From Microbispora corallina (GTDB lineage: Bacteria > Actinomycetota > Actinomycetes > Streptosporangiales > Streptosporangiaceae), in the NCBI RefSeq assembly GCF_016863035.1, contig NZ_BOOC01000030.1, positions 62,001-126,000 on the forward strand: a stretch of 64,000 nt of DNA, written 5' to 3'. The translations under genes were made by a program, and so were the position numbers. Shown here piece after piece: positions 1-64,000 of the stretch (positions are counted from its first letter, which is position 1; every line of letters begins with the position of its first letter). The notes beneath the pieces are model-generated. The model was given only the letters and a program-made list of their open reading frames with translations. It searched no databases and was not told the origin of the DNA.

Positions 1-144
1 GCCGACCTGCTCGCGGCGTCGTACGCCGACCTGCCCGTCGTGGCCCGGCTCATGTTCCGCCTGTTCTGGTGGCCGGCCTACCGGCGGCGCTTCACCCGCC
101 TGTACGGCGCCACCGCCCCCGCGAACACTCTCCTGGAGTCGTGA
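1..144 (+). CDS. 3' end of an unrecognised CDS (partial)
   Basis: The reading frame is open from the first base and ends in TGA at 142-144, giving 47 residues of a C-terminus (segment PVVARLMFRLFWWPAYRRRF near the end). It is rich in aromatic and basic residues, with no motif I recognise. Its stop codon overlaps the ATG of the next gene (TGATG), so the two are almost certainly translationally coupled. The start lies outside the window, and the function cannot be judged from this piece. Confidence 0.7.
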   Translation, partial: ADLLAASYADLPVVARLMFRLFWWPAYRRRFTRLYGATAPANTLLES

Positions 145-1145
145 TGACCGCATCCACATCGACCACGTGGCCGCGCGAGGTGACCGAGATCCTCGGCCGC
201 GCCCTGGTCTGCGAGTACGCCTCGCTCACCCGCGACGGCCGGCCCGTCACCTGGCCCGTCACGCCGTACGTCGGCGCGGGCGGCACGCTCGACGTGAGCA
301 CCGGGCTCACCTACCCGGACAAGGCCGAGCGCGCCCGCCGCGACCCGCGCGTCGCGCTGCTCTACTCCGAGAGCACGGACCTGGATCGGGCGCCCGTCGT
401 CCTCGTGCAGGGGCGGGCGACGGTACGCGACGCGGATCTGCAGGCCAACACCGACCGGTACGTCCGCGAGTCGCTCGCCAAGACCGGCGCCGGGTTCGCC
501 GGGATGCCGTGGTTCCTGGTGAAGCGGCTGGGGTGGTATTTCGCCCGCATCTGGGTGGAGGTCACCCCTGAGAGGATCGTCTGGTGGCCCGAGGGCGACC
601 TGTCCAGGACGCCCGAGGTCTGGACGTGCGCGGGGGACGTCGCCGTCCCCGCCTCCGATCCCGCCCCCGCCGGCCCCCGGCTGCCGAGCCGGTCGGCCCC
701 TCCGGCAGACTGGCGGCCCTTCGCCGACCGCGCGGCACGCCTGGGCGAGCCCGTCGTCACCCTGGTCGCCGACGGCATGCCTCTGGCCGTGCGCACCCGC
801 TCCGCCGTACGGACCGAGGCCGGATTCGACCTGCGACTGCCCGCGGGCGTCGAGGCGGCCGAGGGGCCGGTGTGCCTGACCTTCCACCGGCACGGCCCGG
901 CCCTGGAGTGGCAGGAGAACGTGGTGCTCGTCGGCACCGCGGCCGGAGAGGGCGATCGGCTGAGCGTGCGGGTCGAGCGGGCCCTCAACGACTGGAGCCT
1001 CGCCGGGACCCGCCGCGAGCGGAACCGCTCGTTCCTCGGCCAGGGCAGAATGCTCAGGAAGCGCCTGAAGGCCGAGGCCGCCCGCCGCGGCCAGCCCGTC
1101 CCCCGCGTCCGCCGCCCCACGCCTCGCCAATCCGCCGGTGCATGA
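144..1145 (+). CDS. Tandem PPOX-type (pyridoxamine oxidase-like) flavin/F420-binding protein
   Basis: 333 residues. The first ~130 residues look like a split-beta-barrel PPOX domain: EILGRALVCEYASLTRDGRP, then a strand containing KAERARRDPRVALLY, the pattern of small actinobacterial FMN/F420-dependent oxidoreductases. Residues ~190-300 look like a second, diverged copy (VTLVADGMPLAVRTRSAVR and a late WQENVVLVGTA strand). The C-terminal ~40 residues are basic and probably disordered. I chose the ATG at 144 over the upstream in-frame ATG at 69 because it overlaps the preceding stop (TGATG) and begins the conserved domain. The substrate is unknown. Annotation as PPOX is a family-level inference. 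Confidence 0.75.
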   Translation: MTASTSTTWPREVTEILGRALVCEYASLTRDGRPVTWPVTPYVGAGGTLDVSTGLTYPDKAERARRDPRVALLYSESTDLDRAPVVLVQGRATVRDADLQANTDRYVRESLAKTGAGFAGMPWFLVKRLGWYFARIWVEVTPERIVWWPEGDLSRTPEVWTCAGDVAVPASDPAPAGPRLPSRSAPPADWRPFADRAARLGEPVVTLVADGMPLAVRTRSAVRTEAGFDLRLPAGVEAAEGPVCLTFHRHGPALEWQENVVLVGTAAGEGDRLSVRVERALNDWSLAGTRRERNRSFLGQGRMLRKRLKAEAARRGQPVPRVRRPTPRQSAGA

Positions 1146-1325
1146 CGGCCTGCGACGGGTGCGGGAAGCCTTCGGCGCGCAGCCCGACAGGTGGCGTCCG
1201 GTTTTCCGCACTATCGAGTCAGTGAAGTTGTCCGGTCTGGCGCAGGTGATCGGGATGTAGTAGGCGTCTTTGCCTCGCTCCGGGGTCGTAGGCGTGTAGA
1301 TCAGGAGCGGGCGTATGCTCACCGG

Positions 1326-2021
1326 ATGACCGATACTGAGTACAAGATTGAGCGCATCAGGCCACAGCAGTTTCACGAGATCGGCGGCCTGGAGGACTGG
1401 CGTGTGCTGGGCGAGGGGGCATGCGCCTACTTCCGTACCGGGTCGTTCACGGCCGGCGCTCAGTTCGTGCAGGCGATCAGCGAGTTGCCCGGTGTAGGGA
1501 GCGGTCATCCCGACGTCGACCTGCGCGATGAGGGCGTGACCGTACGGCTGATCACGATTGCAGATTTCTACGGGCTGAGCGAGCGGGATGCCGAGCTGGC
1601 CCGGCAGATCTCGGCTGTGGCCCGGACGCTGAACATCCCCGCTGATCCCTCGTCCGTACAGACTGTCCAGGTCACCATCGATGCTCTGGTCCTTTCCGAC
1701 GTGGTGCCGTTCTGGCGTGCCCTGCTCGGCTATGAGGACCGTGCGAACAGCCCCGAAGACCTGATCGATCCCCACCGCCGCGGAGCACCGTTCTACTTCC
1801 AGCAAATGGACGCTCCGCGCCCGCAGCGCAACCGGGTCCACGTCGACGTCTGGGTGCCGTACGACCAGGCCCAGGCGCGGATAGCGGCGGCGATCGCCGC
1901 CGGTGGCCGCCTGGTCTCCGACGCTTACGCACCGTCGCACTGGGTGCTGGCTGACCCTGAGGGCAATGAAGCTTGTGTGGGCGCGGCAGGCTGGATTGAG
2001 GCCGATCCGCGCGGTCAGTAA
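1326..2021 (+). CDS. Pterin-carbinolamine dehydratase-like / VOC (glyoxalase-like) fusion protein
   Basis: 231 residues in two parts. Residues ~20-105 match the 4a-hydroxytetrahydrobiopterin dehydratase fold: SGHPDVDL corresponds to the family's HHP-type active-site stretch (only one His is kept), followed by VTVRLITIADFYGLSERDAE, the usual L-T-x-x-D/GLS-x-D segment. Residues ~115-228 form a glyoxalase-like VOC domain (VTIDALVLSDVVPFWRALLG, ending in the typical WVLADPEGNEACV strand). The ATG at 1326 sits at the start of the conserved region; an in-frame start at 1191 would add a non-conserved tail. Such fusions are known in actinomycetes, but no reaction has been assigned. The gene stands alone. 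Confidence 0.75.
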   Translation: MTDTEYKIERIRPQQFHEIGGLEDWRVLGEGACAYFRTGSFTAGAQFVQAISELPGVGSGHPDVDLRDEGVTVRLITIADFYGLSERDAELARQISAVARTLNIPADPSSVQTVQVTIDALVLSDVVPFWRALLGYEDRANSPEDLIDPHRRGAPFYFQQMDAPRPQRNRVHVDVWVPYDQAQARIAAAIAAGGRLVSDAYAPSHWVLADPEGNEACVGAAGWIEADPRGQ

Positions 2022-2157
2022 GAGTCGTTCCCGACTCCTTGGTCCTCTCCACCCGTTTCCTGCAGGCCACGCTGAGCCTGCAGGACGGTTGAGGATCTTG
2101 TTTGCACCAGCTTCCCTGTAGTCCATGACGCCGGCGGCTGAGGACGTCGCCGGGTCC

Positions 2158-2496
2158 TCAGCGCCTGTTCAGTCCGCGCAGCACCGGGAGCCCGGTGCCG
2201 GAGTCGAGCACGAGGCGATCGCCCAGCGGCCGGGCGAGCGTGACGGTGGTCGTCGCCGTCGTGAGTATCGCTGGGCAAGGCTCGCCGGAGCCGACGCTTT
2301 CCTCGTCCACGTCGACGACCACCAGCCGGCCGGTCTCGTAGGCGCGCGCCCCGTGAACGGTGTCGCATGCGCCGACCCCGTAGCGGAGAAGCAACGCGGC
2401 CGGCCTACCGGCGACGAGGTCGAACGCCGTCACCTCTTCGGTGCCTCCCCGTGTCCGTTCGGGACGGACGGTGACGGCAGAGGGGTCGACCGCCAC
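2158..2496 (-). pseudogene. C-terminal part of a hypothetical protein, interrupted by an in-frame TAA
   Basis: From a GTG at 2496 the frame codes 112 residues (VTAFDLVAGRPAALLLRYGV ... VTVTLARPLGDRLVLD), with codon use and repeated short beta-strands typical of small actinomycete hypotheticals. The same frame continues upstream as ...GTIQVPAWVFTVKGVEQK, then a TAA at 2503-2505, two codons before this GTG. Both sides of the stop look coding, so I read it as one gene with a nonsense mutation, or as a gene that now starts at the GTG. No function is recognised. Confidence 0.4.
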
Positions 2497-2683
2497 GTGG
2501 ATTTACTTCTGCTCGACTCCCTTGACGGTGAACACCCAGGCGGGCACCTGGATCGTGCCGCGACTGGTCGGGCCGCGTGTCAGGATCGACCGTAGGCGGC
2601 CCAAGTCAGATCGCGTATGCGAACCCTGGGACGAGCGAGTAGACACTCTCGTCGTACCGCGTCCTCTATGCAACCATGCCCCC

Positions 2684-3187
2684 ATGATCCAGTCGGAGAC
2701 AAAGAGATCGCCGGCAAGTGGGAACCCCCTGAAACGGGTGCTGCTCGCGAGTGTGGTCGGTATCGTCCTCCCACTCGGCCTCCTGGCCTGGACGGTCCTG
2801 ATGCGGGCGCTCTTCAGCGACTCCTCGATGTGCGGGGAGTACACGGGATGTCTCGGCTATCTCGTTGTCGCGTGGCAGATCGGGCGGTGGATCGCCGTCG
2901 TTCTCGCCTGGCCGCTGCTGTACCTGCTGCGAGTACGGCCGGCCTGGCCCGTCGCCGTCCTGGCCGCCTTCCTCCTGGTCGCGATCTGGCGACTCGCCGA
3001 GGCCCTGTCGGGGTTCGGTGACCTCTTCACTTCCATCCTGATCAGCGGCATTCTCATCCTGTCCAGCGGCGTGATCGCGTATCCCCTCACCGCACTGGTC
3101 ACCTCACCAATCCTCCGCTGGCCGTGGCGCGCCCTGCATATCGCCCTGTCCGCCGGGCTTTACGTCGTGGCCATGCTCGCCAATTGA
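2684..3187 (+). CDS. Small polytopic membrane protein
   Basis: 167 residues with four predicted membrane spans, near residues 18-40 (VLLASVVGIVLPLGLLAWTV), 60-85, 88-108 and 118-165. A short Cys-containing loop (SSMCGEYTGCLGYL) lies between the first two. The ATG at 2684 begins a basic N-terminus (KRSPASGNPLKR) in front of the first span; the longer upstream frame has no coding character. It resembles no family I can name. Its neighbours are unrelated, so it is probably monocistronic. Confidence 0.6.
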   Translation: MIQSETKRSPASGNPLKRVLLASVVGIVLPLGLLAWTVLMRALFSDSSMCGEYTGCLGYLVVAWQIGRWIAVVLAWPLLYLLRVRPAWPVAVLAAFLLVAIWRLAEALSGFGDLFTSILISGILILSSGVIAYPLTALVTSPILRWPWRALHIALSAGLYVVAMLAN

Positions 3188-3302
3188 CCATGGAAGCCCC
3201 TGCGTGCCTGCAAATCCCCACGCGGCACCACTCATCCCGTGAGCAAAGATGCCTGTGCGGCCGGCCGTTTGCTCGGATATCTCTCCGGTATCGCCGTCGC
3301 CA

Positions 3303-3605
3303 TTACGAGCGGTCGCGAGATCGGTTCTCCTTGAGGTGGCGCCAGAAGATCTTGAAGTGATGCCACCAGATATAGGCGGCGGCGATTCCGCCGATTGCTC
3401 CGCTCGACAGGTCAACGAAGTCGTCGCCAGCAAGGAGATCGTGAAGGCAGACGGACAAGACAACGGGGCCACCGATGAGAATGAACCATCCCGTCCATGC
3501 GTCATCACAGCGGCCCTGCTTGTGCCCGGATTCGTCGGAGGGATCGGCCACTACAGCACGGTAGCTGGCGCTGATCGATCGCGCACTGCACCAGAGAGCG
3601 CTCAT
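3303..3605 (-). CDS. Small two-span membrane protein
   Basis: 100 residues from ATG 3605, preceded on its strand by GGCAGGGGCG as a plausible ribosome-binding site. Two hydrophobic stretches (AWTGWFILIGGPVVLSVCLH at ~37-56 and AIGGIAAAYIWWHHFKIFW at ~72-90) suggest two membrane spans with a basic C-terminal tail inside. The next piece upstream (3740-4002) encodes a similarly built two-span protein in broken form. Local GC is lower than in the core region. The function is unknown. Confidence 0.45.
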   Translation of the reverse strand: MSALWCSARSISASYRAVVADPSDESGHKQGRCDDAWTGWFILIGGPVVLSVCLHDLLAGDDFVDLSSGAIGGIAAAYIWWHHFKIFWRHLKENRSRDRS

Positions 3606-3739
3606 CGCCCCTGCCTGAACGTCCCTGAAACCGCATGCTGGGCGAGATTCCGCAACTCCGGCGCCTCGATCATGCTCCCCCAGGGCTGGGGATGGACCTC
3701 CTCGCGCGGCATGGGCCCACGGCTGCGGCCGAGGCAGGG

Positions 3740-4002
3740 TCATGTTGGTCGGCGAGGTACGTCGGAAGCCCCGCGATCGTCGCCACCCCGGCGATATCTG
3801 AAGAGCAGTCCACGGCCTTCAAAAAAGAGAAACATGCCAGCGACCATAGGGTTCAGCAATAGGCGCCGTACCCACCAGTCACAATGCTTGCAGTACGCCC
3901 GTTGCCTGGAGGCCCATCAATCAGCATCGTGACTTCGAATATCGCAGCACCGACACCAAAAAGAAACAAGGCCCAGTTCAGCCATGCGGGGCTCTGAAGC
4001 AT
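3740..4002 (-). pseudogene. Frameshifted small membrane protein
   Basis: From ATG 4002 the frame reads MLQSPAWLNWALFLFGVGAA, a clear membrane span, and continues to a stop at 3853-3855 (...TGGYGAYC). The next frame then reads LLLNPMVAGMFLFFEGRGLL, a second span, to a stop at 3740-3742. Joining the two across ~3856 gives a two-span protein of about 85 residues. Neither half is likely to be functional alone, so a one-base indel (or a sequencing error) is inferred. The stretch also lacks any sensible plus-strand gene. Confidence 0.4.
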
Positions 4003-4289
4003 GAGATCGTGATCCAACCATCTCTTACTTATCTGATGCCAACGCAGGCGCTTGGAACCGTCGTCTTATCCTCCATGGCATGACTTTCCCACGCCTTGAC
4101 GCGAGTGTGAAGATCTTCGCTCCTGCATGTATTTCGCCGGTCCTGATCACCTCGTACGCCGCCGACCCACCGCGGAGCGGCAGCGGGCCGGGGACGGAGG
4201 GGCAAGACCGGCCTCGCGTCTACGTCAACCTGGTCGCGGGTCCTCGGTCATCGGATGCCATCGGTCACGGCCGGGCTTGAGCCGGATAA

Positions 4290-4661
4290 GACGCCACCGA
4301 CCGGCCGTCGGTCGCCCAGGCCGAGCAGCTGGCCCGCGGCCTGGAGAAGCAGAGCCCGGTCTTCGCCTTTCCGGCCATCAGCGCGGGCATGTGCAGCGTC
4401 TGGCCGGTGGCCGGAGACGACCGCGCCGGGCACGTCGACGCCGGCGGCTCCAACCCCATCGTCGTGGTCGGCACGGCCAACGACCCGGCCACCCCGTACC
4501 AGTGGGCGCCGCGCCCCGCCGCCCAGCTGCGCACCGGGGTGCTGCTCACGCTGAACGGCGAGGGACACGGCGTGTACGGTCAGAACGCCCGCATCGACAA
4601 CGCGGTCAACGGCTACCTCCTCGACGGGAAGGTGCCGCCCAGCCGCACGCGCTGCGGCTGA
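4290..4661 (+). pseudogene. C-terminal remnant of a TAP-family alpha/beta hydrolase (tripeptidyl aminopeptidase-like)
   Basis: The frame is open from just after a TAA at 4287-4289 to TGA at 4659-4661. It encodes ~123 residues matching the C-terminal (TAP-like) domain of secreted tripeptidyl aminopeptidases: CSVWPV, then PIVVVGTANDPATPYQWAPR with the catalytic-Asp region, GEGHGVYG with the catalytic-His region, and the final NGYLLDGKVPP. The N-terminal two thirds, including the nucleophile Ser, is absent. There is no start codon or ribosome-binding site in a sensible place. It is a 5'-truncated relic. Confidence 0.75.
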
Positions 4662-4691
4662 TCGACGCGGCCGATCGATGCGGCGGCGGGG

Positions 4692-5969
4692 TCAGAGGCC
4701 GTAGGACGGGAACAGGTTCGTCGACGGCCAGGAGCCGGAGGGGACGCTGTCGGCCGCCTGGTGCATCAGGTTGTCGATCTCGGCGTCGTACCCCAGGCCC
4801 GAGGGGTCGTCGCGCTGGTCGAACAGCACAACCCAGCTCAGTTCGTCCCACCGCCGGACCATGAGCGTGGTGGTACCGGCGATCGACCCGCTGTGCCAGG
4901 TGCTGCGGCTGCCGTTGACGGGGCGGACCGACCAGCCCATGCCGTACCACGAGGGGTCGGTGTGGTTGTAGTTGGAGGGCGGGGCGAACATCGCGTCGAG
5001 GCTCGGCTGGGTGAGCAGGCCGGGAGCGTCGAAGATCGTGGTGAACTTCGCCATGTCGACGGCCGTGGAGAGCCATGCGCCGTGCGCGGCCATGTTCTCG
5101 AGGTTGAACGCCCCGTACGGCGCCGGCACCCAGGCCCCGGAGCCGTCCAGCACGGTCGTCCCGCCGTACTGCGAGTAGTAGGGAACCTCCGAGGACCGCC
5201 GCAGGCTCTGCGCCGTGCGGCCCTGCACCATCCGGGTGATCTTCATCGGGGAGAGCACGGACTGCTGGACATAGGTCGCGTACGGGAGACCGGTGACCTT
5301 CTCGATGACCTTGCCGAGCAGCAGGTAGCCGTAGTTGGAGTACCAGAAGGTCGACCCGGGGTCGAAGTCCAGCCTGCGCGTCGTCGAGACGTACTGCATG
5401 ATGTTCGCCTGCGTCACGGGCAGCGGCACGCCAAGCGTGTCCCTGATGTCGAAGTCCGAGAACATCGGGTCGGGCAGGTAGTTGGGTGCGTCCTGAGTCC
5501 GAACTGCCCAGCCGCCCAGGTGCTGGAGCAGGTTGAGCACCGTGACGTTACCGAGCCGGGAGTCGAGGGCCGTGCTGAGCCCCAGCATCGGCGCCACCGT
5601 GGCCGACAGGCTGAGCCTGCCGTCCTGGACGAGCTTCATGATCGCGGTGGCGGTGACCGGCTTGCTGAGACTGGCCAGGCGGAACAGCGACGTCGGCTGG
5701 GCCTGGAACGTGTCCGTCGTCCAGTTGTATCCCCGCGCCAGCACCAGCTTGCCCTGCCGGAGCACGGCCAGCGATCCGTACGGGATGTTGCGCGCCTGCA
5801 TGTAGCTCTTCAGCGTGTCGTCGAAGGGCTTCAGCGACGACGAACTCTGGCCGGTGACCGTCCAGACGCGATTCGCGGCGGCCGCCGGCCGTGTGGACAG
5901 TGCGGGCAGTGCGGCGACTCCCGCCGCGGCGCCAGCGAGCAGGCGTAGCGAGTCCCTGCGAGTCAGCAT
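4692..5969 (-). CDS. Secreted serine beta-lactamase-fold hydrolase (D-Ala-D-Ala carboxypeptidase/esterase type)
   Basis: 425 residues. The N-terminus MLTRRDSLRLLAGAAAGVAA is a twin-arginine signal peptide with a cleavage site near RPAAAA (28-32). The class C beta-lactamase / DD-peptidase motifs are all present: S100-L-S-K103 (nucleophile and general base), Y210-S-N212, and H359-S-G361 standing for the KTG box. With HSG rather than KTG it is more likely an esterase or D-aminopeptidase-like enzyme than a true beta-lactamase. The predicted role is extracellular hydrolysis of a peptide or ester bond. It is transcribed alone, and no upstream regulator is visible. Confidence 0.85.
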   Translation of the reverse strand: MLTRRDSLRLLAGAAAGVAALPALSTRPAAAANRVWTVTGQSSSSLKPFDDTLKSYMQARNIPYGSLAVLRQGKLVLARGYNWTTDTFQAQPTSLFRLASLSKPVTATAIMKLVQDGRLSLSATVAPMLGLSTALDSRLGNVTVLNLLQHLGGWAVRTQDAPNYLPDPMFSDFDIRDTLGVPLPVTQANIMQYVSTTRRLDFDPGSTFWYSNYGYLLLGKVIEKVTGLPYATYVQQSVLSPMKITRMVQGRTAQSLRRSSEVPYYSQYGGTTVLDGSGAWVPAPYGAFNLENMAAHGAWLSTAVDMAKFTTIFDAPGLLTQPSLDAMFAPPSNYNHTDPSWYGMGWSVRPVNGSRSTWHSGSIAGTTTLMVRRWDELSWVVLFDQRDDPSGLGYDAEIDNLMHQAADSVPSGSWPSTNLFPSYGL

Positions 5970-6006
5970 TACTCGATCCCCATCTCTGTTGGATGACTAT
6001 GGATGA

Positions 6007-6436
6007 CTACAAGAGTGAAGATCCCGCTTGGATGTGACATCCCGCGTTTTGATCGGGGGGACGGTGGCGCGGCCGGAATGCCGTGAGGCCGCCCAGAGCG
6101 CAGTCCAGCAGGCGGGCCTGCTCGCGGAGCCGCCCGGCGATCGTCACGCGCATCCGAGTGGGATTGTCGGCACGGCTGGCGATGTCCAGTAATGCGCCGA
6201 CGCATCCTTCGTCACCTTGTCGCGCAGCTCAAGGTGATGTTGAAGAATGCTGCTCCAGATCTTCCTCGTTGCGCGAGTTCTTTCGGCAAGGTCCTCACCT
6301 CGCCCAAGGAGTAGACGGCGGGCCCCAGCGGTGATCGTCACGGCCTCAGCCCGCGCGGCCCTCCTCTGTCGGTGCGGCGGACCGGGGGGAACACCTGCGC
6401 GGTGAACTCGCGCACGCGATCGTCCGCCGTGTTCAC
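6007..6436 (-). pseudogene. Degraded coding region in three frames, family unknown
   Basis: This fills most of the gap 5970-6548. On the minus strand a GTG at 6436 opens VNTADDRVREFTAQVFPPVR. A second frame then gives LLGRGEDLAERTRATRKIW and LQHHLELRDKVT, and a third gives CVGALLDIASRADNPTRMRV and LREQARLLDCALGGLTAF down to TAG 6007-6009. Each piece has coding-like composition and they follow one another without large overlap. I infer one gene broken by two indels. No family is recognised. Confidence 0.35.
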
Positions 6437-6548
6437 CGCGGCCTATGTGAGCCGGAGTGTCCGGCCCCGCACCTCGAATGGGCGATGGCCGGACGCCAGC
6501 GGCGGCGACCTGAAAGGCACCCTCGATAAGCATCGAATCGAATTCATG

Positions 6549-6912
6549 CTAGTAGTAGATGTACAGCCAGTACAGGTACTGCTCGGTGTACGAAAAATAG
6601 GCATAGCGGCACTCGTACGGGAAACCCTCGCGCTCATATTGCTGGCCGGCATCCATACAGGCATATTTGGTGGAATAAAGTTTTCCAGTGAATTTCCATG
6701 TGCCCGCGGAGCCTTGAGCGGTCCGGACCTGACGGTTCTGGTGACTCGTCGTCTTCACCGCCGCGACCTCGGTACCGGACTGCGCGGAGCCGGGTGTGGT
6801 GGCGATGGACCGACGATCCTGAGCGTGGGCGGGAGCCGTCGTGATGGTCGTGGTGGTCATGATGGTGCCGGAGATGAGAAGCCGCCGCGACTGCGGCAGA
6901 GACCTTCTTCAA
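6549..6912 (-). pseudogene. Small secreted protein with a frameshift inside its signal peptide
   Basis: The 3' frame gives a 103-residue product from ATG 6860. It has a Cys pair (YACMDAGQQY ... FPYECRYAYF) and an aromatic C-terminus, typical of small secreted actinomycete proteins. The ATG lies too late for a full signal peptide. A TTG at 6912, close behind a GGGGGG stretch, begins LKKVSAAVAAA in another frame, and the 3' frame then supplies LLISGTIMTTTTITTAPAHA with a cleavage-like AHA-Q. Joined near 6875 they make a perfect signal peptide. A one-base indel (or error) is inferred. Confidence 0.5.
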
Positions 6913-7029
6913 CGTCCCCCCTAAGAGCAGTGAGGTAGCGCACGAGCCGATTGCCGTGCCGCAACTACGACGGTCGTGCGGGCACCGTTTGGACACGATC
7001 CCGATGTGACGTGCGTCATACCACGTCCT

Positions 7030-7160
7030 TCACACACGCGGGATGTCAGCGGCCCACTGGTAGTCCTCGGCGGTCATCAGGCCGAGCCGCCGCGCTCCCT
7101 GAGAGGCGGAGCCGGCTCCGGGGTTGAGGAACCGGCGGACAGCCGTTATCGAGGAGAACG
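7030..7160 (-). pseudogene. Short coding remnant, family unknown
   Basis: Minus-strand reading of this piece gives VRRFLNPGAGSASQGARRLG, then LMTAEDYQWAADIPRV and a TGA at 7030-7032. It looks like the natural C-terminus of a protein, but it has no start codon and an upstream stop near 7160. It is probably the tail of a lost gene. The rest of 6913-7351 holds only the low-confidence ORF at 7164 and the hairpin at 7343. Confidence 0.25.
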
Positions 7161-7163
7161 ATC

Positions 7164-7325
7164 ATGGAGCAGACGGACAAATCCTGCCCTGGGCGCGCCT
7201 GCCCACGCTGAGCAAAACGGGCCCAAGAGCGGCCCGAGTCGAGCCACTCGTCACCGATCAAGGGCGCCGTGGGCGTCGCTACGCGATCGGCTACACCGAC
7301 CATTGACCGCTTCCTCGCTGCCTGA
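7164..7325 (+). pseudogene. Possible small gene with an internal TGA
   Basis: GAGGAG seven bases before an ATG gives a good ribosome-binding site for MEQTDKSCPGRACPR, then TGA at 7209-7211. The same frame stays open beyond it (AKRAQERPESSHSSPIKGAV ... TIDRFLAA) to TGA 7323-7325. A strong plus-strand terminator begins 18 bases later. The spacing suggests a once-intact 53-codon gene with a Trp or Arg codon changed to TGA. The alternative is a 15-residue peptide. Confidence 0.25.
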
Positions 7326-7342
7326 GCCCGACCATTGTCAGA

Positions 7343-7375
7343 GGCGCTCCCCTACCTGGGAGCGCCTTCTTTGTT
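7343..7375 (+). terminator. Rho-independent terminator
   Basis: A perfect nine-base-pair stem (GGCGCTCCC with GGGAGCGCC, 7343-7351 and 7358-7366) with a six-base loop is followed on the plus strand by TTCTTTGTT. The T-rich side shows it ends plus-strand transcription. The loop also carries the stop codon of the opposite-strand DUF2283 pseudogene. Confidence 0.7.
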
Positions 7376-7602
7376 GCCCCGTTCGCCTGGCCGCGTGGCG
7401 AGGATCTCGATACCGATCACCCTGCCGGTCTCGTCCAGGTCCAGGTTCATCATCGGCCTGTCTACGGTCATCGTGTCAGCTACACCGCCGGCGGAATCGG
7501 GCCGTGCAGGTAAACGTAGGCTGCTCCGGCTTCGAGATCATAGGTCCACGTGCCCGGGTGCTCTTCCAAGGTCAATCGGCTTACGTGTTTGCAAGCAGAC
7601 AT
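7352..7602 (-). pseudogene. DUF2283-type small protein, frameshifted
   Basis: From ATG 7602 the frame reads ...HPGTWTYDLEAGAAYVYLHG, the N-terminal half of a DUF2283 domain (pattern YDxEADAAYxYL). It then hits a TAG after PIPPAV. One base over, the frame continues TMTVDRPMMNLDLDETGRVI and GIEIL, the second half of the same domain (VNxDxDxxGRxxGIEIL), to TAG 7352-7354. The break lies at about 7480. DUF2283 proteins are short (about 60-80 residues) and often sit beside DUF4258 or toxin-like genes, but no such partner is seen here. Confidence 0.65.
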
Positions 7603-7649
7603 CGGGAATCGGATTATCCCGTCATATCCTGTGAACTAGGTGTTTTTGG

Positions 7650-8015
7650 TCATGGCGTTGCTGGCGGCCCGACGAGGGCGTCTTGGTTGTCGCCGGCCCA
7701 CTGTGCGAGTTGCGCCAGGGGTCCGTTCGCGAACGATTCGCCCAGCGCGGAGAGCTGGTAGACCGCACCTGCGCGCCCTGACGCTTGGTCGGCGCTGCTG
7801 CCTCGTACGACGAGTCCGCGTGCTTGCAGACGTTGTAGCGCCTGAGTCAGCACCTTGTCGCTGACTCCCGCGATGCGCACGAGCAGTTCCTTGCGTCGCG
7901 TTGGCCCCAGGCGCAGGGCCGAGAGCACGACTGGATCCCAAGCGTGGCTGATGAGTTCGGCCGCCGCGCGTACCTGGCAGTCGGAGACGAATGTCTGGCA
8001 GGACCCCTCGATCAC
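7650..8015 (-). CDS. HxlR-family winged-helix transcriptional regulator
   Basis: 121 residues from GTG 8015. The core CQVRAAAELISHAWDPVVLS and LRLGPTRRKELLVRIAGVSD KVLTQALQRLQARGLVVR is the HxlR winged helix; the usual opening is a Cys followed by ...GxKWxxxIL. It is transcribed divergently from the dehydrogenase at 8109 and probably represses it and itself; a palindrome sits between them (8041-8054). An upstream in-frame GTG (8084) would put the palindrome inside the gene, so the shorter start is preferred. Confidence 0.75.
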   Translation of the reverse strand: MIEGSCQTFVSDCQVRAAAELISHAWDPVVLSALRLGPTRRKELLVRIAGVSDKVLTQALQRLQARGLVVRGSSADQASGRAGAVYQLSALGESFANGPLAQLAQWAGDNQDALVGPPATP

Positions 8016-8040
8016 GGAATTCAGTGTCGCATCGGTCGGC

Positions 8041-8054
8041 CTACCAAACGGTAG
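8041..8054. promoter_or_regulatory. Predicted HxlR operator
   Basis: CTACCAAACGGTAG is an inverted repeat (CTACC/GGTAG around AAAC) in the 93-base gap between the HxlR gene and the divergent dehydrogenase. Position and symmetry fit autoregulation plus control of the neighbour. The assignment is inferred from context. Confidence 0.45.
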
Positions 8055-8108
8055 GAGCCTCGTTCGTAGCGTTTCCGAGGACACCCCTTCGAGACAGAGG
8101 AGATTGCT

Positions 8109-8774
8109 GTGAACGTGGGAATCTTGGGCACCGGAAACCTCGCCGTGACGCTTGGCCGAGCCTGGGCCGTGGCAGGTCACTCTCTGCTGGTGGCAGGGCG
8201 CAACCCGCTGCACGCCAGCGGGGCCGCCGACCAGATCGGCCCTGCAGCGGAGGCTGTCGACCCCTCAGACTTCCCGACTCGGGTCGACGTGCTCGTGATC
8301 GCGGTCGCTTGGGAAGGGCTGGAGGCGGCGCTGTCTCTCGTCGGCGGCCCCCGGGGGTCGCTGGCCGGCAAGACCGTGATCGACTGCACCAACCCGGTCG
8401 ACTACACGACCGGCGAACTGAAGCCAGCGTCCGGCTCAGCAGCAGCCCTCGTGGCGCACACGGCTCCCGGTGCGCGCGTGGTGAAGGCGCTTCACCTGTT
8501 CGCAGGGGCCTCGTGGCCGTACGTGGGTCCGCAGGAGTCAGCGCCGGTTGTGGCGATCTGCGGTGACGAGCCACGTGCCCTCGATCGCGCTGCGGTACTA
8601 ATCCAAGATCTTGGTGGACAGACCGCGGTGGTTGGTGGGCTCGGCAGCGCCCGGCAGCTGGAGGAGGCCGCCGGTTTCGTCATGAGGGTCGTCGCGGCGG
8701 GTTACAACCCGAGGCTCGCCGTTCCCGAGGTGGACCCGGCACTTCTTCGAGCAACGCAGACGACGACTGAGTGA
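8109..8774 (+). CDS. NADPH-dependent F420 reductase-like (COG2085) oxidoreductase
   Basis: 221 residues from GTG 8109. The N-terminus MNVGILGTGNLAVTLGRAWA is a Rossmann GxGxxG nucleotide-binding loop, followed by AGHSLLVAGRNP, where an Arg rather than an acidic residue after the second strand favours NADP(H). The central VIDCTNPVDY and the KALHLF segment match F420-reductase-like dehydrogenases (compare the family's N-P and KAFN stretches). The substrate is unknown. An HxlR regulator is divergent, which is typical for redox-responsive oxidoreductases. A terminator follows at 8790. Confidence 0.75.
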   Translation: MNVGILGTGNLAVTLGRAWAVAGHSLLVAGRNPLHASGAADQIGPAAEAVDPSDFPTRVDVLVIAVAWEGLEAALSLVGGPRGSLAGKTVIDCTNPVDYTTGELKPASGSAAALVAHTAPGARVVKALHLFAGASWPYVGPQESAPVVAICGDEPRALDRAAVLIQDLGGQTAVVGGLGSARQLEEAAGFVMRVVAAGYNPRLAVPEVDPALLRATQTTTE

Positions 8775-8789
8775 GCCGGCAGACTACTG

Positions 8790-8823
8790 GAGAGGGTCGT
8801 GACCTCGACGTCACGGCCCTCTC
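8790..8823 (+). terminator. Stem-loop terminator after the oxidoreductase
   Basis: Arms GAGAGGGTCGTGAC and GTCACGGCCCTCTC pair over 14 positions with one G-T wobble, 16 bases after the stop of the oxidoreductase gene. The T-run is weak (TCGTTC), as is usual for high-GC actinomycete terminators. Confidence 0.6.
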
Positions 8824-8942
8824 GTTCACCCCCGAAAAACCACCGATGTTCACCGCAACTCCCTGCTGTCGCTCGAAGGTCGTCGACACCTCATCGAGCG
8901 ATGCCAGACCCGACCGAGGTCGTAGATGACGTGCGATAAGGG

Positions 8943-9242
8943 GTGGCGTGCGTGCGGAAGGCGGCCCAAGCTGCCGGCGTGATTAGCGAGGTCAAGACTC
9001 CGAAGTCACGCCGGACACTGGCGCTGACCTCCGAACTGGTCGACGCGCTCAAAGCGCACCAGGCCAAGCACAACGCTGCACGGCTCAAGGCCGGTGACGC
9101 ATGGCGAGAACACGACATCTACGGGCATCTCATGGAGGGCGACCGGCGGGCGGCGACGGAGGCCATTTCCGGCGCTCTGCTGGGGCAACGGAAGCGGGCG
9201 GCTCCCAGGGTGGCTCCCGACGATGCCGAAGAGACCGGATGA
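8943..9242 (+). pseudogene. Tyrosine-type integrase remnant with internal deletion
   Basis: The frame opens after a TAA at 8937-8939. It gives VISEVKTPKSRRTLALTSEL and VDALKAHQAKHNAARL, the conserved stretch before the catalytic HxxR box of actinomycete integrases. The segment then jumps to HDIYGHLMEGDRRAATEAIS, the region around the catalytic Tyr and the C-terminus. The Arg, HxxR and His/Trp boxes in between are missing and so is the whole N-terminal half. It lies at the 3' end of tRNA-Thr, pointing toward it, as an integrated element's int gene would. It is inactive. Confidence 0.7.
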
Positions 9243-9255
9243 GCCGCGAAAGCAC

Positions 9256-9292
9256 AAGGCCCCTGACAGCGAAACCGCTGGTCAGGGGCCTT
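9256..9292 (-). terminator. Terminator downstream of tRNA-Thr
   Basis: A nearly continuous inverted repeat: AAGGCCCCTGAC pairs with GTCAGGGGCCTT, and the interior closes as CAGCG-AAAC-CGCTG. It starts ten bases beyond the tRNA 3' end on the minus strand, which fits tRNA transcript termination. Being symmetric, it can also stop readthrough from the integrase side. Confidence 0.65.
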
Positions 9293-9301
9293 ACGTACGA
9301 G

Positions 9302-9374
9302 AGCCGCCTTGGGGAATCGAACCCCAGACCTTCTGTTTACAAGACAGATGCTCTGCCGATTGAGCTAAGGCGGC
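9302..9374 (-). tRNA. tRNA-Thr (anticodon TGT)
   Basis: 73 bases on the minus strand. The acceptor arms GCCGCCT and AGGCGGC pair fully with discriminator T. The D-arm is TAGCTCAATCGGCAGAGCA, the anticodon stem is TCTGT/ACAGA with loop CTTGTAA (anticodon TGT, reading ACA), and the T-arm contains GGTTCGATTCC. CCA is not encoded. It marks the left edge of the conserved core and probably served as an integration site (integrase remnant at its 3' side). Confidence 0.95.
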
Positions 9375-9423
9375 GTACCCGGAACGAGTTTAGTGGGCCG
9401 AGGGCCGTACCGTCACGGCGGAA

Positions 9424-10377
9424 TCACCTACGGCGGCGCGCCACCTCGTACAGGGTGATGCCGGCGGCCACGCCCGCGTTGAGGGACTCGGCGGCGGCGT
9501 TCATGGGGATGCGGGCCACCTGGTCGCAGGCCTCGCGCACCAGGCGGGACAGGCCCTTGCCCTCGGAGCCGACGACCACGACCAGCGGCTCGGTCACGAG
9601 ATCCACGTCGGCGATGTCCACGGAGGCGGTGCCGTCGAGGCCGACGACGAAGAGGCCGTCCTCCCGGTACGCCTGGAGGGTCTGGGTGAGGTTCGCGGCC
9701 CGGGCGACCGGGAGGGTGGCCAGCGTGCCGGCCGAGGTCTTCCACGCCCCGGCCGTGACGCCCGCCGAACGCCGGGACGGGACGAGGAGCCCGTGGGCGC
9801 CGAAGGCCGTGGCCGAACGCGCGATGGCGCCGAGGTTGCGGGGATCGGTGACGCCGTCCAGCGCGACGATCAGCGGCACCTCGGCGGCGTCGCGCGCGCG
9901 CTCGACCAGCTGGTCAGGGTGCGCGTACTCGTACGGCGGGATCTGCAGGCCGACGCCCTGGTGGACGCTGCTCTCGGTGAGCCTGTCGAGCCGGTCGCGG
10001 GAGACCTCCAGCAACGCGATGCCCCGGTCGGCCGCCAGCTTGATGGCCTCCCGGACACGGTCGTCGTTGTCGACCCGCTGGGCCACGTACATCGCGTTGG
10101 CCGGCACGCCGGCGCGCAGCGCCTCCAGCACCGGGTTGCGCCCGCCGATGACCTCCGGCGCGTCGTCCTTCCGCGTACGGGGGGCGGGACGGCCCTGACG
10201 CGGCCCCTGGACCGCCTCACGCTCGATGCGCTCGGCCCGGGCCTTGTCCTTGTACCAGTGCCGCATGTGCGCAGGCGGCGTCGCTCCCCGGCCCTCCAGG
10301 GAGCGCTTGACCTTGCCACCCGAGCCTCTGCTGGGCCCCTGCTTCTTCGACGGCTTCCCTGAAGCCCTACCCGCCAT
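9424..10377 (-). CDS. rlmB: 23S rRNA (guanosine-2'-O-)-methyltransferase RlmB (TrmH family)
   Basis: 317 residues. The first ~75 are a basic low-complexity extension (KPSKKQGPSRGSGGKVKRS). A substrate-binding domain (VIGGRNPVLEALRAGVPANA) follows, and then the SPOUT knot motifs: IVALDGVTDPRNLGAIARSA (motif 1), VVVVGSEGKGLSRLVREACD (motif 2) and PMNAAAESLNAGVAAGITLY (motif 3). It methylates the 2'-O of G2251 (E. coli numbering) in the peptidyl-transferase loop using S-adenosylmethionine. It lies 22 bases downstream of cysS in the same direction, the usual actinobacterial cysS-rlmB arrangement, and is probably co-transcribed. Confidence 0.93.
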   Translation of the reverse strand: MAGRASGKPSKKQGPSRGSGGKVKRSLEGRGATPPAHMRHWYKDKARAERIEREAVQGPRQGRPAPRTRKDDAPEVIGGRNPVLEALRAGVPANAMYVAQRVDNDDRVREAIKLAADRGIALLEVSRDRLDRLTESSVHQGVGLQIPPYEYAHPDQLVERARDAAEVPLIVALDGVTDPRNLGAIARSATAFGAHGLLVPSRRSAGVTAGAWKTSAGTLATLPVARAANLTQTLQAYREDGLFVVGLDGTASVDIADVDLVTEPLVVVVGSEGKGLSRLVREACDQVARIPMNAAAESLNAGVAAGITLYEVARRRR

Positions 10378-10399
10378 GGTCTCTAGCGTACGGCCACGC

Positions 10400-11794
<1,395 letters not shown>

Positions 11795-11923
11795 GACGCA
11801 AGGCTAACGCCTATCGGCACAGCACAGGCCTACTTGCGGCCCGGTGAACCGATCGGCGTGGCTTTGCTTCCTGGACCAACGGAACTTACGACCCAAAAGT
11901 CCCGCTATATGCCAGGAAAACAA

Positions 11924-12304
11924 TTAGCGCAGATACACCTTCTCCGGGGTGATGCGGACGATGACCCGCTCGTTGTCGGGGTGCGGCTCGGTCCAGTCCT
12001 CGCCCCGGTACTTGATCGACAGCTCCTGGATGAGCTTGCCCTCCGGATCGTCGGTCAGCGACGCGGTGCCGCGGACCTCCACGTAGCGGTACGGGTCGGC
12101 CGGGTCGACGACCACGACCGAGACGCGGGGGTCGCGGAGGATGTTGAGGTGCTTGCGCCGGCCCTTGATGGTCGAGAACAGGATGTCGTCCCCGTCCGGG
12201 CGCACCCACACCACGGACGCCTGAGGTGCGCCGTCGGGGTTGACGCTCGCGATCGTGGCGAAGTTGGCGGCGTCGAAGAGATCGCGGACGGCGTCCGTCA
12301 GCAT
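11924..12304 (-). CDS. PPOX-class F420-dependent oxidoreductase, small
   Basis: 126 residues with the pattern of single-domain actinobacterial PPOX/F420-dependent enzymes: FATIASVNPDGAPQASVVWV, then GRRKHLNILRDPRVSVVVVD (cofactor-phosphate region) and YVEVRGTASLTDDPEGKLI. The ATG at 12304 has AGGAGG just upstream; a longer in-frame start adds an unconserved 30-residue Cys-containing leader and is rejected. It could act as an F420H2-dependent reductase or simply bind the cofactor. No partner gene identifies the substrate. Confidence 0.8.
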   Translation of the reverse strand: MLTDAVRDLFDAANFATIASVNPDGAPQASVVWVRPDGDDILFSTIKGRRKHLNILRDPRVSVVVVDPADPYRYVEVRGTASLTDDPEGKLIQELSIKYRGEDWTEPHPDNERVIVRITPEKVYLR

Positions 12305-12445
12305 GGGTCCTCCTGTGTCAGGCTCGTGGCCGCAGATCATGCCATCCGTCTGCGCACGGCCGCACGGCCGGGTCCCCTCGGCGGCGCGACACACGAGTTC
12401 GGGCCACGATCAATCGACGGCCCGATTCTGTAGGCTCGAAACGCC

Positions 12446-14092
12446 ATGGACGTGACTCCCCCCGGCGCGGCAGGCACGGCCTCCCGCCCGTCCCCATCTA
12501 CGCCCCCCGGAATCCCGCTGGTGCTGCGCCGCCTGGCCATCGGCCTGGCCGGGCTCGCCCTCGCGGTGCTCGCCGGGGCCGCCTGCGCGCTGTCCTTCGA
12601 CGACCTCCGCGCGCTGGCCATCACCGGGCGCGCCGAGCCGCGTCTGGCCTACCTCTACCCCACCGCGTTCGACGTCCTGCTGGTCGTCGCCCTGGTCAGC
12701 GTGCCGTTACTGCGCGGCGGCCGGTTCCTCGTCCGGCTGCAGGCGGGGTTCGTCCTGGTCCTGCTGCTGGTGGCCGCCGGGGCCGCGACCGTCGTCACCG
12801 CGTCGAACATCACCTTCGACCCCCAGCAATCCGCCGTCGCGGTGGCCCTCCTTCCGTGGGTCATGCTCGTCGTCGGGCTCTGGCTGCTGCTGATCCTGCT
12901 CAAGCACACCCGGGCGTCCCGCGCCGACCTGGACGGCGAGGCCGACGGCGACGACCTGGTCCCCTTCACCCGAGACCGGGAGCCCCGGGCCCGGGACGCC
13001 CACCGGCCCACCGCTGCGGAGAACCTCCCGGCGCCGGTCGTCCCGGTGCCGGAGGCCGTCGCGCCGCGCGACTACGTTCCCCCGCCGCCGGTGAGCCCGG
13101 TCGCCGAGACCGTCGCGCCGCCCGAGTACGCCCCGCCGCTGCCCGTCCACCCGGAGCCCGGCACGTCCCAGACCTCGGCCGGCGCCCCCACCGAGCCCCA
13201 TCCCGCACGGCGGTCCGCCGCGGAGGCCGCTCCCCGCGCCTCCGGCGAACCCCCATACGAGATCGAGGAGGCGCTGGCGCTGGTGCCGGTCACCGCAGCG
13301 CCCGCCACCCCTCCGGTCGACGAGATCCCCGCGCCGCCGGAGGCCGACGAGAGCGCCGGGGAGCCGGTACGGCAGGCCGGGACCGCCGCGTCTGCGCGTC
13401 ACCCTGAGGCGGAGCTTTCCGCGACGTCCTCCTCGGATCGGGAACCCGAGCCCGCAGGCGAGGCGACGCCACCGGACGCGGCCGTACCGGACGACGCGCC
13501 CGCCGGGGAGCCGCAGCCCGCCGCGCCGAAGCGGAACCGGCCGGTGCGCTGGGGCGACCTCGTACGCACACACGCCGGGGACGTGCTCGTCCACCCGAAG
13601 CCCACGCCGTCCGCCCCGCCCGAGCAGGCGGCCGAATCCCCGCCCGCGGAACAGGTCCTGGAAGAGACCGCGGATCAGGCCGCGGAGGAGACCGGAGAAC
13701 AGGCCGCGGATCAGGGTGCGGGACAGGCCGGGGCCGGCGAACCCGGCCGTTCCGACGCGGCCGCGGCCCCCGAGACCGCGCCTCCCGCCGGCTTCGGCGC
13801 CGCCGACGACCCCCACGCCGCCGATGACGCCGCCGAGCAGGCCGGGAACGGTGGCTCTGCGGACGAGCCGGACGCCCTCGACGAGACGGACGTCGACACC
13901 CAGCCGCTGCGCCAGATCCGGGACGCCCCCGACCCGGCGCACGCCTGGGAGGTGGCCGATCCCGAGGAGCAGAACAGGACACGGCGCATGCCGTACGAGT
14001 CCGGGGAGGGCGAGGCCGACGGCGAGGAGGGGCAGGTGCCGCTCGCGCCTCCCTCGGGCCGCATGCGGAGCACCCCCCGCCCGCCCGCCTGA
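12446..14092 (+). CDS. DUF2637-type membrane protein with long disordered tail
   Basis: 548 residues. The first ~155 carry four membrane spans (near 27-50, 66-90, 95-118, 131-152), and the segment ACALSFDDLRALAITG followed by LAYLYPTAFDVLLVV is the DUF2637 signature. DUF2637 is known from actinomycete plasmid-transfer (Spd-like) and chromosomal membrane proteins. From residue ~155 to the end the chain is Pro/Ala/Glu-rich, acidic and without hydrophobic segments, with imperfect short repeats around 405-435 (EETADQAAEETGEQAADQGA). I infer a membrane anchor with a long cytoplasmic tether. It ends at a strong bidirectional terminator. Confidence 0.65.
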   Translation: MDVTPPGAAGTASRPSPSTPPGIPLVLRRLAIGLAGLALAVLAGAACALSFDDLRALAITGRAEPRLAYLYPTAFDVLLVVALVSVPLLRGGRFLVRLQAGFVLVLLLVAAGAATVVTASNITFDPQQSAVAVALLPWVMLVVGLWLLLILLKHTRASRADLDGEADGDDLVPFTRDREPRARDAHRPTAAENLPAPVVPVPEAVAPRDYVPPPPVSPVAETVAPPEYAPPLPVHPEPGTSQTSAGAPTEPHPARRSAAEAAPRASGEPPYEIEEALALVPVTAAPATPPVDEIPAPPEADESAGEPVRQAGTAASARHPEAELSATSSSDREPEPAGEATPPDAAVPDDAPAGEPQPAAPKRNRPVRWGDLVRTHAGDVLVHPKPTPSAPPEQAAESPPAEQVLEETADQAAEETGEQAADQGAGQAGAGEPGRSDAAAAPETAPPAGFGAADDPHAADDAAEQAGNGGSADEPDALDETDVDTQPLRQIRDAPDPAHAWEVADPEEQNRTRRMPYESGEGEADGEEGQVPLAPPSGRMRSTPRPPA

Positions 14093-14129
14093 GCGTCCGG
14101 GAGAGCCCGCCCGAGCGTCGGAAAAAGGA

Positions 14130-14164
14130 CGAAGGCCCGTCCGGGGAAACCGGACGGGCCTTCG
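14130..14164. terminator. Bidirectional terminator between convergent genes
   Basis: Perfect 15-base-pair stem (CGAAGGCCCGTCCGG with CCGGACGGGCCTTCG, loop GGAAA), 37 bases after the DUF2637 stop and 48 bases from the stop of the convergent GlsB gene. The position serves both strands. Confidence 0.8.
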
Positions 14165-14212
14165 TGGGCCTGTGACACGGGCGGCGGATGACCGCCGGTC
14201 CCGGTCGCCGTC

Positions 14213-14482
14213 TTACACTCGCGAACGTCCCCGGAGCCCGGCGACGAGGCCGACGCCGACGACGGCGAGGACAACCTGCATGACCAGCTCGATCCAGTCG
14301 ATGCCCGGCGTCGTGTCCACACCCATGACCTGGGCGATGGCGGTCCCGATCAGCGCGGCGACGATGCCAACGACGATGGTCAGGATCCAGCCGATCGGCT
14401 GGCGGCCCGGCAGGAACAGACGTCCCAGAGCGCCGATGACCGCACCGATGACGATGGCGCCGAGAATGGACTCGATTGTCAT
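14213..14482 (-). CDS. GlsB/YeaQ/YmgE-family stress-response membrane protein
   Basis: 89 residues with three membrane spans: AIVIGAVIGALGRLFLPG near the start, GWILTIVVGIVAALIGTAIA in the middle, and VMQVVLAVVGVGLVAGL near the end. The GRQPIGW segment after the first span and the GIVAALIGT segment are family hallmarks (transglycosylase-associated protein). In other bacteria such genes are induced by general stress; here no promoter element is clear. It ends convergently with the DUF2637 gene at the shared terminator. Confidence 0.8.
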   Translation of the reverse strand: MTIESILGAIVIGAVIGALGRLFLPGRQPIGWILTIVVGIVAALIGTAIAQVMGVDTTPGIDWIELVMQVVLAVVGVGLVAGLRGRSRV

Positions 14483-14558
14483 ATCGACCTCCCGTTGAGG
14501 GTGACCCTTTCACTCTCGAACAGGTGGCTACCCCACGGGACGGGAATATGCGTCCCAC

Positions 14559-14613
14559 GAAAGAAAAAAGTGGGCGGCGGCTCGATTCCGCGCCTTGGTC
14601 CGAGTCGCCGCCC
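14559..14613 (-). terminator. Terminator for the carD-ispF transcript
   Basis: Arms at 14572-14584 and 14601-14613 (GGGCGGCGGCTCG with CGAGTCGCCGCCC, 12 of 13 paired) are followed on the minus strand by CTTTTTTCTTTC. This is one of the few true U-rich terminators in the window. It lies 73 bases beyond the ispF stop. Confidence 0.75.
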
Positions 14614-14685
14614 ATGTGCTAATGAGACGCGCCTCGCCGCATTCTGGTTGGCATGTCCGGTTGGAACGGACCACAACGGGTTCGC

Positions 14686-15195
14686 TCAGCCGGAGAAGCC
14701 CGGCGAACCGGATGAACCGGATGGGCCGGCGAAGACGATGGCGGTGGCGACGGCGGCGACGCCCTCACCGCGGCCGGTGAGACCGAGCCCGTCGGTCGTG
14801 GTGGCGCTGACGCTCACGGGTGCGCCCGCGGCGGCCCCCAGGGCCTTCTCCGCCTCCGCGCGCCGGGGGGCGACCTTGGGACGGTTCCCGATGATCTGGA
14901 CGGCCACGTTGCCGATCTCGAAGCCGGCGGCGCGCACCTGGCGCGCGGCCTCCTCGAGCAGGGTGGCTCCGGAGGCGCCGGCCCAGCGGGGGTCGGCCGT
15001 GCCGAACAGGGCGCCGACGTCTCCGAGCCCGGCGGCCGACAGCAGCGCGTCGCAGCAGGCGTGCGCGGCCGCGTCTCCGTCCGAGTGACCGGCGAGGCCG
15101 GTCTCCCCCGGCCAGTGCAGGCCGGCGAGGTGAAGCTCCCTATCGAACGCGAAAGGGTGGACATCGACCCCGACGCCCACCCTTGGCGATGTCAT
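14686..15195 (-). CDS. ispF: 2-C-methyl-D-erythritol 2,4-cyclodiphosphate synthase
   Basis: 169 residues, cytosolic, fifth step of the MEP isoprenoid pathway: cyclises CDP-methylerythritol 2-phosphate and releases CMP. The metal site is visible as D11-V-H13 (VGVDVHPF) and H45 ([16 protein letters not shown]). The [14 protein letters not shown] and [20 protein letters not shown] stretches are the conserved substrate and trimer-contact regions. It starts two bases after the carD stop, so the pair is co-transcribed and probably coupled. ispD, which usually sits between carD and ispF in related genomes, is absent here. The tail after ~158 is Gly/Ser-rich. Confidence 0.95.
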
Positions 15196-15197
15196 GT

Positions 15198-15680
15198 TCA
15201 GGAGTTCAGCACCTCGTCGAGCAAGGCCTCGGCCTTGTCCTCGTTCGTCTTCTCGGCGAGAGCGAGCTCGCTGACGAGAATCTGACGGGCCTTCGCCAGC
15301 ATCCGCTTCTCACCGGCGGACAGGCCGCGCTCCTTGTCGCGCCGCCAGAGGTCGCGGACGACCTCGGCCACCTTGTTGACGTCGCCGGAAGCCAGCTTCT
15401 CAAGGTTGGCCTTGTAGCGGCGGGACCAGTTGGTGGGCTCCTCGGTGTGCGGCATGCGCAGCACGTCGAAGACGCGCTCCAGCCCCTCCTGGCCCACGAC
15501 GTCGCGCACACCCACGAGCTCGGCGTTCTCCGCTGGCACCTGTACGGTCAGGTCGCCCTTGTCGACCTTCAGCACCAGGTAGGTCTTTTCCTCACCCTTG
15601 ATGGTTCGGGTCGTGATGGCCTCGATACGAGCAGCCCCATGGTGGGGGTAGACGACAGTGTCGCCGACCTGGAAAGTCAT
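15198..15680 (-). CDS. carD: CarD-family transcriptional regulator
   Basis: 160 residues. It starts [20 protein letters not shown], the RNA-polymerase-beta-binding Tudor-like domain, with [17 protein letters not shown] closing it. The helical DNA-binding half contains [20 protein letters not shown] and [20 protein letters not shown]; the W at the start of that helix is the residue that wedges into the upstream edge of the promoter bubble in mycobacteria. CarD stabilises open complexes, especially at rRNA promoters. The ATG at 15680 matches the family start; the long upstream frame is non-coding. ispF is immediately downstream. Confidence 0.95.
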
Positions 15681-15937
15681 GTGACGAGTACCCCTTCCGC
15701 TGTACTCCAGAGTACCACGCGGTATCCGCCTCCCGGAACAGTGAAAGGAACATAACTGCAGGTCAAAGCCTCGTTTTGGGGCTTGACAAGCCGTCGACTC
15801 TGTGAATCGGCATATCCGGCATACGGGATGACCTGCACTGCTGTGCCCGGCACGCCGGGAGTCGGCACCGGACCGGAGAGGGTCACGGATAAGGTGATTG
15901 CTGCCCATACACGTGCGTACCAAGGAGACCTCGAACC

Positions 15938-16564
15938 GTGACCAGCAGCAGCCGTCGCAGGGCGATCGCCGTTGCCGCGCTCCTCGCCGCCGCCATCCCT
16001 GCACTGGCCGCGTGCGGCGCGGGTTTCAGCGCCAACACCAACACACCGTACGCCCCCAACGAGGCCGGTGTCCTCATCCAGGACTCCGGCTCCGGCAAGA
16101 GCTACGGGAAGAACGGCGTCATGATCCCGCAGGCCTTCATCCTCGGACCGGAGTCGGGCGGCCAGATCGCCGCCGGCGGCTCGGCCGCCGTCTACATCAC
16201 GATGCTGAACAGCACGGGCGCTCCCGACACGCTCACAGGCATCGTCGCCGACCAGCAGCTCGCGACGTCGGTGAAGGTCGCCTCCCCCGTCGAGCTGCAG
16301 CCCGGGACGCTCGCCAAGACGCCCGGCGTCACGCTCGACGGCATCAAGAAGCCGCTGCTCGGCGGCGAGAGCGTGAACCTGACGCTGCAGTTCAAGAACG
16401 CCGGCGACATCGCGCTCGCGGTGCCGGTGGTCGCGCGCAGCCGTGAGTTCGCGACGCTGTCGCCCGCCCCGTCGCCCACGCCGTCGGCTCCGAGCGCGAG
16501 CGACCTGTTCGCGTCGATGTCCCCCAGCACGACGCCGTCGGCCTCCGCGAGCGCCGCTCAGTAG
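15938..16564 (+). CDS. Exported lipoprotein, copper-chaperone (PCuAC)-like fold
   Basis: 208 residues from GTG 15938, with AAGGAG just upstream. The signal peptide ends in a lipobox: [13 protein letters not shown], so the mature protein starts at that Cys and is lipid-anchored outside the cell. The central domain ([19 protein letters not shown], then [20 protein letters not shown] and [18 protein letters not shown]) has the strand order and spacing of PCuAC-like copper-binding domains, but I see no clear Met/His copper site. The last ~40 residues are a Pro/Ser linker-like tail. It is often found near the phosphate two-component genes in actinomycetes. Confidence 0.7.
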
Positions 16565-16581
16565 CCCTCACAGGCCCGCAG

Positions 16582-16628
16582 ACGCGAGAACCCCTGCCCG
16601 GACACGTACCGGGCAGGGGTTCTCGCGT
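16582..16628. terminator. Bidirectional terminator, 20-bp perfect stem
   Basis: The arms at 16582-16601 and 16609-16628 are exact inverted repeats with the seven-base loop ACACGTA. It sits between the convergent lipoprotein gene (stop 16564) and the response-regulator gene (stop 16641) and serves both. Confidence 0.85.
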
Positions 16629-16640
16629 ACGGGAGGTCTG

Positions 16641-17330
16641 TCACTCCTCCACGGGGTCGAACTTGTAGCCGAGACCGCGGACGGTGAGGATGCAGCGGGG
16701 GTTGGACGGGTCGGACTCGACCTTGGCCCGCAGCCGCTTCACGTGGACGTCCAGGGTCTTGGTGTCGCCCACGTAGTCGGCGCCCCAGACCCGGTCGATG
16801 AGCTGGCCGCGGGTCAGCACCCGTCCCGCGTTGCGGAGCAGGACCTCCAGCAGCTCGAACTCCTTGAGCGGCAGCTGGACCTGCCGTCCGCGCACCGCCA
16901 CGATGTGCCGGTCGACGTCCATCCGGACCGGCCCGGCGGCCAGCACGGCCGACTCCAGCTCCTCCACGTCGCCCTGCCGCCGCAGCACGGCGCGGATGCG
17001 GGCGACCAGCTCCCGGGAGGAGAACGGCTTGGTCACGTAGTCGTCGGCCCCGAGCTCCAGGCCCACGACCTTGTCGATCTCGCTGTCCTTGGCGGTCAGC
17101 ATGATCACCGGCACCTTGGACCGCTGCCGGAGGGAACGGCAGACCTCCGTGCCCGGCAGGCCGGGCAGCATCAGATCGAGCAGGACGAGATCGGCGCCGT
17201 TGCGGTCGAACGTGTCCAGTGCCTCGGGGCCGGTGGTCGCCACGGCGACCTCGAACCCTTCCTTCCTGAGCATGTACGACAAGGCGTCGGAGAACGACTC
17301 CTCGTCCTCCACGACGAGTACCCGAGTCAC
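16641..17330 (-). CDS. regX3: OmpR-family response regulator RegX3/PhoP (phosphate control)
   Basis: 229 residues. The receiver domain has the acidic pair in VVEDEESF, the phospho-acceptor D52 in LLDLMLPG, and the Lys in VTKPFS. The C-terminal winged helix contains LPLKEFELLEVLLRNAGRVL and KTLDVHVKRLRAKVE. Its GTG start overlaps the kinase stop by four bases (GTGA), so translation is coupled. With SenX3 and PhoU around it this is the phosphate-starvation system, known to bind 11-base direct repeats; such repeats lie at 18573-18605. The longer ORF start at 17435 is inside the kinase gene and is rejected. Confidence 0.92.
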   Translation of the reverse strand: MTRVLVVEDEESFSDALSYMLRKEGFEVAVATTGPEALDTFDRNGADLVLLDLMLPGLPGTEVCRSLRQRSKVPVIMLTAKDSEIDKVVGLELGADDYVTKPFSSRELVARIRAVLRRQGDVEELESAVLAAGPVRMDVDRHIVAVRGRQVQLPLKEFELLEVLLRNAGRVLTRGQLIDRVWGADYVGDTKTLDVHVKRLRAKVESDPSNPRCILTVRGLGYKFDPVEE

Positions 17331-18499
17331 TGAGCGGCCTCCAGGGGAATGGTTGTGCGTGGTACGGCGACCGCCTGACCCCCGAACGCGGGTAGGCGAA
17401 GGGTGAACGTCGAACCGGAGCCTTCCTTGCTCCATACCGTGACCTCGCCGCCGTGGGCGACGGCCACGTGCTTGACGATCGCGAGCCCGAGGCCCGTGCC
17501 CCCGGTGGCGCGCGACCGTGCCGCGTCCACCCGGAAGAACCTCTCGAAGATGCGCTCCTGGGCGCTCTCGGGGATGCCGATGCCCTGGTCGCTGACGCTG
17601 ATCTCGACGGTCGCGCCGGCCGGCCGGGCGCTGACCACGACCCGCGTGTGCTCGGGGCTGTAGGCGACGGCGTTGTCGATGAGGTTGCGCAGCGCGGTGA
17701 CGAGAAGCTCCTCGTCGCCCCAGATCTTCAGGCCTTCGGTGCCGCCGGCCACCAGGGTGATGTCCTTGGCGGACGCCTTGGTGTTGACCCGGTCGACGGC
17801 CTCGTGCATGGCCTCGTCGACCGGCACGGGCCCGGGGGCGGGGATCGGCTCGCCGCCCTGGATGCGCGACAGCGTGATCAGGTCCTGGACGAGATAGGTG
17901 AGCCGGGCCGCCTCGTGCTGCATCCGGCCCGCGAACCGCTTCACGGCCTCGGGGTCGTCGGCCGCGTCCTGGACGGTCTCGGCGAGCAGGCTCAGCGCCC
18001 CGACCGGCGTCTTGAGCTCGTGGCTCACGTTGGCGACGAAGTCGCGCCGCACGGCCTCGACCCGGCGGCGCTCGGTCTGGTCCTCGGCGAGGACGAGCAC
18101 CTGCCCGTGGGATCCGAGCGGCGCCACCCGGACGGCGAAGGTCGTCGACTCCTGGCCGAACTTGCGGCCGGCGGTCTCGATCTCGCTCTCGCGGATCTCG
18201 CCGTCCCTGCGGACCTTCCTGGCCAGCGCGAGCAGTTCGGCGGCCATCAGCGACTCGCCCCGCACCAGCCCGAAGGCGCGGGCGGCGGAGCTGGCCCGCA
18301 GCACCCGGTCCTCCCGGTCGAGGACGACCGCGGACGAGGGCAGGACGGCGAGGACGGAGGCCACGCCCGGCGGGAGGCTGTCGTCGACGGGCTCGGGCTC
18401 CTGCCGTCTGCTGTCGCTCTGCCGCCGGATCGCGAGCATGACGAAGGAGCCCAGGACGAAGCCGCCCATGGCCGCGAGACTCGCCAGCAACTCGTTCAC
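17327..18499 (-). CDS. senX3: Sensor histidine kinase SenX3/PhoR
   Basis: 390 residues from GTG 18499. One N-terminal membrane span (FVLGSFVMLAIRR, ~5-25) is followed by a PAS-like domain (~50-140, SSAVVLDREDRVLRASSAAR) and the HisKA domain with H160 in VSHELKTPVG. The catalytic domain has the N box NLIDNAVAYS, the G1 box SDQGIGIP and the G2 box GGTGLGLAIVKH. The single span and PAS domain match SenX3 rather than the two-span E. coli PhoR. It phosphorylates RegX3. It is divergent from phoU with the PHO box between them. Confidence 0.92.
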   Translation of the reverse strand: MNELLASLAAMGGFVLGSFVMLAIRRQSDSRRQEPEPVDDSLPPGVASVLAVLPSSAVVLDREDRVLRASSAARAFGLVRGESLMAAELLALARKVRRDGEIRESEIETAGRKFGQESTTFAVRVAPLGSHGQVLVLAEDQTERRRVEAVRRDFVANVSHELKTPVGALSLLAETVQDAADDPEAVKRFAGRMQHEAARLTYLVQDLITLSRIQGGEPIPAPGPVPVDEAMHEAVDRVNTKASAKDITLVAGGTEGLKIWGDEELLVTALRNLIDNAVAYSPEHTRVVVSARPAGATVEISVSDQGIGIPESAQERIFERFFRVDAARSRATGGTGLGLAIVKHVAVAHGGEVTVWSKEGSGSTFTLRLPAFGGQAVAVPRTTIPLEAAQ

Positions 18500-18572
18500 G
18501 CTAAAAATGCTAGGCGGCGTTTCCGGTCCCACCACCCCCGCCACCTGGCATGACCATGCTCTTTCCAAAAAA

Positions 18573-18605
18573 GTTCATACGATGGTCGGGATTCGTTCAT
18601 GATTT
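18573..18605. promoter_or_regulatory. PHO box (RegX3/PhoP binding site) between senX3 and phoU
   Basis: Three adjacent 11-base units: GTTCATACGAT, GGTCGGGATTC and GTTCATGATTT. Units 1 and 3 keep the GTTCA core known from actinomycete PHO boxes, and the middle one is diverged, which is common. The site lies 74 bases upstream of the senX3 start and 20 bases before the phoU start, and is suited to autoregulation of the divergent promoters. Confidence 0.7.
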
Positions 18606-18624
18606 CGCGCGTAGCGTGTCGGCC

Positions 18625-19284
18625 ATGCGCGACGCTTATCACGAAGAGTTGGAAGCCCTCACCGAGCGGCTGGTGGAGATGACCCGCCTGGTCCGCTCGG
18701 CGATGTCGAGGGGCACCACGGCCCTGCTCGACGCGGACCTGCAGCTCGCGGAGAGCGTGATCTCCCAGGACGCCGAGGTCGACCGGATCTACGCCGAGCT
18801 TGAGTCCTCGATCTACGAGTTGATGGCGACGCAGCAGCCGGTGGCCGTCGACCTGCGTACGGTCATCACCGCGCTGCGGATGGCCGCGGACCTCGAGCGG
18901 ATGGGCGACCTCGCCGAGCACATCGCGAAGATCGCCCGCATGCGGCACCCCGAGTCGGCGATCCCGGCCGAGCTGCGCGACACCATCGTCGAGATGGGCG
19001 CCATCGCCGAGAACCTGATCACCAAGACCGGCAGCTGCATCGCGTCGCGCGACACCGAGCTCGCCCGGGAGCTGGAGAAGGACGACGACGACATGGACCG
19101 CCTGCACCGGCGGCTGTTCCGCGTCCTGCTCTCCAAGGAGTGGAGCCACGGCATCGAGGCCGCCATCGACGTCACGCTGGCCGGCCGCTACTACGAGCGC
19201 TACGCCGACCACGCCGTACGCGTCGCCCGCGACGTGGTCTACCTGGTCACCGGCAACCGGCCCGAGGACGTCCCCGTGGTCTGA
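18625..19284 (+). CDS. phoU: Phosphate-signalling complex protein PhoU
   Basis: 219 residues, usual length. It has two tandem PhoU three-helix repeats. The first runs from MRDAYHEELEALTERLVEMT to the metal-binding helix region DLRTVITALRMAADLERMGD, and the second has DVTLAGRYYERYADHAVRVA; the E/D-xx-R-x-GD/AD signatures are the iron/zinc-binding segments. PhoU damps the SenX3 signal when phosphate is plentiful. The ATG at 18625 gives the family start; a longer frame from 18550 would run through the PHO box. It is divergent from senX3. Confidence 0.92.
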   Translation: MRDAYHEELEALTERLVEMTRLVRSAMSRGTTALLDADLQLAESVISQDAEVDRIYAELESSIYELMATQQPVAVDLRTVITALRMAADLERMGDLAEHIAKIARMRHPESAIPAELRDTIVEMGAIAENLITKTGSCIASRDTELARELEKDDDDMDRLHRRLFRVLLSKEWSHGIEAAIDVTLAGRYYERYADHAVRVARDVVYLVTGNRPEDVPVV

Positions 19285-19307
19285 CCGGCCGCACTGAAGG
19301 GGGCGCG

Positions 19308-19338
19308 AAAGCCCCGGTCCTCGGGGGGCCGGGGCTTT
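19308..19338 (+). terminator. Terminator after phoU
   Basis: AAAGCCCCGG pairs with CCGGGGCTTT across a G-rich loop, 24 bases past the phoU stop, with TTTC at the 3' side. A second, partial copy of the arm (CCGGGGCTTT) recurs about 30 bases later. Confidence 0.65.
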
Positions 19339-19420
19339 CTGCGTGAGCGGGCCGGGCCTCCCAGAGCCGGGGCTTTCCCCGTGAACGGGCCGGGTCTCCA
19401 GGGCAGGGCCCTCTACGTGA

Positions 19421-19451
19421 ACGGCCCCGCCTCGGAGCGAGGCGGGGCCGT
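19421..19451 (-). terminator. Terminator after gpmA
   Basis: A perfect 14-base-pair stem around a three-base loop (arms 19421-19434 and 19438-19451), 15 bases beyond the gpmA stop on the minus strand. Together with the phoU terminator and the repeated GTGA(A/G)CGGGCCGGG units between them it insulates two convergent genes. Confidence 0.7.
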
Positions 19452-19465
19452 AAGGACGTGAGGTG

Positions 19466-20209
19466 TTACTTCTTGCCCTGGTTCGCGACGGCCTCGATGG
19501 CGGCCTCGGCGGCCTCGGGGTCGAGGTACTCGCCCTTGCCGATCGGACGGAAGTCGGCGTCGAGCTCGTAGCGCAGCGGGATGCCGGTGGGGATGTTCAG
19601 GCCGGCGATGTCCTGGTCGCCGATGCCCTCGAGGTGCTTGACCAGGGCGCGCAGCGAGTTGCCGTGGGCCACGACGAGCACGGTCCTGCCCGCCGCCAGG
19701 TCCGGCACGATCTGGTCGTACCAGTACGGCAGCATGCGCTCGACGACGTCCTTGAGGCACTCGGTGCGCGGGAGCAGCTCGGACGGGAGGAGCTCGTAGC
19801 GGCCGTCACCGAGCTGGGAGTACTCGTCGTCGTCCGCGATCGGCGGGGGCGGCACATCGTACGACCGGCGCCACAGCATGAACTGCTCGTCGCCGAACTC
19901 CGCGCGGGTCTGGGCCTTGTCCTTGCCCTGCAGGGCGCCGTAGTGGCGCTCGTTGAGCCGCCAGGAACGCTTCACCGGCAGCCACAGCAGGTCGGCCGCC
20001 TCGAGCGCGACGTTCGCCGTCTTGATCGCCCGGGTCAGCACGGAGGTGTGCACCACGTCCGGCCGGATGCCCGTCTCGAGGAGCAGCTGACCGCCCCTGC
20101 GGGCCTCCTCCTCGCCGGTCGGCGAGAGGGTGACGTCCACCCAGCCCGTGAACAGGCCCTTGACGTTCCATTCGCTCTCGCCATGCCTCAGCAGCACCAA
20201 AGTCGCCAT
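19466..20209 (-). CDS. gpmA: 2,3-bisphosphoglycerate-dependent phosphoglycerate mutase
   Basis: 247 residues. It interconverts 3- and 2-phosphoglycerate in glycolysis. The N-terminal [12 protein letters not shown] carries the phospho-histidine (H9), and [30 protein letters not shown] and [13 protein letters not shown] carry the remaining catalytic Arg, Glu and His residues. The HYGALQG and FTGW segments identify the 2,3-BPG-dependent enzyme rather than generic histidine phosphatases. It ends at the terminator at 19421. The YbjN-family gene starts upstream in the same direction, 48 bases away, so they may share a transcript. Confidence 0.95.
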
Positions 20210-20257
20210 GGCGTCAATCCTAACGGCGACCGGCTTGCGCCCACCGTTGACGAGCGG

Positions 20258-20746
20258 TTACGAGGACTCGACGATCCGGGCGAACGCCTGCAGGTTGGCC
20301 AGCGACTCGCCCCGCTTGACGCGCCAGTCCCACTCCCTCCGGATCGAGGAGGCGAAGCCGAGCTCCAGGGCGCGGTCGAACGACTCGTCCGAGTAGGTGA
20401 GCACGCAGCCGAGGACCCGGTCGATCTCCTCGGGGGTCACCGCGCTGAGCGGGATCCGGCCCACGAGGTGGACGTCGCCGATCTCGTCGACCGCGAAGTG
20501 CACGCCGTACATCGAGCCGTTCTTGTGCAGCAGCCACTTGTAGAACTCGGCGTGGTTCTCGTCCGGCTGCCGGCAGAAGAACGCCTCGACGTTCAGGGCC
20601 TGGTCGCCGACGATGAGCCAGGTCAGCGTGGCCAGCTTGTGCTGGCCGGGCAGCCGGACCAGGAACGCCCCCGGCTTGGGCCGCTCGTAGTCCAGCTCGG
20701 CGGACGTCAGCGCGGCCTCGACCACGCCCTCCAGGTCGGGTCTCAT
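20258..20746 (-). CDS. YbjN-domain protein
   Basis: 162 residues from ATG 20746, just after the mshA stop (20757). A GGGTGGGA ribosome-binding site overlaps the end of mshA, so the GTG three codons earlier is less likely. The YbjN / type III secretion chaperone-like fold is seen in LTWLIVGDQALNVEAFFCRQ, followed by KNGSMYGVHFAVDEIGDVHL and the acidic helix PEEIDRVLGCVLTYSDESFD. In actinomycetes this gene regularly follows mshA, but its role in mycothiol synthesis is unproven. It is probably co-transcribed with mshA. Confidence 0.8.
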   Translation of the reverse strand: MRPDLEGVVEAALTSAELDYERPKPGAFLVRLPGQHKLATLTWLIVGDQALNVEAFFCRQPDENHAEFYKWLLHKNGSMYGVHFAVDEIGDVHLVGRIPLSAVTPEEIDRVLGCVLTYSDESFDRALELGFASSIRREWDWRVKRGESLANLQAFARIVESS

Positions 20747-20756
20747 GGTTCCCACC

Positions 20757-22040
20757 CTACGAGTTGACGGCGATCGGGGTCCGGTGCAGCTGAGCCATGG
20801 CCCCGGCGTACACCTCGACGAGCCGGGAGGCGGTGGCCGACCAGCCGAAGGCGGCCGCGTGCTCCAGGGCGTGGGACGCCAGGGCGGCGAGCCGGCGGGG
20901 CTGGCCGACGAGCCCGAGCAGGGCGCGCGCCCAGTCGTCCGGGTCGTGCCCGTTCACCAGGACGCCGGAGACGCCGTCCCTGACCGCGGTGCGCAGGCCC
21001 CCGACCGAGGCCGCCACGACCGGCGTCCCGCACGCCTGCGACTCCAGGGCGACGAGCCCGAACGACTCGTTGTACGACGGCACCACCGTGACGTCCGCGG
21101 CCCGGTACCAGTCGGCCAGCACGTCCTGCGGGGCCGGCGGCGCGAGCCGTACGACGTCGGCGATGCCGAGCTCGGCGGCGAGCTCGGTCAGCAGCGAGGG
21201 ACGGGCCAGGCCGTTGCCGCTGGGACCGCCCACGCAGGCGACGACGAGCCGCGAGCGCAGGTCGGGCCGTTCGACGAGCATCCGGGCGGCGGCCTTGAGC
21301 AGCACGTCCGGAGCCTTGAGCGGCTGGATGCGGCCCACGAACAGCAGCACGTGGGCGTCCTGGGGCAGCTTGAGGCGGTGCCGGGCCGCGCCCTTCGAGG
21401 CGGGCTGGAAGACGGTGAGGTTCACGCCGGGGTTGACGACGGCGACCCGCCCGGGGTCCGCCCCGTAGAGCTGGATCAGCTCGTCGGCCTCCGACGAGGT
21501 GTTGGCCACGAGCCGGTCGGCGATCTCCACGACCTGCTCCTCGCCGAGCACCCGCAGGCCCGGCTCGGGCTTGTCGCCCTCGGCCAGCAGCAGGTTCTTG
21601 ACCTTGGCCATCGTGTGCATAGTGTGCACGAGCGGCACCCCCCACCGCTCCTTGGCCAGCCACCCGACCTGGCCGGAGAGCCAGTAGTGGGAGTGGATGA
21701 CGTCGTAGCGCCCGGGGTCGTACATCGCCTCGGCGCGCAGCACGCCCGAGATGAAGCCGCACAGCTGGCCGGGGAGCTCGGCCCGGTCCAGCTCCTCGTA
21801 CGGCCCGGCGGTCACGTGGCGGACCAGGACGCCGGGCGACAGTTCGGCCACCGGAGGCAGGTCCCGCGCCGTGCGCCGGGTGAAGATCTCGACCTCGATG
21901 CCGAGGGCCGCGAGCCGCTTGGCGACCTCGAGGATGTAGACGTTCATCCCTCCCGCGTCGCCGGTTCCCGGCTGGTCGAGCGGGGACGTGTGCACGCTGA
22001 TGGTCGCGACGCGGTTGATCCTGCGCCGTTTGAGCGCCAC
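20757..22040 (-). CDS. mshA: D-inositol-3-phosphate glycosyltransferase (mycothiol synthesis)
   Basis: 427 residues. First step of mycothiol biosynthesis: joins N-acetylglucosamine from UDP-GlcNAc to 1L-myo-inositol-3-phosphate. The GT-B family 4 N-terminus shows [20 protein letters not shown], the MshA signature. [15 protein letters not shown] and [11 protein letters not shown] are acceptor-side residues, and [16 protein letters not shown] with [20 protein letters not shown] is the UDP-sugar site (E-x7-E). The GTG at 22040 has GGAGG upstream, and earlier in-frame ATGs lie in non-conserved sequence. mshD lies elsewhere in the window (56756). Confidence 0.94.
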
Positions 22041-22164
22041 CCGAACCACCTCCGAGAGGGTTATAACCAAAAGAATCATCACAAGATTCCCCGACCCCCG
22101 TGAGCGACGGCGAATCGGGGCTCCTGAGAGGATGTCGCCTGCCCAGGATCGGAAGGACGATGGC

Positions 22165-22920
22165 GTGACGACGACGAAGACCGCGGTGGTGACCGGTGCG
22201 AGCAGCGGCATCGGGGAGGCGACCGCCCGCCGGCTCGCCGGGGAGGGCTATCTGGTCGTGGCCGCGGCGCGGCGGCGCGACCGGCTCGACGCGCTGGCCG
22301 CCGAGGTCCCCGGCATTCGCCCGGCCACGCTTGACGTGACGTCCCAGGAGTCCGTGGACGCCCTGGCGGCCTCGCTGGACCGCTGCGACGTGCTGGTGAA
22401 CAACGCGGGCGGCGCGATCGGGCTGGAGCCGGTGGCCGGCGGTCGGGTGGACGACTGGCAGCGCATGTACGACGTGAACGTGCTCGGCTCGCTCAGGATG
22501 ACCAGGGCGCTGCTGCCGAAGCTCATCGACTCCGGCGACGGCGTGCTCGTGATGCTGACGTCGGTGGCCGGGCTCGTGTCGTACGAGGGCGGGGGCGGCT
22601 ACTGCGCGGCCAAGCACGCCCAGACCTCGATGACCGAGACGCTGCGGCTGGAGCTGTGCGGCGAGCCCGTGCGCGTCGTCGAGATCGCACCCGGGATGGT
22701 GCAGACCGAGGAGTTCTCGCTCACGCGCTTCCGGGGGGACGCCGAGCGGGCGGCCAAGGTGTACGAGGGCGTGCCCGGCCCGCTGACGGCCGGCGACGTG
22801 GCCGACGTGATCGCGTTCGCCGTCACCCGGCCGCCGCACGTGAACATCGACCGCCTGGTGGTGCGGCCGCGCGCCCAGGCCGCGCAGCACAAGGTCCACC
22901 GCGTTCCCACGGGCGCCTGA
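22165..22920 (+). CDS. Short-chain dehydrogenase/reductase (SDR)
   Basis: 251 residues from GTG 22165 (GGAAGGA eight bases upstream; an ATG at 22132 is possible). Classical SDR motifs: [15 protein letters not shown] (TGxxxGxG), AARRRDRLD (Arg after strand 2, NADP preference), [10 protein letters not shown] (NNAG), a catalytic Ser in LTSVAGLV and the YxxxK in GYCAAKHAQ. The substrate is unknown; the PGMVQTEEF segment resembles clan members acting on 3-hydroxy acids (compare serine or 3-hydroxypropionate dehydrogenases). A methyltransferase gene follows with a four-base gap, so the two form an operon divergent from mshA. Confidence 0.88.
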
Positions 22921-22924
22921 GCGG

Positions 22925-23854
22925 GTGAGCCGCACGACCGCCGACCCCGGCGACCGGCGGAGCGGGCCAGGCTCCCGGGCCGTCCCGCCGGCCGGGGCCG
23001 CCAGGACGCCGGGCGTGCGGCGGGGCGGCCGGCCCATCGGGACCGTCACCCGCGGGACCACCGGGCACAACCGGCTGCGGCGGTCCGACCGGTGGATCGC
23101 GGCCGTGTACGGCCCGCTGCTGCGCTCGGCCGCTCCCCCGGTCGCGCACGCCGCCCGGGCCGGCGGTCATGTGGACGTGCCGCTGGTCGCCGACCTCGGG
23201 TACGGCGCCTCCCACATCACCACGTACGAGCTCTTCGGGCGGCTGCGCCGGGTGTCCCCCGCCGTCGAGGTCGTGGGCGTCGAGATCGACCCGGCCCGGG
23301 TGGCCGCCGCCAGGCCGTACGAGCGGGAGGGGCTCTCGTTCGTCCTCGGCGGCTTCGAGCTGCCCGTCCCCCGGCCTCCGCTGATCGTCCGGGCGTTCAA
23401 CGTGCTGCGCCAGTACGGCGAGGACGAGGCCTGGGGGCACTGGGAGACGCTGCGCTCCTCGCTCGCCCCGCGCGGCGTCGTGGTCGAGGGCACCTGTTCC
23501 GAGATCGGGCACCGCGCCGTCTGGGCCGCGCTCGGGCGCGAGGGGCCGAGGACGCTGACGTTCGCGGCCCGATTCACCGGCATCGAGCGGCCCTCCGATC
23601 TGGCGGAGCGGCTGCCGAAGACGCTGATCCACCGCAACGTGCCGGGCCGCGCCGTGCACGCCTTCCTGTCCGACTGGGACCGCGCCTGGGCCGTCTGCGC
23701 CCCCTTCGGCGCGTACGGCACCCGGCAGCGGTGGATCAGGACGGCTGAGTTGCTCGCGCGCGACTGGCCGGTGACCACGGCGCCGCCCACCGGCGGGCCG
23801 TCCCGCTGGCGGCTCGGCGAGCTCACCCTGCCCTGGGACGCCGTCGCCCCCTGA
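22925..23854 (+). CDS. Class I SAM-dependent methyltransferase-like protein
   Basis: 309 residues from GTG 22925. A basic, Gly/Pro-rich N-terminus (~1-45) precedes a Rossmann-like domain: LVADLGYGASHITTYELFGR (motif I, D-x-G-x-G), VEVVGVEIDPARVAAARP (acidic motif II) and PLIVRAFNVLRQYGEDEAW (motif IV region). The C-terminal half is Trp-rich. The acceptor is not known. It lies four bases after the SDR stop, suggesting coupled translation and a shared pathway, and is followed by a separate GNAT gene. Confidence 0.7.
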   Translation: MSRTTADPGDRRSGPGSRAVPPAGAARTPGVRRGGRPIGTVTRGTTGHNRLRRSDRWIAAVYGPLLRSAAPPVAHAARAGGHVDVPLVADLGYGASHITTYELFGRLRRVSPAVEVVGVEIDPARVAAARPYEREGLSFVLGGFELPVPRPPLIVRAFNVLRQYGEDEAWGHWETLRSSLAPRGVVVEGTCSEIGHRAVWAALGREGPRTLTFAARFTGIERPSDLAERLPKTLIHRNVPGRAVHAFLSDWDRAWAVCAPFGAYGTRQRWIRTAELLARDWPVTTAPPTGGPSRWRLGELTLPWDAVAP

Positions 23855-23885
23855 GCGATCAGGACGGGTTGGTACCGTCGCCATC

Positions 23886-24428
23886 ATGCGTTTCGTCCTC
23901 GACCCCCCGATGAACGACGACCTGTTCGAGGAGATCCTCGGCTGCTGGACCGAGGTGACCAACGCGGGCGGCGCCGTGGGGTTCGTCCCTCCCGTGGTCC
24001 CGGACGACATCCGGCCGACCGCGCTCAAGGCGCTGGCGCGGACGCGGAGCGGCCTGCCCGGCTCCGACGGCGACCCGGACGCGCCCGACAGCCTGCTGGT
24101 GGGGCTCGACGAGGACGGCGGGGTAGGGGCCCTGCTGATCCTGGCCGACAGCGAGTCGGGCCTGCGGGCCCACTGGCGCTGGGTGGTGCGCGTGATGGTG
24201 CACCCGAAGCACCAGGGCAGGGGCTATGGGATGGCGCTGCTGCGGGCCGCCGACGAGGCCGCCCGAGCCCAGGGCCTGGAGGCGCTCCAGCTCACCTGCC
24301 GGGGCGGCACGGGGGTCGACGCCTTCTACGCCCGGTCGGGCTACCGGGAGGTCGGCCGGGTGCCCCGTTCGATCCGCGTGGCCCCCGGGGACGACCGTGA
24401 CGAGATCTACATGATCAAGTGGCTCTAG
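23886..24428 (+). CDS. GNAT-family N-acetyltransferase
   Basis: 180 residues. The acetyl-CoA-binding motif A is VVRVMVHPKHQGRGYGMALL (consensus V-x-x-x-x-R-G-x-G-x-A/G), followed by LEALQLTCRGGTGVDAFYAR and SGYREVGRVP, the usual C-terminal strand-helix-strand. Its N-terminal ~60 residues contain an Asp/Glu-rich helix. Substrate unknown. It starts 31 bases after the methyltransferase stop and may belong to the same transcript. It converges with the macro-domain gene. Confidence 0.85.
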   Translation: MRFVLDPPMNDDLFEEILGCWTEVTNAGGAVGFVPPVVPDDIRPTALKALARTRSGLPGSDGDPDAPDSLLVGLDEDGGVGALLILADSESGLRAHWRWVVRVMVHPKHQGRGYGMALLRAADEAARAQGLEALQLTCRGGTGVDAFYARSGYREVGRVPRSIRVAPGDDRDEIYMIKWL

Positions 24429-24453
24429 GCCCGCGGCAGACTTGGCCGAATGC

Positions 24454-24969
24454 TTATCCCAAGGCCCGCAGGGTGTCCTCGAACACCGCGTAGGCTGCGG
24501 AGGTGAACAGGACGAACCGTACTTCGGCGACCGCCGACCCGGCCTGCCGAACGGCGGTCAGGGCGATGCGCGCGGCGTCGTCGAGCGGCCACCGGTAGAT
24601 CCCCGTGGAGACGGCGGGGAACGCCACGAGCCCCGCGCCCAGCGCGTCGGCGACCTTGAGCGACTCCCGATAGCAGGAGGCGAGCAGATGGGATCGGTCC
24701 TCGCTGCGCGAGTAAACCGGCCCGACGGTGTGGATCACCCACCGGGCGGGCAGCCGTCCCGCCGTCGTGGCCACGGCCTGCCCGGTCGGGAGCCCCTTGC
24801 CGTACCGCGAGGCGCGCAGCGCCCGGCACTCCTCCACGATCTCGGGCCCGCCGCGCCGGTGGATCGCGCCGTCCACGCCGCCGCCGCCCATGAGGGAGGA
24901 GTTGGCCGCGTTGACGACGGCGTCCACCCGCTGCTCGGTGATGTCGCCCTGCACCAGAACGATTTTCAT
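24454..24969 (-). CDS. Macro-domain protein (O-acetyl-ADP-ribose deacetylase type)
   Basis: 171 residues from ATG 24969, with GAGGTGG upstream. Macro-domain landmarks: VQGDITEQRVDAVVNAANSS (Asp that contacts adenine; NAAN stretch), LMGGGGVDGAIHRRGGPEIV (phosphate-binding loop), and VAFPAVSTGIYRWPLDDAAR (second loop, with the STGIY that cradles the ribose). Expected activity is hydrolysis of O-acetyl-ADP-ribose or removal of ADP-ribose from proteins. It is divergent from the BlaI gene, with overlapping palindromes between them. Confidence 0.92.
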   Translation of the reverse strand: MKIVLVQGDITEQRVDAVVNAANSSLMGGGGVDGAIHRRGGPEIVEECRALRASRYGKGLPTGQAVATTAGRLPARWVIHTVGPVYSRSEDRSHLLASCYRESLKVADALGAGLVAFPAVSTGIYRWPLDDAARIALTAVRQAGSAVAEVRFVLFTSAAYAVFEDTLRALG

Positions 24970-24982
24970 GCGTCCCACCTCT

Positions 24983-25010
24983 CTACAGCACGTAGTACTA
25001 CCCCGGGTAG
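24983..25010. promoter_or_regulatory. Overlapping palindromes, predicted BlaI-type operator
   Basis: In the 51-base gap between the macro-domain and blaI-like genes are three linked inverted repeats: CTAC-AGCAC-GTAG, GTAGTACTAC and CTACC-CCG-GGTAG. The TAC/GTA half-sites resemble mycobacterial BlaI boxes (TACTACA-type arms). The operator ends 10 bases before the BlaI start, so it would autoregulate and could also touch the divergent macro-domain promoter. Confidence 0.5.
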
Positions 25011-25020
25011 GCTGAAAAGC

Positions 25021-25377
25021 GTGAAGGGACTAGGCGAGCTCGAACGCATCATCATGGACATCCTGTGGGCGCGGAACACCGCGCTGACCGCCCGCGAGGT
25101 CGGACGCCTGATCGAAGACCGCGATCTCGCGCCCACAACAGTGATGACCGTGCTCGACCGGCTGTCCCGCAAGGGGTTCCTCGAACGCACCAGGGATGGA
25201 CGCGCCTGGCGCTACCAGCCCGCGGCGAGCCGCGACGCGTACGTCGCCGAGCTCATGCTCGAAGCCCTGGACCTGACCGGCGACCGCGACGCGGCGCTGA
25301 CCCGCTTCGCCCGCGCCGTCTCCGGGACCGAGGCCGAGATCCTGCGAAAAGCCCTCACGGAGCTGGAGGAGCAGTGA
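25021..25377 (+). CDS. BlaI/MecI-family winged-helix repressor
   Basis: 118 residues from GTG 25021. It begins GLGELERIIMDILWARNTAL with TAREVGRLIEDRDLAPTTVM TVLDRLSRKGFLERTRDGRA, the BlaI winged helix; the C-terminal dimerisation helices end in ALTELEEQ. In classic systems the partner BlaR1 protease cleaves BlaI in response to a signal. Here the M56 protease gene starts within the BlaI stop codon (GTGA), a genuine repressor-protease operon. No beta-lactamase gene adjoins, so the target is probably something other than drug resistance. Confidence 0.92.
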   Translation: MKGLGELERIIMDILWARNTALTAREVGRLIEDRDLAPTTVMTVLDRLSRKGFLERTRDGRAWRYQPAASRDAYVAELMLEALDLTGDRDAALTRFARAVSGTEAEILRKALTELEEQ

Positions 25378-26288
25378 TTGCGGCGGCTGGCTTAGCGGCA
25401 CTCGCCACGGTCTGCGCCGTGGCCGCCTGGCGGCTGACCCTGGCGCGCTGGACCTGGCGTGCTCCTCGTACGGCCATCCTGCTGTGGCAGTCCCTCGGGG
25501 TGACCTGGGGGCTCGCGTCCACGGGAGCCCTGCTGGCGTACGCGCTCGAGCCCTACCGGCAGGGCGTCGCGTACGGCCTGATCGACTTCCTGGCCAGGCT
25601 CGAGTACGGCGTGCGGGAGCCGGTCGACCTGCTGCGGCTGGGCGCCCTGGTCGCGGGGCTGGCGCTGCTGGCCGTCCTGGTGACGCTGCCGATGGCGGCG
25701 GGGGCGCAGACGCTGCGGGCCCGCCACCGCCACCGCGTGCTGCTGTCGCTCATCGCGCGCGACGAGCCGGCCGTGCCCGGCGTCCGCGTCGTCGACTTCC
25801 CGGCCGCGGCCGCCTACTGCCTGCCGGGCCTCAAGTCGCAGGTGGTCATCAGCGACGGCACGCTGAGCCTGCTGTCCAGCGCCGAGCTCGAGGCCGTCCT
25901 GGCCCATGAGTCCGCGCACGTGCGCGAGCGCCACGACCTGGTGCTGCTGCCGTTCGCCGCGCTGCGCAGGGCGCTGCCGTGGTCGAAGGTCGTCCGGGAC
26001 GCGCAGGCGTCGGTCGAGCTGCTGATCGAGATGGCGGCCGACGACCGCGCCCGCCGGCAATGCTGCCCGCGGCGCCTCGCGACGGCGCTGCTGCGGTTCG
26101 GCACGGCGGCCGCGCTGCCGACCCCGCAGGGCGCGCTGGGCGCCTCCGCCGCGACCAACGTCATGGCGCGGGTGAACCGGCTCGTGGGGTCCGACCTGAC
26201 CCTGCCGGCGCACCACCGGTTCCTCATCCTCGCCGGGTCCGTCGTGCTGGCCACCTCGGCCCCGCTCCTGTGGCTGATCCCCGGGTAG
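25374..26288 (+). CDS. M56-family (BlaR1-like) membrane metallopeptidase
   Basis: 304 residues from GTG 25374, overlapping the BlaI stop by four bases. There are hydrophobic segments near 1-25, 37-58, 85-110 and 280-304. The zinc motif H178-E-S-A-H182 (LEAVLAHESAHVRERHD) lies in the cytosol-facing region, with the likely third ligand in MAADDRAR. It has no C-terminal penicillin-sensor domain, so it is a short M56 enzyme. Its expected role is to cleave the partner BlaI-type repressor on a signal sensed by the membrane segments. Confidence 0.88.
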   Translation: MIAAAGLAALATVCAVAAWRLTLARWTWRAPRTAILLWQSLGVTWGLASTGALLAYALEPYRQGVAYGLIDFLARLEYGVREPVDLLRLGALVAGLALLAVLVTLPMAAGAQTLRARHRHRVLLSLIARDEPAVPGVRVVDFPAAAAYCLPGLKSQVVISDGTLSLLSSAELEAVLAHESAHVRERHDLVLLPFAALRRALPWSKVVRDAQASVELLIEMAADDRARRQCCPRRLATALLRFGTAAALPTPQGALGASAATNVMARVNRLVGSDLTLPAHHRFLILAGSVVLATSAPLLWLIPG

Positions 26289-26320
26289 ACACCCGGCCGC
26301 TAGCTTGAGTTAGCCACCCA

Positions 26321-26336
26321 GCTTGCAATTGCAAGC
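26321..26336. promoter_or_regulatory. 16-bp perfect palindrome, predicted operator of the XRE regulator
   Basis: GCTTGCAATTGCAAGC is an exact palindrome 21 bases before the ATG of the helix-turn-helix gene. A related half-site (AGCTTGAGTTAGC) lies 9 bases upstream. It is the only strongly symmetric AT-rich element in the gap and is well placed for autoregulation. Confidence 0.6.
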
Positions 26337-26357
26337 ACGCCGAGGCAGACTAGGGGC

Positions 26358-26792
26358 ATGGAACTGCCCAAGGTCGGCTCGCTCGGCGAGTACATCCGCC
26401 AGCAGCGGCAGCAGGCGAAGATCTCGTTGCGCCAGCTCGCCGCCCAGGCGGGGGTGTCCAACCCCTACCTGAGCCAGGTCGAGCGCGGGCTGCGCAAGCC
26501 GAGCGCGGAGATACTCAACCAGATCGCCAAGGGCCTGCACATCTCCGCGCAGGCGCTGTACGTCCAGGCGGGCCTGATCGAGGACCGCCAGCCGGACAGC
26601 GACGTGCTGACCGCGATCAGAGCCGATGTCACACTCACCGGGCGTCAGCGCCAGGTGCTCATCGATATCTACGAGTCGTTCCGCAGGGAGAACCGGGCCG
26701 ACACCGCTCAGCCGACGCAACCGGCCGAGCATCTCGGGGACGACCCGGTCCTCCCGTACGACGGCGTGACACCGCAAACGAGGGAAGGATAG
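26358..26792 (+). CDS. XRE-family helix-turn-helix regulator (Rv0474-like)
   Basis: 144 residues. The N-terminal HTH is SLGEYIRQQRQQAKISLRQL, AAQAGVSNPYLSQVERGLRK and PSAEILNQIAKGLHISAQAL. The C-terminal ~70 residues are an acidic helical tail (LTGRQRQVLIDIYESFRREN). It is followed two bases later by an HBHA-like gene and then a DUF2516 gene, the same order as Rv0474, Rv0475 (hbhA) and Rv0476 in Mycobacterium tuberculosis. It probably represses this unit through the palindrome upstream. Confidence 0.85.
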   Translation: MELPKVGSLGEYIRQQRQQAKISLRQLAAQAGVSNPYLSQVERGLRKPSAEILNQIAKGLHISAQALYVQAGLIEDRQPDSDVLTAIRADVTLTGRQRQVLIDIYESFRRENRADTAQPTQPAEHLGDDPVLPYDGVTPQTREG

Positions 26793-26794
26793 CA

Positions 26795-27166
26795 ATGCCC
26801 ATCACGACCGAGGTCAAGAGGATCACGGAGTCCAAGCCGTTCTACGCGCTGACGGGCGTCGGCGACTACGCCGTGGAGAAGGCCCGCGCCTACGCCTCCA
26901 CTGTGCAGGTCAAGGCCGAGTCCGTCGCCAAGGAGCTGCCGGAGAAGGCCCGTGAGTACGCCGACGCCGCCGCCTCGCGGCTGAACAAGGTCTACGACGA
27001 GCTGGCCGTGCGCGGCCGCAAGGTCGTCAGCCGCGTGAGCGGCGAGGCCGCGCTGGAGCTCACCGAGGTCTCCGAGACCGCCGAGCCCGCCGTCGCCGCC
27101 CAGACCACGAGCCGGCGCACCACCGGCGCCCCGCGTGCCAAGACCACCACGTCGGCCCGGTCCTGA
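26795..27166 (+). CDS. HBHA-like heparin-binding / coiled-coil surface protein (short form)
   Basis: 123 residues. The first ~90 are a charged amphipathic helix (FYALTGVGDYAVEKARAYAS, AESVAKELPEKAREYADAAA, RLNKVYDELAVRGRKVVS), resembling the coiled-coil half of mycobacterial HBHA. The C-terminus is basic (TSRRTTGAPRAKTTTSARS) but lacks the long Lys/Ala/Pro repeats that bind heparin in M. tuberculosis. There is no signal peptide, as in true HBHA. It starts two bases after the XRE stop. The homology is mainly by context and composition, and the surface role is inferred. Confidence 0.6.
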   Translation: MPITTEVKRITESKPFYALTGVGDYAVEKARAYASTVQVKAESVAKELPEKAREYADAAASRLNKVYDELAVRGRKVVSRVSGEAALELTEVSETAEPAVAAQTTSRRTTGAPRAKTTTSARS

Positions 27167-27182
27167 GACCGGCCTCGCCGTA

Positions 27183-27213
27183 CGGCCCGCCCTCCCGTCC
27201 GGGAGGCGGGCCG
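27183..27213 (+). terminator. Stem-loop after the HBHA-like gene
   Basis: Arms CGGCCCGCCCTCCC and GGGAGGCGGGCCG pair with one bulged C; no U-run follows. It lies 17 bases past the stop. The remaining ~220 bases to the DUF2516 start are very GC-rich with G-runs, and I see no gene in them. Confidence 0.5.
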
Positions 27214-27437
27214 TCGCCGTCTCCGCACCCCGGCGGAGGGCCGGCGGGGACGGATGGCGACGGGGACGGGCGGCGGCGGGACGGCTCGGCCGGCCGCGGC
27301 CCGGGCGGCTCGGCCGGAGGGCCGGCGGGGAGGAGCGCCACCGGGCGGCCGTCCACCGGAAGGTCTCGGTCGCGACACATGTCGGTTCCGCGCACTAGTC
27401 TGGGGACGTCAGCGATCGTGACCGCCTGGGAGAGTCC

Positions 27438-27779
27438 ATGTTCGGGCCCGTGAACAGCGTCCTGAGTCTCGTCTTCTGGCTGCTCTCCATCGGCGCCTTC
27501 ATCCTGTCGGTGTGGGCGCTCGTCCACGCGGTGCGCATCCCGTCCCGCGCCTTCCCCGCGGCGGGCAAGCAGACCAAGCAGCTGTGGCTGATCATCCTCG
27601 GCTTCGCCACCCTGTTCACGTTCGCGGCCGCGGTCAACTACGGCGGCATGGGCACGGGCCTGCCGAGCATCTTCACGATCGCGGCGGTCATCGCCGCCGG
27701 CATCTACCTGGCGGACGTGAAGCCCGCCGTGAACGAGTACCGCGGCGGCGGCAACCAGGGCCCCTACGGCCCCTGGTGA
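27438..27779 (+). CDS. DUF2516-family membrane protein
   Basis: 113 residues with three membrane spans: NSVLSLVFWLLSIGAFILSVWALVH (residues ~6-30), LWLIILGFATLFTFAAAV (~50-67) and IFTIAAVIAAGIYLADV (~77-93). The Arg-rich loop HAVRIPSRAFPAAGKQTKQL between spans one and two is the family hallmark. Members follow the hbhA gene in mycobacteria, matching this location; whether it shares a transcript with the HBHA-like gene is uncertain because a stem-loop and ~270 bases intervene. Function unknown. Confidence 0.8.
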   Translation: MFGPVNSVLSLVFWLLSIGAFILSVWALVHAVRIPSRAFPAAGKQTKQLWLIILGFATLFTFAAAVNYGGMGTGLPSIFTIAAVIAAGIYLADVKPAVNEYRGGGNQGPYGPW

Positions 27780-27794
27780 CCCGCGCCGGGGTCG

Positions 27795-28769
27795 TCAGAG
27801 CCAGTCGCGGGCGCGGAACACGCGGTAGAGCGTGACCGAGGCGACCACGATGAGCACGCTGGAGATCCAGAACCCCATCGGGTGGCCGAATCCGGGGAAC
27901 GGGATGTTCTGCCCGTAGAAGCCGGTGATCATAGTCGGCACGGCGATGATGGCCGCCCAGCTGGTCACCCGCTTCATGATCAGGTTCATCCGGTTGCTCT
28001 GCATGGTCAGGTGCGTCTCGCGGATGTTGCTCACCAGGTCGCGCAGCGAGTCGGTCCACTCGGTCGCCCGCAGCACCTGGTCGTACACGTCCTGGAAGTA
28101 GGGCGCCATCTCCTCGACGTCGCCGATCTTGCCGTTCCGCCGGATGAGCGTGTTGACGGCCTCGCGCATCGGCATCACGGTCCGGCGCAGCGTGACCAGG
28201 CTCTTGCGCAGCTCGAACGTGCGCCGCTGGTCCTCACGGCTCACCGGGCGGTCCCCGAAGACGCTCTCCTCCAGGTCCTCGACCTGTTCGTCCATGGCCT
28301 CGACGGCCTCGAAGTGGCTGTCCACCACGTAGTCGAGCAGGCCGTGGACCAGGAACGCGACGCCGTGCCGGGCCAGGCCCGGCTGCTCGTCCCAGCGCTT
28401 GACGACCTCCTCGATCGAGAAGTCCTCCGAGTTGCGCACGGTGACGAGGGCGTTGCCGGTGATGAAGGCGGCCGCGTGGTGGACGTCCAGCCGTCCCGAC
28501 CCGGTCTCGAAGCGGGCGGAGTAGACGCTGAGGAACATGTGGCTCTCGTAGACGTCGAGCTTGGGCCGCTGCCGGCTCTGCAGCGCGTCCTCGACGGCCA
28601 GCCGGTGGAGCCCTAACTCCTCGCTGATCGAGAGCAGGTCCTCCTCGGTCGGGGAGCACATGTCGAACCACACCACGGCCGACGGCTCCTTGATGTGCTC
28701 GGACACATCGGCCACCGGGAAGCCTTCCGCCTCGAGCGTCCCGTTCCGGTACAGACGCGTGCGTCCCAT
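27795..28769 (-). CDS. corA: CorA-family magnesium/cobalt transporter (YGQN variant)
   Basis: 324 residues. There is a large cytoplasmic N-terminal domain (VWFDMCSPTEEDLLSISEEL, HHAAAFITGNALVTVRNSED), long helices (LRDLVSNIRETHLTMQSNRM) and two C-terminal membrane spans. The first span ends with TMITGFYGQNIPFPGF; the family filter motif GMN is replaced by GQN, a variant I recognise from actinobacterial CorA proteins. A C-terminal basic tail (RVFRARDWL) follows the second span. Ion choice is not certain. It is convergent with DUF2516, 15 bases apart, and divergent from the DUF2207 gene. Confidence 0.88.
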   Translation of the reverse strand: MGRTRLYRNGTLEAEGFPVADVSEHIKEPSAVVWFDMCSPTEEDLLSISEELGLHRLAVEDALQSRQRPKLDVYESHMFLSVYSARFETGSGRLDVHHAAAFITGNALVTVRNSEDFSIEEVVKRWDEQPGLARHGVAFLVHGLLDYVVDSHFEAVEAMDEQVEDLEESVFGDRPVSREDQRRTFELRKSLVTLRRTVMPMREAVNTLIRRNGKIGDVEEMAPYFQDVYDQVLRATEWTDSLRDLVSNIRETHLTMQSNRMNLIMKRVTSWAAIIAVPTMITGFYGQNIPFPGFGHPMGFWISSVLIVVASVTLYRVFRARDWL

Positions 28770-28829
28770 GACGGGCAAGCCTATCGAGCGCGAGAACGGG
28801 ATGAGAGGGGACCGATAAGGTGCTGGCTC

Positions 28830-30434
28830 ATGGTGGATCTCGCTCGCAGGCTGGGACTGGCGGTCGTGCTCGCCGTCCTCGCGGCCTCCCCCGCGCACGC
28901 CGAGACCTCGGGGACCATTACCGCGGACGACGTGACCATGAACCTCCGCAAGGACGGGGTGCTGCACGTCAAGGAGGCGATCACGCTCAGCGGCGGGCCG
29001 GTCGCCCGCACGCTCCTCACCCGCACCCGGTTCGACGACGGGCACGACCGCGTCTACCGCGTCTCCAATGTCAAGGGCGCCACGCTCGACGGCGACACGC
29101 TGACGGTCAGGGGAAGCGGCACGGTCGAGTACGACGTCACCGGGGCCGTGACCCCCCTGGGCCCGGCGGAGGAGCTGCGGTGGTTCGCCGTCAGCGGCCC
29201 GGTCCGGCACGCGGTGGTGACGGTGACCGGACCCGGCGCCGTCCAGAACGTCTCGTGCTTCGCCGGGGAGCTCACCTCCGCCATGGCCTGCACGGCCGCG
29301 TCCATCGACGAGACGGGCTCGACCGCGACCTTCGAGCAGCAGGGCCTCGGGTCGGGGCAGTCGCTGACCGTCGTCGTCGGCTACCCGAAGGGCGCCACGG
29401 GCGCCACGCCCGTCCTGGAGCGCCGCTTCGAGCTGTCCACCGCGTTCACGCTCAACCCCGTGACCGGCGGCGCACTCGCCCTGCTGCTGCTCCTGCTGCT
29501 CGGCGGGGTGGGCCTGCTGTACTGGACCCGCGGCCGGGACGCCCGGATCGTGAACGCCGAGTCGGGCGTCGTCAGCGGGCACAGCAACGGCCACTTCACC
29601 CCGCCCGACGGGGTGCGGCCGGGCCAGATCGGCACGCTGTTCGACGAGCAGGCCGACGTGATCGACGTGACCGCGACCATCGTCGACCTCGCGGTGCGCG
29701 GCTACCTGCGGATCGACGAGCCCCCGCGGCAGGCGTACGACGTGCCCGACTGGCGGCTGGTCCGCCTGTCGCGGGCCCCGCTCGGGAGCCTCCTGCCGTA
29801 CGAGCGGGCCCTGTACGAGGCGATCTTCGACGGGCGCGACACGGTGCTGCTGTCGGAGCTGCACGGGTCGTTCGCGGCCCACCTCTCCCAGGTGCGCGAC
29901 GCGCTCTACCGGGACGTGGTGACCCAGGGGTGGTTCGCCCGGCGGCCGGACTCGGTCCGATCCCGCTGGACGACCGTCGGCGTCCTCGTCATCGGCCTCG
30001 GCGTCCTCGCGACCGTGCTGCTCGCCTGGTTCACGACGTACGGCCTGCTCGGGCTGGCCGTGGTCATCGCGGGCGCCGCCCTGGCGTACGGCGGGCAGTT
30101 CATGCCGGCCAAGACCGTGAAGGGGGCCGAGGCGCTGGCCCACACGCTCGGCTTCCGGCAGTACCTCGCGTCGGCCGACATCGCCGACGTGCCGGCCGCC
30201 CAGCGGCTGGAGCTGTTCTCCCGCTACCTCCCGTACGCGGTGATCTTCGACACGGTGGACCGGTGGGCGCGGGTGGTCGGCTCGTTCGACGGCGACGGCC
30301 GGCAGACCGACCACCTGCCCTGGTACCAGGGCCCAGCAGAGTGGGACCTGTCGCGGTTCGCCGACTCGATGCGCACGTTCACGGTGACGGCGTCGGGCGC
30401 GATCTCGACGGCCCGCCAGTTCCGCTCGCTCTAG
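28830..30434 (+). CDS. DUF2207-family membrane protein
   Basis: 534 residues from ATG 28830. The signal peptide (GLAVVLAVLAASPAHAETSG, cleaved after AHA) is followed by a beta-rich extracellular domain (~25-210) whose opening (ITADDVTMNLRKDGVLHVKE) is typical of DUF2207. A first membrane span (ALALLLLLLLGGVGLLYW, ~215-233) leads to a winged-helix-like soluble part (DVTATIVDLAVRGYLRIDE, LSELHGSFAAHL). Two more spans follow at ~390-430. The C-terminal region is cytosolic. The family role is unknown; it is thought to be an envelope or stress protein. It is divergent from corA. Confidence 0.78.
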   Translation: MVDLARRLGLAVVLAVLAASPAHAETSGTITADDVTMNLRKDGVLHVKEAITLSGGPVARTLLTRTRFDDGHDRVYRVSNVKGATLDGDTLTVRGSGTVEYDVTGAVTPLGPAEELRWFAVSGPVRHAVVTVTGPGAVQNVSCFAGELTSAMACTAASIDETGSTATFEQQGLGSGQSLTVVVGYPKGATGATPVLERRFELSTAFTLNPVTGGALALLLLLLLGGVGLLYWTRGRDARIVNAESGVVSGHSNGHFTPPDGVRPGQIGTLFDEQADVIDVTATIVDLAVRGYLRIDEPPRQAYDVPDWRLVRLSRAPLGSLLPYERALYEAIFDGRDTVLLSELHGSFAAHLSQVRDALYRDVVTQGWFARRPDSVRSRWTTVGVLVIGLGVLATVLLAWFTTYGLLGLAVVIAGAALAYGGQFMPAKTVKGAEALAHTLGFRQYLASADIADVPAAQRLELFSRYLPYAVIFDTVDRWARVVGSFDGDGRQTDHLPWYQGPAEWDLSRFADSMRTFTVTASGAISTARQFRSL

Positions 30435-30464
30435 AACCCCGCCTCTCGGTCGCCGGGGTCTCGG

Positions 30465-31406
30465 TCAGGCCGGGCGGACGCGGACCTCGCCGACCGGTTC
30501 GCCGCCGCCGAACAGCGGGGCGGTGGCGAGGCCGGCCAGCTCCGGGGCGTCGAAACCGGCCGCGCGCAGGGCGGCCACCGTCACCGGCACCCGGGCGCGG
30601 TCGCCGCCGTCAACGATCTTGACGGCGCCGGCCCGGCCGTCGGAGTGCGCGAAGGCGTCGAACGCCTCGGCGCCCGCCTTCACCATCAGTCCGGGGAGCG
30701 CCCGCATCAGGACGGCCTCGGCCCGGGTCGTCCCGCTCGTCCACTCGGGGAAGGCGCGCATCGCGTCGGCGATCCGCCGTTCCGGGCTGCCGGGAGGCGC
30801 GAGCGGGAAGCGGCGGAACGCGCGCACGATCCCCGCCATCGAGACGAAGAACAGCGGCGCCCCGCAGCCATCCACCCCGGTCGCGGCGACGCGCTCGCCG
30901 GTCAGGTCCTCGACCGTGGCCCGGATCGCCCGCTGCAGCGGGTGGGCGGGGTGCAGGTAGCCCTCCACCGGCCAGCCGTTCGCCACGCAGGTGGCCAGCA
31001 TGGCGGAGTGCTTGCCCGAGCAGTTCATGTAGATCCGGCCGGGGGCGCCGCCCTCGCGGAGGACCTGGAGGCGGGCGTCGCGGTCGAGTGGAAGGTCCTC
31101 GGGGCAGCGCAGCGCGCTCTCGTCGAGCCCGGCCCCGGCGAGGATCTTCCGGGCGCCGTCGACGTGGAACGGCTCGCCGCTGTGGCTGGCACAGGCCAGG
31201 GCGAGCAGCTCGTCCTCCAGCCCGAGGCCGGCCCGGACCATGGCGAGTGCCTGGAGGGGCTTCATGGAGGAACGGGGAGACGCGAGACTTGCGGTGTCCC
31301 CGTGCACCATGACAGGGGAGCCGTCTTCGCCGACCACGTGCACCCGGGCACGATGAACGGACTCGACGAATCCGGAACGGACCACTTCGACGATCATTTC
31401 CGACAT
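30465..31406 (-). CDS. Asparaginase (L-asparaginase II-type family)
   Basis: 313 residues from ATG 31406. It begins [20 protein letters not shown] and has the family segments [34 protein letters not shown] (catalytic-loop Ser/His), [20 protein letters not shown] and [20 protein letters not shown]. These are the conserved blocks of the asparaginase family common in actinobacteria, different from the EcA type I/II fold. Expected reaction: asparagine to aspartate plus ammonia. It is divergent from dtd (45-base gap). Confidence 0.85.
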
Positions 31407-31451
31407 AACGGGCAGTCTACGAAGGCCGCGGACGTGGCAGAATTCGGGGCC

Positions 31452-31877
31452 ATGCGAGCGGTGGTACAGCGGGTCAGCTCCGCGTCGGTTGTGGTCGAGG
31501 GTCAGGTCGTGGGCGCGATCGACGAGCCGGGCCTGCTCGTGCTCGTCGGGGTGACGCACACCGACGGACAGCCGGAGGCGGCCCGCCTCGCGGCCAAGCT
31601 CTGGGGCCTGCGCATCCTCCACGGCGAGAAGTCGTGCTCCGACGTGGACGCCCCGCTGCTCGTGATCAGCCAGTTCACCCTGTACGGCGACGCCCGCCGG
31701 GGCCGCAGGCCCACGTGGCAGGCGGCGGCGCCCGGCCCGGTGGCCGAGCCGCTCGTCGAGGCCGTGGTGGCCGAGTTGCGGGCGCTCGGGGCCCGGGTGG
31801 AGACCGGCGTCTTCGGCGCCGACATGAAGGTGTCCCTCACCAACGACGGCCCGATCACCCTCGTCCTCGACGTGTGA
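31452..31877 (+). CDS. dtd: D-aminoacyl-tRNA deacylase
   Basis: 141 residues. It hydrolyses D-aminoacyl-tRNAs, including D-Tyr-tRNA, and glycine mischarged on tRNA-Ala. It begins [40 protein letters not shown] contains the family SQFTLY motif, and [16 protein letters not shown] contains the cross-subunit GP motif (NDGP, usual N-x-GP) that enforces chirality. It starts with ATG at 31452 directly after the asparaginase promoter region. It stands alone, and a GC-rich 170-base gap without a gene follows. Confidence 0.95.
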
Positions 31878-32047
31878 CCCCCTGAGCCCGCGCACCCGCC
31901 AGGCGTAGCCGTCCCGCACCCGCGGAGCGCCCCCGGCTCTCCGCCGGGCGAAGCCGCCCCAACCGCCCCAACCGCGCCGGTCGCGGCCGGCCGGCGCGGA
32001 CGCCGCCCGCTGAAGCGGCCGCCCAGCGGGGGCGGGCGGGCGGGCGG

Positions 32048-33118
32048 TCAGCGGACGCGGCGGCGGAGGGCGGGGTCGATCTTGACGTTGCGCCCGGCGT
32101 CCGGCGGCACGATGACCTCCTGGCTCGCGGCGACGCCGCCGGCGAGGAGGTCGATGTCGACCGGGACCGTGCGCTTGACGACGGCCAGCGCGATCGGGCC
32201 CAGCTCGTAGTGGCGGGCCGACGAGCCGACGAAGCCGATCTGGCCCGGCTCGGCCGCGCCCTCCACGGCCGCCTCCGGCTCGGCCTCGACCGGCGTGCCG
32301 ACCCCGAGGGTCACCGGCGCGCCGTGCGGGGGCAGCACGTCGACGCTCCCGTCGAGGTGCAGGAAGACCAGGCGCCGGGGCGGGTGGCCGAGGTTGTGCA
32401 CCCGGGCGACCGTCTCCTGCCCCCGGTAGCAGCCCTTGCTGAGGTGGACGGCCTCCCCGATCCACCCGATCTCGTGGGGGATCGTCTTGTGGTCGGTCTC
32501 GAACCCCAGTCGCGGCAGATGGGCCGCGATCCGCAGCGCCTCGTAGGCCCACAGACCGGCCGGGCGCAGGCCCAGCTCGGCGGGCAGGCCCGCCAGCCGT
32601 TCGCGCGGCACGAGCAGGTCGCCGCCCAGGGCGATCGTGCCGTCGGGGGGCGAGAGCCGTACGGACGGGCCGTCGGGGGACGAGCCGGGCGCGGCGACGG
32701 AGACGACGGCGTACGCGGAGGTGACGTCGGCCACCTCGACGCGCAGCATGAAGCGCATCTTCTCCAGGAACGCGACCAGCTCGGCGGCGGTGCCGGGCTC
32801 CACGTGCGCCCACACCGCCTCGCCGTCGTCCACGAGCGTGAGGTGGTGCTCCACCCGGCCCTGCAGGTCGAGCAGCAGCGTCTGTGCCGGCGTGCCCGGG
32901 GTCAGCGTGTCGAGCTTCTGGGAGCTCAGGTCGTTGAGCCATTTCAGCCGGTCGACGCCGGCGACGCGCACGACCTCGCGATTGCTCCGGTCGATCAGCG
33001 CCTGCCCGCTCACCAGCGCGCGCTGCTCGGCGTAGGGATCGCCGTAGTGGGCCGCGACCGTCTCGTCCGGCCTCTCGCCGGCGACCGCACCCGGGGTGTC
33101 AAGCAAAGGGCTCCGCAT
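32048..33118 (-). CDS. ygfZ: Folate-binding protein YgfZ (iron-sulfur-cluster / tRNA-modification)
   Basis: 356 residues, GcvT-like fold. The signature is KGCYRGQE (in VHLSKGCYRGQETVARVHNL), whose Cys is essential in E. coli YgfZ. DRSNREVVRVAGVDRLKWLN near the start is the GcvT-type entry, and the C-terminal AVVKRTVPVDIDLL is the final barrel. It acts with tetrahydrofolate in maturing or repairing Fe-S enzymes such as MiaB. It is convergent with dtd and has no operon partner; an upstream Rsb-like phosphatase gene lies 63 bases away in the same direction. Confidence 0.92.
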   Translation of the reverse strand: MRSPLLDTPGAVAGERPDETVAAHYGDPYAEQRALVSGQALIDRSNREVVRVAGVDRLKWLNDLSSQKLDTLTPGTPAQTLLLDLQGRVEHHLTLVDDGEAVWAHVEPGTAAELVAFLEKMRFMLRVEVADVTSAYAVVSVAAPGSSPDGPSVRLSPPDGTIALGGDLLVPRERLAGLPAELGLRPAGLWAYEALRIAAHLPRLGFETDHKTIPHEIGWIGEAVHLSKGCYRGQETVARVHNLGHPPRRLVFLHLDGSVDVLPPHGAPVTLGVGTPVEAEPEAAVEGAAEPGQIGFVGSSARHYELGPIALAVVKRTVPVDIDLLAGGVAASQEVIVPPDAGRNVKIDPALRRRVR

Positions 33119-33181
33119 GCCCTCAAGGCTATTCGGTCCCCCACGGCTTCCGGCGTCGCGCCCACATGCCTGTGGACAACC

Positions 33182-34747
33182 CTAGAAGCGGTGCACGGCG
33201 ACGAGGGCGACGTCGTCCTCCCGCGCCCCGAACCGGGCGATGAGCCGGTCGCAGAAGACCTCCATGTCGTCCCCCGCGTCCTCGGCGAGCTGGCGGGCGA
33301 TCTCCAGGCTCTCGTCGAGCAGCGTGTCGCGGTCCTCGATCAGGCCGTCCGTGAACAGCAGCAGCGTTCCGCCCTCGGGGAGCGTCATCCGGTCGACGCG
33401 GTAGGTCTCGTCGGCGACGCCGAGCAGGAGGTTGCCGAACCGGTGGTAGGCCGCGCCCTTCCCGGCCAGCAACGGCGGGATGTGTCCCGCGTTGACCAGC
33501 TCGATCTCCCCCGTGGCCGGGTCGACGAGCAGCAGGCAGACGGTCGCGGTCATGCCGGGGTGGTAGCGCCGCAGCACGGCGTTGAGCAGGGCCATCGACC
33601 GGGCGAGGTCCACGCTGTCGATCAGCGACGCCCTCAGGGCGTGCCGCAGCTCGGCCATCACGGTCGCGGCGTACAGCGAGTGGCCCTGGACGTCGCCGAG
33701 CGCGACGAGCGCCCGATCGCCGAGTGGCAGGACCTCGTAGAAGTCGCCACCGACCTCGACGTTGTCCACAGCCGGCTGGTACCGCACACAGAACCCCAGG
33801 CCGGGGATCTCCGGGATGCGCGCCGGCAGCAGGCTGCGCTGCAGCGTCAGCGCGATGGTGTGCTCCTCGGTGTAGGCCCGCAGCGCGTCGACGGCCAGGG
33901 CGAGCTCCTGTCCGAGCAGCCTCAGGATGTTGCGGTCCTCGGCGTCCAGCGACGGGGCGCTCTCCACTCCGAGGTAGACGGGCGGCCTGCCGTGCTTGGT
34001 GCGGCACAGCACGCCGTACACCGTCGCCTCGGTGTCGCTGTCCGGGACGATCTCCAACCAGCCTGCCGTGTCCACGCCGAAGCTCTTCACCCCGGCGGAG
34101 TCGGCGAGCGACATGTCGCTGAGCCGCCGGAGCATGTCGGCGGACGCGGTCCGGGCCGCTGCCGTGTCTCCGGGCCGTGCGGAGTACCGGCGCGTCCTGC
34201 CGTCGGGCGGCAGCGCCAGCACGCCGGCGTACCGCCCCAGCAGCTCCGCCGTGCCCTCCACAGCCACGCACAGGAGCCTGTCGAACGACTCCGCCTCGTT
34301 GATCCGCAGGGTGATCTCGGCGAGCCTGGCCAGACGGTCGGCCATGCGCTCGGCCCGCAGCCGGGCCCGGTAGTAGCGCAGGGTCGCCTCGACCGTGGCG
34401 GTGAACTCGTCGGGCTTGACCGGCTCCGCCAGGTACGCGTCCGCGCCCCGGTCGTGGCCCTGCGCCCGGTCGGACGGGGCGACGGCGTTGCCCGACACCT
34501 GGATCACCGGGATCGACGCGGTGGCCGGGTTGCCCTTGATCCTCTCGCAGACCTCGTATCCGCCCAGGTCGGGCATCCGCACGTCGAGGACGACGAGGTC
34601 GGGCCGCAGGTCCTCGATCCGGTCGAGCGCCTCCTGCCCGCCGGACGCCTCGACGACCCGGTGGCCGGCCCGGCGCAGCCAGCTCGACAGGATGTACCGC
34701 TTGGTGGGCGTGTCGTCCACCACCAGCACCGTCGCCGGCTCAGGCAT
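33182..34747 (-). CDS. Response-regulator / GAF / PP2C (SpoIIE) phosphatase fusion
   Basis: 521 residues. The receiver domain (~5-120) has the acidic pair in LVVDDTPTKRY, D54 in VVLDVRMPDLGG and the Lys in AEPVKPDEF. A GAF-like domain spans ~150-290 (ESFDRLLCVAVEGTAELLGR). The C-terminal PP2C/SpoIIE domain (~305-520) has VGGDFYEVLPLGDRALVALG (metal Asp), ALGDVQGHSLYAA and LLLFTDGLIEDRD. It would dephosphorylate an anti-sigma antagonist when the receiver is phosphorylated. It overlaps the 94-residue RsbT-like gene upstream by eight bases, so the module is coupled. Confidence 0.9.
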   Translation of the reverse strand: MPEPATVLVVDDTPTKRYILSSWLRRAGHRVVEASGGQEALDRIEDLRPDLVVLDVRMPDLGGYEVCERIKGNPATASIPVIQVSGNAVAPSDRAQGHDRGADAYLAEPVKPDEFTATVEATLRYYRARLRAERMADRLARLAEITLRINEAESFDRLLCVAVEGTAELLGRYAGVLALPPDGRTRRYSARPGDTAAARTASADMLRRLSDMSLADSAGVKSFGVDTAGWLEIVPDSDTEATVYGVLCRTKHGRPPVYLGVESAPSLDAEDRNILRLLGQELALAVDALRAYTEEHTIALTLQRSLLPARIPEIPGLGFCVRYQPAVDNVEVGGDFYEVLPLGDRALVALGDVQGHSLYAATVMAELRHALRASLIDSVDLARSMALLNAVLRRYHPGMTATVCLLLVDPATGEIELVNAGHIPPLLAGKGAAYHRFGNLLLGVADETYRVDRMTLPEGGTLLLFTDGLIEDRDTLLDESLEIARQLAEDAGDDMEVFCDRLIARFGAREDDVALVAVHRF

Positions 34748-35024
34748 CGGCCCCTCCCACGCCGCCGTCGCGATCCGCGGGGGCGCCGCCCATTCCGGCG
34801 GCGACGGCGTCGCAGACCGCCTCCAGCAGATGATCCCTGCGCAGGCCCTGTTTGGACAGCACGGACAGGACCTCCCCGCCGATCTCGCTCAGGGCGGCCG
34901 CCATCCGGATCTGGCCCTGCGGCTCCAGGCCCACCAGATCGGCGATCTCCCGTCCGAGCCGCCGTAATGCGAAGACGTCCTGATCGACGCGGACCTCGGC
35001 GCCGGTGAGCTCCTCGACCGTCAT
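34740..35024 (-). CDS. Short RsbT-like protein without an ATP-binding site
   Basis: 94 residues. The N-terminal VDQDVFALRRLGREIADLVG followed by QIRMAAALSEIGGEVLSVLS matches the first helix and N-box helix of RsbT-type anti-sigma/switch kinases, except that the Asn of the N box is not present (SEIGGE). The chain then ends in an acidic tail (MGGAPADRDGGVGGADA) where the G1/G2 ATP-binding boxes should be. It overlaps both neighbours (4 and 8 bases). It may be a naturally shortened scaffold or a decayed kinase. The family is tentative. Confidence 0.5.
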   Translation of the reverse strand: MTVEELTGAEVRVDQDVFALRRLGREIADLVGLEPQGQIRMAAALSEIGGEVLSVLSKQGLRRDHLLEAVCDAVAAGMGGAPADRDGGVGGADA

Positions 35025-35587
35025 GCCCGCCGCCTCAGGGCCACCACGCAGGCGTCGTCCCTGCGGCCACCGGCGTCGCGCAGGAGGGTCGGGGCGACGA
35101 CGGCCGGCGAGCGGGCGAACAGGCCGGGGAGCGACCCGGGGTCCCAGCGGTCGCCGATGCCGTCGGAGTGCAGGATCACCGTCGCGTGCGGCGGGAGCGC
35201 GTACTCGTACCGCTGCGTCCGCCTGCCCTGGTGCCCGGCGATGCCGGGCAGCGAGACCATCCCCTGCCGCCCCTCGGCGTGCGCGATCCATCCCGACACG
35301 TTGCCCAGGCCGGCGAACGACACGCGCTCCCGCTCGATCCTCGCCACCGCGACCGCGCCTCCTCTCATGTGGGAGAGCCCTCGGTGGACCCGTTCCAGGA
35401 CGGCCTCCGGCGCCAGGCCGGGCCCCTCCTGGAAGATCCGTACGGCCTCCCGGGAGGCCTGCGCGGCGGCGTCGCCGTGACCGAGCCCGTCGCAGACGAG
35501 GACGGTTACGGCGTCGGGGGTGTCCACGAAGGCGAACGCATCGCCGCAGACCACCTCATCGCCGATCGGCCGGCGCACGCCGCTCAT
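35021..35587 (-). CDS. SpoIIE/RsbX-like PP2C phosphatase
   Basis: 188 residues, a stand-alone PP2C domain. Metal-binding blocks: VCGDAFAFVDTPDAVTVLVC DGLGHGDAAAQASREAV (D and DGLGHG), VILHSDGIGDRW and RRDDACVVALRR (final DD). The DGLGHG form is typical of RsbX-type phosphatases that reset the switch protein of stressosome-like modules. It starts at ATG 35587, and its stop overlaps the next start (ATGA). With the RsbT-like and receiver-phosphatase genes it forms a three-gene partner-switching unit. Confidence 0.88.
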   Translation of the reverse strand: MSGVRRPIGDEVVCGDAFAFVDTPDAVTVLVCDGLGHGDAAAQASREAVRIFQEGPGLAPEAVLERVHRGLSHMRGGAVAVARIERERVSFAGLGNVSGWIAHAEGRQGMVSLPGIAGHQGRRTQRYEYALPPHATVILHSDGIGDRWDPGSLPGLFARSPAVVAPTLLRDAGGRRDDACVVALRRRA

Positions 35588-35764
35588 CCGCGGGGACGGT
35601 CACATGCACTCCCGCTTATGGGATCAGGGAAACCTTTCCGCCACGCTACAGGGCGACCGGCCCGGCCGGACATAGCGCGCAGGCGCGCCGAGAGCCCCAC
35701 CATGTGCGCGTCCGGCCGCGCGCAGGTGTAGTACGCGCGGCCCGAGCGGGCGGAGCCGACAGGG

Positions 35765-36175
35765 TCAGCGGCAATTCCGGCATACCCCGAAGACCGTGAG
35801 GTGACGGACGTCGGTGGCGAATCCGAGCTCGGTGTCGAGGGTCGAGACGAGCCCCTGGACCAGCTCCGGCGACACCTCGGTCACCCCTCCGCAGCCGCGG
35901 CAGACGAGGTGCACGTGGTCGGCCCGGGAGGCGAGGTGGTAGGTCGGCGCGCCGTGGCCGAGATGGGTGTGCGTGACCAGGCCGAGCTCCTCCAGGAGCT
36001 CCAGCGTCCGGTAGACCGTCGAGATGTTGACGCCGCGGGCCGTCTCCTGGACCCGGCAGCAGATGTCCTCCGGCGTCGCGTGCCCGAGCTCGGTGACCGC
36101 CTCCAGCACGAGCTGGCGCTGGGGCGTGATCCGGTAGCCGCGGGACCGCAGCTCCTCGTGCCATGTCTCGGCCAT
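35765..36175 (-). CDS. Fur-family metal-responsive regulator
   Basis: 136 residues from ATG 36175. The winged helix is SRGYRITPQRQLVLEAVTEL ... ISTVYRTLELLEELGLVTHT. The dimer/metal part holds HLGHGAPTYHLASRADHVHL with His/Asp ligands, then VCRGCGGV and a terminal VCRNC, the two CxxC pairs of a structural zinc site. Whether it senses iron, zinc, nickel or peroxide cannot be told. An earlier start (36256) adds a non-conserved tail. A palindrome (36252-36267) lies 77 bases upstream, at the promoter of a divergent small RNA or ORF. Confidence 0.88.
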   Translation of the reverse strand: MAETWHEELRSRGYRITPQRQLVLEAVTELGHATPEDICCRVQETARGVNISTVYRTLELLEELGLVTHTHLGHGAPTYHLASRADHVHLVCRGCGGVTEVSPELVQGLVSTLDTELGFATDVRHLTVFGVCRNCR

Positions 36176-36251
36176 GAGCAAGAGTTTATGAGCCGGACGG
36201 CCCACCGTGCCCGGGCCGCCGGGACCCGGCCGTATTCCCGCGTACGCCCCC

Positions 36252-36292
36252 GGCAAAAACGTTTGCCCCCGCGGCGATCGCTCGCATAGCGT
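36252..36292 (+). promoter_or_regulatory. Promoter with overlapping palindromic operator
   Basis: GGCAAA-AACG-TTTGCC is a perfect inverted repeat (36252-36267). Its right arm overlaps a -35-like TTGCCC (36263-36268). After an 18-base spacer comes TAGCGT (36287-36292), a good actinomycete -10 element. Transcription would run rightwards into the 13-codon ORF at 36324. The operator owner may be the neighbouring Fur, but that is a guess. Confidence 0.5.
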
Positions 36293-36323
36293 GGAGCCAC
36301 GCAGAAGGGAGGTGGTCCAAACA

Positions 36324-36365
36324 ATGGTTAGTCATTATTGGGCTAGCGAGGTGGCTGTCCGCTAG
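36324..36365 (+). CDS. 13-residue leader-type ORF
   Basis: ATG to TAG encodes MVSHYWASEVAVR. It has a strong GGGAGGTGG ribosome-binding site and a promoter about 30 bases upstream, and is followed by an RNA ending in a U-run (36434-36526). It is too short for a stable protein and is suited to be a leader peptide or the open part of a dual-function RNA. The composition (His, Tyr, Trp once each) shows no repeated regulatory codon, so amino-acid attenuation is not obvious. Confidence 0.45.
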   Translation: MVSHYWASEVAVR

Positions 36366-36433
36366 GACTCGTCCATCTGGACCTTCCGTCTGGATGTCGA
36401 ACGACGTCCCGGCGAATCCTCGACAGACACCGG

Positions 36434-36526
36434 AACCCCGGGCGGCCGGCGGGCGGAGGCGTAACGTCTTCCCCCATGGTCCAGCCGGCCCGTCTCACCT
36501 GAGGCGGAGCACGCCCGGGGTTTTTT
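36434..36526 (+). ncRNA. Structured RNA 3' end with terminator
   Basis: AACCCCGGGCG (36434-36444) pairs exactly with CGCCCGGGGTT (36512-36522), followed by TTTTTTC. Just inside, GGCCGGC (36444-36450) pairs with GCCGGCC (36484-36490). The nested stems enclose a C-rich loop (TTCCCCCATGG). It reads like the closed, terminator-ended end of a ~200-base RNA that starts at the promoter at 36287. No protein-coding gene follows on the plus strand. Nitrobindin converges on it. Confidence 0.5.
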
Positions 36527-36542
36527 CATGCCCTTTCGTCGA

Positions 36543-37037
36543 TCACTCGGGGACGAACTCGCCGGCCTTCCTCAGCTCCGCCGAGGCGTGCGACTGGAGC
36601 GGCTGGCCCACGGCGGCCATGTCGTAGGCGTACATCAGGTTGCCGTTGACCAGGCCGTACAGGCGGTGGCCCGCGTTGTACTCCTTGGCCGTGGACGTGC
36701 GGGCGACCACGTCGGTGTGCAGCTCGATCTTGTGGAAGACGACCTCGCCGACGTAGATCTCCACGATGCCCGTCGGATGCGCCAGGACCACCTCGAGGTG
36801 CCGCTCCGGCTGGATCCGCCAGTAGCCCGACTCCGTGGCCAGCGGCCGCACCTTGGTCCCCTCGGCGTCGAGCAGCCAGGTCCGGCTCTGGTAGGTGAGG
36901 AACGGCTTGCCGTTGTGCCCGAACACCACCTCCTGGCCGAAGTTCGCGCTCTCCATGGTGGGATAGCCGATCACGCCGGCCCCCTCCCAGCGGCCCAGGA
37001 GGAAGGCGATCGGCTCGAGGTCGGGATGTACGTCCAT
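36543..37037 (-). CDS. Nitrobindin-like heme-binding beta-barrel protein (FABP/THAP4 family)
   Basis: 164 residues from ATG 37037. Its signature is LLGRWEGAGVIGYPTMESAN near the start (GxWxGxGxxxYP), then VFGHNGKPFLTYQSRTWLLD and ESGYWRIQPERHLEVVLAHP (YWR... with the His). Homologues carry an exposed heme that reacts with NO and peroxynitrite; a C-terminal His (LQSHASAEL) is the likely heme ligand. The first 50 residues of the longer frame are non-conserved. It is convergent with the structured RNA, and divergent from the DsrE gene. Confidence 0.88.
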   Translation of the reverse strand: MDVHPDLEPIAFLLGRWEGAGVIGYPTMESANFGQEVVFGHNGKPFLTYQSRTWLLDAEGTKVRPLATESGYWRIQPERHLEVVLAHPTGIVEIYVGEVVFHKIELHTDVVARTSTAKEYNAGHRLYGLVNGNLMYAYDMAAVGQPLQSHASAELRKAGEFVPE

Positions 37038-37174
37038 GACGACGAGCTTAGAGGCCGCCCGGCCCCGGTTCTTCCCGCCTCCGTCGAGGCGTCCCGAGGG
37101 TGAATGGCCCGTCTTATCCCACTTGTACGGCATGCGACGCCACGGGCGGATCAGCGGCGCACTAGGCTGCCACC

Positions 37175-37537
37175 ATGGCACGATCACTTGTGATCAAGGT
37201 GACGGCCGGCGCCGACGCGCCGGAGCGGTGCAACCAGGCGTTCACCGTCGCGGCGGCCGCCCTGGCCAGCGGAGTACCGGTCTCGCTGTGGCTGACGGGC
37301 GAGTCCGCGTGGTTCTCGCTGCCCGGCCGCGCCAAGGAGTTCGCACTTGCCGAGGCCCCTCCGCTGGAGGACCTCCTCCAGGCCGTGCTCGCCGGCGGCC
37401 GGGTGACGCTCTGCACGCAGTGCGCGGCCCGTCGGGGGATCACCGTCGACGACGTGATCGACGGCGTCCGCATCGCCGGCGCCTCGACGTTCGTCGAGGA
37501 GATCCTCGGCGACGACGTCCAGGCGCTCGTCTACTGA
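37175..37537 (+). CDS. DsrE-family protein
   Basis: 120 residues. The start MARSLVIKVTAGADAPERCN and the segment AFTVAAAALASGVPVSLWLT match the DsrE/DsrF sulfur-relay fold. A pair of Cys (TLCTQCAARRGI) lies where sulfur-relay members keep their active Cys, and FVEEILGDDVQALVY closes the domain. Expected role: persulfide transfer or a related redox function; the acceptor is unknown. It lies 137 bases from the divergent nitrobindin start and is followed convergently by gatD. Confidence 0.82.
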   Translation: MARSLVIKVTAGADAPERCNQAFTVAAAALASGVPVSLWLTGESAWFSLPGRAKEFALAEAPPLEDLLQAVLAGGRVTLCTQCAARRGITVDDVIDGVRIAGASTFVEEILGDDVQALVY

Positions 37538-37582
37538 CCGCCGCGCCCCCGACTCATGGCCGGGGGCGGGGCGGCGGCGGGG

Positions 37583-38290
37583 TCAGCGCGGCAGGACGGC
37601 GGCCAGGCGTTCGTCGCGGAGCCGCTGGTACCAGCTGTCGTCGATCTGCGGCAGCGGCCCGACGACCCAGCTCAGCAGCAGGTCGGCGAGCGCGGGGTTG
37701 CGGGCGAGCGCCGGCCCGTGCAGGTAGGTACCGATGACCCGCCCGGCGTAGCAGCCCTCCGTGCCGTCGCCGTTGCCGGTCCCGACGAGCGTGCGCGACA
37801 GCGGCCGGACGCCCGGGCCGAGCCGCGTCACGCCCATGTGGTTCTCGAAGCCCGTCAGCATCGGCAGGCCGAGCGCGGGGTCGACCTCGGCGGCCAGCTC
37901 GCCCACCGAGCGCCGCTCGCCGCGGCCCGAGCTGATGTCGAGCAGCTCGATGCCGGGCACCGGCTGGCCCTCCTCGCCGCCGAACACCGAGCCCATGATC
38001 TGGTAGCCGGCGCAGACCGCCAGCAGCGCCGCGCCGCGGTCGATGGCCTGGTGCAGCCCGCCGTCCTTGCGCAGCCGCTCGGCGCCGAGGATCTGCGGGC
38101 GGTCCTCGCCGCCGCCGATCAGGTAGACGTGCCCGTCCCGCGGCACGGGGTCGGAGGAGCGCACGTGGACGGTCCGGGTGGCGATGCCCCGGGCCCTGGC
38201 CCGCTGTTCGAGCACCAGGGCGTTGCCCTGGTCGCCGTACGTGCTCAGCAGGTCCGGGTAGATCCAGACGATGGCCAGCTCAGACTGCAC
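37583..38290 (-). CDS. gatD: Lipid II isoglutaminyl synthase, glutaminase subunit
   Basis: 235 residues, CobB/CobQ-type class I glutamine amidotransferase. The nucleophile is C93 in LLAVCAGYQIMG, and the catalytic His is H191 in GTYLHGP. It feeds ammonia to MurT to amidate the D-glutamate of lipid II, giving D-isoglutamine. The start overlaps the end of murT by 11 bases, so the two subunits are translated together. It is normally essential where cross-linking needs amidation. Confidence 0.93.
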   Translation of the reverse strand: MQSELAIVWIYPDLLSTYGDQGNALVLEQRARARGIATRTVHVRSSDPVPRDGHVYLIGGGEDRPQILGAERLRKDGGLHQAIDRGAALLAVCAGYQIMGSVFGGEEGQPVPGIELLDISSGRGERRSVGELAAEVDPALGLPMLTGFENHMGVTRLGPGVRPLSRTLVGTGNGDGTEGCYAGRVIGTYLHGPALARNPALADLLLSWVVGPLPQIDDSWYQRLRDERLAAVLPR

Positions 38291-39554
38291 GGTTGAACTC
38301 CGCTCGGATCTGCTGGAACGCGGTGTAGTTGGCGATGACGTCGATCCGGCCGGGCGGCAGCGCCGTCACGGCGTGGTCGAACGACTCGCAGAGCTGGAAC
38401 GGCACGTCGGCCACGGCCAGCCGCAGGGCCAGGTCGAGGCGGCGCTCGCCGGTCACGTAGACCGGGCGGCCGCGCAGGATGCGGTAGTCGACGTCCCACA
38501 GCCAGGAGGTGTCGCGGCCGTCCGGGCCCTGGGCGTTCACCGACAGGATGATCGGCAGCGTGGGGTCGGCGACGTCGAACGCCTCCAGCCAGCCCGCCGG
38601 GTTCTTCGACAGGAGCAGCCGCAGCGAGCGGCCGTCGCGCTCCACGGTGGTGTACCGACCGGCCACCGAGGTGACGGTGCGCAGCCGGCTCAGGGACCTG
38701 CCCGGCTCGACGCCGATCGCCTCGGCCGTGGCCATCGCCATGGCCGCGTTGGCCCGGTTGGCCTGGCCGGGAAGCTGGAGGTCGAGCCGCCAGCGCGTGC
38801 CGCGCGGGTCGATCACGTCCTCGCCGTCGAGCACCCAGTTGGGCTCGGGACGGTGGAACGTGCACTCGCGGCAGGCCCAGCTGGAGTCGGCCGACGGGGG
38901 CGCCCCGGTGCCCTGCCCCAGGCTCGCGGACCCGGCGCGGTCGAGCGGGCCGCCGCACTCGGGGCAGCACCAGGAGTCCTCGCGCCAGCGCTGCCCGGCG
39001 GCGACCCAGGTGACCCGGGCGGCCGTCGACGCGCCCCACGTCACGAGGGGGTCGTCGCAGTTGGCGATGACGTGGGCGGGCTTGCCGTCGAGCGCCCGCC
39101 GCCACTTCTGCGCGAGCAGCCAGATCTCGGCCGCCCGGTCCATCTGGTCGCGGCTCAGGTTCATCAGGCAGACGAGGCCGGCGTTGGTCGTGTCGAGGAC
39201 CTCGGGCAGGTACTTCTCGTCGACCTCCAGCACCCCGAACGGCGCGTCCTTGGCCGAGGACAGCGCCGAGACGTGCCCGGCCGGCATGTTCGCGCCGAAG
39301 GCGTTGGTCGCCACGCCGCCGAGCTCCTGGAGAGCCGATGCGATCAGGCGGGTCGTCGTGGTCTTGCCGTTCGTGGCGCTGACCAGGACGAGCGTGCGGT
39401 CGGCCGCGAGCTTGCGCAGCAGGTCGGGCTCCAGCATCAGCCCGACCCTGCCGCCGATGACCGAACCGTCGCCGCGCCCGGTGGCCCTGGACAGCGTCGC
39501 GGCCGTGCGGCCCAGGGCACTGGCGAGCTGGGCCCGCAACGGAAGCTGACTCAT
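38280..39554 (-). CDS. murT: Lipid II isoglutaminyl synthase, ATP-dependent ligase subunit
   Basis: 424 residues, Mur-ligase fold. The ATP P-loop is TNGKTTTT (61-68). A zinc ribbon is visible as C197-PEC200 and C228-REC231, the Cys4 insertion characteristic of MurT. The C-terminal DUF1727 part (RPVYVTGERRLDLALRLAVA, ALPPGRIDVIANYTAFQQIR) holds the catalytic Asp and the GatD contact. It acts with GatD on the cytoplasmic side of the membrane. The HerA-type gene ends 61 bases upstream and is transcribed in the same direction. Confidence 0.93.
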   Translation of the reverse strand: MSQLPLRAQLASALGRTAATLSRATGRGDGSVIGGRVGLMLEPDLLRKLAADRTLVLVSATNGKTTTTRLIASALQELGGVATNAFGANMPAGHVSALSSAKDAPFGVLEVDEKYLPEVLDTTNAGLVCLMNLSRDQMDRAAEIWLLAQKWRRALDGKPAHVIANCDDPLVTWGASTAARVTWVAAGQRWREDSWCCPECGGPLDRAGSASLGQGTGAPPSADSSWACRECTFHRPEPNWVLDGEDVIDPRGTRWRLDLQLPGQANRANAAMAMATAEAIGVEPGRSLSRLRTVTSVAGRYTTVERDGRSLRLLLSKNPAGWLEAFDVADPTLPIILSVNAQGPDGRDTSWLWDVDYRILRGRPVYVTGERRLDLALRLAVADVPFQLCESFDHAVTALPPGRIDVIANYTAFQQIRAEFNRAV

Positions 39555-39615
39555 GCCCGCGATCCTAGGTCATGTCCCCCGGATCTCCCGCCTCCCATGG
39601 TCGCCGGGCGGCGGC

Positions 39616-42600
39616 TCAGCCGCCCAACGACTCGGGGAACGACAGCTCGGCCGGGGTGTCGCCGTCGAACGGCAGCACGAACCGCCGAGGCCACGAGAGC
39701 ACGGTCTCCAGCCAGCCCGCGCCCATCGTCTGCGCCACGTACTTGACCCGCTCGCGCGGCTCCACGCCGATCGCCACGGTCGTGACGTCGCGCTGGATGC
39801 CCTCGTGCTCGTCGTCGCCGAGGATGACCCGCCAGGCCAGCGCCCGGTTCCGGTCGACCTCCATCGACAGCGGGTGGTGGCGCAGGGCCTTGGCGCGGTG
39901 GCCGAGGAGCTCGGTGCGCACGCCGACCGCCACGCCCCCATCGCCCCCGGACGCGGGAGACGACCCGTTCAGCCCCTGATGCGGGTACGGCCGGCCGGCG
40001 GGATCGGTGCCGAACAGCGGATACTCCATCGCCGGAGCGGGGCTGCGCAGGTTGGGCGCCGGGTGGCCGTACGGGAACAGCCGGTCCACCTCGTGCAGCC
40101 ACCGGACCTGCGGGATGACCCACGCCGGGCCGGGGCGCTCCCCCGCCCGCATCGGCGGCTCGCCGTCGCCCGGGCCGAGCAGCCCCGCCGCGACCTCGGC
40201 GGCCTTCTCCGTCAGCAGCGCCGGGTCGAACCACGTCCGCAGCGACCAGGCGCGGCGGGAGACGGCCCGCTCGGCGAGCGTGGCCAGCAGGCACTCGCGG
40301 CGCTTGACGGGCAGCTCGCCCCAGATGTCGGCCAGCACGCGGGGCACGCCGGGCAGCGCCCGGTTGGTCACGAACGACAGCACGACCGTGTCCGTCCAGA
40401 TCCGCAGCCACGCCCACTCGGGGGCGACGGCCAGCAGGTCGGCCTCGCGCAGCTCCACCAGCGTGCACGCCTTGCCCGTGCGGCACTCGCGCCCGCAGGC
40501 GGCCGAGCGGCGCCCGCAGATCGGGGGGACGGGGCTCAGCATGGGCCGCTCCCGGTCCTCCCCCAGCGGCACCTGGACGCGCAGCGGCCGGTCCATGCCG
40601 TCGGCGAAGACCGCCGCGAAGCCGGGCTGCAGGGACACGACCTGCCGCGACTGGTCCTCGCTGAGGTTCATCGCGGCGCCCACGAGGCCCCGGTCGTCCT
40701 CGGCCGGCAGGCGATGGACCACCTTCAGCGCCGTGTTCTTCACCACGTCGGAGACGAGCTTGGTGGGGATCTGCTCGGCCACGACGATCCCCTCGCCGTA
40801 CGCCCTGATCTCGGCGAGCATACCGGCGAGCAGCTCGACGGCGTGGGTGGAGGCCCGCTGCGAGCCGCGGTCGCGCAGCAGCCGGTGGGCCTCCTCGATC
40901 ACGATGACGTGGCGCAGCCCGCCGGCCCCGTCCTCGACGCGCGGCTCCTGGCGGGCGCGCATGCGCAGGTGCTCGACGATGCGGATGATCAACGTGCCCA
41001 TGAGGAACGCCTTGTCCTCGTCGTTGGCCACGTCCTCGATCGCGAGCACGACGTTGCGCTGCAGCAGCCCGCCGATGTCGGCGGGATGGCCGCCCTCGAA
41101 AAACCGGCCGGCGCTGCCGACCCGCAGGCTGCGCAGGCGCAGGCTGATGAAGCCCTCGACGTCGGCCTGCACCTCGTTGCCGTACCCGATCTCCTGGATG
41201 ACCTCCAGGGCGTGCTGCTGGAGCTGCTCCAGGGTCGGCACGGCCGGCTGGACGGCGGCCCCCGGGATGCCGCCGCCGGTGACCACATCCCAGCCGTTGG
41301 CCTCGTACACCCGCTGGAGGGCGAGCGACATGATCTGCGGGAACGGCTCCTCCGCGTCGAAGGCCGCCATGAACAGCGCGCGGACCATGTCGATGTGCGC
41401 CTGCACCGGATAGCCGGGCTCGGGCGCGAGCGGGTTCACGCTGATCGGCACGTTGTCGGGCGCGGACGGGTTGATCACGGTCAGCGGGGCCAGGTGCTCC
41501 ACCCGGCCGGCCATGGCGGCGTACTCCGACTTGGCCGGCTCGATCGCCAGCCAGGGGATCCCGGCCTTGGTGAGCTGCTCCAGCAGGTGCCGTACGGTCT
41601 GCGACTTGCCCGAGCCGGTGGCGCCGGTGACGAAGGCGTGCCGGTTCAGCGTCGCGAGCGGCACCCGGAACGTTCCCACCGCCCGGTCCTGCCCGTCGAC
41701 GATGTGCCCGAGGTCGATGAGCTCGGCCGTGGCGTCGGTCTCGGCCTCGCTCGTCACGTCGAAGAAGCCGGCGTCGAGCACCCGCACCCCGGGCACCTCC
41801 CGGCGGGGCAGCCCGGCCAGCGCGGCGAGCGCCCCGGCCGTGGCAGCGAACGGCGCCGCCGCCCCGTCGGCCGAGTCCTGGAGGTTGACCGCGAGCGCCT
41901 CGTCGAAGCCGTAGACCGACTCGCCGCTGTCCGGGCCGGACAGGACGGGCAGCGACATCGCGCTGCGCAGCCGGTACGGGTGGTGGCTCATCTCGACCGA
42001 GCCGACCAGCACGGGCGCGATCTGCCGCAGCTCGTCGGGGCCCGCGGCGCCCGCGAGCACCCGGACGTTCCACAGCCCGGCCTCGCGGAACGCGTCGAGC
42101 TCCTGCATCCGCCGCTCGGCCCGCTCGGCGTCGAACCGCGACCGCTCGGAGGCGTCGCCGTACTGCCGCAGCACGTTGAGCTGGGTGCGCAGGTGGGCCA
42201 CCTCCGCGTCGAGCAGGTCGGTCGGCTCGGCCACCACCACCCAGCCGAACGGCCGGGACATGAGCGTGACCAGCGTCGACTCGAACAGCGTCGGCCGCTT
42301 CGGCTCGTCGGGCTCGGGCTCCCGCCTGCCGTACAGGGGCGGGGCCTGGCGGCCGGGGCACGGCGTCCAGACGAGGTCGGCGAGGTCGGCGAGCCACTCG
42401 TCGCCGATCTCCACGCCCCGCGCGCCGCCGGGGAACAGCAGCGGCTGGGGCCCGGTGACCGGCGTCTCCGCGGCCGCCGCCGCGCGCCGCGGCGGACGGG
42501 GCGGTGTGAGCGGCCCGGCGTTGGTGATCAGCTCGAGGGGCGCCCCCGAGCCGCGCGACAGCCACCCGATGACGAACGGCCGGTTGCGCTGCGCCGCGGA

Positions 42601-42711
42601 CAGGACCGCGGGAAGAACCGTGACGAAGTCCCACTCCGCAGACGAACTACGCGATGGGGCCGTGATCGCCTGGATCCGGTACCACGGCCCGCTCAGGGGG
42701 AACGGATGCAT
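39616..42711 (-). CDS. HerA-type (FtsK/VirD4 superfamily) ATPase, 1031 residues
   Basis: ATG 42711 with GAGGGG upstream; an earlier start at 42753 is not supported. The N-terminal ~340 residues are a domain I do not recognise. The ATPase region (~345-720) has Walker A GATGSGKS (363-370), a Walker B VIVIEEAHRLL (602-612) and AEIRAYGEGIVVAEQIPTKL, the sensor segment of HerA. A Cys set follows at C732, C739, C743 and C749 (C-x6-C-x3-C-x5-C), a likely metal site. The C-terminal ~280 residues are unassigned. No nuclease partner (NurA) is beside it, unlike DNA-repair HerA. The gene upstream codes a membrane protein with an apparently degenerate ATPase-like domain. Confidence 0.75.
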   Translation of the reverse strand: MHPFPLSGPWYRIQAITAPSRSSSAEWDFVTVLPAVLSAAQRNRPFVIGWLSRGSGAPLELITNAGPLTPPRPPRRAAAAAETPVTGPQPLLFPGGARGVEIGDEWLADLADLVWTPCPGRQAPPLYGRREPEPDEPKRPTLFESTLVTLMSRPFGWVVVAEPTDLLDAEVAHLRTQLNVLRQYGDASERSRFDAERAERRMQELDAFREAGLWNVRVLAGAAGPDELRQIAPVLVGSVEMSHHPYRLRSAMSLPVLSGPDSGESVYGFDEALAVNLQDSADGAAAPFAATAGALAALAGLPRREVPGVRVLDAGFFDVTSEAETDATAELIDLGHIVDGQDRAVGTFRVPLATLNRHAFVTGATGSGKSQTVRHLLEQLTKAGIPWLAIEPAKSEYAAMAGRVEHLAPLTVINPSAPDNVPISVNPLAPEPGYPVQAHIDMVRALFMAAFDAEEPFPQIMSLALQRVYEANGWDVVTGGGIPGAAVQPAVPTLEQLQQHALEVIQEIGYGNEVQADVEGFISLRLRSLRVGSAGRFFEGGHPADIGGLLQRNVVLAIEDVANDEDKAFLMGTLIIRIVEHLRMRARQEPRVEDGAGGLRHVIVIEEAHRLLRDRGSQRASTHAVELLAGMLAEIRAYGEGIVVAEQIPTKLVSDVVKNTALKVVHRLPAEDDRGLVGAAMNLSEDQSRQVVSLQPGFAAVFADGMDRPLRVQVPLGEDRERPMLSPVPPICGRRSAACGRECRTGKACTLVELREADLLAVAPEWAWLRIWTDTVVLSFVTNRALPGVPRVLADIWGELPVKRRECLLATLAERAVSRRAWSLRTWFDPALLTEKAAEVAAGLLGPGDGEPPMRAGERPGPAWVIPQVRWLHEVDRLFPYGHPAPNLRSPAPAMEYPLFGTDPAGRPYPHQGLNGSSPASGGDGGVAVGVRTELLGHRAKALRHHPLSMEVDRNRALAWRVILGDDEHEGIQRDVTTVAIGVEPRERVKYVAQTMGAGWLETVLSWPRRFVLPFDGDTPAELSFPESLGG

Positions 42712-42806
42712 GAGACCCCTCAGTTGACGTCGAACAGGGAGAGAATCCTTCAACGATCAGCCGCGCACATCCCTGTTGACGATGCCCTTACCGCGCGCGG
42801 ACGGTG

Positions 42807-44741
42807 TCATGGCCGCTTGCGCCAGTCGAGCCGGGGAGGCGGCGGCCCCAGGTTGGGGGGCGGCCCCGGCTCTGACGGCCCGTCCTCCTCCTGCCGGGGC
42901 GGGTCCGGTTCGTGGACGGCGAGCGCGGCCCGTCGCACCTCCTCGAACTCTCCCAGGGTCGTCTTCGGGAACGTGAGGATCGCGGGGTTGGCGTCCGCGA
43001 GGCGGACCTGGCGGCCCTCGGCCGTGGCGTGCGTGACGATGACCGAGGTCGTCGGGAGCTGCTGGAGCTGGTGCGGCTCGACGAGGAACTCGCGCGAGCG
43101 CTGCAGCACGCCCTCGGCCACCGCGGGGACGCTGCGCCCCCACTCGGTCGACTCGGTGATGCCCTCCCTCAGGTCGCCCTCGCCCTTCTCCTCGTGCCCG
43201 GTCCGGCCGGCCCCGACGGTGGAGGTGTAGAAGCCGCTCTGGCCGGGCGCGGCGGAGCTGAACGTCTCGGTGAGCTGGGCCAGCTCCAGCCGGTGCTCGG
43301 TGCCCACGTGCTCGCTGGCCACCCGGGCGTCCTCGGCGTTGCCCAGCCGCATGAACGCGACGGCCGCGTGCCCCCGGCCCAGCCGCTCCCGGACGGTCGG
43401 GGTGAGGCTGCGGTAGGTCAGGACGAGCCCGGTGCGGGAGGTCTCGCAGGCGTCCATCAACCGGTCGAGCACGTCCCCGCGCAGCTTGTCGGCCCCCGCG
43501 ACGATGATCGTGTGGTACCAGGGCCGCTCGCTCGCGGGCGACTGCCGCAGGATGTGCGTGAGCGCCGTGGCGACGTACGTCCCGAGCACCCGGTTGCCGA
43601 AGACCCCCGCCTGGCGGTCCATGCTCACCACCCGCAGCCGCGCGGGCGGCAGCCGTACGGCCTCGGTCCCGAGCGTCTCCAGCTTGCGCAGCTGCGACTC
43701 CAGAGCCCAGGCGCGTTCGATGACGACGCGGTCGGCCACGCCGCGGCCGAACAGCGTGCCGATCCGTTCGAGCTGGGAGGCGGTCAGCAGGCCGAACCGC
43801 ATGTCGTCCCGCGGGTCGCCCACCTGCGCGAGGGCCCGGAGGGCGGCGGTGACCTGGCTGATCGTGGCGTTCTCTCCCAGGACCTCCAGGACCCGCTCCA
43901 GGATCGCGTTGTCGAACCCGATGTCCCTGCTGGTCTCCTCGCTCACGCTCACGACGTGGGCCAGCACGTCGGCGAACGCCTCGGGCTTGAGCGTCGCGCC
44001 CAGGTCGAGCCGCGGCAGGTCCACGGGGAGCACCCACACCAGCGGGTCGTCGCCGCCCCTCCTCGCGAGCTCGATGAGGTCCTTGGCGATGGCGCCCTCG
44101 GACAGGTCGAGGACGGTGAGGTGGCCGCCGCTGTACAGCCGGGTGGCGCCGATGAGCGTGATCAGGGCCGACCAGCCGGGGAGGGTCCCGCCGGCCACGT
44201 CGACCCGGTCGATCTCGTCGGGGACGGCCACGGCGTACCAGGTCAGCTGCTTGTCGAACCTGCTCTTCTTCTCCGCCCAGTCGCGGTACTTGGCGGCGTG
44301 CTCCTCCTGGGCCGTGACGATCTCCCGCTGGCGGCGCTCCTGCTCGCGCCGCGCCTTCTCCCGCCGTTCGCGGATCCGCTCGTTGACGGTCCGGTCGCCC
44401 TGCCGGATGGCGTAGCTGCAGATCACCGCCACGCCGCCGGCCGCGACGAGGCCGAGCAGCACGAACGACCAGGCCAGCAGCTCGGTGACCCCCAGGGCCA
44501 GCAGCCCGGCGGCGACGACGACCATGAAGGTGCGGAAGATCCGTACCGGCCGATTCAGGAGGTCCTTCTGCATGCGCTCCCGCCGCGCCCACCCGTCGTC
44601 GACCGGCTGTGGCGCGGCGACGTCCTCGCGGGCGGGACGCTTGGGCGGCGGCCCGGGGTCCGGGTACAGCAGAGCGTACTGCCAGCCCAGGTAGATCCGA
44701 TCCGCCTGAAGCTGGGCATGCTCGGGGTGCGGGTCGCCCAC
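42807..44741 (-). CDS. Membrane-anchored degenerate ATPase-like protein, 644 residues
   Basis: Two membrane spans (~69-89 and ~91-112) are followed by a basic coiled coil (~115-160, RREQERRQREIVTAQEEHAA) and a large cytosolic domain. The late block TIIVAGADKLRGDVLDRLMD, then GLVLTYRSLTPTVRERLGRG and AVAFMRLGNAEDARVASEHV, has the order of the Walker B / sensor region of VirD4-TraD-like coupling proteins. The acidic DE pair is lost (AGAD), and no P-loop is present (nearest GGTLPGWSALITLIGATRL). It is probably a non-hydrolysing partner of the HerA-type protein, 95 bases downstream in the same direction. Confidence 0.6.
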   Translation of the reverse strand: MGDPHPEHAQLQADRIYLGWQYALLYPDPGPPPKRPAREDVAAPQPVDDGWARRERMQKDLLNRPVRIFRTFMVVVAAGLLALGVTELLAWSFVLLGLVAAGGVAVICSYAIRQGDRTVNERIRERREKARREQERRQREIVTAQEEHAAKYRDWAEKKSRFDKQLTWYAVAVPDEIDRVDVAGGTLPGWSALITLIGATRLYSGGHLTVLDLSEGAIAKDLIELARRGGDDPLVWVLPVDLPRLDLGATLKPEAFADVLAHVVSVSEETSRDIGFDNAILERVLEVLGENATISQVTAALRALAQVGDPRDDMRFGLLTASQLERIGTLFGRGVADRVVIERAWALESQLRKLETLGTEAVRLPPARLRVVSMDRQAGVFGNRVLGTYVATALTHILRQSPASERPWYHTIIVAGADKLRGDVLDRLMDACETSRTGLVLTYRSLTPTVRERLGRGHAAVAFMRLGNAEDARVASEHVGTEHRLELAQLTETFSSAAPGQSGFYTSTVGAGRTGHEEKGEGDLREGITESTEWGRSVPAVAEGVLQRSREFLVEPHQLQQLPTTSVIVTHATAEGRQVRLADANPAILTFPKTTLGEFEEVRRAALAVHEPDPPRQEEDGPSEPGPPPNLGPPPPRLDWRKRP

Positions 44742-44886
44742 AGGCCCTCCATGTCCGCCTCGGTCACAGCGTAGGAGCTGGAAGCCCTGTCAGGGCGTGC
44801 TTCTCGCCATTCGGACCTATTTCACCCCGAGAGGTGGGACGAATGCGGCGGATGGTTTAGATGTGGTCGTACTACCATCGCTTGCC

Positions 44887-45543
44887 ATGACGTCATCCCC
44901 CCATGGCGCCCGCCGCCGACGCCCGGTCCTCGTCCCGGTCGCCTCCGCGCTGGCCGCCGCGGGCATCGGCGTCACCGCGCTCCTCGGCGGCCTGAAGGAC
45001 GCCCCCGACAAGCCCCCGCCCAAGGTCGGCCCCGGCGACGTGATCGACCAGGGCGAGTTCCGCACCCAGTTCATCAAGGCGATCGACACCACCGAGAAGG
45101 GCGACTTCGGCGACACCAAGCGCTACCTGGAGCTGGTCCTCAAGGTCACCAACATGGGCGACGCCACCACCCATGTCGGCACGCTCCCGAAGCCGGGCGA
45201 CAAGTTCTCGACGATCACCGGCTTCGCCGGCTCCCTGCTGCGCACCCGGCCCGAGATCAAGACGAAGTACGGCCCCGAGGCCTCGGTGCTGAGCTACGGG
45301 ATCAAGAGCCAGCAACTCCACCCCGGCATCACGACCACCGTCGTGGTGAAGTACGAGCTGGAACCCACGGCCACCGCCCCCGAGGAGATCGGCGTCGATC
45401 TCGGCGGCTACTCCTACGACCCGGTCGGCCTGCGCGACCAGACCCACTATTGGCAGCTCGTGGGCGAGGAGGACGACAAGGGCGTCTTCACCCCCACGGT
45501 GGCCGCCCAGATCACCCTCCCTGTACGACGGGAGAGCGAGTGA
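44887..45543 (+). CDS. Single-span exported protein with Ig-like (DUF4352-like) domain, first of three
   Basis: 218 residues from ATG 44887. A basic N-terminus (RRRRP) is followed by one membrane span (VASALAAAGIGVTALLGG, ~15-32) and no lipobox, so it is an N-in anchor with an external domain. The outer part has VIDQGEFRTQFIKAIDTTEK and YLELVLKVTNMGDATTHVGT, an Ig-like beta pattern as in DUF4352. It ends in TGATG, overlapping the next start. It is divergent from the 644-residue membrane gene. The shared promoter gap (44742-44886) holds the short inverted repeat GCCCTGTCAGGGC. Confidence 0.65.
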   Translation: MTSSPHGARRRRPVLVPVASALAAAGIGVTALLGGLKDAPDKPPPKVGPGDVIDQGEFRTQFIKAIDTTEKGDFGDTKRYLELVLKVTNMGDATTHVGTLPKPGDKFSTITGFAGSLLRTRPEIKTKYGPEASVLSYGIKSQQLHPGITTTVVVKYELEPTATAPEEIGVDLGGYSYDPVGLRDQTHYWQLVGEEDDKGVFTPTVAAQITLPVRRESE

Positions 45544-46214
45544 TGGCCGTGACCCACGCCGGGATCCGGACCGAGGACCGGGCCGAGCAGGCGCCCCGGG
45601 CCCGCAGGGGCGTGACCCGCCGCCTCGTCGCGGGCATGGCCGGCCTTGCGCTCGCGGCGGCCGCGGTCTACGCGCAGACCTTCACCCTGCCGTACGAGCA
45701 GCGCGGCTCCGCACTTACCTACCAGGGCCGGATCGGGGGGATCGTCGAGACCTCGCGCTTCTCGGTGAAGGTCACCTCGGTGACGTCCGCCCGCGCCGTG
45801 GACACGACGGACCTGGGCGGCAAGGCGGTCAAGGTCGGCACGAGCAACCTCTTCCTCCTGGTCGACGTGTCGGCCACCACGCCGCGCGAGCCGATGCAGC
45901 TGAGCGAGCTCACCCCGCCGGTGCTGCTGACGGCCGACGGCCGGCGCTACAAGCCGACGGACAAGGTGGACAAGACGCTGACGCTGTTCAACAAGTGGAT
46001 CCAGCCGGGCTTCTGGTCCGCGGGCCTGCTCGTCTTCGAGGTGCCGAAGGACGCGATACCGGGGGCCCGGCTGGTGTTCGTGCCGCCCGACAGCCTCATG
46101 GTCTCGGACAGCTTCGCACCCGAGGCGCAGATCGACCTCGGCCTCTCCGGCGCCACCGCGACCCGGCTGGTGTCGCAGCCGGAGGACTTCCACTCCCTGA
46201 CGGGCAAGAGCTGA
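45543..46214 (+). CDS. Single-span exported protein, second of three
   Basis: 223 residues, starting within the previous stop codon. A positively charged cytoplasmic leader (RARRGVTRR) is followed by one span (LVAGMAGLALAAAAVYAQ, ~36-53). The external domain (SRFSVKVTSVTSARAVDTTD, LFLLVDVSATTPREPMQLSE, GFWSAGLLVFEVPKDAIPGA) has the strand spacing of a second DUF4352/Ig-like fold. It is not similar enough to the first protein to call a recent duplicate. Translational coupling on both sides argues that the three products are made in step. Confidence 0.65.
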   Translation: MAVTHAGIRTEDRAEQAPRARRGVTRRLVAGMAGLALAAAAVYAQTFTLPYEQRGSALTYQGRIGGIVETSRFSVKVTSVTSARAVDTTDLGGKAVKVGTSNLFLLVDVSATTPREPMQLSELTPPVLLTADGRRYKPTDKVDKTLTLFNKWIQPGFWSAGLLVFEVPKDAIPGARLVFVPPDSLMVSDSFAPEAQIDLGLSGATATRLVSQPEDFHSLTGKS

Positions 46215-47188
46215 TGACCGAGACGCCCCTGGGCGGGACCCCGCCCCATGACCACCCCGGCCCCGGGCACCAGCCCGGCTCCCCCCGGCCCGGCTCCCCC
46301 CGGCCCGGCTGGAACGAGGCGAACGGGCCCGATCCGCGGGACTGGTTCGCGCCCCCGCCCAGCCAGCCCTCCGACATCACCTACAGCGGGCCGCTGCCGC
46401 GCCCGGCGCCCCTCCCCGTCCCCATCCCCGGCAGGCTCACTCCGCCGGCCAAGGACCGGCGGGTCTGGCCGCCGCCTGAGCCCGAGCCGGAGGGCGAGGA
46501 CGGCTCGACCCAGCCGTTCCCCGCCATCAGGGGCACCAGGCCGTTGCCGCCGTCGGCCATCCGGTCGGGCCCGGCGCAGTCCGAGCCGCGGCCGCCCGTC
46601 CCGCCGCCCTCCGCCGCGCCCCGGCGCCGCCGGCGGGCGGTGCTCGTCGGCGCGGGAGCGGTCGTCTCCGCGGCCCTCGCCGTCGGGCTTCCCGCCTGGT
46701 TCGCCTACGGCGTCTACGAGTACGGCCGGCCGGCCGACGTGGTCCACCTCGTGAAGCCCGGGCAGCCGGGCGTGTGGCAGCACGTCTCGTGGCAGGTGTC
46801 GCTCCAGCGCATCCCGGACCCGAGCGGCCGGTCGGCGACCCCCGACCGCCAGTGGGTGAAGGTGATCGCCACGAGGACCGCCCTGGACGCCGAGGGCGCC
46901 ATCCGCCACGGCGCTCCCGAGGTCTCGCTGACCGACGCGGCGGGACGCACCTGGCGGACCGAGGAGCTCAGCAACGACACCCCGCCCGACGTGAAGGACA
47001 ACCGGGTCGGCACGCCGTACCGGATGGAACGGGTGGGCGTGGTCCCGCCCGCGGTGGCCGACCAGGTCGAGGTCCTGCTGAGGCCGAGCGTCTACCGTGA
47101 CGTCCCGGGGCAGTCGGCGGACGACTTCATGAAGGCCGCCTTCTCCTCCACCGAGAAGGAGGACCAGGTGCTGCGGTTCCTGCGCTGA
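46214..47188 (+). CDS. Single-span exported protein with Pro-rich cytoplasmic half, third of three
   Basis: 324 residues. About 140 N-terminal residues are Pro/Gly-rich and disordered (PGPGHQPGSPRPGSPRPGWN), suited to bind an internal partner. One span follows (VLVGAGAVVSAALAVGLPAW, ~147-170), then an external domain ending VYRDVPGQSADDFMKAAFSS. It begins inside the previous stop codon. It converges with the polytopic membrane gene, eight bases apart. No family was recognised beyond the single-span topology. Confidence 0.65.
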   Translation: MTETPLGGTPPHDHPGPGHQPGSPRPGSPRPGWNEANGPDPRDWFAPPPSQPSDITYSGPLPRPAPLPVPIPGRLTPPAKDRRVWPPPEPEPEGEDGSTQPFPAIRGTRPLPPSAIRSGPAQSEPRPPVPPPSAAPRRRRRAVLVGAGAVVSAALAVGLPAWFAYGVYEYGRPADVVHLVKPGQPGVWQHVSWQVSLQRIPDPSGRSATPDRQWVKVIATRTALDAEGAIRHGAPEVSLTDAAGRTWRTEELSNDTPPDVKDNRVGTPYRMERVGVVPPAVADQVEVLLRPSVYRDVPGQSADDFMKAAFSSTEKEDQVLRFLR

Positions 47189-47195
47189 CCCCTCA

Positions 47196-48482
47196 TCAGC
47201 GGCCCCGTCGGGCTTTGGTGGCGGCCAGGTCGAAGGTGGCGGCGACCAGGCACATCGTGATCACGGTGACGACCAGGTCCGCGACGAAGTCGACCGGCAC
47301 GTCGGTGACGAACCACAGATACGGTTTGTCGCTCGCCGTCAGGTAGCGGCCGGCCCGGCCCAGGTAGTCGCCCCCGACGTGCAGGCCGACGTAGCACAGC
47401 GCGAACAGCCCGAACAGCGGGGCGCCGCCGCGCACGGTGAGCCGCAGGGAGTTCAGCAGCGGGACCCATCGGTCCGTCCATCCGGCGCTCAGCTTCGTCA
47501 GCGCGCGCCGCGTCAGGGCGTGGCTGCGCTCGATCTGGTCGGCCGCCCGCTCCAGACGGGTTCCCCTGATCGTGGTCCGGGTGTCGTCGGCGTACGCGCC
47601 GTAGACGAGGATGCCGACCGTCAGCCAGGCGAGGGGCACCGCCAGCGCGTCGATGACGTACGGCCAGACGTCGCTCCAGAACGCGTTCCAGCCGGGGATC
47701 GCCTCCCCCGCCCTCGCCGTCAAGTCGTGCCAGCCCGCGACGGCGGCCCGGGAGCCGATCCAGTCGGAGCGGGCGCCGACGACGGCGGCTACGGCGTTGA
47801 GCCCGTAGAAGCCGAAGGCGAGCTCCCCGAACGTCGCCATGATCCCGGAGAACCGGCCGCTGCCGGCCTCATGGCGTCTCCCGAAGAACGTCTTGACCAG
47901 GTACGCGACGAACATGGTGACGAGGGAGACGCGGGCGTCGAGGTTGATGAGCCCGCCCATCACCCCGCTGTCGATGCCCTGGCCCGCGTCGACCCAGATC
48001 TTGTCCGGCTGCCGGAAGAGGTCGAGGTCCATGAAGTCGCGGACGTCCTGTTGGACGAAGCCCCACGTCATGTAGATGCCGGAGAACACCAGCGCGGTCC
48101 GGTTGAGCGCGCCGAGCACGCTCTCCTTCGCCTCGTCCGTCTCCCGGCGGGCCCGCGTCTCCATGAGGGCGTCGCGGATCACGTACAGCATGAGGACCGT
48201 CGTGGCGAGCGACGTCATCACCACGAGGGTGAACAGGAACACCACGACGACCAGCCGCGCCTGATACCAGGAGCCGTGCGAGAGCGTCGCCGCCAGGAGG
48301 AGGAGCCCCCAGCGCACGACTCGTCCCAGGGAGAAGCACAGGATCAGCGGCAGGGCGCACCGGGCGGCGATGCGCAGGGCGTGCAGCGGCAGCGCGTACG
48401 GCGATTGCGACCAGGAGGCCCTGCGGGGTGCGGCGTCCTGGCGGGGGGCGGCGAGCGCGGACGTTCCGGACACCTGCCGCAT
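47196..48482 (-). CDS. Polytopic membrane protein, 428 residues
   Basis: About seven hydrophobic segments: ~38-58, ~59-80, ~80-105, ~126-150, ~225-240, ~285-305 and ~345-410 (in pairs). The first two run LPLILCFSLGRVVRWGLLLL and VVVFLFTLVVMTSLATTVLM. A charged loop (YVIRDALMETRARRETDEAK) follows the third. It may be a transmembrane component of the HerA-associated complex, as it is convergent with the exported-protein operon and no other function is suggested by sequence. It could equally be an independent gene. Confidence 0.6.
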   Translation of the reverse strand: MRQVSGTSALAAPRQDAAPRRASWSQSPYALPLHALRIAARCALPLILCFSLGRVVRWGLLLLAATLSHGSWYQARLVVVVFLFTLVVMTSLATTVLMLYVIRDALMETRARRETDEAKESVLGALNRTALVFSGIYMTWGFVQQDVRDFMDLDLFRQPDKIWVDAGQGIDSGVMGGLINLDARVSLVTMFVAYLVKTFFGRRHEAGSGRFSGIMATFGELAFGFYGLNAVAAVVGARSDWIGSRAAVAGWHDLTARAGEAIPGWNAFWSDVWPYVIDALAVPLAWLTVGILVYGAYADDTRTTIRGTRLERAADQIERSHALTRRALTKLSAGWTDRWVPLLNSLRLTVRGGAPLFGLFALCYVGLHVGGDYLGRAGRYLTASDKPYLWFVTDVPVDFVADLVVTVITMCLVAATFDLAATKARRGR

Positions 48483-48533
48483 GCTATCGGTTCGGTTCGT
48501 CCCTCAGTACGGCATCGGTCCGGCGAGACGGGC

Positions 48534-48965
48534 TCAGGGCGCGACGAGTTCCACGGTGGGGAAGTACGTCCGGTACCGGGACTCGTCCCGCGTCAGCAGC
48601 CGGTACCTCCGCACGGCCGCGTGGGCGCCGATGAAGAAGTCGGGAAGCGGGGACCTCCTCCCGCCTCCACGCCGCCGGTAGGCGAGAAAGGCCTTACCGG
48701 CCAGGAACGCGGCGTCGAACGGAATGTCCTCCCGATGGAAGTCCTCAGCTGGGAGCGCCTCCTCGAACTCCTCGACACTGGAGAAGCCGATCGACACCTC
48801 GGCGTACACGATCGGGTTGACGACGATGTGCCCCTCGTCCAACGCCGTGGCGAGGGCCTCGGCGGACCAGTCCGCCCACTTCGGGTCGTTCGTCGCGATG
48901 TCGAGAAGGACGCAGGAATCTACCAGCGTCGCCCTCTCGGGCACCACGCGAGGGCTACTGGTCAC
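48534..48965 (-). CDS. vapC: PIN-domain toxin VapC
   Basis: 143 residues. PIN-fold acidic residues: D16 in TLVDSCVLLDI, E56 in NPIVYAEVSIGF and an Asp in SPLPDFFIGAHAAVRRYRLL, which coordinate Mg for RNase activity. The start ATG overlaps the antitoxin gene by 11 bases, the usual coupled arrangement. Predicted action is cleavage of tRNA or rRNA when not bound by the antitoxin. Confidence 0.9.
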   Translation of the reverse strand: MTSSPRVVPERATLVDSCVLLDIATNDPKWADWSAEALATALDEGHIVVNPIVYAEVSIGFSSVEEFEEALPAEDFHREDIPFDAAFLAGKAFLAYRRRGGGRRSPLPDFFIGAHAAVRRYRLLTRDESRYRTYFPTVELVAP

Positions 48966-49182
48966 GGAGGAGCCCCATGATCTCGTCGGTCGTCATCCTC
49001 GTCGTCGCCGTTCCCCGCAGCCGTTGTGCCGCCCGGCCCCCGCGCGTCGCACTGGATTCACGCCGGACGATCTGCAACGTGTTCCCGACCTCGACCACGT
49101 CCACCTCGTCACCGGGATGCAGCCCGTACTTCTCGCGGATCTCCGCGGGGATGGTGACCTGCCCCTTGCTGTTGAGCCGCAT
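48955..49182 (-). CDS. vapB: AbrB/MazE-fold antitoxin VapB
   Basis: 75 residues from ATG 49182, with AGGAG upstream; the GTG at 49200 is less well placed. The swapped-hairpin domain reads MRLNSKGQVTIPAEIREKYG and LHPGDEVDVVEVGNTLQIV, the SpoVT/AbrB type. The C-terminus (MTTDEIMGLLRDQ) is the likely VapC-wrapping helix. It precedes vapC in the same transcript. Paired repeats at 49201-49223 sit just upstream. Confidence 0.88.
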   Translation of the reverse strand: MRLNSKGQVTIPAEIREKYGLHPGDEVDVVEVGNTLQIVRRESSATRGGRAAQRLRGTATTRMTTDEIMGLLRDQ

Positions 49183-49200
49183 CGGATCCACTCCTGTCAC

Positions 49201-49223
49201 GTATTACCGCTACCACGTAATAC
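49201..49223. promoter_or_regulatory. Repeat pair upstream of vapBC, predicted autoregulatory site
   Basis: GTATTAC and GTAATAC form an inverted repeat with nine bases between. At the same time ACGTATTAC and ACGTAATAC are near-identical direct repeats. The AT-rich cluster is 19 bases before the vapB ATG, as VapB-VapC operators usually are. Confidence 0.45.
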
Positions 49224-49293
49224 CAGCTCGTCCCCCTGCGAGTGAAGAAGGAAGTGGGAGCGCCAAGGTAGGGATGGCGAGGACCGTACAACG

Positions 49294-49333
49294 CGAAGGG
49301 CCGGCGCGTTCGGGTGAACGCACCGGCCCTTCG
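49294..49333 (-). terminator. Terminator after the DUF1416 gene
   Basis: CGAAGGGCCGG pairs exactly with CCGGCCCTTCG, with an inner GCGTTC/GAACGC stem and loop GGGT. It lies 12 bases past the DUF1416 stop on the minus strand and ends the sulfur operon. Confidence 0.75.
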
Positions 49334-49344
49334 GCGTGAATCGA

Positions 49345-49647
49345 TCAGACGGCGACCGCGAGCTGGGCGACCTCGCCGAGCTTCGCCTCGACGGCGACGT
49401 CCTTGGTGACCCCGCCGCCGGCGATGATGCGGACCGTCCACTGGCCCGGGGCCGCGAAAAACCGGAAGATGCCCTCGTCGGAGACGACGACCTCCCCCGT
49501 GAACTCGCCGGAGTGGTCGAGCAGGCGGGCGTACGCCGTGCCGGCGCCCGACACGACGCCCTGGATCACGGCCTGGGTCGACAGGTCGATGCCCGCCGGC
49601 AGGGCCACGGTCTGCTCAGGTGCGGCGCAACCTTGGATCGTCGTCAT
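49345..49647 (-). CDS. DUF1416-family protein of the sulfurtransferase operon
   Basis: 100 residues, the family's normal length, starting within one base of the sulfurtransferase stop (TGATG). It opens MTTIQGCAAPEQTVALPAGI and has QAVIQGVVSGAGTAYARLLD and EVVVSDEGIFRFFAAPGQWT, strands of a small beta domain. The single Cys (GCAAP) is near the N-terminus. DUF1416 proteins consistently follow the rhodanese gene in actinobacteria, but the role is unknown. The gene ends in a terminator at 49294. Confidence 0.88.
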   Translation of the reverse strand: MTTIQGCAAPEQTVALPAGIDLSTQAVIQGVVSGAGTAYARLLDHSGEFTGEVVVSDEGIFRFFAAPGQWTVRIIAGGGVTKDVAVEAKLGEVAQLAVAV

Positions 49648-50486
49648 CAGCGGGCCTCCCCCAGCTCGATCGGCACGCCCACGAGCGAGCCGTACTCGGT
49701 CCACGAACCGTCGTAGTTCTTCACGTTCGCCTGGTCGAGCAGCTCGTGCAGCACGAACCAGGTGTGCGCGGACCGCTCGCCGATGCGGCAGTACGCGATG
49801 GTGTCCTTGGCGAAGTCGACGCCGGCGCCGGAGTAGAGGTCCTTGAGCTCGTCGTCCGAGCGGAACGTCCCGTCGTCGTTGGCCGCCTTGGACCAGGGGA
49901 TGTTGCGGGCGGTCGGCACGTGGCCGGCGCGCTGCGCCTGCTCCTGCGGCAGGTGGGCCGGGGCGAGCAGCTTGCCGGTGAACTCGTCGGGTGAGCGGAC
50001 GTCCACCAGGTTCTGCTTGCCGATCGCGGCCACCACGTCGTCGCGGAAGGCGCGGATCGAGGTGTCGGGCTCCTGGGCCGTGTACTGCGTGGCGGGGCGC
50101 TCGACCGCGTCCTCGACCAGCTCGCGGGAGTCGAGCTCCCACTTCTTGCGGCCGCCGTCGAGCAGCTTCACGTTGTCGTGGCCGTAGAGCTTGAAGTACC
50201 AGTAGGCGTAGGCGGCGAACCAGTTGTTGTTGCCACCGTAGAGGACGACGGTGTCGTCGTTGGCGATGCCGCGGGACGAGAGCAGCGCCTCGAACCCGGC
50301 CTTGTCGACGAAGTCGCGGCGGACGGGGTCCTGCAGGTCGGTCTTCCAGTCGATCTTGACGGCACCCCGGATGTGGCCCTTGTCGTAGGCGCTCGTGTCC
50401 TCGTCGACCTCGACGAGCACGACACCCGGCGTGTCGAGGTTGGCCTCGACCCAGTCGGCGTCCACCAGAACGGCGGAGCGGCTCAT
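49647..50486 (-). CDS. sseA: Thiosulfate/3-mercaptopyruvate sulfurtransferase (two rhodanese domains)
   Basis: 279 residues from ATG 50486, which overlaps the DUF4395 stop. Domain 1 (residues ~5-140) is inactive (TVVLYGGNNNWFAAYAYWYF). Domain 2 (~150-275) has the active persulfide loop YCRIGERSAHTW, where Cys is the sulfur carrier. The DVRSPDEFTGKL entry and DGSWTEYGSLVGVPIE close it. It moves sulfur from thiosulfate or mercaptopyruvate to a thiol acceptor. Its neighbours (DUF4395, thioredoxin, Cys leader) support a role in sulfide or thiol metabolism. Confidence 0.92.
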   Translation of the reverse strand: MSRSAVLVDADWVEANLDTPGVVLVEVDEDTSAYDKGHIRGAVKIDWKTDLQDPVRRDFVDKAGFEALLSSRGIANDDTVVLYGGNNNWFAAYAYWYFKLYGHDNVKLLDGGRKKWELDSRELVEDAVERPATQYTAQEPDTSIRAFRDDVVAAIGKQNLVDVRSPDEFTGKLLAPAHLPQEQAQRAGHVPTARNIPWSKAANDDGTFRSDDELKDLYSGAGVDFAKDTIAYCRIGERSAHTWFVLHELLDQANVKNYDGSWTEYGSLVGVPIELGEAR

Positions 50487-50896
50487 TGGATTCTCCCAGG
50501 TTGTAGACGGCGGATGATCAGGTACATTTCGCAGCCCAGGCAGAAGCCGAAGGCGGCATTGAGGAAGGCGGCCAGCAGTGCCGCTGCTGTCGCACCCAGA
50601 GCCAACGGCGTGATCCCTGCCGCGAATCCGATCAGCCCCGCGATCGCGAACACCAGACCCACGACCTGCGCGAAACGCGGCGGCGCCGCGTCCTCCAACT
50701 CCCCCGGGGGGCCCAGCCTCGGGCGCACCAGCCTGCGGTAGACAAGGCCGTACGGTGAGGTGTCGAGAGCCCCTAGCGCGAAAACGAGCCCCTGGAGGGC
50801 GAGCAGCCAGGGGCTGCGCGTCACCAGGACGGCCGCGAGGACCAGAGTCGTTATGGCCGCGCCGAAACGGGGGCCGCGAGGGTCGATCTGCATCAT
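50483..50896 (-). CDS. DUF4395 membrane protein
   Basis: 137 residues with three or four membrane spans (ITTLVLAAVLVTRSPWLLAL near the start, FAQVVGLVFAIAGLIGFAAG, and LAAFLNAAFGFCLGCEMYLI at the end). The conserved IDPRGPRFGA opening and the FGFCLGCEMY Cys pair close to the end are the DUF4395 hallmarks; the Cys pair suggests a redox role in the membrane. It starts downstream of the leader peptide, and its stop overlaps the sulfurtransferase start. A thioredoxin gene is upstream. Confidence 0.9.
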   Translation of the reverse strand: MMQIDPRGPRFGAAITTLVLAAVLVTRSPWLLALQGLVFALGALDTSPYGLVYRRLVRPRLGPPGELEDAAPPRFAQVVGLVFAIAGLIGFAAGITPLALGATAAALLAAFLNAAFGFCLGCEMYLIIRRLQPGRIQ

Positions 50897-50904
50897 CGGA
50901 TGCT

Positions 50905-50953
50905 CCTGAAGGATTCTCGGAAAGCGGCACGAGCCGCAGGAATCACCCTCAGG
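50905..50953 (-). promoter_or_regulatory. Hairpin overlapping the leader-peptide stop
   Basis: CCTGAAGG (50905-50912) pairs with CCCTCAGG (50946-50953), 7 of 8 bases. Inside, GCGGC/GCCGC (50924-50937) makes a second stem. One arm covers the last codon and stop of the leader ORF, so a ribosome paused at its Cys codons would change how this RNA folds before the DUF4395 start. Confidence 0.4.
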
Positions 50954-51032
50954 CCATGCGACAGAGCGAGGTGGCGACGCGGCAGAAATCCACCGCGCGC
51001 CGCTTCGTGAGCAGCTCTGTCGTGGGAGTCAT
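50949..51032 (-). CDS. Cysteine-rich leader peptide (putative sulfur-responsive attenuator)
   Basis: 27 residues from ATG 51032 to TGA 50949. The C-terminal RRAVDFCRVATSLCRMA matches the 'leader peptide' pattern (RRxVDxCRVAxxxC) that lies ahead of many actinobacterial sulfur genes. The two Cys codons are within eight codons of the end, so Cys-tRNA supply could control ribosome position and downstream folding. It sits between the thioredoxin gene and DUF4395, 52 bases before the latter. Regulation is inferred from the family. Confidence 0.75.
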   Translation of the reverse strand: MTPTTELLTKRRAVDFCRVATSLCRMA

Positions 51033-51064
51033 GACCACGACAGTACCCGTCGTCTCGACATCTG

Positions 51065-51529
51065 TCACACGTTGTCCGCTTGATGAGACGGGCCGTGAGA
51101 CGGCCCGTCGACCGCCGCGCCGAGGGCCGCGATCACGTCCGCCTTCCGCGGCTGACCGGAAGCCCTCTTCACGACATTCCCCGAGCCGTCGAGAACGAGG
51201 ACGGTCGGGGTGCGCAGAACGTCGAAACGCCGGACGAGATCGAGCCGCGACTCGGCGTCGATCTCGACGTGGCGCACGCCCGGCACCATCCCGGCCACCT
51301 CGCCGAGAACCCGCCGGGTGGCCCGGCAGGGCTGGCAGAACGCCGTCGAGAACTGGACCAGCGTCGCCCGCTCGCCGAGCTCGGCCCCGAGGTCGGCGCC
51401 CGTCACGGCCGCGCGTGGATCCGCCGTCCCGTTCCCCACCGTGCGCACCCTTCCGTCGCGTCGCCGCATGATCAGCCCGATGAGCACGCCCGCGGCGAGC
51501 GTGGCGGCGAGAACGGCGATTCCTGTCAT
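51065..51529 (-). CDS. Membrane-anchored thioredoxin-like protein
   Basis: 154 residues from ATG 51529; GTG and TTG starts just upstream are also possible. One N-terminal span (IAVLAATLAAGVLIGLIMRR, ~3-22) anchors an external thioredoxin fold: LVQFSTAFCQPCRATRRVLG has the CxxC redox pair (C-Q-P-C), and FDVLRTPTVLVLDGSG has the cis-Pro loop. The usual genomic partner of DUF4395; together they probably form a membrane redox relay. Its start region is close to the anti-sigma stop (51597). Confidence 0.88.
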   Translation of the reverse strand: MTGIAVLAATLAAGVLIGLIMRRRDGRVRTVGNGTADPRAAVTGADLGAELGERATLVQFSTAFCQPCRATRRVLGEVAGMVPGVRHVEIDAESRLDLVRRFDVLRTPTVLVLDGSGNVVKRASGQPRKADVIAALGAAVDGPSHGPSHQADNV

Positions 51530-51596
51530 CACGGTCAAGAACCCCGTCCGGGACGCGTTTCATTCCCCTCGGGATCACTCCCGGATCTCTCCGTGA

Positions 51597-52367
51597 TCAC
51601 ACCCGGACGGTGACGAGCGTCCGGCCGTCCGGGGTGCCGAGCACGAACCTGCTGATCTCGGTGGCCTGCAGGGCGGTGGACCCCTCGAAGGTCGTCGTCC
51701 GTTCCGTGCCGTACGTCGCGGGGCCGACCGACCAGCTCGCGACGGGCGTCACGGCGCCGCCCCGGTCGACGGCCCGCAGCGTGCACACGGTCCCCTCCGG
51801 GACCCCGTAGACCTCCGCCGCGACCCGTGTGCCGCCCGCCTCGGGCGTCAGCCGGATCTCCAGGCGCATGTCGCCGTTCCGGCCGACGAGCACCGGTCCC
51901 TGCTGCAGCAGCTTGGCCTTCGGCGCGACCGCGGAGGAGTCCGCCGGTGCGTCCATGATCCTGCTGTCCGCCGCCGGCGCGGGCGTGGCCGACGGGACCG
52001 ACGACGCCACCGAGCCCGAGGCGGTCACGGCCTCCCGGTCCCCCTGCGCCGCCGCGAGCCATGCCGTACCGCCGAGGGCCGCGACCACGACGGACGCGGC
52101 CAGCGAGAGCAGGACGCGAGACCGGCGGTTGCGCCGCGCCGAAGCGGCGAGCAGGCGGTCGAGCACGGCGTGCGGCGGCGCGGAGGCGTGCGCGATCTCG
52201 TCGGCCGACACCCGCGACAGCAGCGGGGGCAGCCCGGACAGCTCCGCCAGCTCGGCCTGGCAGGCCGGGCACCCGTCGAGATGCGCCTCGACCTCGGCGG
52301 CCTCGTCGGCGTCGAGGGCGCCCAGCACGTAGACGCCCAGCGAGATGCGGACCTCGTCGCAGGTCAT
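51597..52367 (-). CDS. Membrane anti-sigma factor (zinc-finger / RskA type)
   Basis: 256 residues. The N-terminal cytosolic ZAS domain contains H-x3-C-x2-C (VEAHLDGCPACQAELAEL), which clamps the sigma factor. One span follows at ~85-105 (VLLSLAASVVVAALGGTAWL). The external domain (~150-256) is beta-rich and ends RFVLGTPDGRTLVTVRV, as in RskA. The start overlaps the sigma gene stop by four bases. It probably releases the sigma factor on envelope stress after regulated proteolysis. Confidence 0.9.
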   Translation of the reverse strand: MTCDEVRISLGVYVLGALDADEAAEVEAHLDGCPACQAELAELSGLPPLLSRVSADEIAHASAPPHAVLDRLLAASARRNRRSRVLLSLAASVVVAALGGTAWLAAAQGDREAVTASGSVASSVPSATPAPAADSRIMDAPADSSAVAPKAKLLQQGPVLVGRNGDMRLEIRLTPEAGGTRVAAEVYGVPEGTVCTLRAVDRGGAVTPVASWSVGPATYGTERTTTFEGSTALQATEISRFVLGTPDGRTLVTVRV

Positions 52368-52939
52368 GGCGCAAGCCCCCGTTCCTCGAGGGCGAGCTTG
52401 AGCGCGCGGAGCGCGTAGTAGGTGCGCGACTTGACCGTCCCCGGCGGAATGCCGAGGGCCTCCGACGCCTCCTTCACCGATCTCCCCCGGTAGTACGTCT
52501 CCACCAGCACGTCGCGGTGCTCGGGCCGCAGCGAGGCCAGCGCCTCCGCGACCCCCCACGACTCGAGGGCCTTGTCGAGCTCGTCGTCGGCGGGCAGGAC
52601 GGAGAGGGCCTCGTCACCCGTCTCCTGCGGCCGCGCCATGCGCGCCCGGTGCTGGTCGACGACGAGGTTGCGGGCGACGGTGAACAGCCAGGCGCGGACC
52701 GGTCGCCCCTCCAGCACCGAGGGGTGCCGCCAGGCCCGGAGCAGCGTCTCCTGCACCACGTCCTCCGCCCTGCCCGGATCGCCGGTCAGCCGCAGCACGT
52801 AGCCGTACAACGGCCCTCCGTGGTCCTCGAAAAGTGCGCGAATGAGTTCCTCGTCGGTCGTTCCGGCTGGACTCACGCCCTCATAACGGACGGAGGGCCC
52901 GTCCGGTTCAGCGTCGCGCTCGTCATCGGAGCGGGACAT
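52364..52939 (-). CDS. ECF-family RNA polymerase sigma factor
   Basis: 191 residues. Region 2 runs LFEDHGGPLYGYVLRLTGDP and AEDVVQETLLRAWRHPSVLE (core binding and -10 recognition). Region 4 is ALASLRPEHRDVLVETYYRG and SVKEASEALGIPPGTVKSRT (helix-turn-helix for -35). The GTVKSR stretch is the standard ECF signature. A ~25-residue Asp/Glu-rich leader precedes it. Its stop overlaps the anti-sigma start (coupled), and its start overlaps the LmeA-like gene by 17 bases. Confidence 0.92.
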   Translation of the reverse strand: MSRSDDERDAEPDGPSVRYEGVSPAGTTDEELIRALFEDHGGPLYGYVLRLTGDPGRAEDVVQETLLRAWRHPSVLEGRPVRAWLFTVARNLVVDQHRARMARPQETGDEALSVLPADDELDKALESWGVAEALASLRPEHRDVLVETYYRGRSVKEASEALGIPPGTVKSRTYYALRALKLALEERGLAP

Positions 52940-53603
52940 CGGTGGCGGTGCCCTCGACCTCGAGGCCCTGCGGCGTCGTCTTGACCTTGGTGATCTTCAG
53001 GTTGAGCGGCAGGTTCTTCACGGGGACGGCGAACGAGATGAAGCGCTCGGGGTTCGGCACGGGGATGGCGCCCGCGAGCTTGACGTTCACCGGCGTCAGC
53101 CGCACCTCGCCCTGGGCGACGTCGATCTTCATGTCGGCCGTCACCGGGACCTGGCGCCCGAGGACGGTGATGTTCCCGGCCACGGTGAGCGTGTCACCGC
53201 CGTTCCCCGAGACCTTGATGCCGCGCGGGGCGCGGGCCGAGAGCGTCTCCCGGGAGATCACGACGGTGCCGGTGACGCGGTCGGCCGTGATCCTGGCGGT
53301 CGACGCGTTCTGCAGCAGGTCCGTGAGGGGCGCGTTCACGCCGTTCAGTGTCGCGTCCACGCTCGACAGCTTGACCCCCTCCCGCGTCAGCCCGCCGATG
53401 CCGACGGCGATCTCCTGGTAGTGCCCCGAGACCGCCTGCGTGAGGAACGGGAAGCCCTTGACCTGCACCGACGGCGGGGTGTCCAGATCGTACTTCGCCT
53501 CGACCTGGCGGGCGATCTCCCGCTGGACGCCGACCACGGCCACCCGGTCGACGACCACGAGGAGGACGGCCAGGACGATCAGCGACACGACCAACTTGCG
53601 CAT
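52923..53603 (-). CDS. LmeA-like phospholipid-binding envelope protein (DUF2993)
   Basis: 226 residues. An N-terminal signal-anchor (LVVSLIVLAVLLVVVDRVAV) is followed by the DUF2993 repeat pattern: VQVKGFPFLTQAVSGHYQEI, KLSSVDATLNGVNAPLTDLL and VPVKNLPLNLKITKVKTTPQ. In mycobacteria LmeA acts in lipomannan maturation and binds phospholipid. This organism lacks known mycobacterial lipomannan genes in the window, so a general envelope-lipid role is safer. It lies upstream of, and overlaps, the sigma gene. Confidence 0.85.
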   Translation of the reverse strand: MRKLVVSLIVLAVLLVVVDRVAVVGVQREIARQVEAKYDLDTPPSVQVKGFPFLTQAVSGHYQEIAVGIGGLTREGVKLSSVDATLNGVNAPLTDLLQNASTARITADRVTGTVVISRETLSARAPRGIKVSGNGGDTLTVAGNITVLGRQVPVTADMKIDVAQGEVRLTPVNVKLAGAIPVPNPERFISFAVPVKNLPLNLKITKVKTTPQGLEVEGTATDVPLR

Positions 53604-53646
53604 CCGACCCCTCCGGGGAGCATCGCTCTGCGATCAGCGTAGCCGC

Positions 53647-53895
53647 TCATCCCCCTGCAAAGGGCGGCAAAACCTCGACCACGGCGCCCTCGGGGAGGTC
53701 TATCGAGGCCGGATCCCGCGTGCCGGCGGGCGCGCCGTTTACGAGGAAGGACGAGCGGCGCAGGACGCGCTCCACCCGGGGATCGGCCGAGATCGCGGCG
53801 AGCAGGTCGGCGAGCGTGGCCGCCTCGAACGTCTGCTCGGCGACCCCGGCGGCCTCCTTGGCGGCGGCCCAGTAGCGGACCGTTCCCGTGGCCAT
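53647..53895 (-). CDS. MoaD/ThiS-family sulfur-carrier protein
   Basis: 82 residues from ATG 53895. Ubiquitin-like beta-grasp domain ending in PPFAGG, the Gly-Gly tail that is adenylated and converted to thiocarboxylate. MATGTVRYWAAAKEAAGVAE at the start and VEVLPPFAGG at the end fit MoaD for molybdopterin synthesis, with ThiS-type use less likely. No MoaE or ThiG lies nearby, so the pathway partner is elsewhere. It is transcribed divergently from glnR. Confidence 0.9.
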   Translation of the reverse strand: MATGTVRYWAAAKEAAGVAEQTFEAATLADLLAAISADPRVERVLRRSSFLVNGAPAGTRDPASIDLPEGAVVEVLPPFAGG

Positions 53896-53914
53896 GGCCT
53901 CTCGGCTCCTTTCC

Positions 53915-53973
53915 GTCACGTCCGTGACAGCCCTGCGTCACCGTCACGTTACGCGGATTAACCGCGTGACGTG
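53915..53973. promoter_or_regulatory. Candidate GlnR-box array plus palindrome upstream of glnR
   Basis: GTCAC, six bases, GACAG, six bases, GTCAC (53915-53941) follows the five-six spacing of actinomycete GlnR sites (GTNAC-n6-GNNAC). Next to it, CACGTTACGCGG and CCGCGTGACGTG (53945-53956, 53962-53973) form an 11-of-12 palindrome. The cluster lies between the moaD-like start and glnR. Autoregulation by GlnR is plausible but unproven. Confidence 0.4.
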
Positions 53974-54138
53974 TTGTTCACACGGGGGACGCACATTGGA
54001 CGCAAACATCCTGTGGGCTACCCTACGAATTACTGGACCTGGGCGATGTGGCCCCCGGGTCCTTACGTGTTTGTACGGCTGTCGCGGTTTCCAGTGCTGC
54101 AAACAGCGCACGAGCCGACGAGGTGCAAGGAGGCGCAC

Positions 54139-54849
54139 GTGAGCAATCTGCTCCTGCTGACCAACGCCCTGGAGCCCTCAGCGGAGGTGCTGCCGGCGCT
54201 CGGGCTCCTCCTCCACTCGGTGCGCGTGGCGCCCGCGGAGGCCTCCGCGCTGATAGACGCGGCTCCCGCCGACGCCATCCTGGTCGACGCCCGCCGCGAG
54301 CTCGTGCAGGCCAAGAGCCTGTGCCGGCTCCTGCGGACCACCGGCGTGACCTGCCCGCTCGTCGCCATCGTCACCGAGGGCGGCCTGGCGGCGATGACGG
54401 CCGAGTGGGGCATCGACGACGTGGTCCTGGACACCGCCGGCCCCGCCGAGGTCGAGGCCCGGCTGCGCATGGCGTCGGGACGGCTGTCGCTGGCGGCGGC
54501 CGAGGAGGTCCCGGACGAGATCCGCAGCGGCGACCTGTCCATCGACGAGGCGACGTACACGGCCCGGCTGCGCGGCCGCGCGCTCGACCTCACGTTCAAG
54601 GAGTTCGAGCTGCTCAAGTACCTCGCGCAGCACCCCGGCCGGGTCTTCACCCGCGCCCAGCTGCTGCAGGAGGTCTGGGGGTACGACTACTTCGGCGGCA
54701 CCCGGACCGTCGACGTCCATGTGCGGCGGCTGCGGGCCAAGCTCGGCGCCGAGTACGAGGCGCTGATCGGCACCGTGCGCAACGTCGGCTACCGCTTCGT
54801 CCCCGACCGCGGCGAGCAGCAGAACGAGGCCGAGCCCGCCCGGCGCTGA
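54139..54849 (+). CDS. glnR: Nitrogen regulator GlnR (orphan OmpR-type)
   Basis: 236 residues from GTG 54139, with AAGGAGG six bases upstream. The receiver-like N-terminus ([32 protein letters not shown] with D50, [20 protein letters not shown]) is an atypical receiver without a paired kinase. The C-terminal winged helix is [40 protein letters not shown] and [20 protein letters not shown]. It matches Streptomyces GlnR closely over its whole length. It controls glutamine synthetase, ammonium transport and other nitrogen genes. A terminator follows. Confidence 0.95.
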
Positions 54850-54860
54850 CCGGCCACGGA

Positions 54861-54894
54861 GAAGGCCCGCACCCCTGACGGGGGCGGGCCTTCC
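54861..54894. terminator. Terminator between convergent glnR and 5'-nucleotidase genes
   Basis: GAAGGCCCGC with GCGGGCCTTC and an inner C-rich/G-rich pairing (CCCC and GGGG around TGAC) make an almost continuous stem. It is 12 bases from the glnR stop and 18 bases from the convergent gene's stop. Confidence 0.7.
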
Positions 54895-54911
54895 GGCGTG
54901 CGCTGCGGGGA

Positions 54912-56624
54912 CTACTTGACGAACGTGATCCGGTTCGCGACCGGCGGGGCGATCGGCGAGTGCGCACCCAGGTAGGCGACGAACGCGTCGATGTCCAGCG
55001 GGCCGCTCCACAGGTTGGTGCCCTGGGTGAAGACCGTGAAGCCGTCACCGCCGCCAACCAGGAAGTTGTTGGCCGCGACGCGGATCTGCTGGGCGTCGGT
55101 CACCGCGGTGCCGTTGATCTTGACGTCGGAGACCCGGGAGCCGATCGGCTTGGTCAGGTCGGCCGTGTAGGTCAGCGACGCCGACGGCAGCAGGACCTTG
55201 GTGCTCGAGGCCGTCCACTGCTGCTCCAGCAGGGCCTTGAGCTGGGCCCCGGTGAGCGTGACCACCTGCATGAGGTTGTTGAACGGCTGGACCGTGAAGG
55301 CCTCGCCGTACGTCACGACGCCGTCGCCCTCGGATCCGCTCTGCGCGTAGGTCAGGTCGGCCCGTACGCCGCCGGGGTTCATCAGCGCGATCTCGGCGCT
55401 CCCGCCGGTCTTGGTCGCCTCCAGCTGGGCGTCGGCGATCAGGTCGCCCAGCGGGGACTCCGCGACGCCGCTCGAGTCCCGGCCGATGTTGGCCGTGATC
55501 GTGCCGATCGGCTTGTTGGCGACCGTCGAGACCCGGTCCTTCCAGGTCTGGACGTAGGCCGCGGTCTCCGGGTCCGGCGTGACGGTGCGGGTCACGACGT
55601 GGTTGTCTGCGACCACGCTGGAGCGGATCACGTCGTGGGTCTTCCTGTCGACCTGGAAGTCGATCTGCGTGATCACGCGGCCGAACGACGAGCCCTGCGT
55701 GTAGTAGCGGTCCTGCCCGGCCGGGTCCTTGATCTTGCAGATGTACGCCTGGTGCGAGTGGCCGCTGATGACCAGGTCGATCTGCGGGTCGAGGTTCGCG
55801 GCGATGCGCGAGCCGGCGCCCGGGACGACCGGGCAGGCGTCGGGGCTCTGGCCGGGGGTGATGTTGTCGCCCTCGTGCACCAGCACGACCTGGGCCTTCA
55901 CGCCCTCCTTGGCCAGCAGCTTCGACACCTTGTTGGCCGCGGCGACCTCCTCGGTGAACTGGAGGCCCTTGATGCCGGCGGCGGTGACGATGCTCGGGGT
56001 CGTCTGGGTCACCAGGCCGATGAAGCCGACCTTCACGCCGTTGATCTTCTTGATGTAGAAGGGCGGCAGGGCGTACTTGCCACTGCCCTCCTCCAGGACG
56101 TTCGCGCCGAGGAAGTCGAAGCTCGTGCCCTTCCAGGGGCCGGCCGGGGAGCAGCCGTCGACCGGGTGGCAGCCGCCGTTCATGATGCGCCGCAGTTCGG
56201 TGATGCCCTCGTCGAACTCGTGGTTGCCCACGGCCGAGGTCTTCAGGCCGAGCTTGTCGAGCAGGGCGACGGTGGGCTCGTCGTGGTAGGCGGCCGAGAG
56301 CAGCGGGGAGGCGCCGATGAGGTCGCCGGCCGCCACGAGAAGCGTGTTCTTGTCGGAGAGCTGCTTGAGGTGCGTCGCCAGGTAGGCGGCGCCGCCGGCG
56401 TCGACCGTCTGGCCCGTCTCATCGACGATGCGGCCGCCGGAGCCCGTGGGGGGCTCCAGGTTGCCGTGCAGGTCGTTGATGGTGAGCAGCCGTACGGGGA
56501 CCGACGTGGCGGGCTTTTGCGGCTTCGCGGCGGGCGCCGCGCTTGCCGTGCCCACGCTGAAGGCGGCGATGCCGAGGGCGGCGACGCCCGCGACAGCCAG
56601 CCGCGTGAGGGATGCTGGGGTCAT
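54912..56624 (-). CDS. Secreted 5'-nucleotidase / 2',3'-cyclic phosphodiesterase
   Basis: 570 residues. A signal peptide (GVAALGIAAFSVGTASAAPA, cleaved after ASA) is followed by the metallophosphatase domain: LLTINDLHGNLEP, LVAAGDLIGASPLLSA, AVGNHEFDEGI, VLVHEGDN, VISGHSHQAY. The C-terminal substrate domain has EIALMNPGGVRADLTYAQSG and YGEAFTVQPFNNLMQVVTLT. It is expected to release phosphate from extracellular nucleotides. With Pho genes in the same genome a phosphate-scavenging role is natural, though no PHO box was seen upstream. Confidence 0.93.
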   Translation of the reverse strand: MTPASLTRLAVAGVAALGIAAFSVGTASAAPAAKPQKPATSVPVRLLTINDLHGNLEPPTGSGGRIVDETGQTVDAGGAAYLATHLKQLSDKNTLLVAAGDLIGASPLLSAAYHDEPTVALLDKLGLKTSAVGNHEFDEGITELRRIMNGGCHPVDGCSPAGPWKGTSFDFLGANVLEEGSGKYALPPFYIKKINGVKVGFIGLVTQTTPSIVTAAGIKGLQFTEEVAAANKVSKLLAKEGVKAQVVLVHEGDNITPGQSPDACPVVPGAGSRIAANLDPQIDLVISGHSHQAYICKIKDPAGQDRYYTQGSSFGRVITQIDFQVDRKTHDVIRSSVVADNHVVTRTVTPDPETAAYVQTWKDRVSTVANKPIGTITANIGRDSSGVAESPLGDLIADAQLEATKTGGSAEIALMNPGGVRADLTYAQSGSEGDGVVTYGEAFTVQPFNNLMQVVTLTGAQLKALLEQQWTASSTKVLLPSASLTYTADLTKPIGSRVSDVKINGTAVTDAQQIRVAANNFLVGGGDGFTVFTQGTNLWSGPLDIDAFVAYLGAHSPIAPPVANRITFVK

Positions 56625-56755
56625 GGTCCCCGACAGTAAAGCCGCGGTCTAAGGACCATATGGCGCGAAGGTAACAATTCGAGGGGAACGTAAATGGCGG
56701 GTATTGCCGAAGCCCGCTGTCCACCAACCGTCCCGAGTCACCTAATGTGCGGTAC

Positions 56756-57661
56756 ATGAACGCGCGCGTGGAGATCCGCAGCCGCCTGGGTGAGGAAGAT
56801 GTGGCGGCCGTGCTCGCCCTCGTCGAGGCGGCGGCCGAGGCCGATGGGGTCCGGCCGCTCAACGAGCAGGCGATGCTCCGACTGCGCTACGGCGGCGACC
56901 CGGAGGCGCGGTTCGCGCTGCTGTACGACGGCGGCGACCTGGCCGGGTTCGCCCACCTCGACCCGGCGGACGCGGTCGAGGGCCCGAGCGGCGAACTGGT
57001 GGTCCATCCCGCACACCGGCGCAGGGGCCTCGGCACCCGCCTGCTGCGGGCCGTCCTGGAGGAGAGCGGCGGGCGACTACGGCTGTGGGCGCACGGCGAC
57101 CATCCCGGCGCGCTCCGGCTGGCCGGGAAGCTGGGACTCGCCCGCGCCCGGGCCCTGTGGCGGATGCGCCGCCCGCTGTCGGCGCCCCTGCCCGCCGTCT
57201 CGCTGCCCGAGGGCGTACGGCTGCGCACGTTCGAGCCGGGCCGCGACGAGGAGGCGTGGCTGGAACTGAACGCCCAGGCCTTCGCCGCCCACCCCGAGCA
57301 GGGCTCCTGGACGACGGACGACCTCAAGCGGCGTGAGCAGGAGCCGTGGTTCGACCCTGCGGGGTTCTTCCTGGCGGAGCGGGACGGCCGGCTCGCCGGC
57401 TTCCACTGGACGAAGGTCCACGCGGACGGGGGCGGCGACGGCCGGGAGCCGATCGGGGAGGTCTACGTGGTGGGGGTGGCGCCCGGCGAGCGGGGCGGCG
57501 GCCTCGGCCGCGCCCTCACGCTCGCCGGGCTCGCGCACCTGCGCTCGCTCGGGCTGGGCCAGGTCATGCTCTACGTGGACGAGGAGAACGCGGCGGCCAT
57601 CCGCCTGTACGAGGCGCTCGGGTTCACGCGGTGGGACACCGACGTGATGTACCGCAGGTAG
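56756..57661 (+). CDS. mshD: Mycothiol synthase (two GNAT domains)
   Basis: 301 residues. Final step of mycothiol synthesis: acetylates Cys-GlcN-Ins with acetyl-CoA. Two GNAT repeats are visible, LVVHPAHRRRGLGTRLLRAV in the first and VYVVGVAPGERGGGLGRALT in the second (active) domain, with LYVDEENAAAIRLYEALGF at the end. LRLWAHGDHPGALRLAGKLG and LNAQAFAAHPEQGSWTTDDL are MshD-specific stretches. The ATG at 56756 is preferred to the GTG three codons earlier. It stands alone. Confidence 0.94.
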   Translation: MNARVEIRSRLGEEDVAAVLALVEAAAEADGVRPLNEQAMLRLRYGGDPEARFALLYDGGDLAGFAHLDPADAVEGPSGELVVHPAHRRRGLGTRLLRAVLEESGGRLRLWAHGDHPGALRLAGKLGLARARALWRMRRPLSAPLPAVSLPEGVRLRTFEPGRDEEAWLELNAQAFAAHPEQGSWTTDDLKRREQEPWFDPAGFFLAERDGRLAGFHWTKVHADGGGDGREPIGEVYVVGVAPGERGGGLGRALTLAGLAHLRSLGLGQVMLYVDEENAAAIRLYEALGFTRWDTDVMYRR

Positions 57662-57744
57662 TCATGGGCTCGCGACCCGCAGCGACGCCCGCGACGGCTC
57701 CAGCGACGGCGGTCACGTGAGCCACCCGCCGGCGTTCTCCGCGA

Positions 57745-58065
57745 TTACCCCGACTCCAGCTCAAGGGTGCTGACCCGGGAGCGCGCCTCGGCCACCGCCT
57801 CGCGGTAGCGCTCATCCCAGTTCGGGTCGTCGTCCGGGATCGCCCTGACCGTCTGCTTGGTCAGCTCCACTGGACCGCGGCGCCCCCGCGCGACCTTCCG
57901 TACGACGACCAGGGTCCAGCCGTCCTGCATGACCGTGTCCACCTCCCAGCGGGGAGCGGTCTCGCCCGGCGGAGCGGCGCCGCGCGCTCCGCGCAGGAGG
58001 GTCACGAGCAGGTACACCAGCACGGCGACCACGATCAGAGTCGCCGGCAGGGCGAACAGTCGCAT
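57745..58065 (-). CDS. Small membrane protein of unknown function
   Basis: 106 residues. One N-terminal span (LFALPATLIVVAVLVYLLVT, ~3-22), a Pro/Gly-rich linker and a soluble domain with WEVDTVMQDGWTLVVVRKVA and DDDPNWDERYREAVAEARSR. The acidic patch DDDPNW and the following helix are typical of a small conserved actinomycete family I cannot name. It begins 14 bases after the SPFH gene stop and so is probably co-transcribed with it. Confidence 0.7.
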   Translation of the reverse strand: MRLFALPATLIVVAVLVYLLVTLLRGARGAAPPGETAPRWEVDTVMQDGWTLVVVRKVARGRRGPVELTKQTVRAIPDDDPNWDERYREAVAEARSRVSTLELESG

Positions 58066-58078
58066 CGGCTCCGGCTTC

Positions 58079-59083
58079 CTACTTGGTGGGGAGGGCGACG
58101 CCTCCGGTGTTGCCCGGCGCGTAGACGGTTATGCCCTGCGGCAGCGCCTTCAGCTTCTCGATCTCGGCGCACGTCGGGCACTTGTTGTAGCCGTCCTGGC
58201 GGGCCTTGTTGGCCTCCGCCTCCGCCCGGGCCTGGGCGACCTTGGCCTGCGCCTCGGTGACCTTCGCGAACGCCGCCTGCGCCTGGTCGACCGCGGCCTG
58301 CACCTGGGTGGGCAGCGTGACCCGCGAAAGGTTGAAGTGGATGTTCGTGAGGAAGTCGGCGCCGAGTGTCGACTTGAGGTCTTCGGCCAGGCTGGTGTTC
58401 ACCGCGTTCTGGATCTTGGCGATGTTGGCGTTGTTGCCCTGCTGCTGCAGCCCGGTCTGCTGAGCGGTGCCGTTCTGCACCAGAGCGCAGGAGGAGACCA
58501 GCTCGGCGCAGCGGAAGCTGTTGATCTGGGTGCGCAGGTCGTTCTCGATGACAGGACGGATGATCTGGTCGAGGAAGGCCGACCAGCCCTCGTCGCCTTC
58601 CCAGGGGTAGAAGGTCCCGGCGCCCAGACTGCGGAACTTGCGGGTGCCGAACTTGTCGTCGAACGACTTGAGGGTGGCGTGGTCGAGATTCAGGCCGAAG
58701 TAGAGGGTGCCCTCGATGCCCATGTTGACGCCGTCGCCGCTGGGCACCGTCACCACGTCGACACCCGACCGTTCGCCGCGGTTCGCGTCGGAGGTGATCG
58801 TGTAGAACCGCTGCTGCGCCGGGTAGCGATGAATCTGCGACCACCAGCCGATCCAGGTCACGCTGGAGCCCGGGTCGATCACCTGCCGGACGCGGTTGTC
58901 GTCAAGGGGGCCGCCGTCGCGGACCACCGCCACCTCGCCGCCGCTGGTCCGTTCGAATCCGTTCAGTGCCCCCATGACGGTGGGGACCGCGGCGACGATG
59001 AGCGCGATCAGCACCAGAATGCCGATCGTGCGGAACGAGCGCGGGCCTGCGGCCGTCGTGCCGGGGGTGGTTCGGGTGGGCAT
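58079..59083 (-). CDS. SPFH/prohibitin-domain membrane protein with a CxxC near its end
   Basis: 334 residues from ATG 59083. One span near the start (IGILVLIALIVAAVPTVMGA, ~19-38) precedes the SPFH domain (ERTSGGEVAVVRDGGPLDDN, IGWWSQIHRYPAQQRFYTIT, NMGIEGTLYFGLNLDHATLK). A helical stalk follows (AAVDQAQAAFAKVTEAQAKV, AQARAEAEANKARQDG). The C-terminus carries a possible metal or redox pair in GYNKCPTCAEIEKLK. Expected role: membrane microdomain scaffold. The next gene downstream lies 14 bases away. Confidence 0.8.
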   Translation of the reverse strand: MPTRTTPGTTAAGPRSFRTIGILVLIALIVAAVPTVMGALNGFERTSGGEVAVVRDGGPLDDNRVRQVIDPGSSVTWIGWWSQIHRYPAQQRFYTITSDANRGERSGVDVVTVPSGDGVNMGIEGTLYFGLNLDHATLKSFDDKFGTRKFRSLGAGTFYPWEGDEGWSAFLDQIIRPVIENDLRTQINSFRCAELVSSCALVQNGTAQQTGLQQQGNNANIAKIQNAVNTSLAEDLKSTLGADFLTNIHFNLSRVTLPTQVQAAVDQAQAAFAKVTEAQAKVAQARAEAEANKARQDGYNKCPTCAEIEKLKALPQGITVYAPGNTGGVALPTK

Positions 59084-59270
59084 CTCTGTGCTCCTGATGG
59101 CGGGTCCCCGCCTACCCGGCGGGGGGCGGAATGCTGGGGGATTCGCGATTCCCGGCAGGAGAACGTAACAGCCGTACCCTCTGGTTCCCTCGCCGGTGGC
59201 CGCCCGCGGCCGGACGTGACGATCCGGCCGCGGTTCCCCCACCCGCCCCCATCAGGGGGTCGCCGGTGGG

Positions 59271-60269
59271 CTACCCGAGAACCAGGTTGAGGAGGAAGTA
59301 GGCCGCGGCGGCGACGAGCGCCGCGGCGGGGATCGTGAGGACCCAGGCCGTCACGATGTTGCCGGCGATGCCCCAGCGGACGGCCGACAGGCGCCGGGTC
59401 GCGCCCACGCCCATGATGGCGCTGGTGATCGTGTGGGTCGTCGAGATGGGGGCCCCGAACCCGATCGCGGCCGTGTACAGGACCGACGCCGCGGCCGCCT
59501 CCGCCGCGAAGCCGTGGGGCGGGTCGAGGTGGATGATGCGCCGGCCGAGCGTCCGCATGATCCGCCAGCCTCCGGCGTACGTGCCGAGGGAGATGGCCAG
59601 CGCCGAGGCCGTGATGACCCACTCGGGAATGCCGGCGTCGGGAGAGGCGTAACCGCCGACCACGAGGGCGAGGAAGATCACACCCATGGTCTTCTGGGCG
59701 TCCTGCAGGCCGTGGCCGAGCGCCATGGCGGCGGCCGAGACCGTCTGGGCGTACCGGAATCCCTTGCTCGCCCTGTGCGGGTTCGACCGGCGGAAGAGCC
59801 ACAGTATGATGATCATGATGATCGCGCCCAGCAGGAAGCCGATCACGGGCGACAGCACCATCGGGACGACGACCTTCTCGATCACCCCACTCCAGTGGAC
59901 GTGCGCGCTGGCCGCGAGGGCCGAGCCGACCAGGCCGCCGATCAGCGCGTGGCTGCTCGACGACGGCAGGCCGAAGTACCAGGTGATGAGGTTCCACACG
60001 ATCGCGCCGACCAGCGCGCCGCCCACGATGATCATCCCGTGCCGCCCGTCCGGGGCGTCGATGATCCCCTTGCCCACGGTCTGGGCGACCGAGGTGCCGA
60101 GGTGGGCGCCGATGAAGTTCATGACGGCCGCCATGAGCAGCGCGACCCTCGGGGTGAGGGCCCGCGTCGAGACCGAGGTCGCGATGGCGTTCGCCGCGTC
60201 GTGGAAGCCGTTAGTGTAGTCGAACACCAGCGCGATGACGATCACGCCGATGACCAGCGTCAGCTCCAC
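59271..60269 (-). CDS. pit: PiT-family low-affinity phosphate transporter
   Basis: 332 residues with about ten membrane spans. The family signature GFHDAANAIATSVSTRALTP occurs near the N-terminus, and a second inverted copy (GAPISTTHTITSAIMGVGAT) late. SSSHALIGGLVGSALAASAH is another conserved turn. It imports phosphate with a cation. GTG 60269 directly follows the DUF47 TAA (no gap), so the two are one operon. Confidence 0.92.
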   Translation of the reverse strand: MELTLVIGVIVIALVFDYTNGFHDAANAIATSVSTRALTPRVALLMAAVMNFIGAHLGTSVAQTVGKGIIDAPDGRHGMIIVGGALVGAIVWNLITWYFGLPSSSSHALIGGLVGSALAASAHVHWSGVIEKVVVPMVLSPVIGFLLGAIIMIIILWLFRRSNPHRASKGFRYAQTVSAAAMALGHGLQDAQKTMGVIFLALVVGGYASPDAGIPEWVITASALAISLGTYAGGWRIMRTLGRRIIHLDPPHGFAAEAAAASVLYTAAIGFGAPISTTHTITSAIMGVGATRRLSAVRWGIAGNIVTAWVLTIPAAALVAAAAYFLLNLVLG

Positions 60270-60887
60270 TTAGCTTTCCTTGACCGCGATCGTCTCGACC
60301 GTGTTCGCGACGTGCTCGAACGCGTCGGCCGCAAGCTCCAGCTGCTCGATGACCTCGCGCATCTTCATCACGGTCAGCGCGTCGTACTCCCCGCTGAACA
60401 GCTTGGCGAGCAGGCGCCGGTAGATCTGGTCGGCCTGGTTCTCCAGGCGGTTGATCTCGATCCAGTACTCGTTCAGGTGCTGCATCGAGCGCAGGCGCGG
60501 CATCGCGTCGGCCGTCAGCTCGGCGGCCCGCTCGAGCACCTCCACCTGGCGCACGACCTCCTTGGGCAGGTGGTCGATCTGGTAGAGCACGATGAGGTCG
60601 GCGGCGGCCTCCATGAAGTCCATCACGTCGTCGAGGTTCGAGGCGAGGCGGTAGATGTCCTCGCGGTCGAAGGGCGTGATGAAGCTCTCGTTGAGGCGAT
60701 TCATGATCGCGTGAGTGCGCTCGTCACCCGCGTGTTCGCAGGCGCGCATCTTCTCGGCCAGAGCATCCCGGTCCGAACCGTCGCTGATGATCTCGACCAG
60801 CAGACGTGATGCGGTGACGAGGTTGTTCGCCGAGTCGGCGAACAAGTCGTAGTAGCTGTCCTCACGGGGCGTGAGACGCAGGCGCAC
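60270..60887 (-). CDS. DUF47 (PhoU-like) partner of the Pit transporter
   Basis: 205 residues from GTG 60887 (GGAGAGAC upstream). All-helical TIGR00153-type protein: LRLTPREDSYYDLFADSANN, EHAGDERTHAIMNRLNESFI TPFDREDIYRLASNLDDVMD FMEAAADLIV and LAADAFEHVANTVETIAV. Members modulate Pit transport in a PhoU-like way. Immediately followed by pit. The upstream gap (60888-61027) holds a GTTCACACCTC element that could be half a PHO box; unproven. Confidence 0.92.
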   Translation of the reverse strand: MRLRLTPREDSYYDLFADSANNLVTASRLLVEIISDGSDRDALAEKMRACEHAGDERTHAIMNRLNESFITPFDREDIYRLASNLDDVMDFMEAAADLIVLYQIDHLPKEVVRQVEVLERAAELTADAMPRLRSMQHLNEYWIEINRLENQADQIYRRLLAKLFSGEYDALTVMKMREVIEQLELAADAFEHVANTVETIAVKES

Positions 60888-61027
60888 GTCGTCTCTCCAG
60901 ATGTGCGGGGATGGTCCGCAGAGAAGAGTACGGGTTACCAGTGGAAATGCGAAGTTCACACCTCACACGCCCGCTTGTAACCTTCTCTTCCCCTTCTCGT
61001 TGCCCAGATCGTCTGGACTGACACTTT

Positions 61028-61603
61028 TCAGATCTTGGTGCGGTGGAAGTTCAGGAACGACCGGCTCGGCGTCGGCCCCCGCTGCCCCTGGTAGCGGGAC
61101 CCGTACTTCTCCGAGCCGTACGGGAACTCGGCCGGGGAGCTCAGCCGGAACATGCACAGCTGGCCGATCTTCATGCCCGGCCACAGTTTGATCGGCAGCG
61201 TGGCGACATTGGACAGTTCCAGGGTGACATGCCCCTCGAAGCCCGGGTCGATGAACCCCGCCGTGGAGTGCGTGAGCAGGCCCAGCCTCCCCAGGCTCGA
61301 CTTGCCCTCCAGCCGCGAGGCGATGTCGTCCGGCAGGCTGATCACCTCGTACGTGCTCGCCAGCACGAACTCCCCCGGGTGCAGGATGAACGGCTCGTCC
61401 CCGTCCGGCTCCACCTGGCGCGTCAGGTCGGGCTGCTCCATCGCCGGGTCGATGTGCGGGTAACGGTGGTTCTCGAAGACCCGGAAGTAGCGGTCCAGCC
61501 GGACGTCGACGCTGGACGGCTGGATCATCACCGGATCGTACGGGTCGAGCTTCACCCGGCCCGACTCGATCTCGGCGCGGAGGTCGCGATCGGAAAGCAG
61601 CAC
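61028..61603 (-). CDS. dcd: dCTP deaminase
   Basis: 191 residues from GTG 61603. Trimeric enzyme converting dCTP to dUTP (or directly to dUMP, as in the bifunctional actinobacterial form). Conserved blocks: [60 protein letters not shown] and [20 protein letters not shown] (the Glu in GHVTLEL is catalytic). [20 protein letters not shown] closes the active site. The product feeds thymidylate synthesis. It is transcribed divergently from tRNA-Gly. Confidence 0.95.
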
Positions 61604-61731
61604 GGGTGCAAGGCTAACCGCCCCCGACCGGCGCATGTCCGGGCGGAGTGGGAGGAGGTTGCGCCGGGGACTGCAGGAGTGCGGTGAGAATCCGCTACAG
61701 TAGGGACGCGACGAGCTTCCGGGCGCGTCAC

Positions 61732-61805
61732 GCGGGTGTAGTTCAATGGCAGAACATCAGCTTCCCAAGCTGACAGCGCGGGTTCGATTCCCGTCACCCG
61801 CTCCA
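61732..61805 (+). tRNA. tRNA-Gly (anticodon CCC)
   Basis: 74 bases on the plus strand including an encoded CCA (61803-61805). The acceptor arms GCGGGTG and CACCCGC pair fully, discriminator T. Anticodon stem TCAGC/GCTGA has loop TTCCCAA, so the anticodon is CCC (reads GGG). The T-arm has GGTTCGATTCC. It marks the right edge of the conserved core, and accessory DNA begins immediately after it. Confidence 0.95.
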
Positions 61806-61885
61806 CACGCCAAGGCCCAGGTCAGGGACACGATGCCCACCCGGGCCTTGATTGTTTCCAGGGCCTTATCGATCTCCCGTGCCCG

Positions 61886-61975
61886 CTACGTGCCCGATCC
61901 CTCTGGATCTTCCTTGGTCAGGGCTTCCTCAGCGAGCTTCCCCAGGGCGTCGGCGATGGCCCGGTCGCGCTCCAT
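61886..61975 (-). pseudogene. Possible integrase C-terminal remnant
   Basis: The minus strand reads MERDRAIADALGKLAEEALT KEDPEGSGT then stop. Helix-rich tails of this kind close many actinomycete tyrosine integrases, and the piece points at the 3' end of tRNA-Gly, 80 bases away, just as the integrase remnant does at tRNA-Thr. The rest of the gene is gone. Similarity is weak, so this is a suggestion only. Confidence 0.3.
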
Positions 61976-61977
61976 AG

Positions 61978-62696
61978 CGGTGTTACGCCGAGTTCTGTGG
62001 GTGGCTCTATCACGACGCCGGCGACTTCCGTTCCGCGCAGTACTGGATGGACCGCGCGCTCGAATGGTCCTACGCCACTGGCCATCCCGAAACCACGACA
62101 TACGTCCTGGCAAGAAAGAGCCAGCTTGCCGGGGACATGCGGGATGCAATGCAGGCTGTCGATCTCGCCGAAGTAGCCCTCACACAAGCACGGCCCAACA
62201 GCCGCCTTGGCGCGATCGCCGCGACCTATGCCGCCTACGGACATGCGCTTTCCGGTGATGCCACGGCATCACAGCGCACCTTCGACGAGGCGCACGAGAA
62301 GCTCACCCACCTCGACGAGGACCCGACATCCCCTTGGGTCGCATGGATGGACCGTCCTACATCGAGGTGCACCGAGCCCGGGGTCTCGCCGCTCTCGGCG
62401 ACCACGAGGCAGCAGCCACAGGCTTCCGCACCGCGATCACCGCACTTCCGCCCGGATACCACCGAGACCGAGGTGTGTACCTGGCGCGTGAGTCGACTGC
62501 CTACGCTGGAGCGAGCGAGCCCGAGCAGGCCGCGACGGTCGGCGCGGAGGCCCTCAGCATCGCGGCGGCCACCGGCTCAGCACGGATCATGACCGAGCTG
62601 ACGCGCCTGGACACGCAACTTGAGCGCTGGCAGAAGGTGCCGGCAGTGGCCGAGTTCCGCCAGACCTTCGACAGCCTCGTTGCACACCAGGCTTAG
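61978..62696 (+). pseudogene. TPR-type C-terminal half of an XRE regulator, truncated and frameshifted
   Basis: The frame is open from 61978 without a start (CYAEFCGWLYHDAGDFRSAQ YWMDRALEWSYATGHPETTT), typical of the tetratricopeptide part of actinomycete XRE-TPR regulators. At about 62345 it shifts by one base at a repeated GGATGGAC region. The second frame gives MDGPSYIEVHRARGLAALGD, RDRGVYLARESTAYAGASEP and a natural end (FRQTFDSLVAHQA). The DNA-binding N-terminus is missing, cut at the junction beside tRNA-Gly. It is non-functional as it stands. Confidence 0.7.
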
Positions 62697-62728
62697 ACTC
62701 GCCCAGGCCGGTACGAGAGAATCACGCT

Positions 62729-63421
62729 ATGCCGCGCCCCTACGTGCTCTTGGGCTGCGCCATGTCCGTCGATGGCTACATCGACGACACCACCCCCGAA
62801 CGGCTCTTGCTCTCCAACGCCGCCGACTTCGACCGGGTAGACGAAGTTCGAGCCAACACCGACGCGATCCTCATCGGCGCAACCACCATGCGCCGTGACA
62901 ACCCGCGCCTACTGGTCAACTCGGAGGAACGACGCGCCCAGCGAGTCGCACGAGGGCTTCCGGCCTACCCCCTCAAGGTGACGATCACTGCTAGCGGTGA
63001 CCTCAGCCGAGACCTCAAGTTCTGGCATCACGGCGGGGAAAAGGTCGTCTACTGCCCCGACACAGTGACGACCAAGGTCCGCGAAACGCTCAACGGTCTC
63101 GCGGACGTGGTAAGCACCGGCCCCACGGTTGACCATGGCGCCATGCTCGACGACCTCGGAGGACGAGGTATCCGGCATCTCATGGTCGAGGGTGGCGGGA
63201 CGATCCACACTCAGTTCCTCACCCAGGGCCTGGCCGACGAGATACACCTAGCCATCGCGCCCATCTTCGTCGGAGACTCGGCAGCTCCAAGGTTCGTCAA
63301 CGCTGGACAGTTCCCCGGAGGCTCCGCTCATAGGATGAAGGTTGCCGAGGTCCGCTCCATCGGCGACATCGTTCTGATCCGGTACCTGCCGAAGGAAACA
63401 TCCGGGGACTCCACCTCATGA
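62729..63421 (+). CDS. RibD C-terminal / dihydrofolate-reductase-like reductase
   Basis: 230 residues. Begins RPYVLLGCAMSVDGYIDDTT and has ILIGATTMRRDNPRLLVNSE, the family's substrate and NADPH-binding loops; LMVEGGGTIHTQFLTQGLAD EIHLAIAPIFVGD is the conserved C-terminal EGG/DE block. Such proteins reduce a ribosyl-uracil intermediate, as in riboflavin synthesis, or related pteridine-like compounds. The deaminase gene overlaps its stop by four bases; the pair matches the two halves of RibD as separate genes. Confidence 0.85.
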   Translation: MPRPYVLLGCAMSVDGYIDDTTPERLLLSNAADFDRVDEVRANTDAILIGATTMRRDNPRLLVNSEERRAQRVARGLPAYPLKVTITASGDLSRDLKFWHHGGEKVVYCPDTVTTKVRETLNGLADVVSTGPTVDHGAMLDDLGGRGIRHLMVEGGGTIHTQFLTQGLADEIHLAIAPIFVGDSAAPRFVNAGQFPGGSAHRMKVAEVRSIGDIVLIRYLPKETSGDSTS

Positions 63422-63882
63422 GCGTCATCACTCCGACCGATCGTCAGTGGCTCATGACTGCCATCGAGCTAGCTCGGAAGTGCCCGCCATCGACAACGGC
63501 GTTTTCCGTAGGGGCCGTAATCGTGGACGCCGAGGGTAACGAGATCTCTCGCGGATACTCCCGCGAAACAGACCCTCGCGTACACGCTGAAGAGGCAGCT
63601 CTCGCCAAGCTCGGGACGATCGACAAAACCCGCCTCAAGGGTTCGACGATCTACAGCACCTTGGAGCCCTGCTCGGAACGACGATCGCGACCGCGCACAT
63701 GCACCCAGCTCATCATCGAAGCCGGGATTCCCCGCGTGGTCATCGCTTGGCGTGAGCCCAGCCTGTTTGTTGCTGACTGTCAGGGTGTGGAACTCCTCGC
63801 AAACCACGGTATTGAAGTGCTCGAAGTGCCGGATCTTGCCGCTTTGGCCAGCGCAGTGGGCATGCCCACCGGTCACACATGA
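63418..63882 (+). CDS. Cytidine/dCMP deaminase-like (RibD N-terminal type)
   Basis: 154 residues from ATG 63418. Zinc deaminase signature: HAEEAAL with the catalytic Glu, and STLEPCSERRSRPRTCTQLI, with PC-x8-C providing the zinc Cys ligands. PPSTTAFSVGAVIVDAEGNE is the family lead-in. The LEPCS...C spacing resembles RibD deaminase domains rather than cytosine deaminase. Translationally coupled to the preceding reductase. Together they may act on a riboflavin-like pyrimidine, but a role in a specialised pathway is possible. Confidence 0.85.
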   Translation: MSVITPTDRQWLMTAIELARKCPPSTTAFSVGAVIVDAEGNEISRGYSRETDPRVHAEEAALAKLGTIDKTRLKGSTIYSTLEPCSERRSRPRTCTQLIIEAGIPRVVIAWREPSLFVADCQGVELLANHGIEVLEVPDLAALASAVGMPTGHT

Positions 63883-63915
63883 ACTACAGATTCTCGCTGT
63901 CACTAAGGTGCAGGC

Positions 63916-64000
63916 GTGACGGACGCAGAGAAGACGAGACGACCAGTCGGGAAGCCAAACGAGTTGCGCGACGTCTATGAGTTCCTGGAGGAGGTACGGC
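63916..64000 (+). CDS. 5' end of an unrecognised CDS (partial)
   Basis: A GTG at 63916 opens TDAEKTRRPVGKPNELRDVY EFLEEVR, running off the window. There is no strong ribosome-binding site. Start and frame look coding, but no domain can be told from 28 residues. It lies 33 bases after the deaminase gene in the same direction. Confidence 0.45.
   Translation, partial: MTDAEKTRRPVGKPNELRDVYEFLEEVR

Follow-up and report, generated by a model that had tools for sequence, protein, structure and literature searches.

Gene content of the locus

The window, a stretch of 64,000 nucleotides of the Microbispora corallina genome, contains a block of six genes between positions 39616 and 48482. All six reading frames given in the preliminary description were present, and the block was confirmed by a third-position G+C of 0.945-0.975 in each gene and by a purpose-written frame-scoring gene caller, which chose the same six genes. 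The block consists of two joined modules: module A, formed by an ATPase and its membrane partner, and module B, formed by three single-span proteins (T1, T2 and T3) and a polytopic membrane protein. Between them lies a divergent intergenic region (44742..44886, no strand), in which the alignment of relatives has short conserved blocks near both starts, with a putative role as promoters.

The ATPase gene (39616..42711, minus strand, 1031 aa) has Pfam matches to HerA_C (4e-10) and DUF87 (8.8e-7), both above cut-off. Inside this core are the Walker A (GATGSGKS, near residues 362-370) and Walker B (VIVIEEAH, near residues 602-608) motifs of a HerA-type pumping ATPase, which support the earlier assignment of an active HerA/FtsK-type ATPase. 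Of the 34 relatives aligned, 32 have the Walker A lysine and the remaining two are fragments, and a three-cysteine cluster past the core (C739/C743/C749) is complete in 30/34. By analogy with its class, the ATPase would form a hexameric ring.

The membrane partner (42807..44741, minus strand, 644 aa, GTG start) has a hydrophobic region at about residues 71-107, followed by a charged stretch and a large domain without Walker A. The conserved columns of its alignment include an invariant GGxxxGW at 184-190, and its C-terminal end is Pro-rich. No Pfam family was found for the window protein or for 15 members. The partner had been described as having an apparently dead ATPase-like domain, and by eye it does resemble an FtsK/VirD4-type ATPase; however, no significant support for ATPase ancestry came from PDB profiles, profile-profile comparison, NCBIfam models run on five partners from accessory or distant loci, or a profile search without filtering against 2,452 called proteins, and the one clear feature is the lack of Walker A. 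Kinship with type IV coupling proteins (VirD4/TraD) is likewise a resemblance by eye, with no profile support. The single PDB match below 0.001, to the hydrophobic and charged stretch of an ABC exporter, is regarded as fortuitous. An apparent partner-ATPase fusion in an E. coli-type protein was a low-complexity match, lost on filtering.

In module B, T1 (44887..45543, 218 aa), T2 (45543..46214, 223 aa) and T3 (46214..47188, 324 aa) are all on the plus strand, and the overlaps described earlier were seen for T2 and T3, whose start codons begin on the final base of the preceding stop codon. Each protein has one hydrophobic span with basic residues ahead of it, and from hydropathy and charge their outer domains probably face the envelope. 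Members of T1 have weak matches to DUF5067 (5/27) and DUF4352 (4/27). Members of T2 match DUF4352 in 13/27 (best 3.6e-9), and the window member has a DUF4352-like outer domain scoring 25.3 bits against a cut-off of 25.9. T3 has a long Pro-rich N-terminal part preceding its span, and no Pfam family is common to its members (n=26). Profile comparisons among the three proteins were weak, and a paralogous origin is not claimed. The polytopic protein (47196..48482, minus strand, 428 aa) has eight hydrophobic peaks in the alignment profile (n=32), five in the single sequence, and no Pfam family. Hydropathy thus agrees with the three single-span proteins and one multi-span protein proposed before, and supports the membrane-bound or exported character of the non-ATPase proteins.

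The polytopic gene is adjoined by a VapC-like PIN gene and an AbrB-like ORF (48534-49182). The ATPase is directly followed by a co-oriented murT-like gene (38280..39554, minus strand; MurT_C 3.1e-17, above cut-off), possibly in an operon with it, and then by a gatD-like gene (37583..38290, minus strand; GatD models 9e-32 and 7e-29, below the equivalog cut-off). Apart from HerA-type matches that are generic or weak, Pfam, NCBIfam and PADLOC linked the six proteins to no named system, in line with the earlier statement on this point. No description of it was found in the literature searched (most subscription journals and bioRxiv preprints lie outside its reach), including passages of PMC3482391, PMC7159879 and PMC12857230.

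Conservation and cohesion of the block

The block is conserved within one family, the Streptosporangiaceae. The sample comprised 80 fetched loci of named relatives, 66 of which have all six genes, in 13 named genera and one further genus. The internal boundaries were interrupted in 0/67, 0/67, 0/76, 2/76 and 0/78 loci, in total 2/364, whereas the block edges were interrupted in 43/67 and 13/71; with so many fewer internal interruptions, the cohesion of the block is more than chance. A gap of at least 600 bases without a called gene was present at 14 of the 364 internal boundaries scored as uninterrupted. The 2/76 belong to the boundary between modules A and B, one of them being a duplicated B cassette. 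The nearby pairs sseA|DUF1416 (0/69) and murT|gatD (0/71) were likewise never split.

The two modules differ in their evolution. The third-position share of differences, in three Microbispora comparisons, was 0.71-0.83 in module A against 0.42-0.55 in module B, so that module A evolves slowly and module B fast. The partner-ATPase pair is present without the B cassette in other genomes, while module B is present at 12 other loci with neither ATPase nor partner in the fetched stretch, and 6 Sphaerisporangium loci have a duplication of the whole polytopic-T2-T1 set. The preliminary description had proposed one six-gene system, to be doubted if the genes did not stay together beyond close relatives. 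The cohesion of the block is supported within the close family; outside it the modules separate, so that a single indivisible system is not supported and the stated ground for doubt applies in part.

The ATPase is rare outside its home order: it was found at E <= 1e-30 in 3/198 genomes sampled across the phylum, that of the window among them, and at E <= 1e-80 in 5/121 genomes of one family (f20; the query was the ATPase of genome G249, also counted). A mobile origin of the resident block was considered and rejected, as the sole high-identity "plasmid" match is to a Nonomuraea record of 11.85 Mb that is evidently chromosomal, and two phage-labelled contigs match the ATPase core only. The best explanation is a resident block, vertically inherited across the family as a membrane machine of two modules.

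Neither the linkage to murT-gatD nor that of the ATPase clade to toxin genes was part of the preliminary description. In loci holding both genes, murT adjoins the ATPase in 58/71, with other genes intervening in the remaining 13, and gatD adjoins murT in 71/71. ATPase and murT are not both shown in 9/80 loci, some through a contig end, and three Nonomuraea loci with full flanks (L095, L103 and L108) keep the six genes without a nearby murT. In 5 genomes the partner is kept beside murT-gatD without the ATPase.

Toxin-linked relatives of the ATPase

Part of the ATPase's relatives are linked to toxin genes. Just 3' of the ATPase, 5/8 partner-bearing accessory loci (three on weak matches) have a toxin-like gene together with one that is likely to confer immunity. 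These include an ADP-ribosyltransferase (2.1e-24) in S. clavuligerus, a calpain-like protease (1.5e-11) with DUF6406 next to it in G249, an ART-like toxin gene (weak match, 1e-4) in genome G307, an SA1320-like gene (weak, 1.1e-4) followed by an ankyrin gene in Nocardia, and, in S. antimycoticus, a RelA/SpoT-like gene (4.4e-4, below cut-off) followed by a 94-aa ORF and an HD_4 hydrolase (2.2e-21). Among relatives without the partner, 4/17 have a toxin-like gene in the same position, in each case an HNH gene (E. coli, Lactococcus, Treponema and Exiguobacterium, of three phyla), with SMI1/KNR4 next in three. A recognisable toxin is missing at the other 3/8 and 13/17 loci, respectively, and inspection by eye showed no clear toxin at seven further ATPase loci from the same order. 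The five more distant HerA controls have none directly 3' (0/5), and in one of them (L182) a two-partner secretion pair lies one gene farther along. At the window ATPase, toxin and immunity genes were not found 3', and murT-gatD are there instead. A wider survey of the toxin slot in E. coli had too few members, as the dynamin-type ATPase was found in 1/5,426 genomes.

The N terminus of the seven toxin-like proteins measured has no hydrophobic signal-like stretch, and in three its region is strongly acidic. No match to T1, T2 or the polytopic protein was found near the accessory partner-ATPase pairs (13 loci). At two accessory loci (L139 and L164), partner and ATPase are separated by other genes and lie on opposite strands. 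Some accessory members are on plasmids near other conflict genes, e.g., a three-component ABC system, and a more distant relative in R. opacus has relaxase and coupling-protein genes nearby. For a proposed toxin-linked HerA clade, an unrooted tree without outgroup HerA has the resident and partner-type ATPases together, apart from the other sampled members (branch support 1.000). The distant motor relatives beside toxin genes hint at protein export.

Proposed function of the block

As a tentative reading, whose probability falls somewhat short of even, the block is proposed to be a motor for protein export, driven by ATP and retained as a resident machine of the envelope. In module A, the HerA-type pumping ATPase would dock on the membrane-anchored partner, the partner would collect substrates, and the ATPase would thread these, most likely proteins, to or through the membrane, with module B serving in Streptosporangiaceae as the outer platform. 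The idea of a cargo comes from the toxin-like and likely immunity genes that follow the ATPase in accessory relatives of module A; because the resident form has no 3' toxin and usually has murT-gatD, the machine may have turned to an envelope task. The cargo candidates come from accessory relatives only, not from the resident block, and the toxin linkage is also compatible with intracellular conflict. As module B is absent near accessory pairs and present elsewhere without module A, a joint machine is not required, and the partner beside murT-gatD without the ATPase is not predicted by a motor-partner model.

A broader and rather doubtful extension is that of an undescribed secretion system, in which a HerA-type ATPase and a membrane partner (elsewhere a dynamin pair) would export toxins without signal peptides, having a mobile form with toxin-immunity pairs in several phyla and becoming a core envelope machine in one actinobacterial family via the four-gene cassette. 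If true, this would be a new motor family in bacterial protein export and a delivery route for toxin-immunity genes without an assigned one. Should the export reading fail, the block remains a conserved machine without a name in a soil actinomycete family, and its two-module structure shows which genes to delete together.

Two other readings, both unlikely and to a similar degree, place the block in the cell wall or in defence. Modules A and B may act with MurT-GatD on peptidoglycan (lipid II amidation) or in wall-linked export during growth or sporulation, consistent with the co-oriented partner, ATPase, murT and gatD, with murT beside the ATPase in most loci and with the partner-murT-gatD set retained without the ATPase. 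However, the intervening genes, the loci not showing both and the Nonomuraea loci argue against this tie to peptidoglycan amidation, and MurT-GatD functions without such partners in other bacteria. Alternatively, ATPase and partner might act at the membrane in the sensing or handling of foreign DNA and set free an effector kept in check by its immunity gene; the block of the Streptosporangiaceae would then be a domesticated remnant that lacks the effector. HerA ATPases belong to anti-phage systems, mad8 and several PADLOC HerA models match the ATPase, and plasmid-borne members lie near conflict genes, but a PADLOC scan of ten window proteins gave no further defence component, the SMI1/KNR4 family commonly confers immunity to exported toxins, and the slow evolution of module A and the vertical inheritance of the resident block are unlike typical defence islands. 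HerA/FtsK "capture" systems, proposed in the part of PMC12839542 consulted, would also fit the defence reading.

Still less probable is DNA transport, by a translocase for chromosomal conjugation or segregation. The motor is of the HerA/FtsK class, its nearest NCBIfam equivalog is, far below cut-off, the archaeal DNA importer CedD, and the R. opacus relative is near conjugation genes; however, relaxase, pilin and lytic transglycosylase were not found among the window genes scanned (part of the window), the polytopic protein has no CedA-like match in the libraries searched, and the toxin linkage favours protein as the substrate. The least probable reading is that two unrelated modules are merely side by side in one family. 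They do separate in other genera and evolve at different rates, and the other unsplit pairs nearby weaken the cohesion argument, but the A|B boundary is almost never broken while both outer edges often are.

Comparison with known systems

For type IV secretion, the ATPase has matches that are merely generic and partial (TrwB_AAD_bind just above cut-off, others below) and the other five proteins have none. The best PADLOC match of the ATPase is mad8 (4e-17) of the MADS anti-phage system, while the other nine scanned window proteins have no PADLOC match. The parts list is similar by type to that of type VII (ESX) secretion, which also has a membrane-linked FtsK/HerA-class motor, single-span proteins with outer domains and a polytopic protein; however, the partner, the trio and the polytopic protein have no match to type VII families, matches to EccC/EccB/EccD and WXG100 are absent, and within the window no WXG100 gene was seen next to the block. 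The Ced DNA import system of crenarchaea likewise has a HerA/VirB4-like ATPase and a polytopic protein and, in the part of PMC11868833 consulted, is described without an external trio like T1-T3. CedD is the best NCBIfam match of the ATPase (3e-16), at 59 bits against a cut-off of 600, and no CedA match of the polytopic protein was found in Pfam, NCBIfam or PDB sequences. Compared with the HerA-NurA system of DNA repair, the HerA equivalogs score 26-39 bits against cut-offs of 800-970, and no NurA match is present among the scanned neighbours.

The plasmid loci of E. coli and Treponema (dynamin-dynamin-ATPase-HNH-SMI1/KNR4, similar in Lactococcus) have a homologous ATPase, about 30% identical over the core, directly ahead of a toxin-like gene, with two dynamin genes instead of the partner and without module B. 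With the HerA/DUF87 ATPases of the FtsK-HerA superfamily, the block ATPase shares Walker A, Walker B and the C-terminal core, above cut-off, whereas it differs from them in its long N- and C-terminal extensions and three-cysteine cluster, and in having a membrane partner where known ones have NurA or SIR2-like proteins.

Conservation of the Six-Gene Block

In the window direction, gatD, murT, the HerA-type ATPase (39616-42711) and its 644-residue membrane partner (42807-44741) lie on the minus strand, followed by the single-span T1 (44887-45543), T2 (45543-46214) and T3 (46214-47188) on the plus strand and the polytopic gene (47196-48482) on the minus strand, in a genome of 8.36 Mb. The preliminary description had read the block (39616..48482) as these six frames, all of which were confirmed, having a third-position G+C of 0.945-0.975 and being the same six chosen by a frame-scoring gene caller. 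T2 and T3 each begin on the final base of the stop codon before them. Between the divergent genes (44742-44886), the alignment of relatives has short conserved blocks near both starts, and the palindrome TGACGTCA lies over the first T1 codons in many relatives; these blocks may reflect promoter or coding constraint. On the minus strand at 48534-49182, a VapC-like PIN gene (PIN, 1.3e-9) with an AbrB-like ORF ahead of it separates the polytopic gene from the DUF1416-sseA pair; among relatives, it occupies this place only in some Microbispora and Microtetraspora.

The block is real and cohesive inside one family. Relatives were gathered by scanning genome contigs with an 11-member alignment of the partner, whose top matches among named relatives were in Microbispora and Planotetraspora; because the best 80 of 187 were retained, these loci are the closest relatives. 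All six genes were found in 66 of these 80, and nine of the other 14 have a contig end near the block. The five not so cut lack a T3 match (L071, L088, L120) or most of the T1-T3 and polytopic genes (L074, L078). Within the block, interruptions were absent from polytopic|T3 (0/67), T3|T2 (0/67), T2|T1 (0/76) and partner|ATPase (0/78) and rare in T1|partner (2/76), as against 43/67 for DUF1416|polytopic and 13/71 for ATPase|murT at its edges. Elsewhere in the region, sseA|DUF1416 (0/69) and murT|gatD (0/71) are stable and gatD|dsrE (13/62) is not. Six Sphaerisporangium loci have a second polytopic-T2-T1 set. Some Nonomuraea carry unrelated genes between the ATPase and murT, by eye nuclease-like exported proteins and an AAA-type pair (L100, 14992-15552; L109, 14926-15495; L124, 14423-16315), so this spot accepts insertions.

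Two Separable Modules

The block is two separable modules, the partner with the ATPase (module A) and T1-T3 with the polytopic protein (module B). A strong ATPase match (E below 1e-100) was obtained in 32 of 60 genomes and the polytopic gene in 32, with 23 having both; of the genomes with the polytopic gene, eight have no ATPase match whatever, a ninth has a distant one only, and four lack a partner match. Adjoining T-type genes in the same convergent layout occur at 11 of 12 distant polytopic loci (L142-L153), and the partner and ATPase were not found in these 13-17 kb stretches. Partner-murT-gatD is retained without the ATPase in five genomes (L037-L039, L041, L042). Protein sequence is conserved in module A and far less so in module B; in Microbispora, third positions account for 0.71-0.83 of the differences in module A versus 0.42-0.55 in module B.

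The ATPase exceeds the Pfam cut-offs of HerA_C, DUF87 and, barely, TrwB_AAD_bind. Thirty of 34 aligned relatives carry three clustered cysteines after the ATPase core; the Nocardia, E. coli and Lactococcus proteins show no such cluster, and one row is truncated at this site. For the window's partner, T1, T3 and polytopic protein, Pfam gave no useful match. Among members, T2 is DUF4352-like (13/27), T1 weakly matches DUF5067 or DUF4352 in a few, and T3 has no common family.

Other genes adjoin the modules. Judged by eye from the called starts, genes of type VII character (EccB-, WXG100-, mycosin- and EccC-like) adjoin module A in one genome (L027, 383-5543) and module B in two (L143, 1607-4285; L144, 8643-13000). 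In genera that lack module B, the partner gene has immediately 5' of it a gene for a membrane protein whose P-loop domain is TraD-like (L023, 13128-14879; SXT_TraD 4.2e-9, below cut-off); L024 and L049-L051 have the same family. Next to the ATPase in L026 (2176-4444) and L027 (14108-16990) are paired Pro-rich single-span proteins that belong to a single family and possibly occupy the place of the T proteins.

Toxin Linkage in the Wider ATPase Clade

Outside the home family, eight accessory partner-ATPase loci were considered, three on plasmids (S. clavuligerus L155, Nocardia L156, S. antimycoticus L157) and five from family f20 genomes (L139, L164-L167). A toxin-like gene lies 3' of the ATPase in five of the eight, after a 59-residue ORF in L139; two of these genes are above curated cut-offs (an ADP-ribosyltransferase and a calpain-like protease) and three matches are weak. 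By eye, no toxin-like gene was found 3' of the ATPase in L165, L166 and L167. Among 17 plasmid ATPase relatives without the partner, an HNH gene is directly 3' in four, with SMI1/KNR4 next in three; the other 13 show nothing recognisable, L168 being unannotated and many neighbours just "hypothetical protein". Five weaker HerA-like control genes have no recognisable toxin directly 3', but in L182 a pair of two-partner secretion genes lies one gene beyond. Seven home-order ATPase loci (L025, L029, L030/L141, L031-L033, L052), judged by eye over the stretches listed, showed no clear toxin. None of the seven toxin-like proteins measured has a hydrophobic N-terminal stretch (highest mean over 19 residues within the first 60, 0.88). 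The D+E fraction of the first 150 residues is 0.25-0.39 in the two ART-like proteins and the RelA/SpoT-like one and 0.14-0.26 in the other four.

Plasmids of E. coli (L160), Lactococcus (L161) and Treponema (L175) have an operon-like order of two dynamin genes, one or two small genes, the HerA-type ATPase, an HNH gene and SMI1/KNR4, with a hypothetical protein at the last position in Lactococcus. No literature report was found of dynamin, SMI1, HNH and toxin genes jointly. A chromosomal cluster in three genomes (L035, L054, L034; G001, G003, G039) includes two dynamin-type genes, assigned by Pfam on L035, a more distant HerA-type ATPase and an unassigned gene of about 380 residues.

Possible Function and Known Systems

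The function of the block is inferred; its parts fit a membrane pump. Protein export is placed first among the readings, at somewhat less than an even chance; the toxin linkage of the ATPase clade makes a protein cargo more likely than DNA. The same linkage is compatible with a role in intracellular conflict, which also fits, and the murT-gatD linkage leaves room for a cell-wall role, which the block may have. The datum that fits protein export worst is the persistence of the partner without the ATPase.

No description of the six-gene block was found in the searchable literature, and the available portions of three related papers (PMC11868833, PMC3482391, PMC12839542) describe neither it nor an ATPase-toxin linkage. 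The best matches of the ATPase are CedD in NCBIfam and mad8 in PADLOC, both partial, and solved HerA proteins match it in the core only. CedD and CedB are of the HerA clade, and their N-terminal domains resemble portions of that of VirB4 (PMC11868833); HerA/FtsK capture systems have been proposed in defence (PMC12839542), and type VII toxin export is driven by FtsK/HerA-class motors (PMC3482391).
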